From Ignavibacteriales bacterium (GTDB lineage: Bacteria; Bacteroidota; Ignavibacteria; UBA10030; UBA8401), in assembly GCA_026390635.1 (NCBI GenBank), contig JAPLFO010000089.1:1-39928 (forward strand): a stretch of DNA of 39,928 bases, read 5' to 3'. The position numbers were made by a program, and so were the translations under genes. The notes beneath the pieces are model-generated. The model saw only the letters and a list, made by a program, of their open reading frames with translations. It had not been told where the DNA came from and did not search any database. Positions 1 to 39,928 of this stretch are shown in pieces. Position 1 is the first letter of the stretch; each line of letters begins with the position of its first letter.

Positions 1-3000
1 GGCGGAACATGGACAGAAGTTCCGTCTCTGGACTTCATACCGCTGAAGACCGGAACTGCCGCAGCGCTGGATGGAAATGCCGCGGGCCATTGGAGTATGA
101 AGACCGGCAGCATTGATGTTCGCGTTGCGAATAATCAGGAGCTATGGTTCCGGTGGACCAAAAAGGGAACGTCGAGCTGCGGTCTCGCTGTGGATGACTT
201 CAGTGTCGTCTTCGAACCGACGACGCAGCCGGCCAATCTCGCTTTCTCTTTCGTCACGGCGACGATGATGACCGTCTCCTTTGCTGCGCCGGTTCCTGCA
301 TCAAGCGGATGCCTCGCCCTCAGGAAAGAAGGTTCCGCGCCGGCCGGAGTTCCCGCAGACGGTGTCTCGTACACACCGGGTGATACACTGGGTGACGCTC
401 TCGTCGTCTATTCCGGATCCGGAGCTTCGTTCGCACAGACGGGATTGAATCCGACAACCCTGTATTACTACTCATTGTTTGCATTCAATGAGAGCGGCGC
501 AGTTGTCAATTATCTGACTGCAAATCCCTTATCTGGAAGCCGGAAGACCGAGGCGTCCCGATCATCGATTGCCAGCGACGTCATTGCGGTTCCGTTGTCG
601 GAATCTGCCGTGCTTTCTTCGACAGTGACAGATCCATCTCCGCTCACCGCCGCAACCGGAATGCAGGTCTGGCAGTTTACCGTGCGGGATGGCGGCAACG
701 TCCCTGACAGCGATACAAAACCCACCATTGTGACAGGAATATCAGTGACGCAAGGACCGGGGAATACTGTCGCCGATTGGACCAGAAGCATTCTTGCGGC
801 AGATCTGTTTGACGGCGCGGTGCGACTGACCGGCGGCTCGGTGAATTCCCAATCAATTGTCTTTACGGGTTTCACTTGCATCGTGCCTGACGGCAGTTCA
901 AAAACTTTCTCGCTTCGTCTTTCTCTCAAGAAGAACGGAGTAGTTGATCATCAAGTGTTTCAATGTGCGCTTTCTCCCGCCTTGATCTCTACGGAAAGCG
1001 ATTCTCTCAGTTCTCTGATGAAATCATTCGCACCCGTTTTGTCAGACGGAACGAAGAATGTATTTCAGGTGATTGCAACAAAGCTCAATTTCAGTCAGCC
1101 GCCCGGCGCCTGTGCGGTCGGCGAGGTTCTTCCGCCGGTCATGGTGGCTGCCACGGATTCCAATAGCAATCGCGACATCGACTTCAACGGATCCGTCACG
1201 CTCACCGCAAACGGCGCAACGCTGATCGGTTCTCCGGTCACTGCATCTGCAGCGGCCGGTATGGCGGCATACAGCACATTGGTCTTCTCGACACCGGGTG
1301 CTGTTGTGACATTAACAGCCGTTTCCGGAAGTTGGTCCAGCACATCGTCTGCGTTTCAAGTTGCCGCACATCGGACGTACCACGTGGATTCCATCAGCGG
1401 AAATGATGCCGCAGACGGTTTGTCCGCCTCCACCGCCTGGAAGACTCTGACGAAGGTCAATGCGGTTGTCTTCCAACCGGGAGACAGCGTCTTGTTCAAG
1501 TCGGGCTGCACCTGGACGGGGACATTGAGACCGATGGGTTCCGGCGATTCAACCGCTGCGATAGTCATCGACCTGTACGGAGGAATCGCAAGGCCGGTCA
1601 TCAACGGGAACGGTGTCGTCGGCACCGCTGCAGTTTATTTCACCAACCAGCAATACTGGGAAGTGAACAATCTTGAGATCACAAATCCAGGCGCGACCGG
1701 TGCCGACAGACGAGGGGTGTACATCACCGCATCGAATTTCGGTTTGGTGCGCCATTGGTACCTTCGGAATCTGTACATCCACGATGTCGCCGGTACGATA
1801 GGGGACGCTCAGACAGATAAAAAGACGGCGGGGATTGGAATCGATGTCACGAATGATGCGACGAAGGCGACCCGCTACGACGATATCCTGATCGACGGCT
1901 GCACGATTGCCAATTGCAACAATCAGGGGCTCTATACCGATTTTGTGAACGGCGGTGACTACCCCATGAGTGCGGCGTGGATGAACCGGCGCTTTACGAA
2001 TGTCCGCATTCGCAACAACACGATTCATCACATTTCGAAGAACGCAATGATCATCCGCTATTTGGACGGCGGCGTGATCGAGCGCAATGTCTGCTACGAG
2101 ACGGCTATCGGCACAACGGGCAATACGATGTTCACGGTCAGCTGCAGCGGGACAGTTTTCCAATACAACGAAGGCTACTATAATCGCGCATCCACTCAGG
2201 GGAATATGGATGGGAGTATGTATGATGCCGATCTGAGGAGCACAAACATAACGTTCCAGTACAGCTACAGCCATGACAACAGTCACGGTTTACTCTGGAC
2301 CTGCACAGATCAGGCCGATTCGAATGTTGTGTGCCGTTACAACGTGAGCAAAAATGATAAAGGCATAATTTTTTGTATCAACTATCCGAATACATCGGTG
2401 TACTGCTACAACAATACGGTCTATGTCGGAGCGGGATTGTCACCCGTCATCATCTCCGAGCGGAACGGAGGCACTTCCGGCACCCCGAGGAAGTATTATT
2501 TCTACAACAACATCGTGTACAATCTCGGATCGAACGCAACGTACGAATTTCATACAAACTACACACGTATTATCGGGAACAATTTATTCTACGGGTTTCA
2601 TCCGTCGAATGAGCCGCAGGATCTTCCCCGGGTGACGGCGGATCCGCAATTCGTGAATCCAGCGACCGGCTTCACCACGGGACTGAATTCCGTCGCAGGG
2701 TTCGCTTTGAAATCGACATCGCCTGCGATCAATGCGGGGATCATGGTCCCCCGGCAGCCCAATCAGGACTATCTTGGGAATCCCGTTCCCACCGCCGGGG
2801 CGGTCGATATGGGCGCGTTTGAATTTCAAGCGGGCAATGATGTCTCCAAAGAAGCCATGACAGTTCCTCGCTCCACCCAATTGAAGCAGAACTATCCGAA
2901 TCCGTTCAACCCGACGACATCGCTGGAATTTGCCGTTGCGGCGACTGGAGAAGCAGCGATCGAGGTATATTCACTGCTGGGTGTTAAAGTTGCATCGGTC

Positions 3001-3135
3001 TTCCGGGGAATTGCACAGGCCGGCCGGATATATACAGCAACTTTTGATGCGACACATCTTTCGTCTGGTGTGTATCTATACAAACTCACGGCAGGTTCCG
3101 CCGTTCTGATAAAAAAAATGATCCTCATGAGATAG
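1..3135 (+). CDS. Secreted parallel beta-helix protein with T9SS sorting domain (5' truncated)
   Basis: The reading frame is open from the first base of the window, so the gene begins upstream and 1044 codons are visible; an ATG at 97 is internal. Residues to about 75 resemble the end of a beta-sandwich ('ELWFRWTKKG...LAVDDFSVVF'). A fibronectin-III-like segment follows (about 75-185, 'LNPTTLYYYSLFAFNESG'). From about residue 461 ('HVDSISGNDAADGLS', 'AWKTLTKVN', 'FKSGCTWTG') to about 940 it reads as a right-handed parallel beta-helix of the pectate-lyase/DUF1565 type, with many N-rich turns ('IRNNTIHHISKNAMIIR'). The last 84 residues are a T9SS sorting domain ('LKQNYPNPFNPTTS' to 'KKMILMR'). 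It is therefore probably exported and cell-surface attached or released, acting on or binding a polysaccharide; the substrate cannot be told. Neighbouring glycosidases support a carbohydrate role. Confidence 0.85.
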   Translation, partial: GGTWTEVPSLDFIPLKTGTAAALDGNAAGHWSMKTGSIDVRVANNQELWFRWTKKGTSSCGLAVDDFSVVFEPTTQPANLAFSFVTATMMTVSFAAPVPASSGCLALRKEGSAPAGVPADGVSYTPGDTLGDALVVYSGSGASFAQTGLNPTTLYYYSLFAFNESGAVVNYLTANPLSGSRKTEASRSSIASDVIAVPLSESAVLSSTVTDPSPLTAATGMQVWQFTVRDGGNVPDSDTKPTIVTGISVTQGPGNTVADWTRSILAADLFDGAVRLTGGSVNSQSIVFTGFTCIVPDGSSKTFSLRLSLKKNGVVDHQVFQCALSPALISTESDSLSSLMKSFAPVLSDGTKNVFQVIATKLNFSQPPGACAVGEVLPPVMVAATDSNSNRDIDFNGSVTLTANGATLIGSPVTASAAAGMAAYSTLVFSTPGAVVTLTAVSGSWSSTSSAFQVAAHRTYHVDSISGNDAADGLSASTAWKTLTKVNAVVFQPGDSVLFKSGCTWTGTLRPMGSGDSTAAIVIDLYGGIARPVINGNGVVGTAAVYFTNQQYWEVNNLEITNPGATGADRRGVYITASNFGLVRHWYLRNLYIHDVAGTIGDAQTDKKTAGIGIDVTNDATKATRYDDILIDGCTIANCNNQGLYTDFVNGGDYPMSAAWMNRRFTNVRIRNNTIHHISKNAMIIRYLDGGVIERNVCYETAIGTTGNTMFTVSCSGTVFQYNEGYYNRASTQGNMDGSMYDADLRSTNITFQYSYSHDNSHGLLWTCTDQADSNVVCRYNVSKNDKGIIFCINYPNTSVYCYNNTVYVGAGLSPVIISERNGGTSGTPRKYYFYNNIVYNLGSNATYEFHTNYTRIIGNNLFYGFHPSNEPQDLPRVTADPQFVNPATGFTTGLNSVAGFALKSTSPAINAGIMVPRQPNQDYLGNPVPTAGAVDMGAFEFQAGNDVSKEAMTVPRSTQLKQNYPNPFNPTTSLEFAVAATGEAAIEVYSLLGVKVASVFRGIAQAGRIYTATFDATHLSSGVYLYKLTAGSAVLIKKMILMR

Positions 3136-3252
3136 ACGTGGATCAGTATTCTGACGTCGGCACTGTCGTGCTATGAGCTCCGTGCGTGTTTACCGCTCTC
3201 GACGTGAATCGCCTGAACAATGCATTCAAAACTGATTCTGACGGACCACACA

Positions 3253-4803
3253 ATGTCCAACACCATATCCCTGCGCACGCTTGCCGTTGCCATCATCGTC
3301 TTTGTGTCCCCGGCTCTGCGTGCCGGAACCGGAGAAGCGTGGTCACTGGAAGACAAGAACCTTCTCGGATTCATCGCAACAAAGACTTCCCTGCAAATTT
3401 CGGGATCTCCCTGGGGCATTCAGGTTGGGACTCTCGAGAATGAGCATATAGGGAAGGCATCACAGATCGGTGTCAAGTGGACACGGCTGCAGGCATCGTG
3501 GCGCGATATTGAAAAGAGGAAAGGCGTCTATTCCTGGGAACAGACCGACGCGGCATTCGCGGCGACTCTTGGCAAAGGAATTATCCCGTTCGTCTGCCTC
3601 TCCGGAAGCAATCCGCTCTATTGTGCAACGACACCGGTGACCGATCCGAAGGAAAAAGAGATCTACGGTTCTTCTCTCTATCCTCCGACAAAAGATCCCG
3701 CCGCCATGTCGGCATGGCTCGCGTTCGTGCGGGCTGCTGTCGGCAGATACAGTGGACAGATACAATTCTGGGAAGTGTGGAACGAGCCCAATCATCGCCA
3801 TTATTGGGGCGCGGAACCGGACGGGAGAGAATATGGTGTCCTGCTTCGTGAAACCTCTGCAGCCATTCGCGAAAGCAATCCGAATGCAAAAGTGATCGCC
3901 GGAGCGCTCGCCGGTCTTGATCCGGACTTCACCGCAAAGTTTCTCGCAGGCGGAAACGCAAAGAATGTCGATGTTATCACGTTTCATAACTATGCAGAGA
4001 TTCCGGAGGAGAGAATCTACAAGGCGGTCGAAACGTGGAAAGTTATCGGAACATTCCACCGGAACATCGAGCTCTGGCAGGGAGAATGCGGCTATCCGTC
4101 GCACAGCAGTACGCGCGACTATCGCGGCAATGGTCCGTGGGGGATGAACATTCAGGCGAAGTGGCTGCTGCGCCAGGCATTCACAGACGTCTATTTTTGC
4201 CGGACATCAGTGAGCAACTATTTTAAGCTTGTGCATCCGGGCGGCAAGGGAGACCTGCCGAAACGGACGACGTTGACATCCCTGGACAGCATTCTGGGAT
4301 TTCCTGCGCGTGGCGGTTCGCGCGTGAAGAGCGTCGGGGTGAACGAAAAATGTCTTCTCGAAAATCCCTCTCTCGAACCAAAGCCGGCGTTCTTTGCGTA
4401 TCAGCGTTTGTGTGCGGTTTTTGATAATCGGTACAAACCTATTCCTTCAGAAGCAAAAATTGCTGTTTCAAATTCCGGATCGTTCTACGGTGTCGGCTGC
4501 GAAGACGACGCGTTTCCCTCTATCCCGTTGACTGCTGTGTTCAATTCTGAAAACGGCAGTCATCTTATTGCGTACTGGCTGCCCTGGCCGCCGCAGGAAA
4601 TCGTACAGAAGGGAACGATTACTCTCCAACTGAATACGATTCAATTTCGAAATCCGGTGCTGATTGATTTACTCACGGGCGGAGTGTATGCGGTTACTTC
4701 GGGTACTGTTCTTCAGAACGGCTCTTCCTTTGTCAATCTGCCGATGGCAGACTATCCGATGATCCTTGCGGAGAGAAATGAGATTTCGATTGTTAAGAAA
4801 TAA
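3253..4803 (+). CDS. Secreted clan GH-A glycoside hydrolase (GH39/GH5-like)
   Basis: A (beta/alpha)8-barrel glycosidase of 516 residues from the ATG at 3253. An in-frame ATG at 3220 would add 11 residues. I prefer 3253 because a signal peptide starts directly there ('MSNTISLRTLAVAIIVFVSPALRA'-type n- and h-regions), although neither start has a strong Shine-Dalgarno. 'WEVWNEPNHRHY' carries the likely acid/base Glu (residue 178), and 'ELWQGECGYPS' carries the likely nucleophile Glu (residue 278). The spacing fits the retaining clan GH-A. 'GVKWTRLQASWRDIEKRKGVYSWE' is the usual early barrel motif. The family is most like GH39 or GH5-related xylosidase/glucanase groups, but the exact substrate cannot be assigned. 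No T9SS tail is seen. It lies 117 bp after the beta-helix gene on the same strand. Confidence 0.75.
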   Translation: MSNTISLRTLAVAIIVFVSPALRAGTGEAWSLEDKNLLGFIATKTSLQISGSPWGIQVGTLENEHIGKASQIGVKWTRLQASWRDIEKRKGVYSWEQTDAAFAATLGKGIIPFVCLSGSNPLYCATTPVTDPKEKEIYGSSLYPPTKDPAAMSAWLAFVRAAVGRYSGQIQFWEVWNEPNHRHYWGAEPDGREYGVLLRETSAAIRESNPNAKVIAGALAGLDPDFTAKFLAGGNAKNVDVITFHNYAEIPEERIYKAVETWKVIGTFHRNIELWQGECGYPSHSSTRDYRGNGPWGMNIQAKWLLRQAFTDVYFCRTSVSNYFKLVHPGGKGDLPKRTTLTSLDSILGFPARGGSRVKSVGVNEKCLLENPSLEPKPAFFAYQRLCAVFDNRYKPIPSEAKIAVSNSGSFYGVGCEDDAFPSIPLTAVFNSENGSHLIAYWLPWPPQEIVQKGTITLQLNTIQFRNPVLIDLLTGGVYAVTSGTVLQNGSSFVNLPMADYPMILAERNEISIVKK

Positions 4804-4810
4804 ACTGATT

Positions 4811-5016
4811 GAGACTTCTGAAAAACTGCTGAATACCGGTCATTCTGAGCACTTCGGCGAGTTTACACTGAGCGCAGCCGAAGTGCTCAGCACAAGCTCC
4901 GCGAAGAATCCATTTGTTGTTTTCAGATCACAATGATGGATTCTTCGTCGCGAAGTTTATCCCGCCGTAGGCGGACGACTCAGAATGACAATTCGTGATG
5001 GTTTTTCAGACGTCTC
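4811..5016. repeat. Palindromic MITE-like element, long copy
   Basis: A nested fold-back repeat fills most of the gap between the two glycosidase genes. The outer arms are 4811-4826 and 5001-5016 (gtttttcaga.gtctc type, 15 of 16 match). Inside lie GTCATTCTGAG at 4839-4849 and its exact complement at 4979-4989. Further inside are the perfect pairs gagcacttcggc 4847-4858 / 4877-4888 and gaagaatcca 4903-4912 / 4937-4946. The GTCATTCTGAG ends and the gaagaatcca pair recur in the copy inside batC (28455-28544), so this is a dispersed family and not a simple terminator. There is no transposase, so it is non-autonomous. Confidence 0.75.
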
Positions 5017-5019
5017 TGA

Positions 5020-5184
5020 TTATCTCTTCATAGAGACGAGGACGCTCAAAGATACAATCTGAAACATGGATTGCGTGTTTTCTACTATACCGGCCATACG
5101 CTGGATAATAATGCGCTGAAACAGGACAGCGCCATTGTGTCCGTCGCAGGATGGCTCTCTGAACTTCTCACCAACAAAAAATAA
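5020..5184 (+). pseudogene. C-terminal remnant of an unidentified protein, possibly alpha/beta hydrolase
   Basis: Between the palindromic element and the GH2 gene there is a coding-like stretch of about 54 codons, open from after a TGA (5017-5019) to TAA at 5182-5184, with no start codon of its own. It reads like a genuine protein end: 'YNLKHGLRVFYYTGHTL', then 'SVAGWLSELL'. A GHxL motif followed by a short amphipathic helix is how many alpha/beta hydrolases (dienelactone hydrolase or acetyl-esterase types) finish, with the His as the catalytic one. I therefore infer that an upstream gene was lost, perhaps with arrival of the element at 4811-5016. The stop is only 3 bp before the GH2 start, as in an operon. 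Function is uncertain. Confidence 0.4.
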
Positions 5185-5187
5185 CAT

Positions 5188-7254
5188 ATGAAAAAGAAAT
5201 TCATTGTTCTCCTTACACTGCTTCCCGTACTCCTCGCTGCTCAGCGCGTCGATCGGTTAATCAACAACTCCTGGAAATTTACGAGAGAAAATCCCCGCGG
5301 CGCATCGGCAGAACAGTTTGACGATTCCCGATGGGCGGCTGTCTCACTGCCGCATACATGGAATGCTCTCGACGGACAGGATGGAGGAAACGATTACTAT
5401 CGCGGAACGGGATGGTATCGAAGGACGCTGGCAATTGATTCGAAGTACAGAAATAAATCCATTCTGCTCAAGTTTGATGGCGCCTCTACCGTGACCAATG
5501 TTTTTGTGAATGGAAAACTTGTGACGGTTCATTACGGAAGTTTCGGCGCATTTGCGGTCGATATTTCGAATGCCGTTCGGCTCGGCGGTACGAACACCAT
5601 CGCTGTCAGCGTGAACAACGCAAAGGATACCACCGTTCCGACGCTGAGGGGCGATTTCACAATATTTGGCGGTCTGTATCGGGATGTGCATCTAATCGTC
5701 ACAGAGAAAATCTGTATCTCGCCGCTGGACCATGCCTCCACCGGGGTCTATGTGCAGCAACTGACGACGAACGATGTTTCTCTTTTGACTGTTACGACAA
5801 AAGTCCGTAACACCCTGGACCGCGAACGGAAAATCATTCTCCGCACAGCCGTCAAAGATGCACTCGGAAAAGCCGTGACAACAACCGAAGAGGCGGCAAC
5901 GGTGCCGGCGTCGACAACGGTCGATGTGCAGCAACAGATGAAGATACCATCGCCGCATCTCTGGAATGGACGGAAAGATCCTTATCTCTACACATTGAGC
6001 TCTGAAGTGGTGGAATCGAAGAAGATCCTCGATGCCGTTACTCAGCAGATCGGTCTCCGATACTATGCGATTGATGCATCGACGGGGTTGACACTGAATG
6101 GTTCACCGTTGCGTCTGAATGGAGTCAACAGACATCAGGATCGCGAGAATATGGGCTGGGCGATCACAGCGAAAGAGCACGATGAAGATATCCGCATCAT
6201 CGGGGAAATCGGCGCCAATGCAATCCGGCTTGCCCACTATCAGCATGCACAGCACTTTTATGATTTGTGCGACCAGAAGGGATTTATTGTTTGGGCGGAA
6301 CATGCCCTCGTGGATGACATCGCCGGGAACGAACAATTCGTGACCAACTGCAAGGAGCAGCTGACGGAACTGATCAAACAGAACTACAATCATCCATCGA
6401 TTTTTTTCTGGAGCCTGGAAAACGAATTGATTCCCGACGAGAATCGCGACTACTATACCAGGGTGGTATCGGAACTCAACGCGCTTGCGAAGAAATTGGA
6501 TCCGACGCGATCAACGGCCGTTGCCACGCGCAGCAAATACAAGGCGAACGAAGGCATCAACAGTCAAAGCGACGTGCTCGGCATCAACGTCTATCGCGGC
6601 TGGTACGAATCGAAACCCGAAGATTTCTCCAGGTACATCGATACGGTGCACGCGCAGGTTCCATCTGCAAAACTCTGCATTAGTGAATATGGTGCCGGTG
6701 GGGCGATCGATCAGCACGAGTATCCGGCGAAAAAACCAAATCCCAGAGGCCCATGGCATCCGGAGGAATGGCAGAGCATTCTGCACGAAGCAACATGGAT
6801 GCAGATTGCCCAGCGCCCATACTTGTGGGGGTCATTCGTCTGGAATATGTTCGATTTCGCTTCGGACGGCCGTGCGGAAGGAAATCACTTCGGCAGAAAT
6901 GACAAAGGATTGGTGTCGTATGATAGGACTGTGAAAAAAGACGCCTTCTACTGGTACAAAGCGAATTGGAATCCGGAACCCATGGTCTATATCACCAGTC
7001 GCCGGTATTCGCCGCGGCCGTTGACGATGCAGGAAGTCAAGGTCTATTCCAATTGCGAGTCTGTAGAATTGTTTTTGAATGGAAAGTCTCAGGGAAGAAA
7101 AAAATCCTCCGGCAAAATGTTTCAATGGGATTCGGTGCAATGGAAGGAGCAGGAGAATACCATCGCCGTGGTAGGAACCTCCGCAGGCAATGAAGTGGAA
7201 GATCGGTGTGTCATAATTGCATTGCCAATGAGCGCTGCAGACACAAAAAATTAA
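5188..7254 (+). CDS. Secreted glycoside hydrolase family 2 (beta-galactosidase-like)
   Basis: This 688-residue protein has a signal peptide ('MKKKFIVLLTLLPVLLAAQ') followed by the GH2 order. A jelly-roll sugar-binding domain ('WKFTREN...SLPHTWNALDGQDG', 'GTGWYRR') spans about 25-170. An Ig-like domain follows to about 275, then a TIM barrel ('LNGVNRHQDRENMGWAI', 'NAIRLAHYQHA'). The acid/base is the last Glu of 'WSLENE' (residue 413; the usual motif is WSLGNE). The nucleophile is Glu500 in 'LCISEYGAGG'. A short C-terminal beta domain ('NCESVELFLNGKSQG') is present. The enzyme should cleave beta-linked galactose or a related sugar (GH2 also holds beta-glucuronidases and mannosidases) outside the cytoplasm. 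'NHPSIFFWSLENE' is diagnostic for the family. No T9SS tail is seen. Confidence 0.88.
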   Translation: MKKKFIVLLTLLPVLLAAQRVDRLINNSWKFTRENPRGASAEQFDDSRWAAVSLPHTWNALDGQDGGNDYYRGTGWYRRTLAIDSKYRNKSILLKFDGASTVTNVFVNGKLVTVHYGSFGAFAVDISNAVRLGGTNTIAVSVNNAKDTTVPTLRGDFTIFGGLYRDVHLIVTEKICISPLDHASTGVYVQQLTTNDVSLLTVTTKVRNTLDRERKIILRTAVKDALGKAVTTTEEAATVPASTTVDVQQQMKIPSPHLWNGRKDPYLYTLSSEVVESKKILDAVTQQIGLRYYAIDASTGLTLNGSPLRLNGVNRHQDRENMGWAITAKEHDEDIRIIGEIGANAIRLAHYQHAQHFYDLCDQKGFIVWAEHALVDDIAGNEQFVTNCKEQLTELIKQNYNHPSIFFWSLENELIPDENRDYYTRVVSELNALAKKLDPTRSTAVATRSKYKANEGINSQSDVLGINVYRGWYESKPEDFSRYIDTVHAQVPSAKLCISEYGAGGAIDQHEYPAKKPNPRGPWHPEEWQSILHEATWMQIAQRPYLWGSFVWNMFDFASDGRAEGNHFGRNDKGLVSYDRTVKKDAFYWYKANWNPEPMVYITSRRYSPRPLTMQEVKVYSNCESVELFLNGKSQGRKKSSGKMFQWDSVQWKEQENTIAVVGTSAGNEVEDRCVIIALPMSAADTKN

Positions 7255-7318
7255 TATTGAAAGCGGATGCTTCGGCAGCAAGCGGCGATCATGATCCTCT
7301 CGATCAGTCTGCTGCGCG

Positions 7319-9019
7319 CTACAAACCGGCGGGAGCGCCGTCGCGGCGGGGATCAGCTGCGCCGGTCAGTCCACCGGTTGCCGGATCGATAGCGATCGCA
7401 TGCACGCCGCCAAAATAAGCATTCACGCTTCCGTTCAGATTCACCTTCCACCCCCTGGCTCGCAGTCCTTGGATCGTTTCAGCCGGCATACGGCTTTCGA
7501 CGAAGAGTGTGTGTTCCAGAGGGAAGAATCGCGGTGCCTTGATTGCGTCCTGAAGAGACAGGCGTCCGTCAAGAATCGCCGTGATCACTTGGGCAACGGT
7601 CGGTGCGATGCGCGGACCGCCGGGAGAACCGATGACCAGCACCGGTTTTCCGTTTTTCCTTACGATGGTTGCGGCCATGTTCGATGTGGGACGATGAAAT
7701 GGTTTGACGCTGTTATGGCGCGACGAGTCGCCCGAAAAGTCTCCCATATGATTGTTGAGGAGAATGCCGCTGGCGGGAGCCATCACTCCGGCGCCGTAAA
7801 AATCGTTGATCGATTGGGTAAGACTGGCAAGATTTCCCGCGCTGTCCACGATGACGACATGAGTCGTATTTCCCGTTTTGGCCGTCTGATAGTTTTCCCA
7901 AGCGGGAACGATCGCCGGCACAGGCTCGTCTTCGCAGGATCGTGAAACGGTGGAAATCCATTCATCTGAGAGAAGTGTTGATACCGGCTGTTCATCAAAA
8001 TCCGGGTCAGAAATCGAGGCGGCCACATCCGCCAGCGCCTGGCGGCTGGCGGAAGCGAGACAATGAACGTATTCCGCCGAGAGATAGTTCTTTGATTTCA
8101 AGTTGGTGCGTTCGGCGATTCTCAAGATTTCCATCATTGCGGTGCCGCCGATGCTTGGCGGAGGGAGCGTGATGATCTCATAACCATTGTATGAACCGTA
8201 CAGTGGTTTCCGAATGCGATAAGTGTACGAAGCAAGATCGTTCCGCGATAGAACACCTCCCCGTAGCTGTACGGCGTTCACAATATCATCAGCGTACGGA
8301 GGAGCGTACAAACGGGTGAGAGAGGAGGCCGCGAGCGACCGCAGCGTCGCCGCGAGCTGCGGCTGCCGGACGATGAATCCTGCCTCCGGAGGGAATCCGC
8401 CGTCCATGAATATGGATGTGATGGCAGAATCGCTGAGAATATCCTGTGTATGATCCTGTATGATCGCGACCTGTTTCTCACTCAGAGAGAAGCCGCTGTC
8501 TGCGACACGCGCCGCGGGCTCCAGGAGTTCCGGAAGATGTTTTGTGCAGAATTTGTCGAAGATCGCTTGCCAGCCGGCCGGTGCTCCGGGAGTTCCAATG
8601 GCATTTGCCCCATGCTGGCGAAAGAGCTGCAAAGTGTCGAATGGATCGTAGTAACGCCTGCGGGCGACGTTTTCCGGCGCGCGTTCGCGATAGTCGATAA
8701 CTGTGAAGGAGTCCCGTTTCGCATCATAATAGAGGAGAAAACCGCCGCCGCCAAGGCCGGAGGCATGCGGCTCGGCAACGTTGAGCGCGGCAACGGTCGC
8801 GAGGACCGCATCAGCGGCGTTGCCGCCGGACTTCAGCATCGCTATTCCGATATGCGAGGCGATCGGATGTGCCGACACAACCATTGCGGAAGATGATCTT
8901 CCGAAGAGCACATTCGTGCTGTCCTGTTCCGGATGATAGAATGTCCGCGACGATTGTGAACAGCCCGAGAGGAGACAGATTGTAATAAATGCGGCAGAAG
9001 CGGTTATTCGCTGATTCAT
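7319..9019 (-). CDS. ggt: Gamma-glutamyltranspeptidase, lipoprotein
   Basis: An Ntn-hydrolase that removes gamma-glutamyl groups from glutathione and related peptides; it matures by self-cleavage into large and small subunits. The start is the ATG at 9017-9019, preceded by AGGA at a normal distance. It gives a 566-residue protein, close to the usual 560-580. A longer in-frame extension to 9430 would run into the divergent gene and is not credible. The N-terminus 'MNQRITASAAF...LLSGC' is a lipoprotein signal with Cys20. 'SHIGIAMLKSGGNAADAVLA' and 'EPHASGLGGGGFLLYYD' are family motifs. Cleavage should occur before Thr385 in 'GNTTHVVIVDSAGN'; 'GILLNNHMGDFS' and 'VIGSPGGPRIAPTVAQVI' follow. It is transcribed convergently with the GH2 gene and divergently from the DUF1800 gene. 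Confidence 0.92.
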   Translation of the reverse strand: MNQRITASAAFITICLLSGCSQSSRTFYHPEQDSTNVLFGRSSSAMVVSAHPIASHIGIAMLKSGGNAADAVLATVAALNVAEPHASGLGGGGFLLYYDAKRDSFTVIDYRERAPENVARRRYYDPFDTLQLFRQHGANAIGTPGAPAGWQAIFDKFCTKHLPELLEPAARVADSGFSLSEKQVAIIQDHTQDILSDSAITSIFMDGGFPPEAGFIVRQPQLAATLRSLAASSLTRLYAPPYADDIVNAVQLRGGVLSRNDLASYTYRIRKPLYGSYNGYEIITLPPPSIGGTAMMEILRIAERTNLKSKNYLSAEYVHCLASASRQALADVAASISDPDFDEQPVSTLLSDEWISTVSRSCEDEPVPAIVPAWENYQTAKTGNTTHVVIVDSAGNLASLTQSINDFYGAGVMAPASGILLNNHMGDFSGDSSRHNSVKPFHRPTSNMAATIVRKNGKPVLVIGSPGGPRIAPTVAQVITAILDGRLSLQDAIKAPRFFPLEHTLFVESRMPAETIQGLRARGWKVNLNGSVNAYFGGVHAIAIDPATGGLTGAADPRRDGAPAGL

Positions 9020-9156
9020 GCAAAATCCTATGTTTTCTCCGGCCGAGGTGTCTGCCTCACCGGATGCGAAATGAGCAGCATCGAACCCTGTTTGTGTCCG
9101 ATGCAGTAAAGATATCACTTTTTTGAGTTGATATTCAAGAGAGAAGGGAGGATCCC

Positions 9157-9225
9157 ATGAGATCTTCTGGACTGTGTTCTCTGCGGCTAAAGCATTTTGC
9201 GCTGAGCAATTACAAAAGAACATAA
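9157..9225 (+). CDS. Possible 22-residue leader ORF
   Basis: In the 293-bp divergent gap between ggt and the DUF1800 gene, the ATG at 9157 is preceded by a strong Shine-Dalgarno (gggagg, 6-7 bases upstream). It opens a 22-codon frame ending at TAA 9223-9225. The peptide ('MRSSGLCSLRLKHF...') resembles nothing I recognise. It could be a translated leader, a decoy site, or chance. The evidence is only the ribosome binding site. Confidence 0.2.
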   Translation: MRSSGLCSLRLKHFALSNYKRT

Positions 9226-9312
9226 TGACATCAAAAACTGTTATCTTTGTGAAGGCAAAGCAGCTTGTTCCCGGCTGCGTCGGACAGTTCCGCAAAACAG
9301 ACGGAGTCATCT

Positions 9313-10920
9313 GTGAATACGAACGCCAACGAAGGTCTGCAAACGCTTCGACGCTCAACCGCCGGTCTGGAACCGTATAGCGGCGTCTGGGATGCCGGTA
9401 CGGCTTCCCATCTTCTCCGGCGCACAACATTCGGACCGCTCAGAAGCGACATTGTCGCGCTCCAGCAGAAAACGGCGAGCGGCGCCGTCGATCTGCTTCT
9501 TGCTCCTCTTCCCGAAGAAACATCGCAGCCGCTGTCCGTTGACAGCCGGGATATTGTTCCGGTGGGTCAGACATGGGTGGACGCCATCGCCAAGGATCCG
9601 CTTTCCACCTTCAATCCGGTGGGACTGCGGATGAACTCACTCCGTTCCTGGTGGATAGGACTGATGCTTAATCAGCAGTTGTCCCTGCGGGAGAAGATGG
9701 TGCTTTTTTGGCATAATCACTTCTCGACGGAAGTGAACAGTGTCGGGGATCCGCGTTTCACGTATCGTCATGCGGTCCTGCTGAGAAAAAATGCATTGGG
9801 CAATTATAAGGAACTGGTTCGTCAAATCAGCACTGACGGCAACATGCTTCGCTATCTCAACGGCAATACAAACACAAAAACAAGTCCAAACGAAAACTAC
9901 GGCCGCGAGCTGCAGGAGTTGTTCACCATCGGCAAGGGACCGGAAATCTCTTCCGGCGATTACACCAACTATACTGAGGCCGATGTCAAAGCGGCAGCGC
10001 GTGTCTTCACCGGATGGAAGGATTTTACACAGGCGGACGGAACGGTAAGCGCCGTGACGTCGGTATTCGATGCAACCAAACACGATTCCGCCAACAAGCA
10101 ATTCTCTGCCGATTATGGATCTGCGGTTGTCACCGGAGGGGTGGATGGGGCGAAGGAAATTGATGATCTCCTCAACATCATCTTTTCACAACCGGAAACG
10201 GCAAAATATATTTGCAGAAAACTGTACCGTTGGTTTGTCTACTATGCAATCGACGATTGGACGGAAACAAATATTATTGCACCGCTTGCCGCAACGCTCC
10301 GCGGGAATAACTACAACATCGCTCCGGTTTTGCGTCAGCTCTTCACAAGCGCCCATTTTTATGATCCTCTCAACAGGGCGTGCATGATTAAGAATCCCAT
10401 CGATTTCCTCGTCGGAGCGTACAGGCAATGTCAGGTTGCGATATCCTCCACCGATATCGCCAAACAGTACACAGCCTGGCTTTCGCTTTGGACTCAGGCG
10501 ACTGCGATAGAAATGTCTGTCGGCGATCCGCCGAATGTCGCCGGCTGGCCTGCGTACTATCAGGCGCCCCAATTCCATGAACTCTGGATCAATTCCGATA
10601 CTCTTCCCAAGCGCCGCAAATATACGGACGCACTTGTGTACGATCCCATCGCATTGGCAAAGAGTTTTTCGGATCCGGGCAATCCTGCTGTCATCGTCGA
10701 TGAAGCTGCGCAATTTCTCTTCGCGATTTCGCTGACGGCAACTCAGAAAGAGTTCTTGAAGAATACGCTGATTCCCGGTCTTCCCGATTATGAATGGGGC
10801 GTCGAGTGGAATGCGTACCTCGCAGATCCGACGAACCAGACAAAAATCAACGCCGTAAAGACAAAGCTGCAGACTCTTTTTGGATTTATGATGGGAATGC
10901 CTGAATATCAACTCTCCTAG
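9313..10920 (+). CDS. DUF1800 family protein
   Basis: A DUF1800 protein of 535 residues. I place the start at GTG 9313 because GGAG lies 6 bases upstream (9303-9306); the frame opens at a TTG at 9265 with no such site. Family motifs run in order: 'ASHLLRRTTFGP' (near 25), 'LREKMVLFWHNHFSTE', 'NYGRELQELFTIG', 'DVKAAARVFTGW', 'KYICRKLYRWFVYY', 'SAHFYD', 'PPNVAGW' and 'MMGMPEYQLS' at the end. The biochemical role of DUF1800 is unknown, but it is repeatedly found next to DUF1501 genes, as here (245 bp upstream of one). No signal peptide is visible from either start, so export, if it occurs, may depend on a partner; that is inference. Confidence 0.85.
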   Translation: MNTNANEGLQTLRRSTAGLEPYSGVWDAGTASHLLRRTTFGPLRSDIVALQQKTASGAVDLLLAPLPEETSQPLSVDSRDIVPVGQTWVDAIAKDPLSTFNPVGLRMNSLRSWWIGLMLNQQLSLREKMVLFWHNHFSTEVNSVGDPRFTYRHAVLLRKNALGNYKELVRQISTDGNMLRYLNGNTNTKTSPNENYGRELQELFTIGKGPEISSGDYTNYTEADVKAAARVFTGWKDFTQADGTVSAVTSVFDATKHDSANKQFSADYGSAVVTGGVDGAKEIDDLLNIIFSQPETAKYICRKLYRWFVYYAIDDWTETNIIAPLAATLRGNNYNIAPVLRQLFTSAHFYDPLNRACMIKNPIDFLVGAYRQCQVAISSTDIAKQYTAWLSLWTQATAIEMSVGDPPNVAGWPAYYQAPQFHELWINSDTLPKRRKYTDALVYDPIALAKSFSDPGNPAVIVDEAAQFLFAISLTATQKEFLKNTLIPGLPDYEWGVEWNAYLADPTNQTKINAVKTKLQTLFGFMMGMPEYQLS

Positions 10921-10940
10921 AAATCTGGACGAGAAGTCCC

Positions 10941-11012
10941 GCCACTAAGACGCAAAGGCACCAATATCATGTTTTTCTAACCTTTTTCTTCGTGTCTTGG
11001 AGCCTTTGTGGC
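10941..11012. repeat. GCCAC-ended short intergenic repeat
   Basis: This lies between the DUF1800 and DUF1501 genes. It begins gccactaagacgcaaaggca and ends with its inverted-type counterpart tcttggagcctttgtggc. Similar 'gccac-aagac-caaaggcac' sequence recurs at 38675-38804, upstream of asd. The pair points to a dispersed non-coding repeat family; no coding function is seen. Confidence 0.5.
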
Positions 11013-11165
11013 AAATGACCGGTTTTCGACCACATCACCAGGTGAACGCCGGCCGAGGGCTCATCGAGAATCCGTTGTCAGATGACAATTGTCGAGAGCT
11101 TTGTTCACAGTCTATTTGTTGCGGGGAAGATTTATCTTGGGTGATTTGCATCGAAGAGGAGAAGA

Positions 11166-12761
11166 ATGAAACGAAGAGAATTCCTTCAATATACAATACC
11201 CGCCGTATCGATACCGCTTCTTCTCGGTGGGATGTCGTTGACCGCGTTCGGCCGATCCAGAATGCTGAACAATATTGGAGCGGTGGCAGCGAATGACCGT
11301 GTGCTTGTCCTTATCCAACTCAACGGGGGAAATGACGGCCTCAATACTGTCATTCCTCTTGATCAGTATGCTGCACTCACGGTTGCCCGCAGCAATATCC
11401 TGATTGATGCAGCAAAAGTGCTGAAACTCACCGCTGCGACCGGACTTCATCCGTCAATGACCGGGTTGCAGACGATGTACACTGCGGGCAAACTGGCGGT
11501 TGTGCAGGGTGTCAGCTATCCCAGCCCGAATCTCTCCCATTTCCGTGCAACCGATATCTGGTTGACGGGCTCGGATTCGAACAAGTATCTTTCAACAGGC
11601 TGGGCAGGGCGGTATTTGAATGAGGAATTTGCTTCCTACCCCACGGGCTATCCGAATACGACGATGCCCGATCCGTTGGCAATTCAAATTGGTTCGGTGG
11701 TTTCTCCCGGATTTCAGGGGCCGGCAGTTTCGATGGGAATGGCGATCACGGATCCCAATTCGACGTACCTTCTTCCCGGCGGATCGGATACGCCGCCCAA
11801 TACGCCGGCAGGTCATGAATTAACATTTGTCCGGCAGATAGCACAACAGACTCAGGCGTATTCATCGGGCATAAAAGCCGCAGCCGCCAAAGGAAAAAAC
11901 AAATCCGTGCTCTATCCCTCGGCAGGACAAAACTTACTCGCGGATCAATTGAAAATTGTTGCCCAGTTGATTGCCGGAGGGCTCAAGACGAAAATCTATA
12001 TGGTAAATCTGGGAGGATTCGATACGCACTCGGCGCAGGTAAGTACGAGCGGCAGCACGGACACCGGTACGCATGCAACGCTGCTGGGGAAACTCTCAGC
12101 CGCGATCTTTGCATTTCAGGACGATCTTACACTTCTGGGTATCGATGACAGAGTCGTCGGAATGACCTTTTCAGAATTCGGCCGGCGGATTAAATCCAAT
12201 GCAAGCTTCGGTACCGATCACGGAACTGCCGCGCCCGTCTTCCTCTTCGGATCGAATGCAAACGGTGGTATTCTCGGATCCAATCCCTCGATTCCTTCGA
12301 ATGCAGGAACCGGTGACAATCTTAGTATGCAATTCGACTATCGGTCTCTTTACGTGACGTTGCTCAAGAATTGGTTTGGTGCGTCTCCTTCAATGCTGGC
12401 AAATGCGATCACAAGCTACGCTTCGACGCCGGTGCCCGCAGTATCTCTCATAAAACCGTCAGCGGCTCTCGATGTGAGCGGCCAATCGCTTGCGCCGGTC
12501 TCGACTGTGCTCGAACAGAATTATCCCAATCCTTTCAATCCCGCCACTCAGATACAGTTTAGTCTCGCTTCTTCCGGGTATGTCGTTCTGTCGGTTTGCA
12601 ATGTGAACGGCCGTGAAGTAGCGCGGCTGGTCGATAGACACCTCGAGGCCGGACAGCATTCGATCCAATGGAACGCCGCGGGCTTGCCGAGCGGAGCATA
12701 TTTCTACACACTGCAGGCCGGAAGTTTCAGACAGGTGCGGAAACTTATGCTGATGAAGTAG
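11166..12761 (+). CDS. DUF1501 protein with Tat-like signal and T9SS sorting domain
   Basis: A 531-residue protein of the DUF1501 group, which shares the alkaline-phosphatase/sulfatase fold. AGGAG sits just upstream of the ATG. The N-terminus 'MKRREFLQYTIPAVSIPLLL' carries an RRxFL twin-arginine motif and a moderately hydrophobic stretch. 'RVLVLIQLNGGNDGLNTVIPLDQYAALTVAR' is the classic start of the domain, followed by 'GLHPSM', 'LSHFRATDIW', 'MVNLGGFDTHSAQ', 'MTFSEFGRRIKSNASFGTDHG' and 'APVFLFG'. The conserved His and Asp residues probably bind metal. From about residue 448 ('LEQNYPNPFNPATQ' to 'RKLMLMK') it has a T9SS tail. It is probably co-transcribed with the DUF1800 gene. Substrate unknown. 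Confidence 0.87.
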   Translation: MKRREFLQYTIPAVSIPLLLGGMSLTAFGRSRMLNNIGAVAANDRVLVLIQLNGGNDGLNTVIPLDQYAALTVARSNILIDAAKVLKLTAATGLHPSMTGLQTMYTAGKLAVVQGVSYPSPNLSHFRATDIWLTGSDSNKYLSTGWAGRYLNEEFASYPTGYPNTTMPDPLAIQIGSVVSPGFQGPAVSMGMAITDPNSTYLLPGGSDTPPNTPAGHELTFVRQIAQQTQAYSSGIKAAAAKGKNKSVLYPSAGQNLLADQLKIVAQLIAGGLKTKIYMVNLGGFDTHSAQVSTSGSTDTGTHATLLGKLSAAIFAFQDDLTLLGIDDRVVGMTFSEFGRRIKSNASFGTDHGTAAPVFLFGSNANGGILGSNPSIPSNAGTGDNLSMQFDYRSLYVTLLKNWFGASPSMLANAITSYASTPVPAVSLIKPSAALDVSGQSLAPVSTVLEQNYPNPFNPATQIQFSLASSGYVVLSVCNVNGREVARLVDRHLEAGQHSIQWNAAGLPSGAYFYTLQAGSFRQVRKLMLMK

Positions 12762-12882
12762 AATCGGAGCCCGCCGAATGTCCGAAAGGCTTGCTGCTTT
12801 CCGATGATATTGAGGCAGAGGATGCGGATGACGATCATATGTATCTGCCTCGATGCTGACGGCGTTGCCCGCGAGCGATCTA

Positions 12883-13920
12883 TCAATAAAGAACAATGAT
12901 TCTATTCATGATGATGTCCAGCGTCGTGTACCATTGCTCGTTTGCTGTTGAACCGGAAACGCCGCGCCAGATATTCGTGGCGACAACAATCAGTCGAATA
13001 TCAGGCACAACGACGATGAACTGCCCACCATAGCCGTTGGCGAGGAAATAATTGTGGGAGTGAATATTCCCGGTCCACCAGAAGTATCCATATCCTGACG
13101 TGAACGGTTGAGCATTGTTGGTTGCGATTTTGAAGGACGATGCTTTCGCAATCCAATCCTCGGAGACAATCCGGATGCCGTTGTACATCCCTTTGTTCAA
13201 ATACAGTTGACCGATTTTCAACATATCGTACGGCGTCAGGTTGAGTCCGGCGGCACCATTGGCCATCTCGCGCTTGTCGGTTTCCCAGCCGGGATCTGCG
13301 ATGCCGAGCGGTTGGAAAAGGTACTGCTTTGCGAACGCAACAGTTGATATTCCGGCGGCCTGTGTGAGTATTGCCGACGCTAAATGCGCCACGCCCGAGT
13401 CATAGTTGAAAACCTGTCCGTGTCCCCGGATCATTGATTTGTTCAGTGTGTAGGCGAGTTGGTCGGGAGCGCTGACCCAGCTGTTATACTCCGACACATT
13501 GGCAAGTTCATTTCCTGCGAAGCCTGCGCTCATGGAAAGCACATCGGAGATTTTGATATTCGCTTTTGCAGAATCGATAGATCCGACAAAGGGCTGGAGG
13601 TAACTTCCGATGGTGTAATCTTCCGATGGAACATATCCTTTGTCGATGGCTATTCCGATCAGCGTGGCCATCACACTCTTTGTTACGGAACGCACATCGT
13701 GCGGAGACAAAGAATCTCCCGGGTGGAAGTACTGTTCCTTCATGATGCGGCTGTCTTTGTACACGATCAGGCACTTCAGGTTCGGATTTTGCGAGGCAAG
13801 TGAAAAAGCCTCATCGAGTGCGGTTGAGGATTCTCCCGAATCCACCGATTTCTCTTTGCATGAAGAACAAAGGAGTAGAAGGAAGAGAGGGAATGAAAGC
13901 AGCAAGGTTCTCATCTTCAT
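12883..13920 (-). CDS. Serine hydrolase of the class C beta-lactamase/PBP fold, lipoprotein
   Basis: A 345-residue protein with a lipoprotein-type N-terminus ('MKMRTLLLSFPLFLLLLCSSC', likely lipidated at Cys21). The SxxK nucleophile motif is Ser78-Val-Thr-Lys81 in 'DVRSVTKSVMATLIGIA'. 'VFNYDSGVAHLASAILTQAAG' corresponds to the YxN region, here Tyr-Asp-Ser. 'LANGYGGQFIVVVPDIRLIVVATN' stands where the KTG-like strand would be. 'MLKIGQLYLNKGMYNGIRIVSEDWI' is typical of the Pfam 'Beta-lactamase' group, which includes esterases, D-aminopeptidases and other hydrolases as well as beta-lactamases. Antibiotic resistance should not be assumed. The gene is convergent with the DUF1501 gene and 60 bp after the next minus-strand gene, so the two may be co-transcribed. 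Confidence 0.85.
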   Translation of the reverse strand: MKMRTLLLSFPLFLLLLCSSCKEKSVDSGESSTALDEAFSLASQNPNLKCLIVYKDSRIMKEQYFHPGDSLSPHDVRSVTKSVMATLIGIAIDKGYVPSEDYTIGSYLQPFVGSIDSAKANIKISDVLSMSAGFAGNELANVSEYNSWVSAPDQLAYTLNKSMIRGHGQVFNYDSGVAHLASAILTQAAGISTVAFAKQYLFQPLGIADPGWETDKREMANGAAGLNLTPYDMLKIGQLYLNKGMYNGIRIVSEDWIAKASSFKIATNNAQPFTSGYGYFWWTGNIHSHNYFLANGYGGQFIVVVPDIRLIVVATNIWRGVSGSTANEQWYTTLDIIMNRIIVLY

Positions 13921-13980
13921 GGTAATTCCCGTTTTCTCAATATGGATGGAAAATTGTACGGATGTTCTGTTCGGATTTTG

Positions 13981-14667
13981 TCACTGCAACAGAACCCAAT
14001 TCTTTAGTATTCCCTCCGTCGCAAAGGTCTCTCCATTACATCCAAGTGGATCGGCATCACGTGCTTCCCTGGAAATGATGCAGTCGCCTCGCAAACCGAT
14101 CCCACGCGCCGTGTACTGATGAAGGACGGAGTCATCCATAGCATCGAAGTAGGATGTCAGCTGCCACTGGTCTGAGACCGAGCGCCCGATAGCGATATCC
14201 GACATCGTTTGAGAGCCGATATGAGCGCCGATCTGCTGCCCGGCATTCACGGTGTCTCCAAGCGAAATTGATTTCAGCATTGCGACATGGAAGATGATAA
14301 CCGTTACCGTTGGCTGTGCGAACGGCCGGATGTGAATTTGTGTTCCCGCCCACTCGTCGTACATCTTCACAATCACGCCGCGTACCGGAGAGAATAGTCT
14401 GACAGCTGCCCAGTCGACATTGCTCTTCGGCTGGAAATAGTGCTTCATGCTGCGGCAATGCTCAAAAGCATCCGAATAGTCATGGCCGATGCCGGATCGG
14501 AACTTTGAAATGCGTTCGATTTTGTCGAGTTCAATATAATTACTGTGAATAAAATGCACCGTGTCGGAAGCAGGGGATTGCGTTTCAGCGGAGGAAGAAG
14601 GATTGCTCTCTTCCTTCTTGCAGGAAATAAAAAAGAGTGTCAGAATGATGCAGAAGACGTTCTTCAT
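13981..14667 (-). CDS. Lipoprotein with M23 (LytM)-like domain
   Basis: A 228-residue protein with a lipoprotein signal ('MKNVFCIILTLFFISC', Cys16) and a short polar linker. The rest looks like the M23/LytM beta fold: 'FRSGIGHDYSDAFEHCRSMKHYF' resembles the HxxxD metal segment, 'SPVRGVIVKMYDEW' the glucose-permease-like 'PVxGxV' strand, and 'VTVIIFHVAMLKSISLGDTVNAGQQIGAHIG' the 'xHL...vkxGdxVkaGqxIG' strand. The usual HxH is only partly kept ('FHV'), so catalytic activity is uncertain and it may be a degenerate, binding version. It lies 60 bp upstream of the serine hydrolase gene on the same strand; a cell-wall or peptide theme is possible. No clear ribosome binding site was seen. Confidence 0.6.
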   Translation of the reverse strand: MKNVFCIILTLFFISCKKEESNPSSSAETQSPASDTVHFIHSNYIELDKIERISKFRSGIGHDYSDAFEHCRSMKHYFQPKSNVDWAAVRLFSPVRGVIVKMYDEWAGTQIHIRPFAQPTVTVIIFHVAMLKSISLGDTVNAGQQIGAHIGSQTMSDIAIGRSVSDQWQLTSYFDAMDDSVLHQYTARGIGLRGDCIISREARDADPLGCNGETFATEGILKNWVLLQ

Positions 14668-14821
14668 GGAAAATTATAATAATTATATCCGCCATTATCC
14701 ATGTGCCGCCTGAACAATTCTGGTCCAGAGATGCGATCGAAAACCGGCCATTTGCCGCAAAGAACGGCAGACTGGACTTTTCGTCGAGATTTCTAAAGAT
14801 CGGAGCCCATTCGTTCGGATC

Positions 14822-15499
14822 TTAGTTTGCTGATGATTGAGTGTGGGATACACTCCGTGATTGAATATGCCGCGACAGCTTTCCCCACTGATCGGTGAAG
14901 ACGAACTCTTCCAGCGGCTTCCGTGAGCGAGGCGCCCGCTCCCGTTTCTGCAAATCCTCCGGAAGTCCGTCGGCTTGATCGGGATAGCCGACAGCGAATA
15001 TAACGACGGGCACAAATCCTTCCGGAATCGGATACTGTTGTATCACTTTGACAGGATCGAACCCTCCCATTTGGTGGACAGCGAGGCCGATTGCTGTCGC
15101 TTGTACTGACAGCGATGCGATCGATTGTCCGAGGTCATACCATGAATGTTGATACGCTTGCCCGTTTCTGCTGTAGGTTGTTCTTGCCAGCGCCAGCACG
15201 AGCAACGGGGCCTTTGCGGCCCATCGCTGATTGCCTTCGGCGAGGGAGTCATGCAGGGCGGAGTAGGCGATGGAATCTTCTTTTGCTGCGACGATGAAAT
15301 ACCATGGCTGTTCGTTTGCCGACGAGGGAGACCAGCGTGCCGCTTCGAAGAGTTTTGTGATTGTGTCCGGTTCAATAGTTCGATCTGAAAATGCCCGCGG
15401 ACTTCTGCGATTTGCCAGCAACTCATGAATTTCGGCCTGCGTGTTGAGCCGAGCAGGAATGAATGTGCTGTCGCTTGTGAATTCTGTCTGTGTTGTCAT
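14822..15499 (-). CDS. Nitroreductase family FMN oxidoreductase
   Basis: A 225-residue flavoprotein of the nitroreductase fold, expected to reduce nitro-aromatics, quinones or similar substrates with NAD(P)H. The N-terminal FMN-binding segment 'ELLANRRSPRAFSDRTIEPD' is typical. 'LFEAARWSPSSANEQPWYFIVA' and 'LGQSIASLSVQATAIGLAVHQMGGFDPVKV' are further family motifs, and 'VPVVIFAVGYPDQADGLPEDLQKRERAPRSRKPLEEFVF' is the usual C-terminal part, read in order. Its ATG overlaps the stop of the upstream MarR gene by 4 bp, so the two are translationally coupled and the regulator probably controls this enzyme. No signal peptide; cytoplasmic. Confidence 0.92.
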   Translation of the reverse strand: MTTQTEFTSDSTFIPARLNTQAEIHELLANRRSPRAFSDRTIEPDTITKLFEAARWSPSSANEQPWYFIVAAKEDSIAYSALHDSLAEGNQRWAAKAPLLVLALARTTYSRNGQAYQHSWYDLGQSIASLSVQATAIGLAVHQMGGFDPVKVIQQYPIPEGFVPVVIFAVGYPDQADGLPEDLQKRERAPRSRKPLEEFVFTDQWGKLSRHIQSRSVSHTQSSAN

Positions 15500-15954
15500 T
15501 GCTTCTCCTTTAGTCCCAGTCCAAGTTTTTTTAGTAATGTTGAAAGCCGGAGTTGTTCTTCTTCTGTCAGCACAGAAGCCAACTCGGTGACTCTGGTTGC
15601 ATGTTTCTGGAAAATCGTTTGAAATGTAGTGTGACCCTTGTGTGTCAGCTGTACCGTAATCATGCGGCGGTCATCGCTGCTGCGGATGCGTTCGATGAAT
15701 CCATCCTTCTCCAGGTTGTCGAGAATCACCGTGACGCAGCCGCCGGTGACGAGCGAGCGTTTTGCAATCTTGCCGGTATTAAGGGGTCCCAAATGGCCCA
15801 GCATCTCCAGCACTCCAAATTGAGGCTGGGTCAATCCATAGGACTCAATGTCCCTTCCCGTGAGCCGGCCGAATGTCGTCGATGCCCGGGCGAGTTTCAC
15901 CCACATCGAAAGAGCCAGATCAACTTTCTTTCCGTAGTGTTCTGTGGTCTTCAT
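15496..15954 (-). CDS. MarR family transcriptional regulator
   Basis: A 152-residue winged-helix regulator. The core shows 'GLTQPQFGVLEMLGHLGPLNTGKIAKRSLVTGGCVTVILDNLEKDGFIERIRSSDDRR' in order: helix-turn-helix, recognition helix, then the wing with the family 'SSDDRRM' signature and 'VQLTHKG'. A strong AGGAAGGA precedes the ATG. It is the first gene of a two-gene unit with the nitroreductase. In the 99-bp upstream gap, GTTTAAAC (15998-16005) in an AT-rich context is a candidate operator, weakly supported. By analogy with other MarR-nitroreductase pairs it may respond to quinones or electrophiles and repress the operon. A single Cys in the recognition-helix region ('TGGCVTV') could act as a redox sensor; that is inference. 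Confidence 0.9.
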   Translation of the reverse strand: MKTTEHYGKKVDLALSMWVKLARASTTFGRLTGRDIESYGLTQPQFGVLEMLGHLGPLNTGKIAKRSLVTGGCVTVILDNLEKDGFIERIRSSDDRRMITVQLTHKGHTTFQTIFQKHATRVTELASVLTEEEQLRLSTLLKKLGLGLKEKQ

Positions 15955-16053
15955 TTTCCTTCCTGCTCTTCGAGTATTTCATGATTGATTATTTCAAGTT
16001 TAAACCATTAAAACCTGAATAAGGTTCCCAACCGGCAATCCTTACACCTGTCG

Positions 16054-16650
16054 TCAATCACGAGCAAATACAATGAGCGGTTCGTAATTGCCGCCATCCG
16101 CTTCTTTCAACGCTGCCAAATACTTTTTACGTGCTTCTCCGGGCTTCGTAAGAGTTGTACTTCCCCAGGTAAAGACGGGTCGATCGAATCCATGAGTGAT
16201 GATCACATCTGCCATCAGCCGAGAATGCCGCCCGTTGCCATTCGGAAAAGGGTGAATAGATACAATCCTGTGACTGAAACGTACCGCAATTTCATCCGGA
16301 GGAAATACGCTGTTGGTAATCCAATGCATGCAGTCATCGAAAAGATTTTTCAGTTCCACTGCTATCATCAGCTTGTCTATGCCAAGATTTTTGTTTGATG
16401 TTCTAGATTGTCCGGCCCAACGACATGTGTTACCGAACATTCTGTGGTGCAGTTCTCTTACAAAATCCTCCCTTAGGATCTTTTCGACTGTAAATGTTCT
16501 GCTGATTGTCCATTTGATAGCATCTTCAATATTCAACTGCTCATACTCATCAAGCTCTCCGCGCTTGGTGATGCTGTGAATCAATAACCCTTCACGTTCG
16601 TCATCATCGATCGGTGTCTGGCCGTCGCTGTACTCGAAATCTAATCCCAT
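16054..16650 (-). CDS. Fic domain protein, 'mobile mystery protein B' type
   Basis: A 198-residue Fic/DOC protein. The catalytic loop HPFPNGNGRHSR is complete at residues 133-144, with the essential His133, so nucleotide transfer (usually AMP from ATP to a hydroxyl of a target protein) is plausible. The N-terminal helix region ('DDDEREGLLIHSITKRGELDEYEQLN') is that of the mobile mystery protein B family. A clear (S/T)xxxE(G/N) inhibitory motif is not visible there; 'DDEREG' keeps Glu-Gly but lacks the Ser/Thr. The start overlaps the end of the XRE gene by 10 bp, so the two are co-translated. The pair behaves in genomes like a mobile toxin-antitoxin-like cassette; the target is unknown. Confidence 0.88.
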   Translation of the reverse strand: MGLDFEYSDGQTPIDDDEREGLLIHSITKRGELDEYEQLNIEDAIKWTISRTFTVEKILREDFVRELHHRMFGNTCRWAGQSRTSNKNLGIDKLMIAVELKNLFDDCMHWITNSVFPPDEIAVRFSHRIVSIHPFPNGNGRHSRLMADVIITHGFDRPVFTWGSTTLTKPGEARKKYLAALKEADGGNYEPLIVFARD

Positions 16651-17105
16651 AAGAACTTCGGCATCTCGATTTGCAGACTTTCGGCCCTGTCTTTGATTGC
16701 CTGTGCAATCCTCTCCGGGCTGTTTTCCTGTTCTTCAAGTTTCATTGAGTGTGACGTTCTCATAACGAGGTCCTCTGCAACTTCCAAAGCCCGCTTTTCA
16801 ATCATCTTTTTGATTGTTTGTTCTTTTGGAATGAATCCGTACACAAATCGAAGATCCAGCGATTCGCCGACTTCCATCAGTTTTTTTATGGTGATGTTTT
16901 TATGTTCCTCCCGCTCTTCGATTTCCCTTGTACTCGGCACAGTTTTGTTAATGCGCCGGGCAAGCTGAGTCAACGACATGTTCAATGCCGTTCTAATTGC
17001 ATATATCCATCCCTTCGGGGGAACATCAAAATCGTTTAGGACGGCGAGTTTTTGCAGCTTTCTATCAAGCTGATCAATGGCAAGCTTTCTATCTAAAGGC
17101 AACAT
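16641..17105 (-). CDS. XRE-type regulator, 'mobile mystery protein A' type
   Basis: A 154-residue protein with a helix-turn-helix at about 30-80 ('GWIYAIRTALNMSLTQLARRINKTVPSTREIEEREEHKNITIKKL' in sequence). Family features are the N-terminal 'QLDRKLQKL' helix and 'DLRFVYGFIPKEQTIKKMIEKRA'. It is always paired with the Fic-type protein B in this family, and here it precedes it with a 10-bp overlap. A sigma70-like promoter and two near-identical palindromes lie immediately upstream, one ending 1 base before the ATG. This strongly suggests that it represses its own operon. AAGG about 10 bases before the ATG is the ribosome binding site and lies inside the proximal palindrome. Confidence 0.88.
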   Translation of the reverse strand: MLPLDRKLAIDQLDRKLQKLAVLNDFDVPPKGWIYAIRTALNMSLTQLARRINKTVPSTREIEEREEHKNITIKKLMEVGESLDLRFVYGFIPKEQTIKKMIEKRALEVAEDLVMRTSHSMKLEEQENSPERIAQAIKDRAESLQIEMPKFLWD

Positions 17106-17106
17106 T

Positions 17107-17119
17107 AGGTTATATCCTT
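17107..17119 (-). promoter_or_regulatory. Proximal operator-like palindrome of the XRE/Fic operon
   Basis: aggttatatcctt on the plus strand is an imperfect copy of the perfect palindrome 52 bp further upstream. It overlaps the ribosome binding site of the XRE gene, so a bound repressor could block translation initiation or transcript elongation. Assignment as the binding site of the XRE protein is inference. Confidence 0.5.
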
Positions 17120-17133
17120 AATATGATATTATT

Positions 17134-17162
17134 AATATATGGTAATAGCCATATATTGTCAA
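17134..17162 (-). promoter_or_regulatory. Sigma70-like promoter of the XRE/Fic operon
   Basis: On the minus strand TTGACA (17162-17157) is followed after exactly 17 bp by TATATT (17139-17134), a near-consensus promoter reading toward the XRE gene. The spacer contains the small palindrome ATATGG...CCATAT. Confidence 0.6.
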
Positions 17163-17169
17163 GTGAAAT

Positions 17170-17185
17170 TAAGGTTATAACCTTA
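17170..17185 (-). promoter_or_regulatory. Distal operator-like palindrome of the XRE/Fic operon
   Basis: taaggttataacctta is a perfect 16-bp palindrome just upstream of the -35 box. Together with the related site at 17107-17119 it brackets the promoter, an arrangement common in autoregulated XRE-type operons. Confidence 0.55.
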
Positions 17186-17376
17186 TTTGGTGGATTTCCC
17201 ACAAACTCCGCTGGCACAGGGCTCTCATTGGAACCAGCCAACAAAGGTCAGAAACACGGGATCCCGAAGGGACCCCCTTGGGGCTCGAATCCCGACTACG
17301 CCGGGACTTGAATTTGTTGGAACTAAGTGAGCAATGATTTTAGAAGTGTTTCCATGTGGAAATAATTCTGCAATGA

Positions 17377-18678
17377 TTACTTCATAAGAACAAGTCTCTT
17401 CGTTTCAGTGAATGAACCTGCCTGCCCGTTCCGACCATAGGTCGGAACGAGGTCTCGCCGTGCCATCGGCACGGCGGACAAGCGATAGAAATAGACACCG
17501 CTTGGCACATTTGAGGCATTCCATTGCCTGGAATAATTTCCCGCCGACATTTCTTCAGAGAAAAGCGTTGATATTTCTCTTCCAATCAAGTCAAAGATTT
17601 TCAGCGATACAAATGATTTAGATGGAAGACTAAAGGAAATATTCGTTGAAGGATTAAAAGGATTCGGATAGTTCTGGTCAAGACCGAAACGTGCCGGAAC
17701 CACAGTCGTGAGTTTATTCACAGATGTTATCATTTCCGACAACGGTCGTTTCCAGATACCGCCATGAGTACGACCGTAGTAGACCGTTGCGGCAATTAAG
17801 TTCGAGCCAGAGATGGCAAGTGCAGAGACAAAAGTGCTATCCGGCCATCCGGTACTAACATCCGTCCAGCTTGTGCCGTTATCGGTAGAAAGGAAGACGC
17901 CTTTGCCACGAGTTCCCGCAAATAGATTCGCGTCGGAGACGGCAAAAGCATGGACAGATAATTTCGTCAAGCCGGCTTCTGCCCAGCTTGTGCCGTTGTT
18001 AGCGGAATGATAAACGCCGCCGGAAGTTCCAGCATAGAGATTTGTTCCGCTAATGAAAAGAGATTGTGCGGAAATAGTATTTGTCAAACCGTTTTTGACC
18101 ACACTCCAGCTTGTTGCGTCATCGTTGGAGCGAAAGACATTCATCGCAGTTCCGGCAAAGAGAGACACTCCATTCACTGCAAGGGAGAAAACAGCAGAGC
18201 TCGTTAAGCCGACTGTGTCTACATGCCAGCTTGTTCCGTTGTTGGTAGAATGAAAGACGCCGCTACCTCCTGTACCCACAAAGATATTCGTGTCGGAGAC
18301 GGCAAGAGCATTGACATAAGGGTATGTCAAGCCGACGTTGTCCACATGCCAGCTTGTTCCGTTGTTGGTGGAATGATAAAAGCCGCCAGAAGTTCCAGCG
18401 TAGAGATTTGCGCCGCTGACGGCTAAAGCATAGACAGTAGTGGTCCCCACATTAATGTTCGCACTCCAGCTTGTGCCGTTGTTGGTGGAAACAGTGACGC
18501 CACTTAAAGAGCCGGCAAAGAGATTCGTGCCAGAGACGGCAAAGGAATAATAGAACCCGTCGGTTCCGGGGGTATTTGATTTAGTCCATTGGGCTTGCAA
18601 TGGATTCGTAGTGCTGAATAAAGCAAACATCAAACAGAGAAATCCGCCATGGCAAACAAATCGAAAAATGTTTTTCAT
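17377..18678 (-). CDS. T9SS-secreted beta-propeller (BNR/Ycf48-like repeat) protein, paralogue A
   Basis: A 433-residue protein with a signal peptide ('MKNIFRFVCHGGFLCLMFALF', cleavage near 'LQAQW'). It has about seven repeats of roughly 42 residues with the core 'VSGTNLFAGT-GGVFHSTNNGTSW', as in BNR/photosystem II assembly-factor-like propellers, and a T9SS sorting domain from about 332 ('FGLDQNYPNPFNPST' to 'ETKRLVLMK'). The sorting domain is interrupted by an 18-residue insert (SAVPMARRDLVPTYGRNG) encoded by a 54-bp double-hairpin sequence. AGAGG lies upstream of the ATG. Repeats are very similar to each other at DNA level, which suggests recent internal duplication. It is the only one of the three paralogues in the window that appears intact. 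The role is unknown; probably surface exposed. Confidence 0.8.
   Translation of the reverse strand: MKNIFRFVCHGGFLCLMFALFSTTNPLQAQWTKSNTPGTDGFYYSFAVSGTNLFAGSLSGVTVSTNNGTSWSANINVGTTTVYALAVSGANLYAGTSGGFYHSTNNGTSWHVDNVGLTYPYVNALAVSDTNIFVGTGGSGVFHSTNNGTSWHVDTVGLTSSAVFSLAVNGVSLFAGTAMNVFRSNDDATSWSVVKNGLTNTISAQSLFISGTNLYAGTSGGVYHSANNGTSWAEAGLTKLSVHAFAVSDANLFAGTRGKGVFLSTDNGTSWTDVSTGWPDSTFVSALAISGSNLIAATVYYGRTHGGIWKRPLSEMITSVNKLTTVVPARFGLDQNYPNPFNPSTNISFSLPSKSFVSLKIFDLIGREISTLFSEEMSAGNYSRQWNASNVPSGVYFYRLSAVPMARRDLVPTYGRNGQAGSFTETKRLVLMK
17425..17478 (-). repeat. 54-bp double-hairpin coding insert, copy in paralogue A
   Basis: Read on the minus strand, it holds two stem-loops: GCCGTGCC-gat-GGCACGGC and GTTCCGACC-tat-GGTCGGAAC, joined by gagacctc. 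The length is 18 codons, and it lies where other sorting domains read straight from 'YRL' to 'QAGSF'. Copies occur at the same position in paralogues B (partial) and C. Confidence 0.75.
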
Positions 18679-18890
18679 AAGTATAGCCTCTCGTGAAATC
18701 AGTGAAGGGCAATTGCATCATGACAGAAGGGTGTCAAACGGCGACAATTTGAATTTAGATGTAATGAATATTCCATTGGCATTAGGATACACTCCAAAGT
18801 CTCACGAAAAGGTTTTATTAAGAGAGAGGATTCTAATCAAACGAATGGTCTTTTTAATAGGCATGATAATAATGCTAGTGAAACAACATG

Positions 18891-19088
18891 CTAATAGCGA
18901 ACATTATTATCAGGTTTAGCATTTTGGGATTTGTTTATCGACTCTTCAAACGAATTGAGGAAGTGCTGGGCGTCAGGTTTCTTTCTGCACTTTGTAGATT
19001 TCCAACCGGTTCTTCCATCCGGGTGTTTAATGCAGATATAGTAGTAAGAGTTTGCTCGTTTGGTCAAATAGAACTTCGTTTGCGACAT
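18891..19088 (-). pseudogene. N-terminal fragment of a tyrosine recombinase/integrase
   Basis: This is a 65-codon frame. Its start 'MSQTKFYLTKRANSYYYICIKHPDGRTGWKSTKCRKKPDAQHFLNSFEE' (read in order) matches the arm-type DNA-binding N-terminus common in Bacteroidota phage/transposon integrases: short beta strands, then 'WKST' and a helix. The core-binding and catalytic domains are absent, and no R/H-x-x-R/Y signature follows in the 200 bp downstream, so this is a truncated remnant. It sits between propeller paralogues A and B and marks past integration or recombination here. It could instead be a stand-alone arm-domain protein, which is less likely. Confidence 0.5.
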
Positions 19089-19127
19089 ATACTCTCTATG
19101 AATTTTACGATATCAGAAGACCAATTT

Positions 19128-19325
19128 CTACATCTTCATCTCAATCTGTGTGCCATGGAAGGTAGAGGTTCCTGCGTCTGTGTCAACCACCTGAAGACAA
19201 TATTTCATTGAAACCACTGCATATTCTGCTATTGCCACTCCCTTGAAATCCATGTACATTGGAGCGACATAAATCTCTCTTCGCCGGCTCTTGCCGCGAA
19301 TTGGATTCCGGGAACCCACCCTCAT
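19128..19325 (-). CDS. Small hypothetical protein
   Basis: A 65-residue frame beginning at ATG 19325-19323, chosen because a purine-rich GGGGGAAGAA directly precedes it; an ATG nine codons upstream has no such site. The product ('MRVGSRNPIRGKSRRREIYV', then 'YMDFKGVAIAEYAVVSMKYC') is basic at the start, and I recognise no family. It lies 39 bp upstream of the integrase fragment on the same strand, so it may belong to the same lost element. It may not be a real gene. Confidence 0.3.
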   Translation of the reverse strand: MRVGSRNPIRGKSRRREIYVAPMYMDFKGVAIAEYAVVSMKYCLQVVDTDAGTSTFHGTQIEMKM

Positions 19326-19538
19326 TTCTTCCCCCTTTCCATACATCGGCATAGCCGGACAATCAAATCCTGTAAAATCAACACCGAATCATCGCCATTG
19401 TGGCGTGTTTTGTGCACACAATGCAAATTGAGTAGTTCTACTCATTGACCTTTGATGTGTCTCTGTTGAAATTGTCCTATCATTATTTTTCAGAACATTG
19501 ATTTTGGAAGAACAGCTCTCTCGAAAGGAGTGCGATGT

Positions 19539-20781
19539 ATGAAAACGATGATGAGATGTTTGGTGGTGGTGTTTTTTGTCGGAACGATTTCGACAGAGTT
19601 GATGAGTCAGTGGGTGAAAAACGGGTTTGGACAGTATTTATGTGAGAGCTTTGGCAGTCTCCGGGAATAAACTATTTGCCGGCTCTTGGGGTAGCGGCGT
19701 TTTTCTTTCCACCACCAACGGCTCAAGTTGGACTGCGGTGAGTTCTGGATTGCCAAAAGGTGCTGGGTTGTTTTTTTGGGATACAGCTTATTATCACTGG
19801 GTAATGACCCTTGTCGCCATGGATGCGAATCTCTTTGCAGGAACATATCAAGAAGGAGGGGGCGGTGCCCCCTCCGGCGGCGTCTTTCTTTCAACCAACA
19901 ACGGAACAAGTTGGGTCAATACAGGGTTGATAAACACCGCTGGCACGAATCTCTTTGCCGGGACTGATGGCGGCGTTTTTCTTTCCGCTAACAACGGTAC
20001 AAGCTGGAGTGCAGTCAATAATGGTTTGACGAATGGTGTCCGTTGTCTTGTAGTAAGTGGCACGAATCTCTTTGCAGGGACTCGTAACGGCGTCTTTCTT
20101 TCAACCAACAACGGAACAAGTTGGGTCAATACAGGGTTGATAAACACCGATGTGAGTTCCTTTGCCGTCTCTGGCACGAAACTCTTTGCCGGGACTTATG
20201 ATGGCGACGTTTTTCTTTCCGCTAACAACGGTACGAGCTGGAGTGCAGTCCACAATGGTTTGACGAACACTAGTGTCTGGTCTCTTGCCGTCTCCGGCAC
20301 GAATCTCTTTGCCGGCTTATGGGGTAGTGGTGTCTTTCTTTCCACAAATAGCGGAACAAGTTGGACGGCGGTCAATACAGGCTTGACGAACACCACCGTG
20401 TATTCATTTGCTGTCTTGGGGACGAATCTCTTTGCGGGGACTTATGGCAACGGTGTCTGGCGCAGACCACTCTCAGAAATGATTACTGATGTCAAACAAT
20501 CAACTTCTCCATTACCAGAAACATTTTCTCTTTCCCAAAACTACCCCAACCCATTCAATCCATCTACAACAATTTCATTCAGCCTTCCCACCAAATCGTT
20601 TGTGACATTGAAAATATTTGATGTCTTGGGAAAACAGGTTTCGGAAGTGATTTCAGAAGAACTGCTCCCCGGTAATTATACGCGGCAATGGAATGCATCT
20701 GATTTGACAAGTGGGGTGTATTTCTATCGGTTGTCCGCCGTGCCGATGGCACGGCGAGACCTCGTTCCGACCTATGGTCGG
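19539..20781 (+). pseudogene. T9SS beta-propeller paralogue B, frameshifted and 3' truncated
   Basis: The natural start is ATG 19539, with AAAGGAG 8 bases upstream and a signal peptide ('MKTMMRCLVVVFFVGTI...MSQWVKNGFG'). That frame stops at 19670. The propeller itself ('DSIYVRALAVSGNKLFAG' onward) is in the +1 frame, open from 19618 after a TGA at 19615, so a one-base change near 19624-19632 separates signal peptide and body. The body has about seven 'SGTNLFAGT..GVFLSTNNGTSW' repeats and a sorting domain ('LSQNYPNPFNPSTT'). The domain breaks at 20781 inside the 18-codon insert, after 'VPTYGR'; the frame then runs out of register into paralogue C and ends at 20886. The final 'QAGSFTETKKL' strand is missing. 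Two independent lesions suggest a non-functional gene, or assembly error in repeats. Confidence 0.65.
20734..20781 (+). repeat. Double-hairpin coding insert, partial copy in paralogue B
   Basis: This matches the first 48 of the 54 bases in paralogue A, with both stems begun. The right arm of the second stem stops at ggtcgg, where the sequence changes abruptly to the signal-peptide region of paralogue C. Confidence 0.7.
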
Positions 20782-20831
20782 CTATCATTCGATTTCTCGT
20801 TGCCAGCAGTCTTGTTCTTACTCAAAGCTCA

Positions 20832-22130
20832 ATGGCACAATGGGTGCAAACCAACGGAGTGTATGGCGGTGATGTTCGGTGTCTAACGATAAGTGGCACA
20901 AATATCTTTGTCGGGACTGGTGACGGTGTTTTTCTATCAACCAATAATGGCACAAACTGGACGCAAACCATTTTGGATAGTAGCAAATACATAACTGCTT
21001 TTGTTGTAAGTGGCGCAAATCTTTTTGCCGGAACCTGGGGGGATGGAGGAGATGTTTTTCGCTCAACCAACAATGGTGCAAGCTGGAGTGCGTTGAATAC
21101 TGGATGGCATTACCCTGGTTACACAAGTAGTACTACAACTCTTGCTGTTTCTCCCAAAATGGGAGGTGATGGCATTACTACTCTTGTTGTCACATCCAAT
21201 GGGACAGGCGGAACGAATCTGCTTGCCGCCTATGATTGTGGTGTTGTGGGAGCATATCCTTGTGATGGTGTTTATCTTTCATCAGACAACGGCACAAGCT
21301 GGACGCAAACGAGTTTGAACACTATGGAAATAAGCAATATAAAAGTCAGTGGTAAAAATCTTTTTGCAGGAACATATTTCAACGGAATCTTTTGTTCCAC
21401 CGACAACGGCACAAGTTGGACTGCCGTCAATAATGGTTTGACGAATCCCGAAGTCTTTTCTCTTGCTGTTTCAGATACGAATCTTTTTGCGGGAACTTCT
21501 GGGGGCGGAATCTTTCACTCCACCAGCAATGGCATTAGTTGGACTGAGGTGAGTACCGTTGTGACTCACGACCCTATAAATTGCCTTGCAGTAAGTGGCA
21601 AATATCTTTTTGCCGGAACTTGGGAGGGTAGTGTTTTTCTCTTTACCAACAATGGCACAAACTGGACTGCGGTGAATACGGGATTGCTTACCCATCGAGT
21701 CTGGGCTCTTGCCGTCTTCGGCACGAATCTCTTTGCAGGAACTAGTAGTGGTGTTTGGAGGCGGCCGTTGTCTGAAATGACATCTATCTCTCAATCATCT
21801 TCTCAGCTAGCAGAAACATTTTCTCTTTCCCAAAACTACCCCAACCCCTTCAATCCATCCACAACAATATCATTCAGCCTTCCAACCAAGTCTTTTGTGA
21901 CACTGAAAATATTTGATGTCTTGGGAAAACAGGTCTCAGAAGTGGTTTCAGAAGAACTGCTCCCCGGCAACTATTCACGGCAATGGAATGCGTCAAATAT
22001 GCCGAGCGGGATGTATTTCTATCGTTTATCCGCCGTGCCAATGGCACGGAGAGACCTCGTTCCGAGCTATGGTCGGAACGGGCAGGCAGGTTCATTCACG
22101 GAAACGAAGAAGCTGTTACTGTTGCGGTAG
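20832..22130 (+). CDS. T9SS beta-propeller paralogue C, start lost
   Basis: The 432-residue body reads 'QWVQTNGVYGGDVRCLTISGTNIFVGTG', then BNR-like repeats and an intact sorting domain ('LSQNYPNPFNPSTT' to 'ETKKLLLLR'), again with the 18-residue insert. The first in-frame ATG (20832) lies at 'MAQW', the end of a signal peptide. Upstream in the same frame 'IIRFLVASSLVLTQSS' is clearly the rest of that signal peptide, but no ATG, GTG or TTG precedes it before the sequence becomes paralogue B (junction 20781/20782). The natural start appears to have been deleted. If translated from 20832 the product would lack an export signal, so it would not reach the T9SS. Treat as probably inactive unless the junction is an assembly artefact. 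Confidence 0.65.
   Translation: MAQWVQTNGVYGGDVRCLTISGTNIFVGTGDGVFLSTNNGTNWTQTILDSSKYITAFVVSGANLFAGTWGDGGDVFRSTNNGASWSALNTGWHYPGYTSSTTTLAVSPKMGGDGITTLVVTSNGTGGTNLLAAYDCGVVGAYPCDGVYLSSDNGTSWTQTSLNTMEISNIKVSGKNLFAGTYFNGIFCSTDNGTSWTAVNNGLTNPEVFSLAVSDTNLFAGTSGGGIFHSTSNGISWTEVSTVVTHDPINCLAVSGKYLFAGTWEGSVFLFTNNGTNWTAVNTGLLTHRVWALAVFGTNLFAGTSSGVWRRPLSEMTSISQSSSQLAETFSLSQNYPNPFNPSTTISFSLPTKSFVTLKIFDVLGKQVSEVVSEELLPGNYSRQWNASNMPSGMYFYRLSAVPMARRDLVPSYGRNGQAGSFTETKKLLLLR
22029..22082 (+). repeat. 54-bp double-hairpin coding insert, copy in paralogue C
   Basis: A full 18-codon copy with a few changes from copy A (ccaatggcacgga and gagctatggtc in the stems). It lies at the identical place in the sorting domain, between 'FYRL' and 'QAGSF'. 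Confidence 0.75.
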
Positions 22131-22181
22131 TGAAGGGGGCTTGGAAAAAAAAATAGAACCATAAAACATAGCAAGTGCTTA

Positions 22182-22451
22182 TTAATCAAATAAATCAGAG
22201 TGTGTTCCAGTCCGTACTAAAACAAGCTCTGAACCGGTAAGCATGTAAATTAAGAGCCAATCCGGTTGTATATGACATTCTCTGCAATCTTTAAATTCAC
22301 CTTGCAAAGGATGGTCTTTGTGGCGGGCATCAAGCTTACTTCCGTTTGCCAGAGACTCAATAATTGTATGAAGCACATTCATCTCATAACCACGCTTCAG
22401 GCACCGTTTATAGTCAGCTTTGAATTTTGATGCCCGCCGTAGTGAGACCAT
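22182..22451 (-). CDS. yafQ: YafQ family ribosome-dependent mRNA interferase toxin
   Basis: An 89-residue RelE-superfamily toxin. The residues known to be needed in E. coli YafQ (His50, His63, Asp67, His87, with Trp68 and Phe91) all have counterparts here with a constant offset of three: His47 in 'KDHPLQG', His60, Asp64 and Trp65 in 'HIQPDW', and His84 and Phe88 in 'GTHSDLF'. The toxin is therefore probably catalytically competent; YafQ cuts translated mRNA in the ribosomal A site. Its start overlaps the antitoxin stop by 1 bp, the normal arrangement for dinJ-yafQ. Confidence 0.92.
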   Translation of the reverse strand: MVSLRRASKFKADYKRCLKRGYEMNVLHTIIESLANGSKLDARHKDHPLQGEFKDCRECHIQPDWLLIYMLTGSELVLVRTGTHSDLFD

Positions 22452-22708
22452 TACTTGGAAAGTTCCTGAAAAAGTGCTTTCGTTGAAATGAATTTCTTTC
22501 CGCGTCCCTTGCGGCCTTCAGCAATCGCCGCACGAGTTTCTTTGTTCGGCATCTTGACTTCAAACGGTATTCCGCGTGTTAATTCCACTTGCTTATAAAA
22601 TACGGTTATCGCCTCAGTCGCACTGAGACCGACAGCAGAAAATATTTTTTCCACATTATTCTTTAAAGTCGGCTCCATTCGTGCCTGTACCATTGCCGTC
22701 CGTGCCAT
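22451..22708 (-). CDS. dinJ: RelB/DinJ family antitoxin
   Basis: An 85-residue antitoxin. The N-terminal ribbon-helix-helix ('TAMVQARMEPTLKNNVEKIFSAVGLSATEAITVFYKQV' in order) dimerises and binds DNA. The C-terminal part ('KMPNKETRAAIAEGRKGRGKKFIS') should wrap the YafQ toxin. GGAG sits 8 bases before the ATG. It is followed by yafQ with a 1-bp overlap. Its promoter contains a perfect palindrome, consistent with autoregulation by the antitoxin and the complex. Confidence 0.92.
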   Translation of the reverse strand: MARTAMVQARMEPTLKNNVEKIFSAVGLSATEAITVFYKQVELTRGIPFEVKMPNKETRAAIAEGRKGRGKKFISTKALFQELSK

Positions 22709-22732
22709 AGAATATTCTCCTTTTACTTCTTC

Positions 22733-22761
22733 AATGTATTACATATGTAAGACATTGTCAA
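22733..22761 (-). promoter_or_regulatory. Promoter and operator of dinJ-yafQ
   Basis: On the minus strand TTGACA (22761-22756) and TACATT (22738-22733) are separated by 17 bp. Between them, abutting the -10 box, lies the perfect palindrome ttacatatgtaa (22739-22750), a good candidate operator for the DinJ ribbon-helix-helix protein. The roles are inferred from position. Confidence 0.6.
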
Positions 22762-22914
22762 CAGTCTATTGGAACACTGCAAAAAAGTGGTGTATACCAA
22801 ACTGTATACCCAATGTCAAATGTTATACACTTTGTCTGCGGGCGTGACTTGTCCAAAACAACTATCAAATGAAATTCGTCGGACCTGAACTCTTAAATAG
22901 TGGCAATCATCTAC

Positions 22915-23315
22915 TGTGCTTCTCCTAGGCTAAACGTTATCCCCATTTCGGAACGAGAATTGATTGAATCTGTGAGAGGGTGCTCTGCTACAAATATGCC
23001 GCGCCTCCGGCGCTCCAGTCTGCATTCTGCAATAATTTGTGATTGACCTTCGAAAAATATGGAAGCAAAACAAGGCGAACGAAGCGGTCGCACAGCCCCT
23101 CGGCGTGTCCGGCTCTCGCCGGACTTGCTCGGGGTGATGCAGCACGTCATGGTGAGCGAGGGAGCCCCGTTGCACGGGGTAAACTCCGCGACCGAGTCGA
23201 ACCATGCAGCGAAGTGAGCCGCCGTTTTGCCCATATTTTTGGTCAGTCTTGAATCTGGGTCATTTCGGTTTCAAGACAAAAGAAATGACGCTTCTGCATA
23301 CTTCTAGGAAGCACA
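22915..23315. repeat. Hairpin-rich non-coding element with imperfect inverted ends
   Basis: Most of the 847-bp gap between dinJ and the MoxR gene is this GC-rich block. The ends are related: tgtgcttctcctag at 22915-22928, and ctaggaagcaca at 23304-23315, its near complement. Inside are perfect stems such as gtccggc-tctc-gccggac and ccccgt-tgc-acgggg. Overlapping open frames on the minus strand (for example 22911-23234) have no convincing start or homologue and are probably not genes. The rest of the gap, to 23555, is AT-rich and holds no gene that I can see. Confidence 0.4.
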
Positions 23316-23358
23316 ATAATAGATCTATGCTCAAATGCCAGGGCTTACTCTTATGACT

Positions 23359-23384
23359 CGTAAAGAATTCGTCAATTCTTTACG
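23359..23384. other. Perfect 11-bp stem-loop upstream of the MoxR-Bat operon
   Basis: cgtaaagaatt-cgtc-aattctttacg forms a perfect stem with a 4-base loop, about 170 bp before the first gene of the operon. It has no T-run, so it is not a clear terminator; it could be an operator or RNA structure. Confidence 0.35.
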
Positions 23385-23555
23385 TATGAGGCCTCTATTC
23401 CTCTGTTCCGAGATCATTTTGGACAGCAGTGATATGATGTGACAAAATACGAAAAATTGATTTCAGACCAAAATTGATTTTTTGCGGAACATTTCTAAAT
23501 TAGTGGCAGTCTAATAACGCGAAATAGACGAATTTTAGGGATCACAGGAGGAAGA

Positions 23556-24545
23556 ATGCAGCACGATATCAAAGCGATCAATGAGAAAATCCAGCGCGAA
23601 AGCGCTTTTGTGGATTTGCTGACGCTGGAAATGAGCAAAGTCATTGTCGGACAGAAGTCCATGGTTGAGCGGCTCTTAATAGGCCTTCTCGCCAACGGTC
23701 ACATTCTTCTGGAAGGCGTTCCCGGTCTCGCCAAAACGATGGCGGTAAAGACTCTTGCGTCTGCCATTCAGGCCAAGTTCCAGCGCATTCAATTTACGCC
23801 CGACCTTCTGCCTGCCGACCTAATCGGAACGCTGATCTACAATCAGAAGGACGGCAAATTCCAGACCAAGAAAGGTCCGATCTTTGCGAACTTCATTCTG
23901 GCGGACGAAATCAACCGCTCGCCGGCGAAGGTGCAGAGTGCGCTGCTTGAAGCAATGCAGGAGCGGCAAGTGACCATCGGTGAAGAGACGTTTCCTCTCG
24001 AAGAACCGTTCCTCGTGCTGGCAACACAGAACCCGATCGAGCAGGAAGGCACATATCCGTTGCCGGAAGCGCAAGTGGATCGTTTCATGTTGAAGGTAAA
24101 AATCGGCTATCCGTCGAAAGAGGAAGAACTGCAGATCATGCGCAACAATGTTGCCGGCGGCGGTGAGGCGGTGCACAATGTCGTTTCGACGAAAGACATT
24201 CTCCGCGCCCGTGCGGCTCTCGCGGAAATCTATATGGATGAAAAAATTGAAAAATATATTCTCGATATTGTTTTTGCAACGCGCAATCCGAAGGACTACA
24301 ACCTCCCCAAATTGGCGCAGTTGATCAGCTACGGCGCCTCGCCGCGTGCGTCCATCAATTTGGCGCTGGGCGCGAAGGCCTTTGCATTCATCAAGCGGCG
24401 CGGGTATGTCATTCCGGAAGATGTCCGCGCGGTGTGCTTTGATGTGCTCCGCCACCGGGTGGCCGTGACGTACGAAGCCGAAGCTGAACAAGTCACCTCT
24501 GAAGATGTGATCCAGGAAATTCTTAACACCGTCGAAGTGCCCTGA
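23556..24545 (+). CDS. moxR: MoxR family AAA+ ATPase
   Basis: A 329-residue cytoplasmic AAA+ ATPase of the MoxR group, thought to act as a chaperone that remodels partners holding von Willebrand A domains. Walker A is GVPGLAKT (54-61). Walker B is 'FILADEINRSPAKVQSALLEAMQERQVT', sensor 1 'VLATQNPIEQEGTYPLPEAQVDRF', and the C-terminal lid includes 'YGASPRASINLALGAKAFAFIKRR'. AGGAGG precedes the ATG. It is the first of eight same-strand genes whose starts and stops overlap or nearly touch; its stop overlaps the next ATG (TGATG). Confidence 0.95.
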   Translation: MQHDIKAINEKIQRESAFVDLLTLEMSKVIVGQKSMVERLLIGLLANGHILLEGVPGLAKTMAVKTLASAIQAKFQRIQFTPDLLPADLIGTLIYNQKDGKFQTKKGPIFANFILADEINRSPAKVQSALLEAMQERQVTIGEETFPLEEPFLVLATQNPIEQEGTYPLPEAQVDRFMLKVKIGYPSKEEELQIMRNNVAGGGEAVHNVVSTKDILRARAALAEIYMDEKIEKYILDIVFATRNPKDYNLPKLAQLISYGASPRASINLALGAKAFAFIKRRGYVIPEDVRAVCFDVLRHRVAVTYEAEAEQVTSEDVIQEILNTVEVP

Positions 24546-25420
24546 TGACCACCACGGAACTCCTGAAAAAAGTCCGGCAGATTGAAATCAAGACGCGGGG
24601 GATGGTGAACCATCTCTTCTCGGGAGAATATCATTCCGTTTTCAAAGGACGCGGAATGGAATTCTCCGAGGTGCGCGAGTATCAATACGGCGATGATATT
24701 CGTTCGATCGACTGGAACGTCTCCGCCCGTTTCAATCATCCTTTTGTAAAGATATTTGAGGAAGAGCGCGAGCTGACAGTGATGCTGCTCGTCGATCTCA
24801 GCCGCTCCGAAGCGTTCGGCTCCGTGACGGCGATGAAGAATGAAATCGCGACGGAGATATGCGCCGTGCTTGCATTTTCAGCGATCCGGAACAACGACAA
24901 AGTCGGATTGATTCTGTTCACCGATACGATTGAAAAATTTATTCCGCCGAAGAAAGGAAAATCGCACATCCTCCGCATCGTCCGCGAGCTCCTCTCCTTT
25001 GAACCCTCCGGCAGCAGGACGAGCCTGCGCCTCGGTCTTGAATACCTGCATAACGTCATCAAGAAGCGGGCGATCACATTTGTGATTTCCGATTTTGTCG
25101 ACGCCGACTACGACGATGCCTTGCGTATCGCCGCCCGTCGGCACGATGTCATCGCAATAACGTTGCAGGATCCGCGCGAACGCGAACTGCCGCGCGTCGG
25201 CATCGTCAACATGCGAGATGCCGAGTCGGGGCAGGAACGATGGATCGATACGAACAGCGTCCATGTGCAGCAGTCGTTGAGGACGTACTGGAAAGAACAC
25301 GAAGCACGGCTGCGCAAGTTGTTCCTTTCCACCAAGGTGGATCGCATCGACATCAGGATCGATCAACCATACATCAAACCGCTGGTGGATTTCTTCAAAT
25401 TGCGGGAGCGACGCCTGTGA
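24545..25420 (+). CDS. DUF58 protein
   Basis: A 291-residue soluble protein of the DUF58 group with a VWA-like core. 'VNHLFSGEYHSVFKGRGMEFSEVREYQYGDDIRSIDWNVSARFNHPFVKIFEEERELTVMLLVDLSRSEAFGS', read in order, is the family signature ('GDDxRxIDWxxSAR'). 'KVGLILFTDTIEKFIPPKKGKSHILRIVRELL' follows. DLSRS matches the metal-site DxSxS pattern. It overlaps moxR by 1 bp, and its stop overlaps the next start by 4 bp (GTGA). MoxR-DUF58-VWA gene sets are conserved; the set is linked to envelope stress tolerance in Bacteroidota, though the mechanism is not settled. Confidence 0.92.
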   Translation: MTTTELLKKVRQIEIKTRGMVNHLFSGEYHSVFKGRGMEFSEVREYQYGDDIRSIDWNVSARFNHPFVKIFEEERELTVMLLVDLSRSEAFGSVTAMKNEIATEICAVLAFSAIRNNDKVGLILFTDTIEKFIPPKKGKSHILRIVRELLSFEPSGSRTSLRLGLEYLHNVIKKRAITFVISDFVDADYDDALRIAARRHDVIAITLQDPRERELPRVGIVNMRDAESGQERWIDTNSVHVQQSLRTYWKEHEARLRKLFLSTKVDRIDIRIDQPYIKPLVDFFKLRERRL

Positions 25421-26388
25421 CGACGCATGTATCGCCGATTGCTTCCAACGTCAGGAACCGCATCGCTGCCGCCGTGATAGTGTTGATGTTGGGGGGAGTG
25501 CCGCTCTATGCACAGCCGGTGACAGTGGATGTCCATGCGGATTCCAGCGCTATCGTCATGGGCAATTGGTTCCGATATACGCTGGACGTGAAGCATCCGG
25601 TGAATATTCCGGTGATACTGCCGCAGCTGAAGGATTCGATCGGAAAATTTTCCATCGTGAAGGAAGACTCGCTCACGGTGCAGCGAAACGGGGATCAGGA
25701 AACGCTTCACAAGGAATTTATCCTCAGTGCCTACGAGCCGGGCCAGCTGACAATTCCTCCGGTCACCATCGGGTATCGAAGCGGATCAGATACTGCTCTG
25801 ACCGCAGTGATGTCAAATCCGATCGGGATTACCGTTGCCGGCGTGCAGGTGGACACCGCGCAGGGAATAAAAGATGTCAAAGATCCGCTGAGCCTTTCAC
25901 TGACATGGAGGGAAATACTGCTGTATGGCGGCATTGTGTTCCTGCTGGCGGCGCTCGTGTATGCAGCGTTCTATCTTTACAGGAAATTCAAGAAGATTCC
26001 TGCAGTCGTTGAAGAAGTCATTCCGCCGCGCGCAGCTCACATTGTCGCTTTTGAAAAACTGAAAGAATTGGAAGACAGGCGGCTGTGGCAGCAGGGCGAA
26101 ATCAAGGCATTCTACAGCGATGCGACGGAGATTATCCGCGAGTATTTCGAACGCCGCTACGAATTTCTGGCGCTTGAGATGACAACCGACGAAATTCTGG
26201 ATCAACTTCGGAAGCAAATCACCGACGCCGGAATGCTTCGGATGATTGCGGAACTTTTTATCGATGCAGATCTCGTCAAATTTGCAAAGCATACACCAGT
26301 CGCGTCGGAATGTGAATCGGTGATTCCCGCTTCACGCGACATTGTGGATCGTACCAAAGTACCCGAGGTGCCGGAAAACGATGTTTGA
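25417..26388 (+). CDS. Single-pass membrane protein of the Bat operon (BatD N-domain/DUF4381-like)
   Basis: I start this 323-residue protein at GTG 25417, which overlaps the DUF58 stop as GTGA and has GGGAG 8 bases upstream. A longer in-frame extension to 25240 lies inside DUF58. Signal segment 'IAAAVIVLMLGGVPLYAQ', then an exported beta-rich domain (about 35-160) with 'FILSAYEPGQLTIPPVTIGYRS' resembling BatD-type repeats, a membrane helix at about 170-190 ('ILLYGGIVFLLAALVYAAFYLY'), and a cytoplasmic helical domain ('WQQGEIKAFYSDATEIIREYFERRYEFLALEMTTDEIL') like DUF4381 or the BatD C-terminus. It probably links the VWA proteins to the periplasm. Naming is uncertain; a separate BatD is encoded downstream. 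Confidence 0.75.
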   Translation: MTTHVSPIASNVRNRIAAAVIVLMLGGVPLYAQPVTVDVHADSSAIVMGNWFRYTLDVKHPVNIPVILPQLKDSIGKFSIVKEDSLTVQRNGDQETLHKEFILSAYEPGQLTIPPVTIGYRSGSDTALTAVMSNPIGITVAGVQVDTAQGIKDVKDPLSLSLTWREILLYGGIVFLLAALVYAAFYLYRKFKKIPAVVEEVIPPRAAHIVAFEKLKELEDRRLWQQGEIKAFYSDATEIIREYFERRYEFLALEMTTDEILDQLRKQITDAGMLRMIAELFIDADLVKFAKHTPVASECESVIPASRDIVDRTKVPEVPENDV

Positions 26389-27355
26389 CCAATCATTTGC
26401 AAATCCATATATGCTGTTGCTGCTTCTGCTGATTCCCGGCATCAGCCTGTGGTACGTCTATCGGCTCCGGAAGAAGCCGAGCGTCATGCGCTATGCATCC
26501 CTCGCGCCGTTTGGCGGTCTGAGCGCGACAAAGAAAGAACGCTTCCGGCACCTTCCGTTTGTTCTGCAGATGGCCGCACTCCTGCTCGTCATTATCGCTC
26601 TGGCCAGGCCGCAGTCAACGTCGCATGGAGAAAATGTGTACTCCGAAGGAATCGATATCGTCCTGGCGCTGGATATTTCGGGAAGCATGCTGGCTGAGGA
26701 TTTCCGTCCGAACCGGATTGAAGCATCGAAAGCAGTCGCGCAGGATTTTGTCAGCGCGCGATCGAACGACCGCATCGGCCTGGTGATTTTTTCTGCCGAG
26801 AGTTTCACACAATGTCCGTTGACGGTTGACTACGGCGTACTGAAGAATCTTATCAAGCAAGTACACATGGGCATGGTGGAAGACGGAACAGCCATCGGAC
26901 TCGGACTTGCCAACGCTGTCAACCGGCTGAAGGACAGCAAGTCAAAAAGCAAAGTGATCATTCTCCTGACCGACGGTGTGAATAATCGCGGTGAAATCGA
27001 TCCGTTGACCGCGGCGCAGATTGCCCAATCGTACGGTATCCGCGTTTACACGATTGGTGTCGGAACCGTCGGTGAGGCGCCCTATCCGGTGCAGACACCG
27101 TTCGGAACCCGGTATCAGATGATGAAAGTGGAAATTGACGAAGATGCACTGCGAAAAGTCGCCGATGTGACTGACGGCAAATATTTCCGCGCCACGGACA
27201 ACAGAACGCTTCAGAAAGTGTACAAGGAAATCGAGATCGAAGTCCGGTCCTACCGGCGCCACCGGGAATTGTTTTACGCCTACGCCTGGGGAGCGCTCGG
27301 CATGATGCTGCTGCAGGCATTGCTGACAGGAACTTGGCTGAGGAAATTACCATGA
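26381..27355 (+). CDS. batA: BatA: membrane-anchored VWA protein
   Basis: A 324-residue protein with the N-terminal aerotolerance-type helix ('FANPYMLLLLLLIPGISLWYVY'), a second helix ('LPFVLQMAALLLVIIALARPQ'), a VWA domain with MIDAS motif DISGS from Asp98, then 'LLTDGVNNRGEIDPLTAAQIA', and a C-terminal helix. The ATG at 26381 is chosen because it begins at the membrane segment; it overlaps the previous gene by 8 bp. The frame could open 13 codons earlier. The expected place is the inner membrane with VWA domain in the periplasm, metal-dependent protein binding, and partner BatB. Confidence 0.93.
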   Translation: MFDQSFANPYMLLLLLLIPGISLWYVYRLRKKPSVMRYASLAPFGGLSATKKERFRHLPFVLQMAALLLVIIALARPQSTSHGENVYSEGIDIVLALDISGSMLAEDFRPNRIEASKAVAQDFVSARSNDRIGLVIFSAESFTQCPLTVDYGVLKNLIKQVHMGMVEDGTAIGLGLANAVNRLKDSKSKSKVIILLTDGVNNRGEIDPLTAAQIAQSYGIRVYTIGVGTVGEAPYPVQTPFGTRYQMMKVEIDEDALRKVADVTDGKYFRATDNRTLQKVYKEIEIEVRSYRRHRELFYAYAWGALGMMLLQALLTGTWLRKLP

Positions 27356-28407
27356 TCCGGTTCGCACATCCCTCGACTCTGTGGTATCTGCTGCTGCTGC
27401 CGGCGCTAGCAATATTCTTCTGGTATGTGTACCAACGGCGGGTGAAAGCCGCCGCCGCTTTTGCTTCCGCTCAGATGCTGAGCCGGTTGGCGGCAGAGGC
27501 AAGCACGCGGAAGTGGTTTTTCAGAGCCGCCTTGATTATGATATCCGCTGCGCTCTTGATTGTTGGCCTTGCGAACCCGCTTGTCGGGACGCGGCTGGAA
27601 GACGTGAAACAGGAGGGCGTCGATATTTTCATTGCGCTCGATGTTTCGCTGTCCATGAAGGCGGAAGACGTCAAGCCGAACCGGCTGGAGAAAGCGAAAT
27701 ACGAAATCGGCAATCTCATCCGCCGTCTTTCCGGAGACAGGATCGGATTGATCGTATTCTCCGGCCAGAGCTATGTGCAGTTTCCATTGACAACAGACTA
27801 CAGCGCGGCGAATCTCTTTCTGGACGTCGTGGATGTGGAGTCGGTGCCGGATCCCGGAACTGCAATTGGTTCCTCGATTGCCCAGGCACTGAAATCGTTC
27901 GACTGGGAAGCGCAGACACAAAAAGTGCTGGTGATCATTACCGACGGCGAAAACAATGAGGGTGATGCAGCCGCGCTGGCGGATGATGCGGCAAAGAAGG
28001 GTGTGCTTATCTATACAATCGGTATGGGTTCTGCCACCGGCGTGCCGATTCCGCTGTATGATGCCAATGGACATCAAACGGACTTCAAACGCGACCGCTC
28101 CGGGAACGTCGTCCTCACGAAACTCGATCAGACGACGCTGGAGAAAATCGCAGCGGCAGGCAACGGCAAGTTTTACCAGGCGTCAAACTCGCAGGATGAA
28201 TTGGATGCGATCTATAAAGACATCAATGCATTGCAGAAAAGAGAATTCGGCACGAAGCAATTCACTGATTTTGAAGACCAATTTCAGTATTTTCTGGGGG
28301 TCGCACTTCTGTTGATGCTGCTGGAAGTAATTCTCTCAGACCGGAAAACGGCATGGTTGTCGCGATTCAATCCCTTTAAAGGCATCGACGCGGGGAAAGA
28401 AAAATGA
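27352..28407 (+). CDS. batB: BatB: membrane-anchored VWA protein
   Basis: A 351-residue paralogue of the preceding gene: 'FAHPSTLWYLLLLPALAIFFWYVYQRR', a second helix ('RAALIMISAALLIVGLANP'), VWA MIDAS DVSLS from Asp97, 'ITDGENNEGDAAALADDAAKKG', and a C-terminal helix ('YFLGVALLLMLLEVIL'). ATG 27352 overlaps the BatA stop (ATGA) and has GAGGA upstream; a TTG at 27334 is a poorer choice. BatA and BatB are expected to form a complex with BatC. Confidence 0.93.
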   Translation: MIRFAHPSTLWYLLLLPALAIFFWYVYQRRVKAAAAFASAQMLSRLAAEASTRKWFFRAALIMISAALLIVGLANPLVGTRLEDVKQEGVDIFIALDVSLSMKAEDVKPNRLEKAKYEIGNLIRRLSGDRIGLIVFSGQSYVQFPLTTDYSAANLFLDVVDVESVPDPGTAIGSSIAQALKSFDWEAQTQKVLVIITDGENNEGDAAALADDAAKKGVLIYTIGMGSATGVPIPLYDANGHQTDFKRDRSGNVVLTKLDQTTLEKIAAAGNGKFYQASNSQDELDAIYKDINALQKREFGTKQFTDFEDQFQYFLGVALLLMLLEVILSDRKTAWLSRFNPFKGIDAGKEK

Positions 28408-29273
28408 TAGAATTACAATTGGCCAGAATCCAGAATCCCAAACAGCAGGAAGGTGTCATTCTGAGTCGCGTAGCGACGAAGAATCCACTGCTCTGGATTC
28501 TTCGCGGAGCCTGCGCTGAGCAGAGCCGAAGCGCTCAGAATGACAAAGAGAATATCACGCTGTCGAGGCTGCAAATCTCGATCAGTATCTTGTTATTGCT
28601 CTTCGTGATTGTTGTCGCAGTTCCAGCACAATCGATCCGCTCGCATATCAACGGCGGGAACGATTTGTACAAAGAGAAAAAATTTGCCGACGCAGAGGCT
28701 GAGTACCGCAAAGGATTGGAAAAAGACAATCAGCTCATGCATGGCTATTTCAATCTCGGCGATGCCATGTACAAGCAAAACCGGCACGACGAAGCGATCC
28801 AGAATTTTGAGACGGCGTTGTCAAAGACTAAAGATCCGGAGATGACGTCGCGCCTGTATCACAATATCGGGAATTCGTACTTTGAAGGGAAGAAGTACGC
28901 GGAGAGCATCGACGCCTACAAGCGCGCCCTGCGTGCCAGTCCGAAGGACGAAGAGACGCGATACAATCTTGCCTACGCCCAACGAATGCTGAGAGAACAA
29001 CAACAGCAGCAGAAGCAGGACAAAGACAAGAAGAATGACAAAAAGAAAGATCAGAATCAGAAGGACAAAGACAAACAGCAGCAGCAGAACAAGCAGGATC
29101 AGCAGAAGAATCAGGATCAGCAAAAGAACCAGGCGCAGAAACAGCAGGAAAAGCAAATGTCCAAGCCGGAAGCGCAGCGTATTCTGGATGCATTGAAGAA
29201 TGACGAAAAGGACATCCAGAAAAAATTGCGTCGGCGGGCGGCTATCCGCGTCAATGTCGAAAAAGACTGGTGA
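28404..29273 (+). CDS. batC: BatC: TPR protein with palindromic element in its 5' coding end
   Basis: A 289-residue protein. ATG 28404 overlaps the BatB stop (ATGA). Residues 1-17 are followed by 30 codons (18-47, 28455-28544) that are a copy of the GTCATTCTGAG palindromic repeat, read in frame. Only then comes the signal/anchor helix ('ISILLLLFVIVVAVPAQS', about 58-77). TPR units follow ('ANLYKEK'-like 'GNDLYKEKKFADAEAEYRKGL', 'LMHGYFNLGDAMYKQNRHDEAIQ', 'YHNIGNSYFEGKKYAESIDAYKRAL'), then an extreme Gln/Lys/Asn/Asp-rich stretch (about 198-262) and a basic end. No usable ATG, GTG or TTG lies between the repeat and the hydrophobic segment, so the repeat is probably translated, giving an unusually long n-region. 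Confidence 0.88.
   Translation: MIELQLARIQNPKQQEGVILSRVATKNPLLWILRGACAEQSRSAQNDKENITLSRLQISISILLLLFVIVVAVPAQSIRSHINGGNDLYKEKKFADAEAEYRKGLEKDNQLMHGYFNLGDAMYKQNRHDEAIQNFETALSKTKDPEMTSRLYHNIGNSYFEGKKYAESIDAYKRALRASPKDEETRYNLAYAQRMLREQQQQQKQDKDKKNDKKKDQNQKDKDKQQQQNKQDQQKNQDQQKNQAQKQQEKQMSKPEAQRILDALKNDEKDIQKKLRRRAAIRVNVEKDW
28455..28544. repeat. Palindromic MITE-like element, 90-bp copy inside batC
   Basis: The ends gtcattctgag (28455-28465) and ctcagaatgac (28534-28544) are exact complements. An inner pair gaagaatcca (28478-28487) / tggattcttc (28494-28503) is also perfect. Both pairs are shared with the intergenic copy at 4811-5016. The length is exactly 90 bp, so the batC frame is kept. Confidence 0.85.
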
Positions 29274-31135
29274 GAATGTCAATCGGAATCAAATATTTGA
29301 AGAGCAGGCGGCTTCTCGTCCTGGCGATGGCGCTTGCACTATGGGCTATTGAAACACCTGCGGCTTTCGCTCAGGAACTCACCGCCGCCGTGGACAAGGC
29401 TACGGTGGCGACCGATGAACATTTCCAGCTGGAATTCACATTCACTGGCGGCGGCGTGAGCGGCGGGAAGAATTTCAAAATGCCGGATATGAGCAGGTTT
29501 CTTATTCTCTCGGGGCCCAGCCAGTCGACGAGCATGCAAATCATCAATGGATCGGTTTCATCATCCGTTACGTACAGCTATGTGTTGCAGCCGCGCGACC
29601 CGGGAAAATTTGTCATTGGTACTGCCACTATCGAAGCAGGAGGCAAGCAGTATTCGTCGCAGCCGCTGACCATTACCGTTGTGAAAGGATCGGGCAAATC
29701 CGCGCCATCTGCCGGTGCCCAGCAGCAGGCAGATGCACAGGTGCAGGTTGGCGACAATCTATTCCTGCGTGCCGTCGTCGATCGTTCCCGAGTCTTTGTC
29801 GGTGAACAAATCACCGTGCAATACAAGATCTATACACGGGTACGGATTGGCAACTATTCGCTGAACAAACTTCCCGCGATGACCGGGTTCTGGGGCGAAG
29901 AACTCGCGATGCCGCAGCAGGTGAATCTTGCCAACGAAACGATCAACGGAAAGCAATACCAGGTCGGAACACTGAAGAAGACGGCGCTCTTTCCGACACA
30001 ATCCGGTACGCTGCAGATTACTCCCATGGACATCACCTGTCAGGTGCAAGTGCAGGCACAGAACCGCCGCCGCTCCAATGACTGGTTTGATCAGTTTTTC
30101 AATGATCCGTTCGGCGCCGGTGGAAGCATGCAAAGTGTCAGCGTCAAAAGCCCGGCGGTGACCATCACGGTGCTGCCGCTGCCAAAGACGGATGTTCCTG
30201 CGTCGTTCAAGGGCGCAGTCGGACGATTTGGACTGCAGGTGTCGCTGTCCAAAAACCGTGTGAAGACGAACGAACCGGTAACGTTGAAAGCGGTCATTTC
30301 CGGTTCCGGCAATGTCAAAATTCTGGAAGCGCCCGCTCTGGAACTTCCCGGCGATTTCGAGAAATACGATCCGAAGGTCAACGAATCAATCGAGCGGAAT
30401 GGTGTCATCAACGGATCGAAGACGTTCGAGTGGCTGATTGTTCCCCGTTATCCGGGCGCGAAGAAGATTCCCGCTCTGGAATTTTCGTACTATGATCCGG
30501 CACGGGGAAAATACACCACCGTTCGTTCCAATCCAATCGATGTGACGGTGGAGAAGGGGAGTGCTGAATCGGTGCCGGCAGCTTCAGGCATCTCAAAGGA
30601 AGACGTCAAGCTATTAAGTCAGGATATCCGTTTCATCAAGACCGGCAATTCGTCCTTCCGTCCGAGAGATGAAGAATATCTCTCTTCAGGCACATTGCTG
30701 GCGCTGGCTGGCGTTCCGCTGCTTGGTTTCATCGGCCTGTTGATTTACCGGCAAAGTTCCGTGAAAGCCCGGGCTGACGTCGTTTCATTCCGGTCGCGGC
30801 GCGCAATGAAAATTGCGACAAAGCGATTGAAACAGGCAAAGATTCTCCTCGCGCGGAACGATGCGCAGGTGTTTTATGCAGAGATAGCGCGCGCACTCTG
30901 GGCGTATCTTGCGGACAAGCTGGCGATCGACACCGCATCACTGTCCATCGATTCCGTTTTCGATGAACTGACGCGTCGGGCAGTACCCGTCCCGCTGGCG
31001 GTACAAATCCGCGAAGCGTTGGAAGCGTGCGAATTTGCACGCTTTGCGCCGGCAAGCTCGTCCCCGGAAGAAAAGTCAAAAATGTACTCTGCTGCCAACG
31101 ATGTGATTGTCGCGGCGGAAAAGGAGCTGCACTAA
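29270..31135 (+). CDS. batD: BatD: oxygen-tolerance family membrane protein
   Basis: A 621-residue protein. The start is GTG 29270 (overlapping the BatC stop as GTGA) or ATG 29276; neither has a strong Shine-Dalgarno. Signal peptide ('RLLVLAMALALWAIETPAAFAQ'), then the BatD order: 'ELTAAVDKATVATDEHFQLEFTFTG', 'YSYVLQPRDPGKFVIGTATIEAGGKQYSSQPL', 'LFLRAVVDRSRVFVGEQITVQYKIYTR', and 'FEWLIVPRYPGAKKIPALEFSYYDP'. These are repeated Ig-like domains outside the membrane. A membrane helix at about 483-500 ('LLALAGVPLLGFIGLLIY') and a cytoplasmic helical C-terminal domain follow. A low-complexity 'GAQQQADAQVQ' linker is present near 150. It probably works with BatA/BatB at the envelope. Confidence 0.92.
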   Translation: MRMSIGIKYLKSRRLLVLAMALALWAIETPAAFAQELTAAVDKATVATDEHFQLEFTFTGGGVSGGKNFKMPDMSRFLILSGPSQSTSMQIINGSVSSSVTYSYVLQPRDPGKFVIGTATIEAGGKQYSSQPLTITVVKGSGKSAPSAGAQQQADAQVQVGDNLFLRAVVDRSRVFVGEQITVQYKIYTRVRIGNYSLNKLPAMTGFWGEELAMPQQVNLANETINGKQYQVGTLKKTALFPTQSGTLQITPMDITCQVQVQAQNRRRSNDWFDQFFNDPFGAGGSMQSVSVKSPAVTITVLPLPKTDVPASFKGAVGRFGLQVSLSKNRVKTNEPVTLKAVISGSGNVKILEAPALELPGDFEKYDPKVNESIERNGVINGSKTFEWLIVPRYPGAKKIPALEFSYYDPARGKYTTVRSNPIDVTVEKGSAESVPAASGISKEDVKLLSQDIRFIKTGNSSFRPRDEEYLSSGTLLALAGVPLLGFIGLLIYRQSSVKARADVVSFRSRRAMKIATKRLKQAKILLARNDAQVFYAEIARALWAYLADKLAIDTASLSIDSVFDELTRRAVPVPLAVQIREALEACEFARFAPASSSPEEKSKMYSAANDVIVAAEKELH

Positions 31136-31890
31136 TGCGAAGACTCCTCACCGCATGCATGATATTCTTCGGAGCGATGACCGCCGCCGCAGAGAACGGC
31201 AGCCAGACATACGGGACGGCGAATGCTCTGTACATGCAGGGCCGCTATGCAGACGCTGCCGCAGCCTATGAGTCCATCCTGAAGGGAGGATATGAAAGCG
31301 GCGAACTCTATTACAATCTCGGCAATGCATACTACAAGACCGGCCGTATTCAGAATTCGATTCTGAATTATGAACGCGCCAAACGCTACTTCCCTCATGA
31401 CGAGGACTTGCAGGTGAATCTGCAGATGGCCAACCTGCAGGTGGTCGACAAAATTGATATTGTACCGCAGTTATTCATATGGCGATGGATCGATGAAGTG
31501 CTCGGGCTCTTTTCCACGCAAACGTGGGGATGGATTCTCTATGCGCTGTTCATCGTGATGCTCGTGTCGTTCTCCCTGTTTCTTCTTCTCTCCGGATATA
31601 CTGAACGCCGTGCGTCGCTCGCCGCAGGAATGGTGACGGCGCTTCTGTTCACGATCGTACTCGGAATCTTTATCGGACAATCGTACAGAGATGAAAATAC
31701 CCGCTTCGCAATCATTATGGCGGATGTCACAAATGTGAAATCAGCTCCCGATGCGCGGGGCAACGATGCCTTCGTGCTTCATCGGGGAGTGAAGGTGCAG
31801 GTAGTGGACAGCGTCAATCAGTGGTGGAAGATTCGCCTGGCAGACGGTAAAGTGGGATGGGCGCCGCAGCCGGACTGTGAAGTGATCTGA
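31135..31890 (+). CDS. batE: BatE: TPR and SH3-like domain membrane protein
   Basis: A 251-residue protein from ATG 31135 (TAATG overlap with BatD; AGGAG 8 bases upstream). Signal peptide, two TPR units ('ANALYMQGRYADAAAAYESIL', 'GELYYNLGNAYYKTGRIQNSILNYERAKRYFP'), two membrane helices ('GWILYALFIVMLVSFSLFLLL' and 'AAGMVTALLFTIVLGIFIG'), then a bacterial SH3-like domain ('MADVTNVKSAPDARGNDAFVLHRGVKVQVVDSVNQWWKIRLADGKVGWAP'). This is the BatE layout. It is the last gene of the operon; a candidate terminator lies 16 bp after it. Confidence 0.92.
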   Translation: MRRLLTACMIFFGAMTAAAENGSQTYGTANALYMQGRYADAAAAYESILKGGYESGELYYNLGNAYYKTGRIQNSILNYERAKRYFPHDEDLQVNLQMANLQVVDKIDIVPQLFIWRWIDEVLGLFSTQTWGWILYALFIVMLVSFSLFLLLSGYTERRASLAAGMVTALLFTIVLGIFIGQSYRDENTRFAIIMADVTNVKSAPDARGNDAFVLHRGVKVQVVDSVNQWWKIRLADGKVGWAPQPDCEVI

Positions 31891-31905
31891 CGCTATACTT
31901 GTTGT

Positions 31906-31938
31906 AGAAAAATCCAGGCCTCCTTCGAAGGCTTTTCT
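31906..31938 (+). terminator. Candidate Rho-independent terminator of the Bat operon
   Basis: agaaaa...GCCT-ccttcga-AGGC-ttttct: a GC stem flanked by complementary A and T runs, immediately after batE. The outer A/T runs also pair, so it could act in both directions. Confidence 0.5.
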
Positions 31939-32120
31939 ATTGTCACTCTCACCGAAATTTCATATCTTCTGAAAATTATCCTGCCGGTTTGTTGCGCTGA
32001 GCAAAGCAGAAATGTCAGGCGCCGAGTACCCAAAGGGGACTGGATTTCTGCGACTTATCTTGTTAAACTCGTGGCGTTGCCACTGACCAACTGATGTTAT
32101 GCAAAAGAGAATGAATCTAC

Positions 32121-32310
32121 ATGTCACCCCTCACGGGGTTTGATCGTAGTATTTTGATTATGCTATGATCATATCGCGCCTTCGGAGCTTTTATCACGAG
32201 CAGCGAAGTAATTAGTGTTACCGATTGTTTTTTGGGAGAAATCCCGAAGGGATGCAATGTTAATAGATTGAAGGAACCTTCTTGATTTCAAACTCCGTTA
32301 GGTGTGACAT
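32121..32310. repeat. 190-bp intergenic element with related inverted ends
   Basis: It begins atgtcacccctcacggggtt, and ends with aactccgttaggtgtgacat, whose complement differs at only a few positions. The interior holds smaller repeats such as cgcgccttcggagc and atcccgaagggat. No open frame. It is a third dispersed-looking repeat type in the window. The remainder of the 31891-32388 gap holds a small pair gcagaaat/atttctgc (32006-32013, 32044-32051) and no gene. Confidence 0.55.
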
Positions 32311-32388
32311 AAAAACAATCACTGAAGCTGCAAAGAATGTTTTTTACGTAACGTGAGTGACTAATATATTTCGGGAGAGAGAATTCCA

Positions 32389-34395
32389 ATGACACCAGCT
32401 ACTCTTGATCAACTTTGTATCAATACAGTTCGAACACTTGCTATGGACGGCGTGCAGAAAGCGAAGTCCGGTCATCCGGGCATGCCGATGGGTATGGCGC
32501 CGGTTGCGTACATTCTGTGGACGCGACTCATGCGGCACAATCCGCACAATCCGAAATGGCACAATCGCGACCGCTTCGTCTTGTCGGGCGGTCACGGCTC
32601 GATGCTCCTGTATAGTCTCCTCCACTTAACAGGGTACGACCTTCCATTCGAAGAGCTGAAAAAATTTCGCCAGTGGGAGAGCAAGACACCCGGACATCCG
32701 GAATACGGCTGGACACCGGGAGTGGAGATGACCACGGGTCCACTCGGCCAGGGATTCTCGAGCGGCGTCGGAATGGCGATTGCGCAAAAATATCTGGCAG
32801 CACGCTATAACCAGCCCGGATTCAAAGTTGTCGACTACCACATCTATGCATTTTGCGGCGACGGCGATTTGATGGAAGGTGTTTCTTCTGAAGCGGCTTC
32901 CCTCGCCGGACATTTGAAGTTGAACAATCTGATCTATTTCTACGACGACAATCATATCAGCATCGACGGGAGCACCGAGCTTTCGTTCACTGAAGACGTT
33001 GCAAAGCGGTTTGAAGCCTACGGATGGAATGTCATCACTGTGGCGGACGGCAATGATCTGACGGCGGTGGAAAAGGCAGTGCTTGCCGCTCATAAGGTAA
33101 CCGATCGCCCCACGCTCATCAAAGTGCGGACCGTGATTGGATACGGAAGTCCGAACAAAGCAAATACCGCCGAAGCACACGGTTCGCCGCTGGGCGACGA
33201 TGAAATCAAACTGACAAAAAAGGCCTATGGCTGGGATACTGAAAAGCAGTTCTTCATTCCCGAAGAATCGCTGACGCGATTCCGCGAATGTGTCGCCAAA
33301 GGGAAAATCGAGGAAGAAGGATGGAGCGATCTCTTTGCCGAGTATCGCAAAGCATATCCGGAGCTTGCGGCGGAATTGGAAAATCTGCGTGCGGGCAAGC
33401 ACGGCGACGCGTGGAAGAACGCTGTGCCAAAATTCGGGAGCGACACTCCGGCAATGGCAACCCGCGAATCGTCCGGCAAGGTGTTGAATGCGATCGCGCC
33501 GCACCTGCCTGCACTGCTTGGAGGTTCTGCGGATCTTGCGCCGTCGAACAACACATTTCTAAAAGGGGTAAAGGAGTTTCAGGCGGGATCGTATGACGGA
33601 CGCAATTTCCATTTTGGCGTGCGTGAACATGCGATGGGTGCAGTACTGAACGGCATGGCGTTGACCGACGGATTGATTCCCTACGGCGGTACGTTCATGG
33701 TGTTTGCCGACTACATGCGTGCCCCGATTCGTCTTGCAGCATTGATGGGCATTCGTCCGGTCTATGTATTCACCCACGACAGCATCGGACTTGGCGAAGA
33801 CGGTCCGACGCACCAGCCGGTGGAGCATCTTGCATCGCTGCGCTGCATCCCGAACAATACCGTCATTCGTCCGGCGGATGCTGCGGAAGTTGCGGAAGCG
33901 TGGAAGTATGCCATCGAACATCCTACGGGCCCGGTTGTTCTTGCCTTGACGCGCCAGAAAGTGCCGACAATTGATAGATCCAAATATGCCCCCGCAGAAA
34001 ATCTGGTGAGAGGTGCATACACTCTCGCTGAAAGCTCTCCCGCACCGGCAATAATTCTGATAGGTACCGGCTCGGAGCTGCAGCACGCACTGGGAGCGTA
34101 CGAGGCACTCGTGAAGAAGGGCGTTGCTGCCCGTCTTGTGAACATGCCGTCATGGGAGTTGTTTGAGCGCCAATCGAAGGAATACAAAGAGAGCGTGTTC
34201 CCTGCATCGGTAAAAAAACGAGTAGTCATAGAAGCCGGCGTCTCGATGGGCTGGCAGAAGTATGCGGGATCGGAAGGAGTCATCATCGCGCTGGACCGGT
34301 TCGGTGCTTCGGCTCCCTATGAGTTGCTGATGAAGGAATTCGGATTTACGATTGAAAACGTTGTGATCCAGGCTGAAAATCTTCTCAACGAATAG
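32389..34395 (+). CDS. tkt: Transketolase
   Basis: A 668-residue, full-length transketolase of the pentose phosphate (and, in autotrophs, Calvin) pathway; it moves two-carbon ketol units with thiamine diphosphate. The cofactor-binding motif is '[32 protein letters not shown]', in order. Substrate His residues are in '[12 protein letters not shown]' (His29) and 'LSGGHGSM'. The pyrimidine-domain catalytic Glu is expected in '[19 protein letters not shown]'. '[24 protein letters not shown]' follows, as in bacterial enzymes. GGGAGAGAG precedes the ATG. Separated from the Bat operon by a terminator and a repeat, it probably has its own promoter. Confidence 0.96.
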
Positions 34396-34478
34396 TTCCG
34401 CTGCGCATTGGTTCGGTTGCAGAGATAGCCGGACCGAATGCTGCGGCTTCACCATACTATCATAACCCCTGGTAGACT

Positions 34479-35882
34479 ATGACAGAATTTCTTGATGGCA
34501 AGCCCGTGCTCACGGATGAATTCCGCAGACGCCGTGCGATGAATTGGCTTTCGCTCGGATTCCTCTACGCATTTTTCTACATGACGCGCTACAACTATAC
34601 TGCGGTGGCGCCCGTGCTGGCGGATCTGCTTGGTTGGAAAAACACCGACCTCGGTGTATTCGAAACATTGATGCCGCTCGTTTACGGTCTTTCAGTGGTA
34701 TTGAACGGACCGTTTGCCGATCGTATCGGCGGCAAGAAAGCATTCCTTTTCGGTGCCGTCGGTGTTGCGATCATGAACTTCATTTTCGGCCTTGCCGCTT
34801 TTGGCGTGCAATCCGCCGCCGTCTGGGAAGGTACTGGGATGGCACGTCACGTCGTGACTCCTGCTGTGTTGAACTATGGACTCTCCGGTGGCAGCATCCT
34901 GACGATGATGGCGATAGTGTGGGGCTTGAATGGATACTTTCAATCCTTCGGAGCACTTTCGATTGTGAAGGTGAATGCACAATGGTTTCACGTACGGGAA
35001 CGCGGTACGTTTTCCGGAATTTTCGGAGTGCTGATTCGGATGGGACTGCTGCTGGCGTTTCAGGGTGTTCCGTTGATTCTTCTCGCATTCCCATGGCAAT
35101 ATGCATTTTGGATTCCGGGTGCGTGTGTCGCGGTTCTGTTTGTCATCAATTACTACCTCATGGAAAACACGCCCAAGGATGCAGGTCTCGGGGAGTTCGA
35201 AACCGGTGATGATGTCGATGATGCCGAAGGACCTTCGTCTCTCAAGTATGTTCTCACAAAAGTCTTTGCGTCGCCCACCATGTGGATGATTGCTCTCGGA
35301 TCGATGATGATCGGGTTCGTGCGTCGGAGCGTGGTGGATGCCTGGTGGCCGAAATATTTCGTGGATTTCCACGGAGCCAACAAAACACTTTTCGCGACGT
35401 ACGCGCCGTATCTGATTGCGTCGTGGGGAATCGCGCTGGCAGGTATTGCGGGCGGATTTGTGTTCGGCATTGCCTCGGACAGGAAATTCGGCGGCCGTCG
35501 CGCACCGGTGATCGTTTTTGGCTTTCTCGGAATGGCTGTGATGCTTGCCGTTTTCGGAGTGAGCGATCTCATGAGTCTGGGCCCGATTGCGGCAGCATGT
35601 TGCCTCGTGGTGCTTTCGTTCTGCGTCAACGGCGCCCATGGCATGATCGGCGGCGCGGCGTCAATGGATTTTGGCGGCAAGAAAGCGGTCGCGACAGCAG
35701 CGGGTCTGTTCGATGGCATGCAGTACCTGGCCGGCGCATTCGTCGGAATGGGAGTCGGCTACATCACTACTAATTGGGGATGGGAGGCCTGGCATTGGGC
35801 GCCGATTCCGTTCGCGCTCTTCGGTGCATTCATCATGTCCCGGCTCTGGAATGTAATGCCGAAGGGGCGGAAGGCGCACTAG
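34479..35882 (+). CDS. MFS transporter, organophosphate:phosphate antiporter-like
   Basis: A 467-residue protein with about 12 membrane helices. It looks like the GlpT/UhpT/PgtP (OPA) family of sugar-phosphate or glycerol-phosphate antiporters: 'GFLYAFFYMTRYNYTAVAPVLADLLGW' (the family's early Arg-Tyr motif), 'LVYGLSVVLNGPFADRIGGKKAF' (MFS motif A), 'WGLNGYFQSFGALSIVKVNAQWFHVRERGTFSGIFG', and 'ENTPKDAGLGEFE' in the central loop. It lies 83 bp after transketolase, possibly in one unit; uptake of a phosphorylated sugar would suit that neighbour. The exact substrate is not readable. Confidence 0.85.
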   Translation: MTEFLDGKPVLTDEFRRRRAMNWLSLGFLYAFFYMTRYNYTAVAPVLADLLGWKNTDLGVFETLMPLVYGLSVVLNGPFADRIGGKKAFLFGAVGVAIMNFIFGLAAFGVQSAAVWEGTGMARHVVTPAVLNYGLSGGSILTMMAIVWGLNGYFQSFGALSIVKVNAQWFHVRERGTFSGIFGVLIRMGLLLAFQGVPLILLAFPWQYAFWIPGACVAVLFVINYYLMENTPKDAGLGEFETGDDVDDAEGPSSLKYVLTKVFASPTMWMIALGSMMIGFVRRSVVDAWWPKYFVDFHGANKTLFATYAPYLIASWGIALAGIAGGFVFGIASDRKFGGRRAPVIVFGFLGMAVMLAVFGVSDLMSLGPIAAACCLVVLSFCVNGAHGMIGGAASMDFGGKKAVATAAGLFDGMQYLAGAFVGMGVGYITTNWGWEAWHWAPIPFALFGAFIMSRLWNVMPKGRKAH

Positions 35883-35896
35883 AAAGCTGGTGCCAG

Positions 35897-35996
35897 TAAG
35901 TATCCGACACCTTGTTCATCCGCGATCGGCAATAATAGGAAACAGTTTTTTGTCGGACTGGAATCAGCATTTGGCAAATCAGATGTCGGATACTTA
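35897..35996. repeat. Inverted repeat TAAGTATCCGACA with related hairpins
   Basis: Perfect 13-bp arms at 35897-35909 and 35984-35996, with further tccgacacc-type copies (gtgtccgacacctttt just after 36000) and a separate perfect pair atgtcgaaca/tgttcgacat at 36102-36111/36138-36147. The 310-bp gap before thrA holds only these structures. They resemble REP-type intergenic repeats; one could also contribute to termination after the transporter gene. Confidence 0.5.
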
Positions 35997-36192
35997 TCGT
36001 GTCCGACACCTTTTGCTGTTCGGCCTCCGGTTGCATTTCCCCCAAATATTATTACCTTTTAAGTAAGCGAGTTTTCGAAGGCGCGGCGGTTTTTTACGGT
36101 GATGTCGAACACCTCTGCAGACAGTGTGTCAGCAAGATGTTCGACATTTGCGCTATTCAGGAATGCTCGGCAACTATTCCAATGGACACGTT

Positions 36193-38652
36193 ATGAAAGT
36201 GATGAAATTCGGCGGCTCGTCCGTCGGAACACCGGAACGCATCCAGGACGTCATCGCCATCGTCAATGCCGGACGGCAGAAGAGCGAACAATGTGCGGTC
36301 GTTTTTTCCGCGTATCAGGGTGTCACGGACCAGCTCATTAAGATGAGCACGATGGCATCGCAGGGGGATACGTCGTACAAGAAAATTGCCGCTGATGTGC
36401 GTGCCCGCCACCTGGCGGCCGCAACCGCGCTGCTTTCTACGAAGCGTGCTCCAGCCGTTTCTGCCGTGATCAGTGAACGGTGCGACAAACTCGATGGGAT
36501 TCTGCAGGGACTTTTTCTCGTTAAGGAAGTATCTCCGAAGACGCTGGACTACGTCATGAGTTTCGGCGAACGCCTGTCGGCATATACAATCAGCGAGTGT
36601 TTTAAAGATCGTAAAATCGACTGCGAGTACCTGGATACATGCCGAGTGATCAAGACAAACGGTGCATTCGGCTCTGCGAAGGTCAATTTTGCCGCAACCA
36701 AGAAATGTCTCAGAGAACATTTCGCGTCCTGTGCACCGCTTCAAATTGCCACCGGATTCATTGCATCGACACAGAAAAATGAAACGACCACACTCGGACG
36801 CGGCGGCTCTGATTATACTGCCTCCATTATCGGAGCAGCGCTCCATGCAGATATCATCGAAATCTGGACAGACGTCGATGGCGTGCTGACCGCAAATCCG
36901 TCGAAAGTGAAAAGTGCATTTCCCATTCCGCATCTAACGTACGAAGAAGCGATGGAAATGTCCCACTTCGGCGCCAAGGTTATCCATCCGCCGACAATGC
37001 AGCCGGCATTGGTGACCGGAATTCCGATTGTCATCAAGAATACATTCAATCCTGCATTTCCGGGAACTTTGATCGACCGGCGGCGAACGAAACAGACGCA
37101 TCTGATCAAAGGCATCTCCTCAATCGATCACATCGCGCTGCTCCTTGTGAAGGGTATCGGAATGGTCGGTATTGTGGGAACTGCGGAACGGATTTTCGGA
37201 GCCCTTTCGCACCGCGACATCAATGTTATGATGATTACACAAGCGTCGTCGGAGCATTCGATTTGTCTTGCGGTGCCGCCGCACTCCATGACGGCTGCCA
37301 AGGAAGCGATCGAAGAAGAATTCCGGAGAGAGATCAAAGACAAACTGGTGGATGAGGTCGTTGTCGGAGATTCGTATGCGATCATTGCGATTGTCGGCGA
37401 GCAGATGCGGTACACGCGCGGTATCGCAGGACGATTGTTCCATTCACTTGGCGCCAACGGCATCAACGTTACTGCGATAGCACAGGGTTCATCCGAGCTG
37501 AACATCTCCGTTGTCATCGATCGCAAAGATGAATCTGCGGCGATGACGGTATTGCATGATTCATTCTTCCAGCCTGACCGGAAGGTTGTGAACCTGTATC
37601 TGGTCGGGACAGGATTGGTGGGAGGCGCTTTTCTGCAACGGCTGAAAAAAGTCAGCGCGATGATCGAACAGAATGAACGGGCTGTCGTACAGGTTGTGGG
37701 AGTCGCCAATGCGATCTCGATGCTGATCGAACCGAAGGGAGTGAATCTTGACCGGTGGCAGAAGCAGATGCTTCTCTCCGGCACGCCGACGGATCTCAAT
37801 GCCTTTCTTACGATCATGAAAGAAACGCACCGCGCGAATTCCATATTTGTGGATTGCACTGCGTCGCAGAACCTGGCAGATAGTTACGCAGACATTCTGG
37901 CGGCTGGAATTCACATTGTGACTCCGAACAAACGAGCCAATGCCCGTGAATCGGCGTACTATCGGAAAATGCGCACTCTTGGAGCTGCAAAGCATGTGGC
38001 CTTTCGCTATGAAACCAACGTCGGCGCCGCATTGCCGTTGATTGGTCCGATCAAAGATCTGGTCGCCACCGGAGACACGATTACAAAAATTGAGGCCATT
38101 CTTTCCGGCACGCTCAGCTTCATCTTCAACTCCTTCACCGAAGGAAAGAAGTTCAGCGAGGTCGTGGTGGAGGCACAGGCCAGGGGATATACCGAGCCGG
38201 ATCCACGGGAGGATTTGAATGGAAACGACGTTGCGCGCAAACTGCTGATCCTGGCACGCGAGTCGGGTTACTCGCTTGAACTCAAGCGCATTCGCGTGGA
38301 GAATCTTATTCCCGTCGATGCACGAAAAGCGAAGACCGTGGAGCAGTTCTTCTCCGCTTTGAAACGGCACGACGCTGCCTTCGCACGGCGGCGCGATACG
38401 GCTGCTGCACGCGGCTGTGTGCTGCGATATGTGGCGCGCTATGAGAATGGGACAGCGACCGTGTCACTGGATGAGGTTCCGCTGGATCATCCCTTTGCAT
38501 CAGTGAAAGGGAGTGATAACATTGTAGCAATCAGCTCGGAGTTGTATTGCCAGACGCCGTTGATCGTGCAAGGCGCAGGTGCCGGAGCTGATATCACCGC
38601 GGCTGGAGTGCTTGCGGACGTTTTATCGATTGTCCGTTCGCATTGTCAATAG
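36193..38652 (+). CDS. thrA: Bifunctional aspartokinase/homoserine dehydrogenase
   Basis: From ATG 36193 the protein has 819 residues, close to E. coli ThrA (820). The family starts 'MKVMKFGGSSVGTPERI', so a 23-codon upstream in-frame extension is rejected. The aspartokinase domain covers about 1-290 ('GFIASTQKNETTTLGRGGSDYTASIIGAAL', 'WTDVDGVLTANP'). Two ACT-type regulatory segments follow (about 310-455, 'GMVGIVGTAERIFGALSHRDINVMMITQASSEHSI', 'LGANGINVTAIAQGSSELNIS'). The homoserine dehydrogenase starts with the nucleotide fold 'LYLVGTGLVGGAFLQRL' at about 468, then 'TPNKRANA' and 'EAILSGTLSFIFNSFTEGKKFSEVV'. It catalyses the first and third steps from aspartate to homoserine. Threonine feedback is likely from the ACT domains. 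Ribosome binding site weak. Confidence 0.96.
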   Translation: MKVMKFGGSSVGTPERIQDVIAIVNAGRQKSEQCAVVFSAYQGVTDQLIKMSTMASQGDTSYKKIAADVRARHLAAATALLSTKRAPAVSAVISERCDKLDGILQGLFLVKEVSPKTLDYVMSFGERLSAYTISECFKDRKIDCEYLDTCRVIKTNGAFGSAKVNFAATKKCLREHFASCAPLQIATGFIASTQKNETTTLGRGGSDYTASIIGAALHADIIEIWTDVDGVLTANPSKVKSAFPIPHLTYEEAMEMSHFGAKVIHPPTMQPALVTGIPIVIKNTFNPAFPGTLIDRRRTKQTHLIKGISSIDHIALLLVKGIGMVGIVGTAERIFGALSHRDINVMMITQASSEHSICLAVPPHSMTAAKEAIEEEFRREIKDKLVDEVVVGDSYAIIAIVGEQMRYTRGIAGRLFHSLGANGINVTAIAQGSSELNISVVIDRKDESAAMTVLHDSFFQPDRKVVNLYLVGTGLVGGAFLQRLKKVSAMIEQNERAVVQVVGVANAISMLIEPKGVNLDRWQKQMLLSGTPTDLNAFLTIMKETHRANSIFVDCTASQNLADSYADILAAGIHIVTPNKRANARESAYYRKMRTLGAAKHVAFRYETNVGAALPLIGPIKDLVATGDTITKIEAILSGTLSFIFNSFTEGKKFSEVVVEAQARGYTEPDPREDLNGNDVARKLLILARESGYSLELKRIRVENLIPVDARKAKTVEQFFSALKRHDAAFARRRDTAAARGCVLRYVARYENGTATVSLDEVPLDHPFASVKGSDNIVAISSELYCQTPLIVQGAGAGADITAAGVLADVLSIVRSHCQ

Positions 38653-38674
38653 AGACTTGGATAAAACCTCTCTC

Positions 38675-38804
38675 TGCCACGAAGACTCAAAGGCACAAAG
38701 AAAATTGCTAAGAGAAGAAATCACAACTCTGTGTTCTCATCTTTTTCTCTGTGTTCTTCCGAATGATGCCTGCGGCATCATTCGAGATCCTCTGGACTGT
38801 GGCA
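38675..38804. repeat. GCCAC-ended intergenic repeat with internal perfect hairpin
   Basis: It starts tgccacgaagactcaaaggc and ends actgtggca. It shares its left end with the repeat at 10941-11012. The interior has the perfect hairpin gaatgatgcc-tgc-ggcatcattc (38761-38783). It lies in the 203-bp gap between thrA and asd; there is no T-run, so a terminator role is not clear. Confidence 0.5.
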
Positions 38805-38855
38805 AAAAAGCCGTCACAGTAGTCGTACCAATTCACCACTATGGAAGAGTAGATC

Positions 38856-39896
38856 ATGTCAGAAAAAACAAAAGTCGGGGTTCTCGGCGCAACCGGCAGC
38901 GTCGGACAAAAATTTATTCAAATGCTGGAGAACCATCCGTACTTTGAAGTGACGGAGGTTGCCGCATCAGAGCGGAGTCAGGGCAAAAAGTATCGCGATG
39001 CGGTCAATTGGATTTTGACCTCGCCGATTCCGGAGAGCGTCGCAGCGCTGGAGGTAAAGAAATGCGAGCCGTCCCTGGACTGCCGCGTCGTCTTCTCCGG
39101 CTTGGATGCATCTGTGGCAGGAGAGATTGAAACGGATTTTGCGCGGGCAGGCTACGTCGTCGTATCGAATTCGAAAAACCATCGTTTCGATGCCGATGTT
39201 CCGCTGTTGATTCCCGAAGTCAATCCGGATCATCTTGGTCTGGTAAAAATCCAGCCGTACGGCAAGGGCGCGATCGTTACCAATCCAAACTGTTCGACTA
39301 TCGGACTTGTCATCGCGCTCAAGCCGCTCGTGGACCGCTTCGGTCTGGATGCGGTGAATGTGGTAACGATGCAGGCGGTCTCCGGTGCCGGCTATCCGGG
39401 TGTCGCAACACTGGATATCTATGACAATGTCGTACCGTTCATTGGGGGGGAAGAGGCGAAGGTTGAAAGTGAACCACTGAAGATTCTCGGTACCTTATTG
39501 AAAGATCATATTGAGCTGCTTCCGCTGAAGATTTCCGCACAATGCAACCGGGTTCCTGTGATTGACGGGCATACTGAAACAGTGCAAGTCAGTTTGAAGC
39601 GCAAGGCCACGAAAGAAGAGATCATCGATGCCTGGAGGACGTTCAGATCCGTGCCGCAAGAGCTGAATCTGCCTTTTGCACCGCAGCCGGCAATCTACTA
39701 TTTCGATCAGGAGAATTATCCGCAGCCGCGCAAGCACCGGGATCTCGGACGCGGTATGGCCGTGTCAGTCGGCCGCTTGCGTGAGTGTACGTTATTCGAT
39801 TGGAAGTTTGTAGTGATGAGCCATAACACAGCCCGCGGTGCTGCTGGTGGAGCAATCTTGTGTGCTGAGCTGATGAAAGGAAAAGGAATGTTGTAG
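38856..39896 (+). CDS. asd: Aspartate-semialdehyde dehydrogenase (archaeal/fungal-type)
   Basis: A 346-residue enzyme reducing aspartyl phosphate to aspartate semialdehyde with NADPH, the middle step between the two activities of thrA just upstream. The NADP-binding motif is 'KVGVLGATGSVGQKFIQML' at 6-24. The catalytic Cys is Cys146 in 'VTNPNCSTIGL'. The active-site His is His239 in 'CNRVPVIDGHTETV'. The motif layout ('QAVSGAGYPGV', 'GEEAKVESEPLKILG', 'MSHNTARGAAGGAILCAELM') is that of the Methanocaldococcus/fungal branch and not the E. coli type. GGAAGAG lies upstream of the ATG. The stop is 32 bp before the end of the window. Confidence 0.96.
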   Translation: MSEKTKVGVLGATGSVGQKFIQMLENHPYFEVTEVAASERSQGKKYRDAVNWILTSPIPESVAALEVKKCEPSLDCRVVFSGLDASVAGEIETDFARAGYVVVSNSKNHRFDADVPLLIPEVNPDHLGLVKIQPYGKGAIVTNPNCSTIGLVIALKPLVDRFGLDAVNVVTMQAVSGAGYPGVATLDIYDNVVPFIGGEEAKVESEPLKILGTLLKDHIELLPLKISAQCNRVPVIDGHTETVQVSLKRKATKEEIIDAWRTFRSVPQELNLPFAPQPAIYYFDQENYPQPRKHRDLGRGMAVSVGRLRECTLFDWKFVVMSHNTARGAAGGAILCAELMKGKGML

Positions 39897-39928
39897 CGTC
39901 CTCACAAAGCAGGTTATTTTGAGCCCCC

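What the first reader, a model, noticed from the sequence alone, without database searches (positions are those of the whole stretch)
17100..17190. Compact autoregulatory control region of a Fic/XRE 'mobile mystery' pair
TTGACA-17 bp-TATATT is bracketed by two copies of the same palindrome (perfect taaggttataacctta upstream; aggttatatcctt 1 base before the ATG, over the ribosome binding site). The downstream Fic protein has a complete HPFxxGNGRxxR motif but no clear Ser/Thr-containing inhibitory motif, so the XRE protein or its repression may be the restraint on the enzyme. The 'mobile mystery' family is established; its biological role is not.
Basis: partly seen in the sequence, partly recalled or inferred. 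Interest (0 to 1): 0.5.

Follow-up and report, generated by a model that had tools for sequence, protein, structure and literature searches.

The report
Three-operator switch of a Fic/XRE pair
The promoter of a widespread but unexplained two-gene "mobile mystery" pair carries three evenly spaced copies of a DNA palindrome, matched in letters to the DNA-reading helix of the pair's first protein, which makes that protein the likely on-site off-switch for the possible toxin encoded behind it.

Summary
Centres lie 32 and 33 bp apart, about three helical turns. A matrix built without the window ranks these three first in the window. Across 86 non-redundant homologous loci from several phyla a repeat spacing of 33 bp (then 32) stands out (Z 31.8 at 33; 2.4 in the downstream control). 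Operator letters differ between loci and follow recognition-helix residues of A: E61 with GG in 27 of 31 loci, GG without E61 in 1 of 46. Best reading: A is a dedicated local autorepressor that can cover promoter and ribosome-binding site with three dimers on one DNA face. What restrains B is open: it lacks the Fic inhibitory motif and has Asn where AMPylating Fic motifs have Asp/Glu; A's conserved [S/T]MxLExQ recalls the inhibitory helix, but homology tests failed and B-less A proteins keep it. New variant of a known kind.

The parts
17170..17185 (.). Operator O1, perfect 16-bp palindrome TAAGGTTATAACCTTA, just upstream of the -35 hexamer
17157..17162 (-). -35 hexamer TTGACA
   Evidence: TTG at this place in 15-16 of 18 close homologous loci, window not counted
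17138..17153 (.).
   Evidence: third-ranked of all window positions by a matrix built without the window
17134..17139 (-). -10 hexamer TATATT, overlapping the right arm of O2
17105..17120 (.). Operator O3, TAAGGATATAACCTAA (minus strand), over the presumed ribosome-binding site and touching the ATG
16641..17105 (-). Gene A: XRE-type HTH protein, 154 aa, mobile mystery protein A relative (TIGR02612, 121.1 bits against a cut-off of 122.6)
16908..16976 (-). HTH segment of A (residues 44-66) with the specificity residues K54, S58, E61
   Evidence: model helices 45-51 and 56-67
16728..16748 (-). C-terminal motif of A, S120-M-K-L-E124-E-Q126; L123, E124, Q126 nearly invariant; candidate inhibitory segment
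   Evidence: against:
16641..16650 (-). 10-nt overlap of the A stop and the B start (ATGGGATTAG), likely translational coupling
   Evidence: the same -10 offset in 56 of 78 loci with a recognised B
16054..16650 (-). Gene B: Fic-fold protein, 198 aa, mobile mystery protein B (TIGR02613, 230.2 bits against 124.4)
16219..16254 (-). Fic signature HPFPNGNGRHSR in B; Asn in place of the usual Asp/Glu

Best explanation
Gene A encodes a dedicated local repressor of its own two-gene operon. A dimers bind three palindromes whose centres lie 32-33 bp (about three helical turns) apart, so they sit on one face of the DNA: one just upstream of the -35 box, one filling the -35/-10 spacer, one over the start of the transcript and the ribosome-binding site. 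Full occupancy shuts transcription of A and B; loss of A opens the operon. Shown by sequence: the three sites, their position on the promoter, the conserved spacing across homologues, their uniqueness in the genome, and the match between site letters and A's recognition helix. Inferred: binding, cooperativity, repression. Further inference: B is the effector (probably growth-inhibiting) part, translationally coupled to A and kept scarce or inactive by A, as in type II toxin-antitoxin operons.
For: Lag scan over all spacings 17-60 in the 125 bp upstream of A in 86 loci: Z 31.8 at 33 bp and 11.4 at 32 bp, all others at most 4.7; best lag 33 in 51 loci and 32 in 14 of 86. In 83 regions downstream of B the largest value is 2.4, reached at 24 and at 33 bp. 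HigA loci, 25-30 per window in five windows: at most 0.6 at 32 bp and 2.7 at 33 bp, largest value at any lag 3.8, at 34 bp. Triples with spacing 32-34: 73 of 86 at p = 0.016, the floor of 60 shuffles; with A proteins at most 50% identical, 31 of 33. Blind covariation of each A column with site letters in 78 loci: for half-site letter 4 the top columns are S58, E61, R140, K54; for letter 5, E61 then K54; summed over letters K54, E61, S58 lead. E61 and GG: 27 both, 4 E61 only, 1 GG only, 45 neither, Fisher 1.9e-15 uncorrected for descent. On the best tree, HTH columns removed, 10 pairs differ in E61: GG goes the same way in 7.3 on average, the opposite way in 0; the highest score of 288 residue traits. 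The promoter is conserved with the sites in 18 close loci without the window. A's HTH model resembles XRE-type HTH domains, Z up to 7.7. A and B overlap by 10 nt in 56 of 78 loci. Some solitary A genes keep the triple (L033, L062, L065). Published: a B homologue in Mesorhizobium loti is among the 50 most heat-induced genes, M = 4.02 (PMC3989490, passages).
Against: No binding, expression or toxicity was measured. 13 of 86 loci do not reach the lowest p. In 29 of the 73 the best triple ends more than 25 bp upstream of the chosen start, so the O3-over-RBS placement is not universal. The window's own O2 is weak (12.3 bits). Covariation is not phylogenetically secure: only one independent pair lies on well-supported branches, and for half-site letters 1, 2, 7 and 8 the best column lies outside the recognition helix. 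Four loci have E61 without GG. Two B-less A genes, L007 and L031, lack a significant triple.
Confidence: 0.82

Rival explanations
1. Biphasic controller switch (a refinement, not exclusive of the best explanation): A first activates from O1, next to the -35 box, and represses only when O2 and O3 fill, as controller proteins of restriction-modification systems (recalled) time the toxic partner after entry into a new host.
For: O1 lies just upstream of the -35 box. Controller proteins C.AhdI, C.Esp1396I and C.BclI are among the structural neighbours of A's HTH, Z 6.6-6.8, tied with many others. The pair occurs on plasmids: 234 of 72,556 records match A.
Against: The -35/-10 of the window is near consensus (11 of 12) and needs little help. 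O1 was the weakest of the three sites in 11 of 18 close loci. The shared HTH fold shows no function.
Confidence: 0.12
2. The repressor is an A-B complex (also a refinement): B bridges neighbouring A dimers along the DNA, with conditional cooperativity, as reviewed for Phd-Doc.
For: The tight 32-33 bp spacing suggests a contact between neighbours. Doc bridges Phd dimers (PMC4803016, passages) and is a Fic relative (PMC5033356, passage). A and B overlap by 10 nt in 56 of 78 loci.
Against: Solitary A loci without any B piece nearby keep the triple in three cases (L033, L062, L065, p = 0.016), so B is not needed for the sites to be kept there.
Confidence: 0.3
3. A different host regulator reads the palindromes; A's helix follows only by shared descent.
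For: Branch support for independent change is poor.
Against: The sites are found only here in the genome, site letters change between loci and follow the helix of the adjacent A, and the pair occurs in several phyla with the same layout.
Confidence: 0.04
4. Chance: AT-rich promoter DNA yields weak palindromes.
For: The control region is 24% G+C against 51% for the window.
Against: Dinucleotide shuffles of the same regions, a downstream control and a HigA control show nothing comparable at 33 bp; at most 50% identity 31 of 33 loci still pass.
Confidence: 0.01

Closest known systems
Mobile mystery protein A/B pair (TIGR02612/TIGR02613)
   Same: B is far above its cut-off, A 1.5 bits below; gene order, gene overlap, presence on plasmids and islands (PMC4886054, passage). 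A TIGR02612-like neighbour of a Fic gene in a Geobacter cas locus was already called an antitoxin (PMC3936711, passage).
   Different: No paper that I found describes its operators (searches; listings and passages of one open-licence library).
XRE-antitoxin autoregulated type II toxin-antitoxin operons (HipBA, HigBA)
   Same: Operon-encoded HTH protein that binds its own promoter; A's HTH model aligns with HipB and HigA structures, Z 6.4-7.4, below the level at which a match stands out.
   Different: Three co-facial sites at 32-33 bp kept across phyla; HigA loci of the phylum show no comparable spacing. Fic rather than kinase or RNase partner. That HipB has four operators is recalled, not from a call.
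Class I FicTA (EcFicA-EcFicT, VbhA-VbhT)
   Same: Small upstream gene overlapping a Fic gene of about 200 aa (yhfG-fic); B's model aligns with VbhT 29-192 and EcFicT 32-191; A has [S/T]xxLE where EcFicA has SRRLEG (PMC5033356, passages).
   Different: No detectable homology between A's C-terminal part and EcFicA (hhalign probability 0.3%). EcFicA is only 55 aa. Glu, not Gly/Asn, follows the Glu in the window.
Phd-Doc
   Same: DNA-binding antitoxin with a Fic-related partner (PMC4803016; PMC5033356; passages).
   Different: Phd has the Phd/YefM DNA-binding fold, not an HTH; B has a GNGR-type Fic motif.
CccR
   Same: Fic plus DNA-binding protein that represses its own gene (PMC9755527, passages).
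   Different: One fused class II protein with its own inhibitory motif; here two proteins and no such motif in the window's B.

Membership tests
Mobile mystery protein A (TIGR02612) | Score at or above the curated cut-off of 122.6 bits | tested here: not met
   121.1 bits, 1.5 below, over profile positions 2-149 of 150. Relatives with 61-68% identity in the best segment, such as L039, L042-L045, score above it. I call it a close relative, not a certified member.
Mobile mystery protein B (TIGR02613) | Score at or above the curated cut-off of 124.4 bits | tested here: met
   230.2 bits
AMPylating Fic enzymes | Motif HxFx(D/E)GNGRxxR with an acidic residue that coordinates magnesium | tested here: not met
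   HPFPNGNGRHSR; HxFxNGNGRxxR in 75 of 77 B proteins. Motif as stated in PMC8401265 (passage). BepC proteins with Lys there still bind nucleotide (same passage set), so activity is not excluded.
Class II Fic (own N-terminal inhibitory helix) | [S/T]xxxE[G/N] before the Fic core | tested here: not met
   Absent in the window's B; 2 of 77 B proteins have a match in the first 45 residues. The low-confidence model has a helix at 16-28.
Class III Fic (own C-terminal inhibitory helix) | [S/T]xxxE[G/N] after the Fic core | tested here: not met
   5 of 77 B proteins have a match after the core; the window's B has none by its sequence.
Class I FicTA | Partner protein carries [S/T]xxxE[G/N] | tested here: not met
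   A has S120-M-K-L-E124-E125: Ser and Glu present, Gly/Asn not. 12 of 86 A proteins fit the full motif at this place.
Class I FicTA | Antitoxin homologous to FicA/VbhA | tested here: inconclusive
   hhalign against one FicA, probability 0.3%; no Fic antitoxin among 8 PDB sequences at E up to 10; PF18495 not found in the own genome, and no control genome rang.
Type II toxin-antitoxin operon | Two overlapping genes with an HTH protein and operator-like sites at their promoter | tested here: met
Type II toxin-antitoxin operon | B is toxic and A neutralises it by binding | not testable with these tools
   Needs expression and pull-down.

The most novel reading that the evidence does not exclude
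Mobile mystery protein A is a two-in-one restraint: its XRE half shuts the operon through a three-site, 33-bp-pitch operator array, and its C-terminal [S/T]MxLExQ segment inserts an inhibitory glutamate (E124) into the active site of B. This would be a Fic toxin-antitoxin class in which the inhibitory helix is carried by the DNA-binding repressor, on an enzyme with an unusual Asn-type Fic motif.
Probability: 0.2. Interest if true: 0.72.

Novelty: new variant of a known kind. Interest (0 to 1): 0.5.

Why it matters
The pair is spread over plasmids and chromosomes of several phyla, and its name says that its role is unknown. The operator array gives it a concrete, cheap test: which DNA A reads, how spacing matters, and whether the operon opens when A is lost. 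Because site letters and helix residues vary together over dozens of natural pairs, the family may also offer a set of repressors with different specificities. The B features (Asn in the Fic motif, no own inhibitory motif) single out what biochemistry should ask first.

Tried and rejected
Viral contigs: scan with A, 5 stretches matched a pattern, none encodes a relative. Phage records: no match to A. Genome contigs gave only 2 loci, so the genome search and plasmid records supplied the rest.

Class I reading as homology: A's C-terminal part against EcFicA gave 0.3%, PDB sequences gave 8 hits at E up to 10, none a Fic antitoxin, and Pfam showed no VbhA or FicA among the 25 of 48 families listed. 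As a dependence test I looked at the 18 of 96 loci where my script saw no B. Several are contig ends or broken B genes. Of those with no B piece found in 900 bases or more after A, L007, L019, L031, L062, L065 and L100 keep M.LE.Q (His for Ser/Thr in L062) and L033 has lost M and Q. L055 also has no piece by that test, but its A frame ends in B-like sequence, an apparent in-frame A-B fusion. So the motif does not depend on a neighbouring B, which weakens the inhibitory-helix idea.

Fourth operator: no clear extra copy at 33 bp beyond O1 or O3; the top value was z 2.7 at unrelated offsets, -32/-33 gave 2.2/2.0. N-terminal alignment of B to solved Fic proteins, to place an inhibitory glutamate, did not reach residues before 30. 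AlphaFold models are weak (mean pLDDT 64.5 for B, 62.5 for A), so no residue geometry is claimed. A literature search for Asn-type Fic motifs gave nothing usable in the 12 of 490 papers listed. An mLife paper on Fic-1-AntF showed no promoter work by word search (PMC13327609).

Rows dropped: of 100 sources examined (window and L004-L102), 96 gave an A gene with a start; L054 and L072 were skipped as partial, and the other two gave no qualifying hit (by elimination L073 and L074). Eight rows were removed as more than 90% identical, one (L069) for a short upstream region, and L078 because its upstream region is a tandem repeat array, leaving 86. The covariation used the 78 with p up to 0.05, the tree 77 of them.

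Full report
The pair. On the minus strand, gene A (17105-16641, 154 aa) is an XRE-type protein 1.5 bits below the NCBIfam cut-off for mobile mystery protein A, and gene B (16650-16054, 198 aa) is a clear mobile mystery protein B with a Fic domain. They overlap by 10 nt, an offset found in 56 of 78 homologous loci with a recognised B. The own genome holds one match to the A family. B also matches PADLOC's candidate phage-defence model PDC-S04 at 1.4e-19.

The observation. The promoter and both palindromes are as described. A third palindrome lies between them: TATGGCTATTACCATA, 17138-17153, in the -35/-10 spacer, its arm overlapping the -10 hexamer. Centres are at 17177.5, 17145.5 and 17112.5, i.e. 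32 and 33 bp apart. A weight matrix from 54 sites of 18 homologous loci, without the window, ranks O1, O3 and O2 first, second and third in the window (25.5, 23.7, 12.3 bits; next 7.6); 20 shuffled windows had a mean maximum of 9.6 and a largest of 16.6. A degenerate pattern finds only these three places in the 3.98 Mb genome; read backwards it finds one chance place.

Homologous loci. TIGR02612 searches covered 395 genomes drawn from the phylum, 60 relatives, 98 of the order and 391 drawn from the class, with overlap between the sets, and plasmid records (234 with a match; 12 pieces fetched). 96 of 100 sources gave an A gene. After removing near-identical rows, one short one and one repeat array, 86 remain, among them plasmids of Alpha- and Gammaproteobacteria and of an actinobacterium and a Myxococcales contig.

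Conserved spacing. Without fixing the spacing, repeats and palindromes in the 125 bp upstream of A peak at a lag of 33 bp (Z 31.8) and 32 bp (11.4); no other lag from 17 to 60 exceeds 4.7. The best lag is 33 in 51 and 32 in 14 of 86 loci. The same test on 83 regions downstream of B gives at most 2.4, at 24 and at 33 bp. Five windows around HigA genes of the phylum, 25-30 loci each, give at most 2.7 at 33 bp and at most 3.8 at any lag (34 bp), where random sets of 30 mobile mystery loci give 16.0-20.7 at 33 bp. With spacing limited to 32-34, 73 of 86 loci have a triple at the lowest p that 60 shuffles allow and 78 at p up to 0.05. With A proteins at most 50% identical it is 31 of 33, and the 33-bp peak stays (Z 17.5). 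In 18 close loci centred at -73/-40/-7 the consensus shows AGG.TATA.CCT-like sites three times, with TTG at -57 to -55 and TTATATT at -35 to -29, so promoter and sites move together. In 29 of the 73 the best triple ends more than 25 bp upstream of the start, so coverage of the ribosome-binding site is not universal.

Who reads the sites. Site letters differ between loci: TAAGGnTA in the window's group, and TAAACnTA, TCAACnTA, TCAGCCTA, ACAATnTA, ATAAGAnA and others elsewhere. I asked, for every well-filled column of A, how well its residue explains each half-site letter in 78 loci. For letter 4 the leaders are S58, E61, R140, K54; for letter 5, E61 and K54; over all letters K54, E61, S58 lead. 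K54, S58 and E61 lie just before and in the recognition helix (model helix 56-67). For letters 1, 2, 7 and 8 the leading column is outside it. E61 goes with GG at letters 4-5: 27 both, 4 E61 only, 1 GG only, 45 neither (77 loci). On the best tree, built without the HTH columns, 10 path-disjoint pairs differ in E61; GG differs the same way in 7.3 on average, never the opposite way, the strongest of 288 residue traits tested. Only one such pair lies on well-supported branches, so this is strong association, not a formal phylogenetic proof. Together with uniqueness in the genome it makes A the likely reader of the sites.

Mechanism. Shown by sequence: three co-facial sites on a near-consensus promoter and a matching HTH protein encoded directly downstream. 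Inferred: A dimers fill the sites, probably with neighbour contacts since the spacing is so strict, and block polymerase at the promoter and the early transcript. Of the A genes with no B piece nearby, three keep the array at the lowest p (L033, L062, L065), L100 has p 0.049, and L007 and L031 have no significant array, so B is not always required for it. Loss of A would open the operon. In Mesorhizobium loti a B gene is among the 50 most heat-induced genes (M = 4.02; PMC3989490, passages; 48 against 28 deg C), which fits derepression but is not proof; the neighbouring locus tags mll2065 and mll2067 are not named in the main text.

The enzyme. B's model (mean pLDDT 64.5) aligns best with C. 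elegans Fic-1 and human FICD, the latter class II (PMC3667792, passage): Z about 13, rmsd 3.4-4.0, 169-177 residues for the first 15 rows. The inhibitory motif [S/T]xxxE[G/N] is absent from the first 45 residues of 75 of 77 B proteins and present anywhere in 7. The signature reads HxFxNGNGRxxR in 75 of 77; in the AMPylating motif the Asn position is Asp or Glu (PMC8401265, passage). Whether this changes the chemistry is unknown.

Could A hold the inhibitory helix? A's C-terminal [S/T]MxLExQ is among its best-conserved parts: L123 in 84 of 84, E124 in 83 of 84, Q126 in 82 of 84, Ser or Thr at 120 in 70 of 85 rows. EcFicA inserts its SRRLEG segment (S24, E28), at a helix end, into its Fic partner (PMC5033356, passages), and 12 of 86 A proteins fit the full motif. 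Against it: no detectable homology, no Gly/Asn in most, and six A genes without any B piece nearby keep M.LE.Q. I keep it as the bold reading at 0.2.

What is known. A TIGR02612-like protein beside a Fic gene was called an antitoxin in a study of cas loci (PMC3936711, passage), TIGR02613 appears under Fic/Doc among the cargo of Tn7-like transposons (PMC8649781, passage), and the pair was listed with mobile elements in Ferrovum (PMC4725956, PMC4886054, passages). Searches for the family names and for Fic or antitoxin autoregulation found no description of its operators (one open-licence library, listings and passages only).

Verdict. Real, well above chance, and wider than reported: a conserved three-operator array with every mark of autoregulation that sequence can show, and no bench test. 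The kind of system is known; this layout, as far as I could find, is not described.

Noticed in passing
window 17377-18678 (-), 19627-20886 (+), 20832-22130 (+): Three similar proteins with type IX secretion sorting tails, two with BNR/Asp-box repeats, stand next to the pair; two of the frames overlap. Looks like a local repeat family.
   Followed up: partly
window 14822-15954 (-): A MarR regulator and a nitroreductase follow B on the same strand about 100 bp downstream; possible read-through from the A-B promoter.
   Followed up: no
L055 (G045:C8), about 2727-3160: An A reading frame runs into the C-terminal end of B, an apparent in-frame A-B deletion fusion; its operator triple is not significant (p 0.131).
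   Followed up: partly
L062 (Vibrio casei plasmid), 2968-3450: A solitary A gene beside ParA/ParB with its operator triple kept and no B piece found.
   Followed up: partly
B residues 133-144, window 16219-16254: The Fic signature has Asn in place of Asp/Glu, family-wide (75 of 77); the substrate may be unusual.
   Followed up: partly
window 17258-17306: Two G+C-rich hairpins lie just upstream of O1 between the pair and the next gene; terminator or repeat element, unknown.
   Followed up: no
L053 (G093:C18): A and B are both broken in a genome of the same family as the window's, so the pair seems dispensable there.
   Followed up: no
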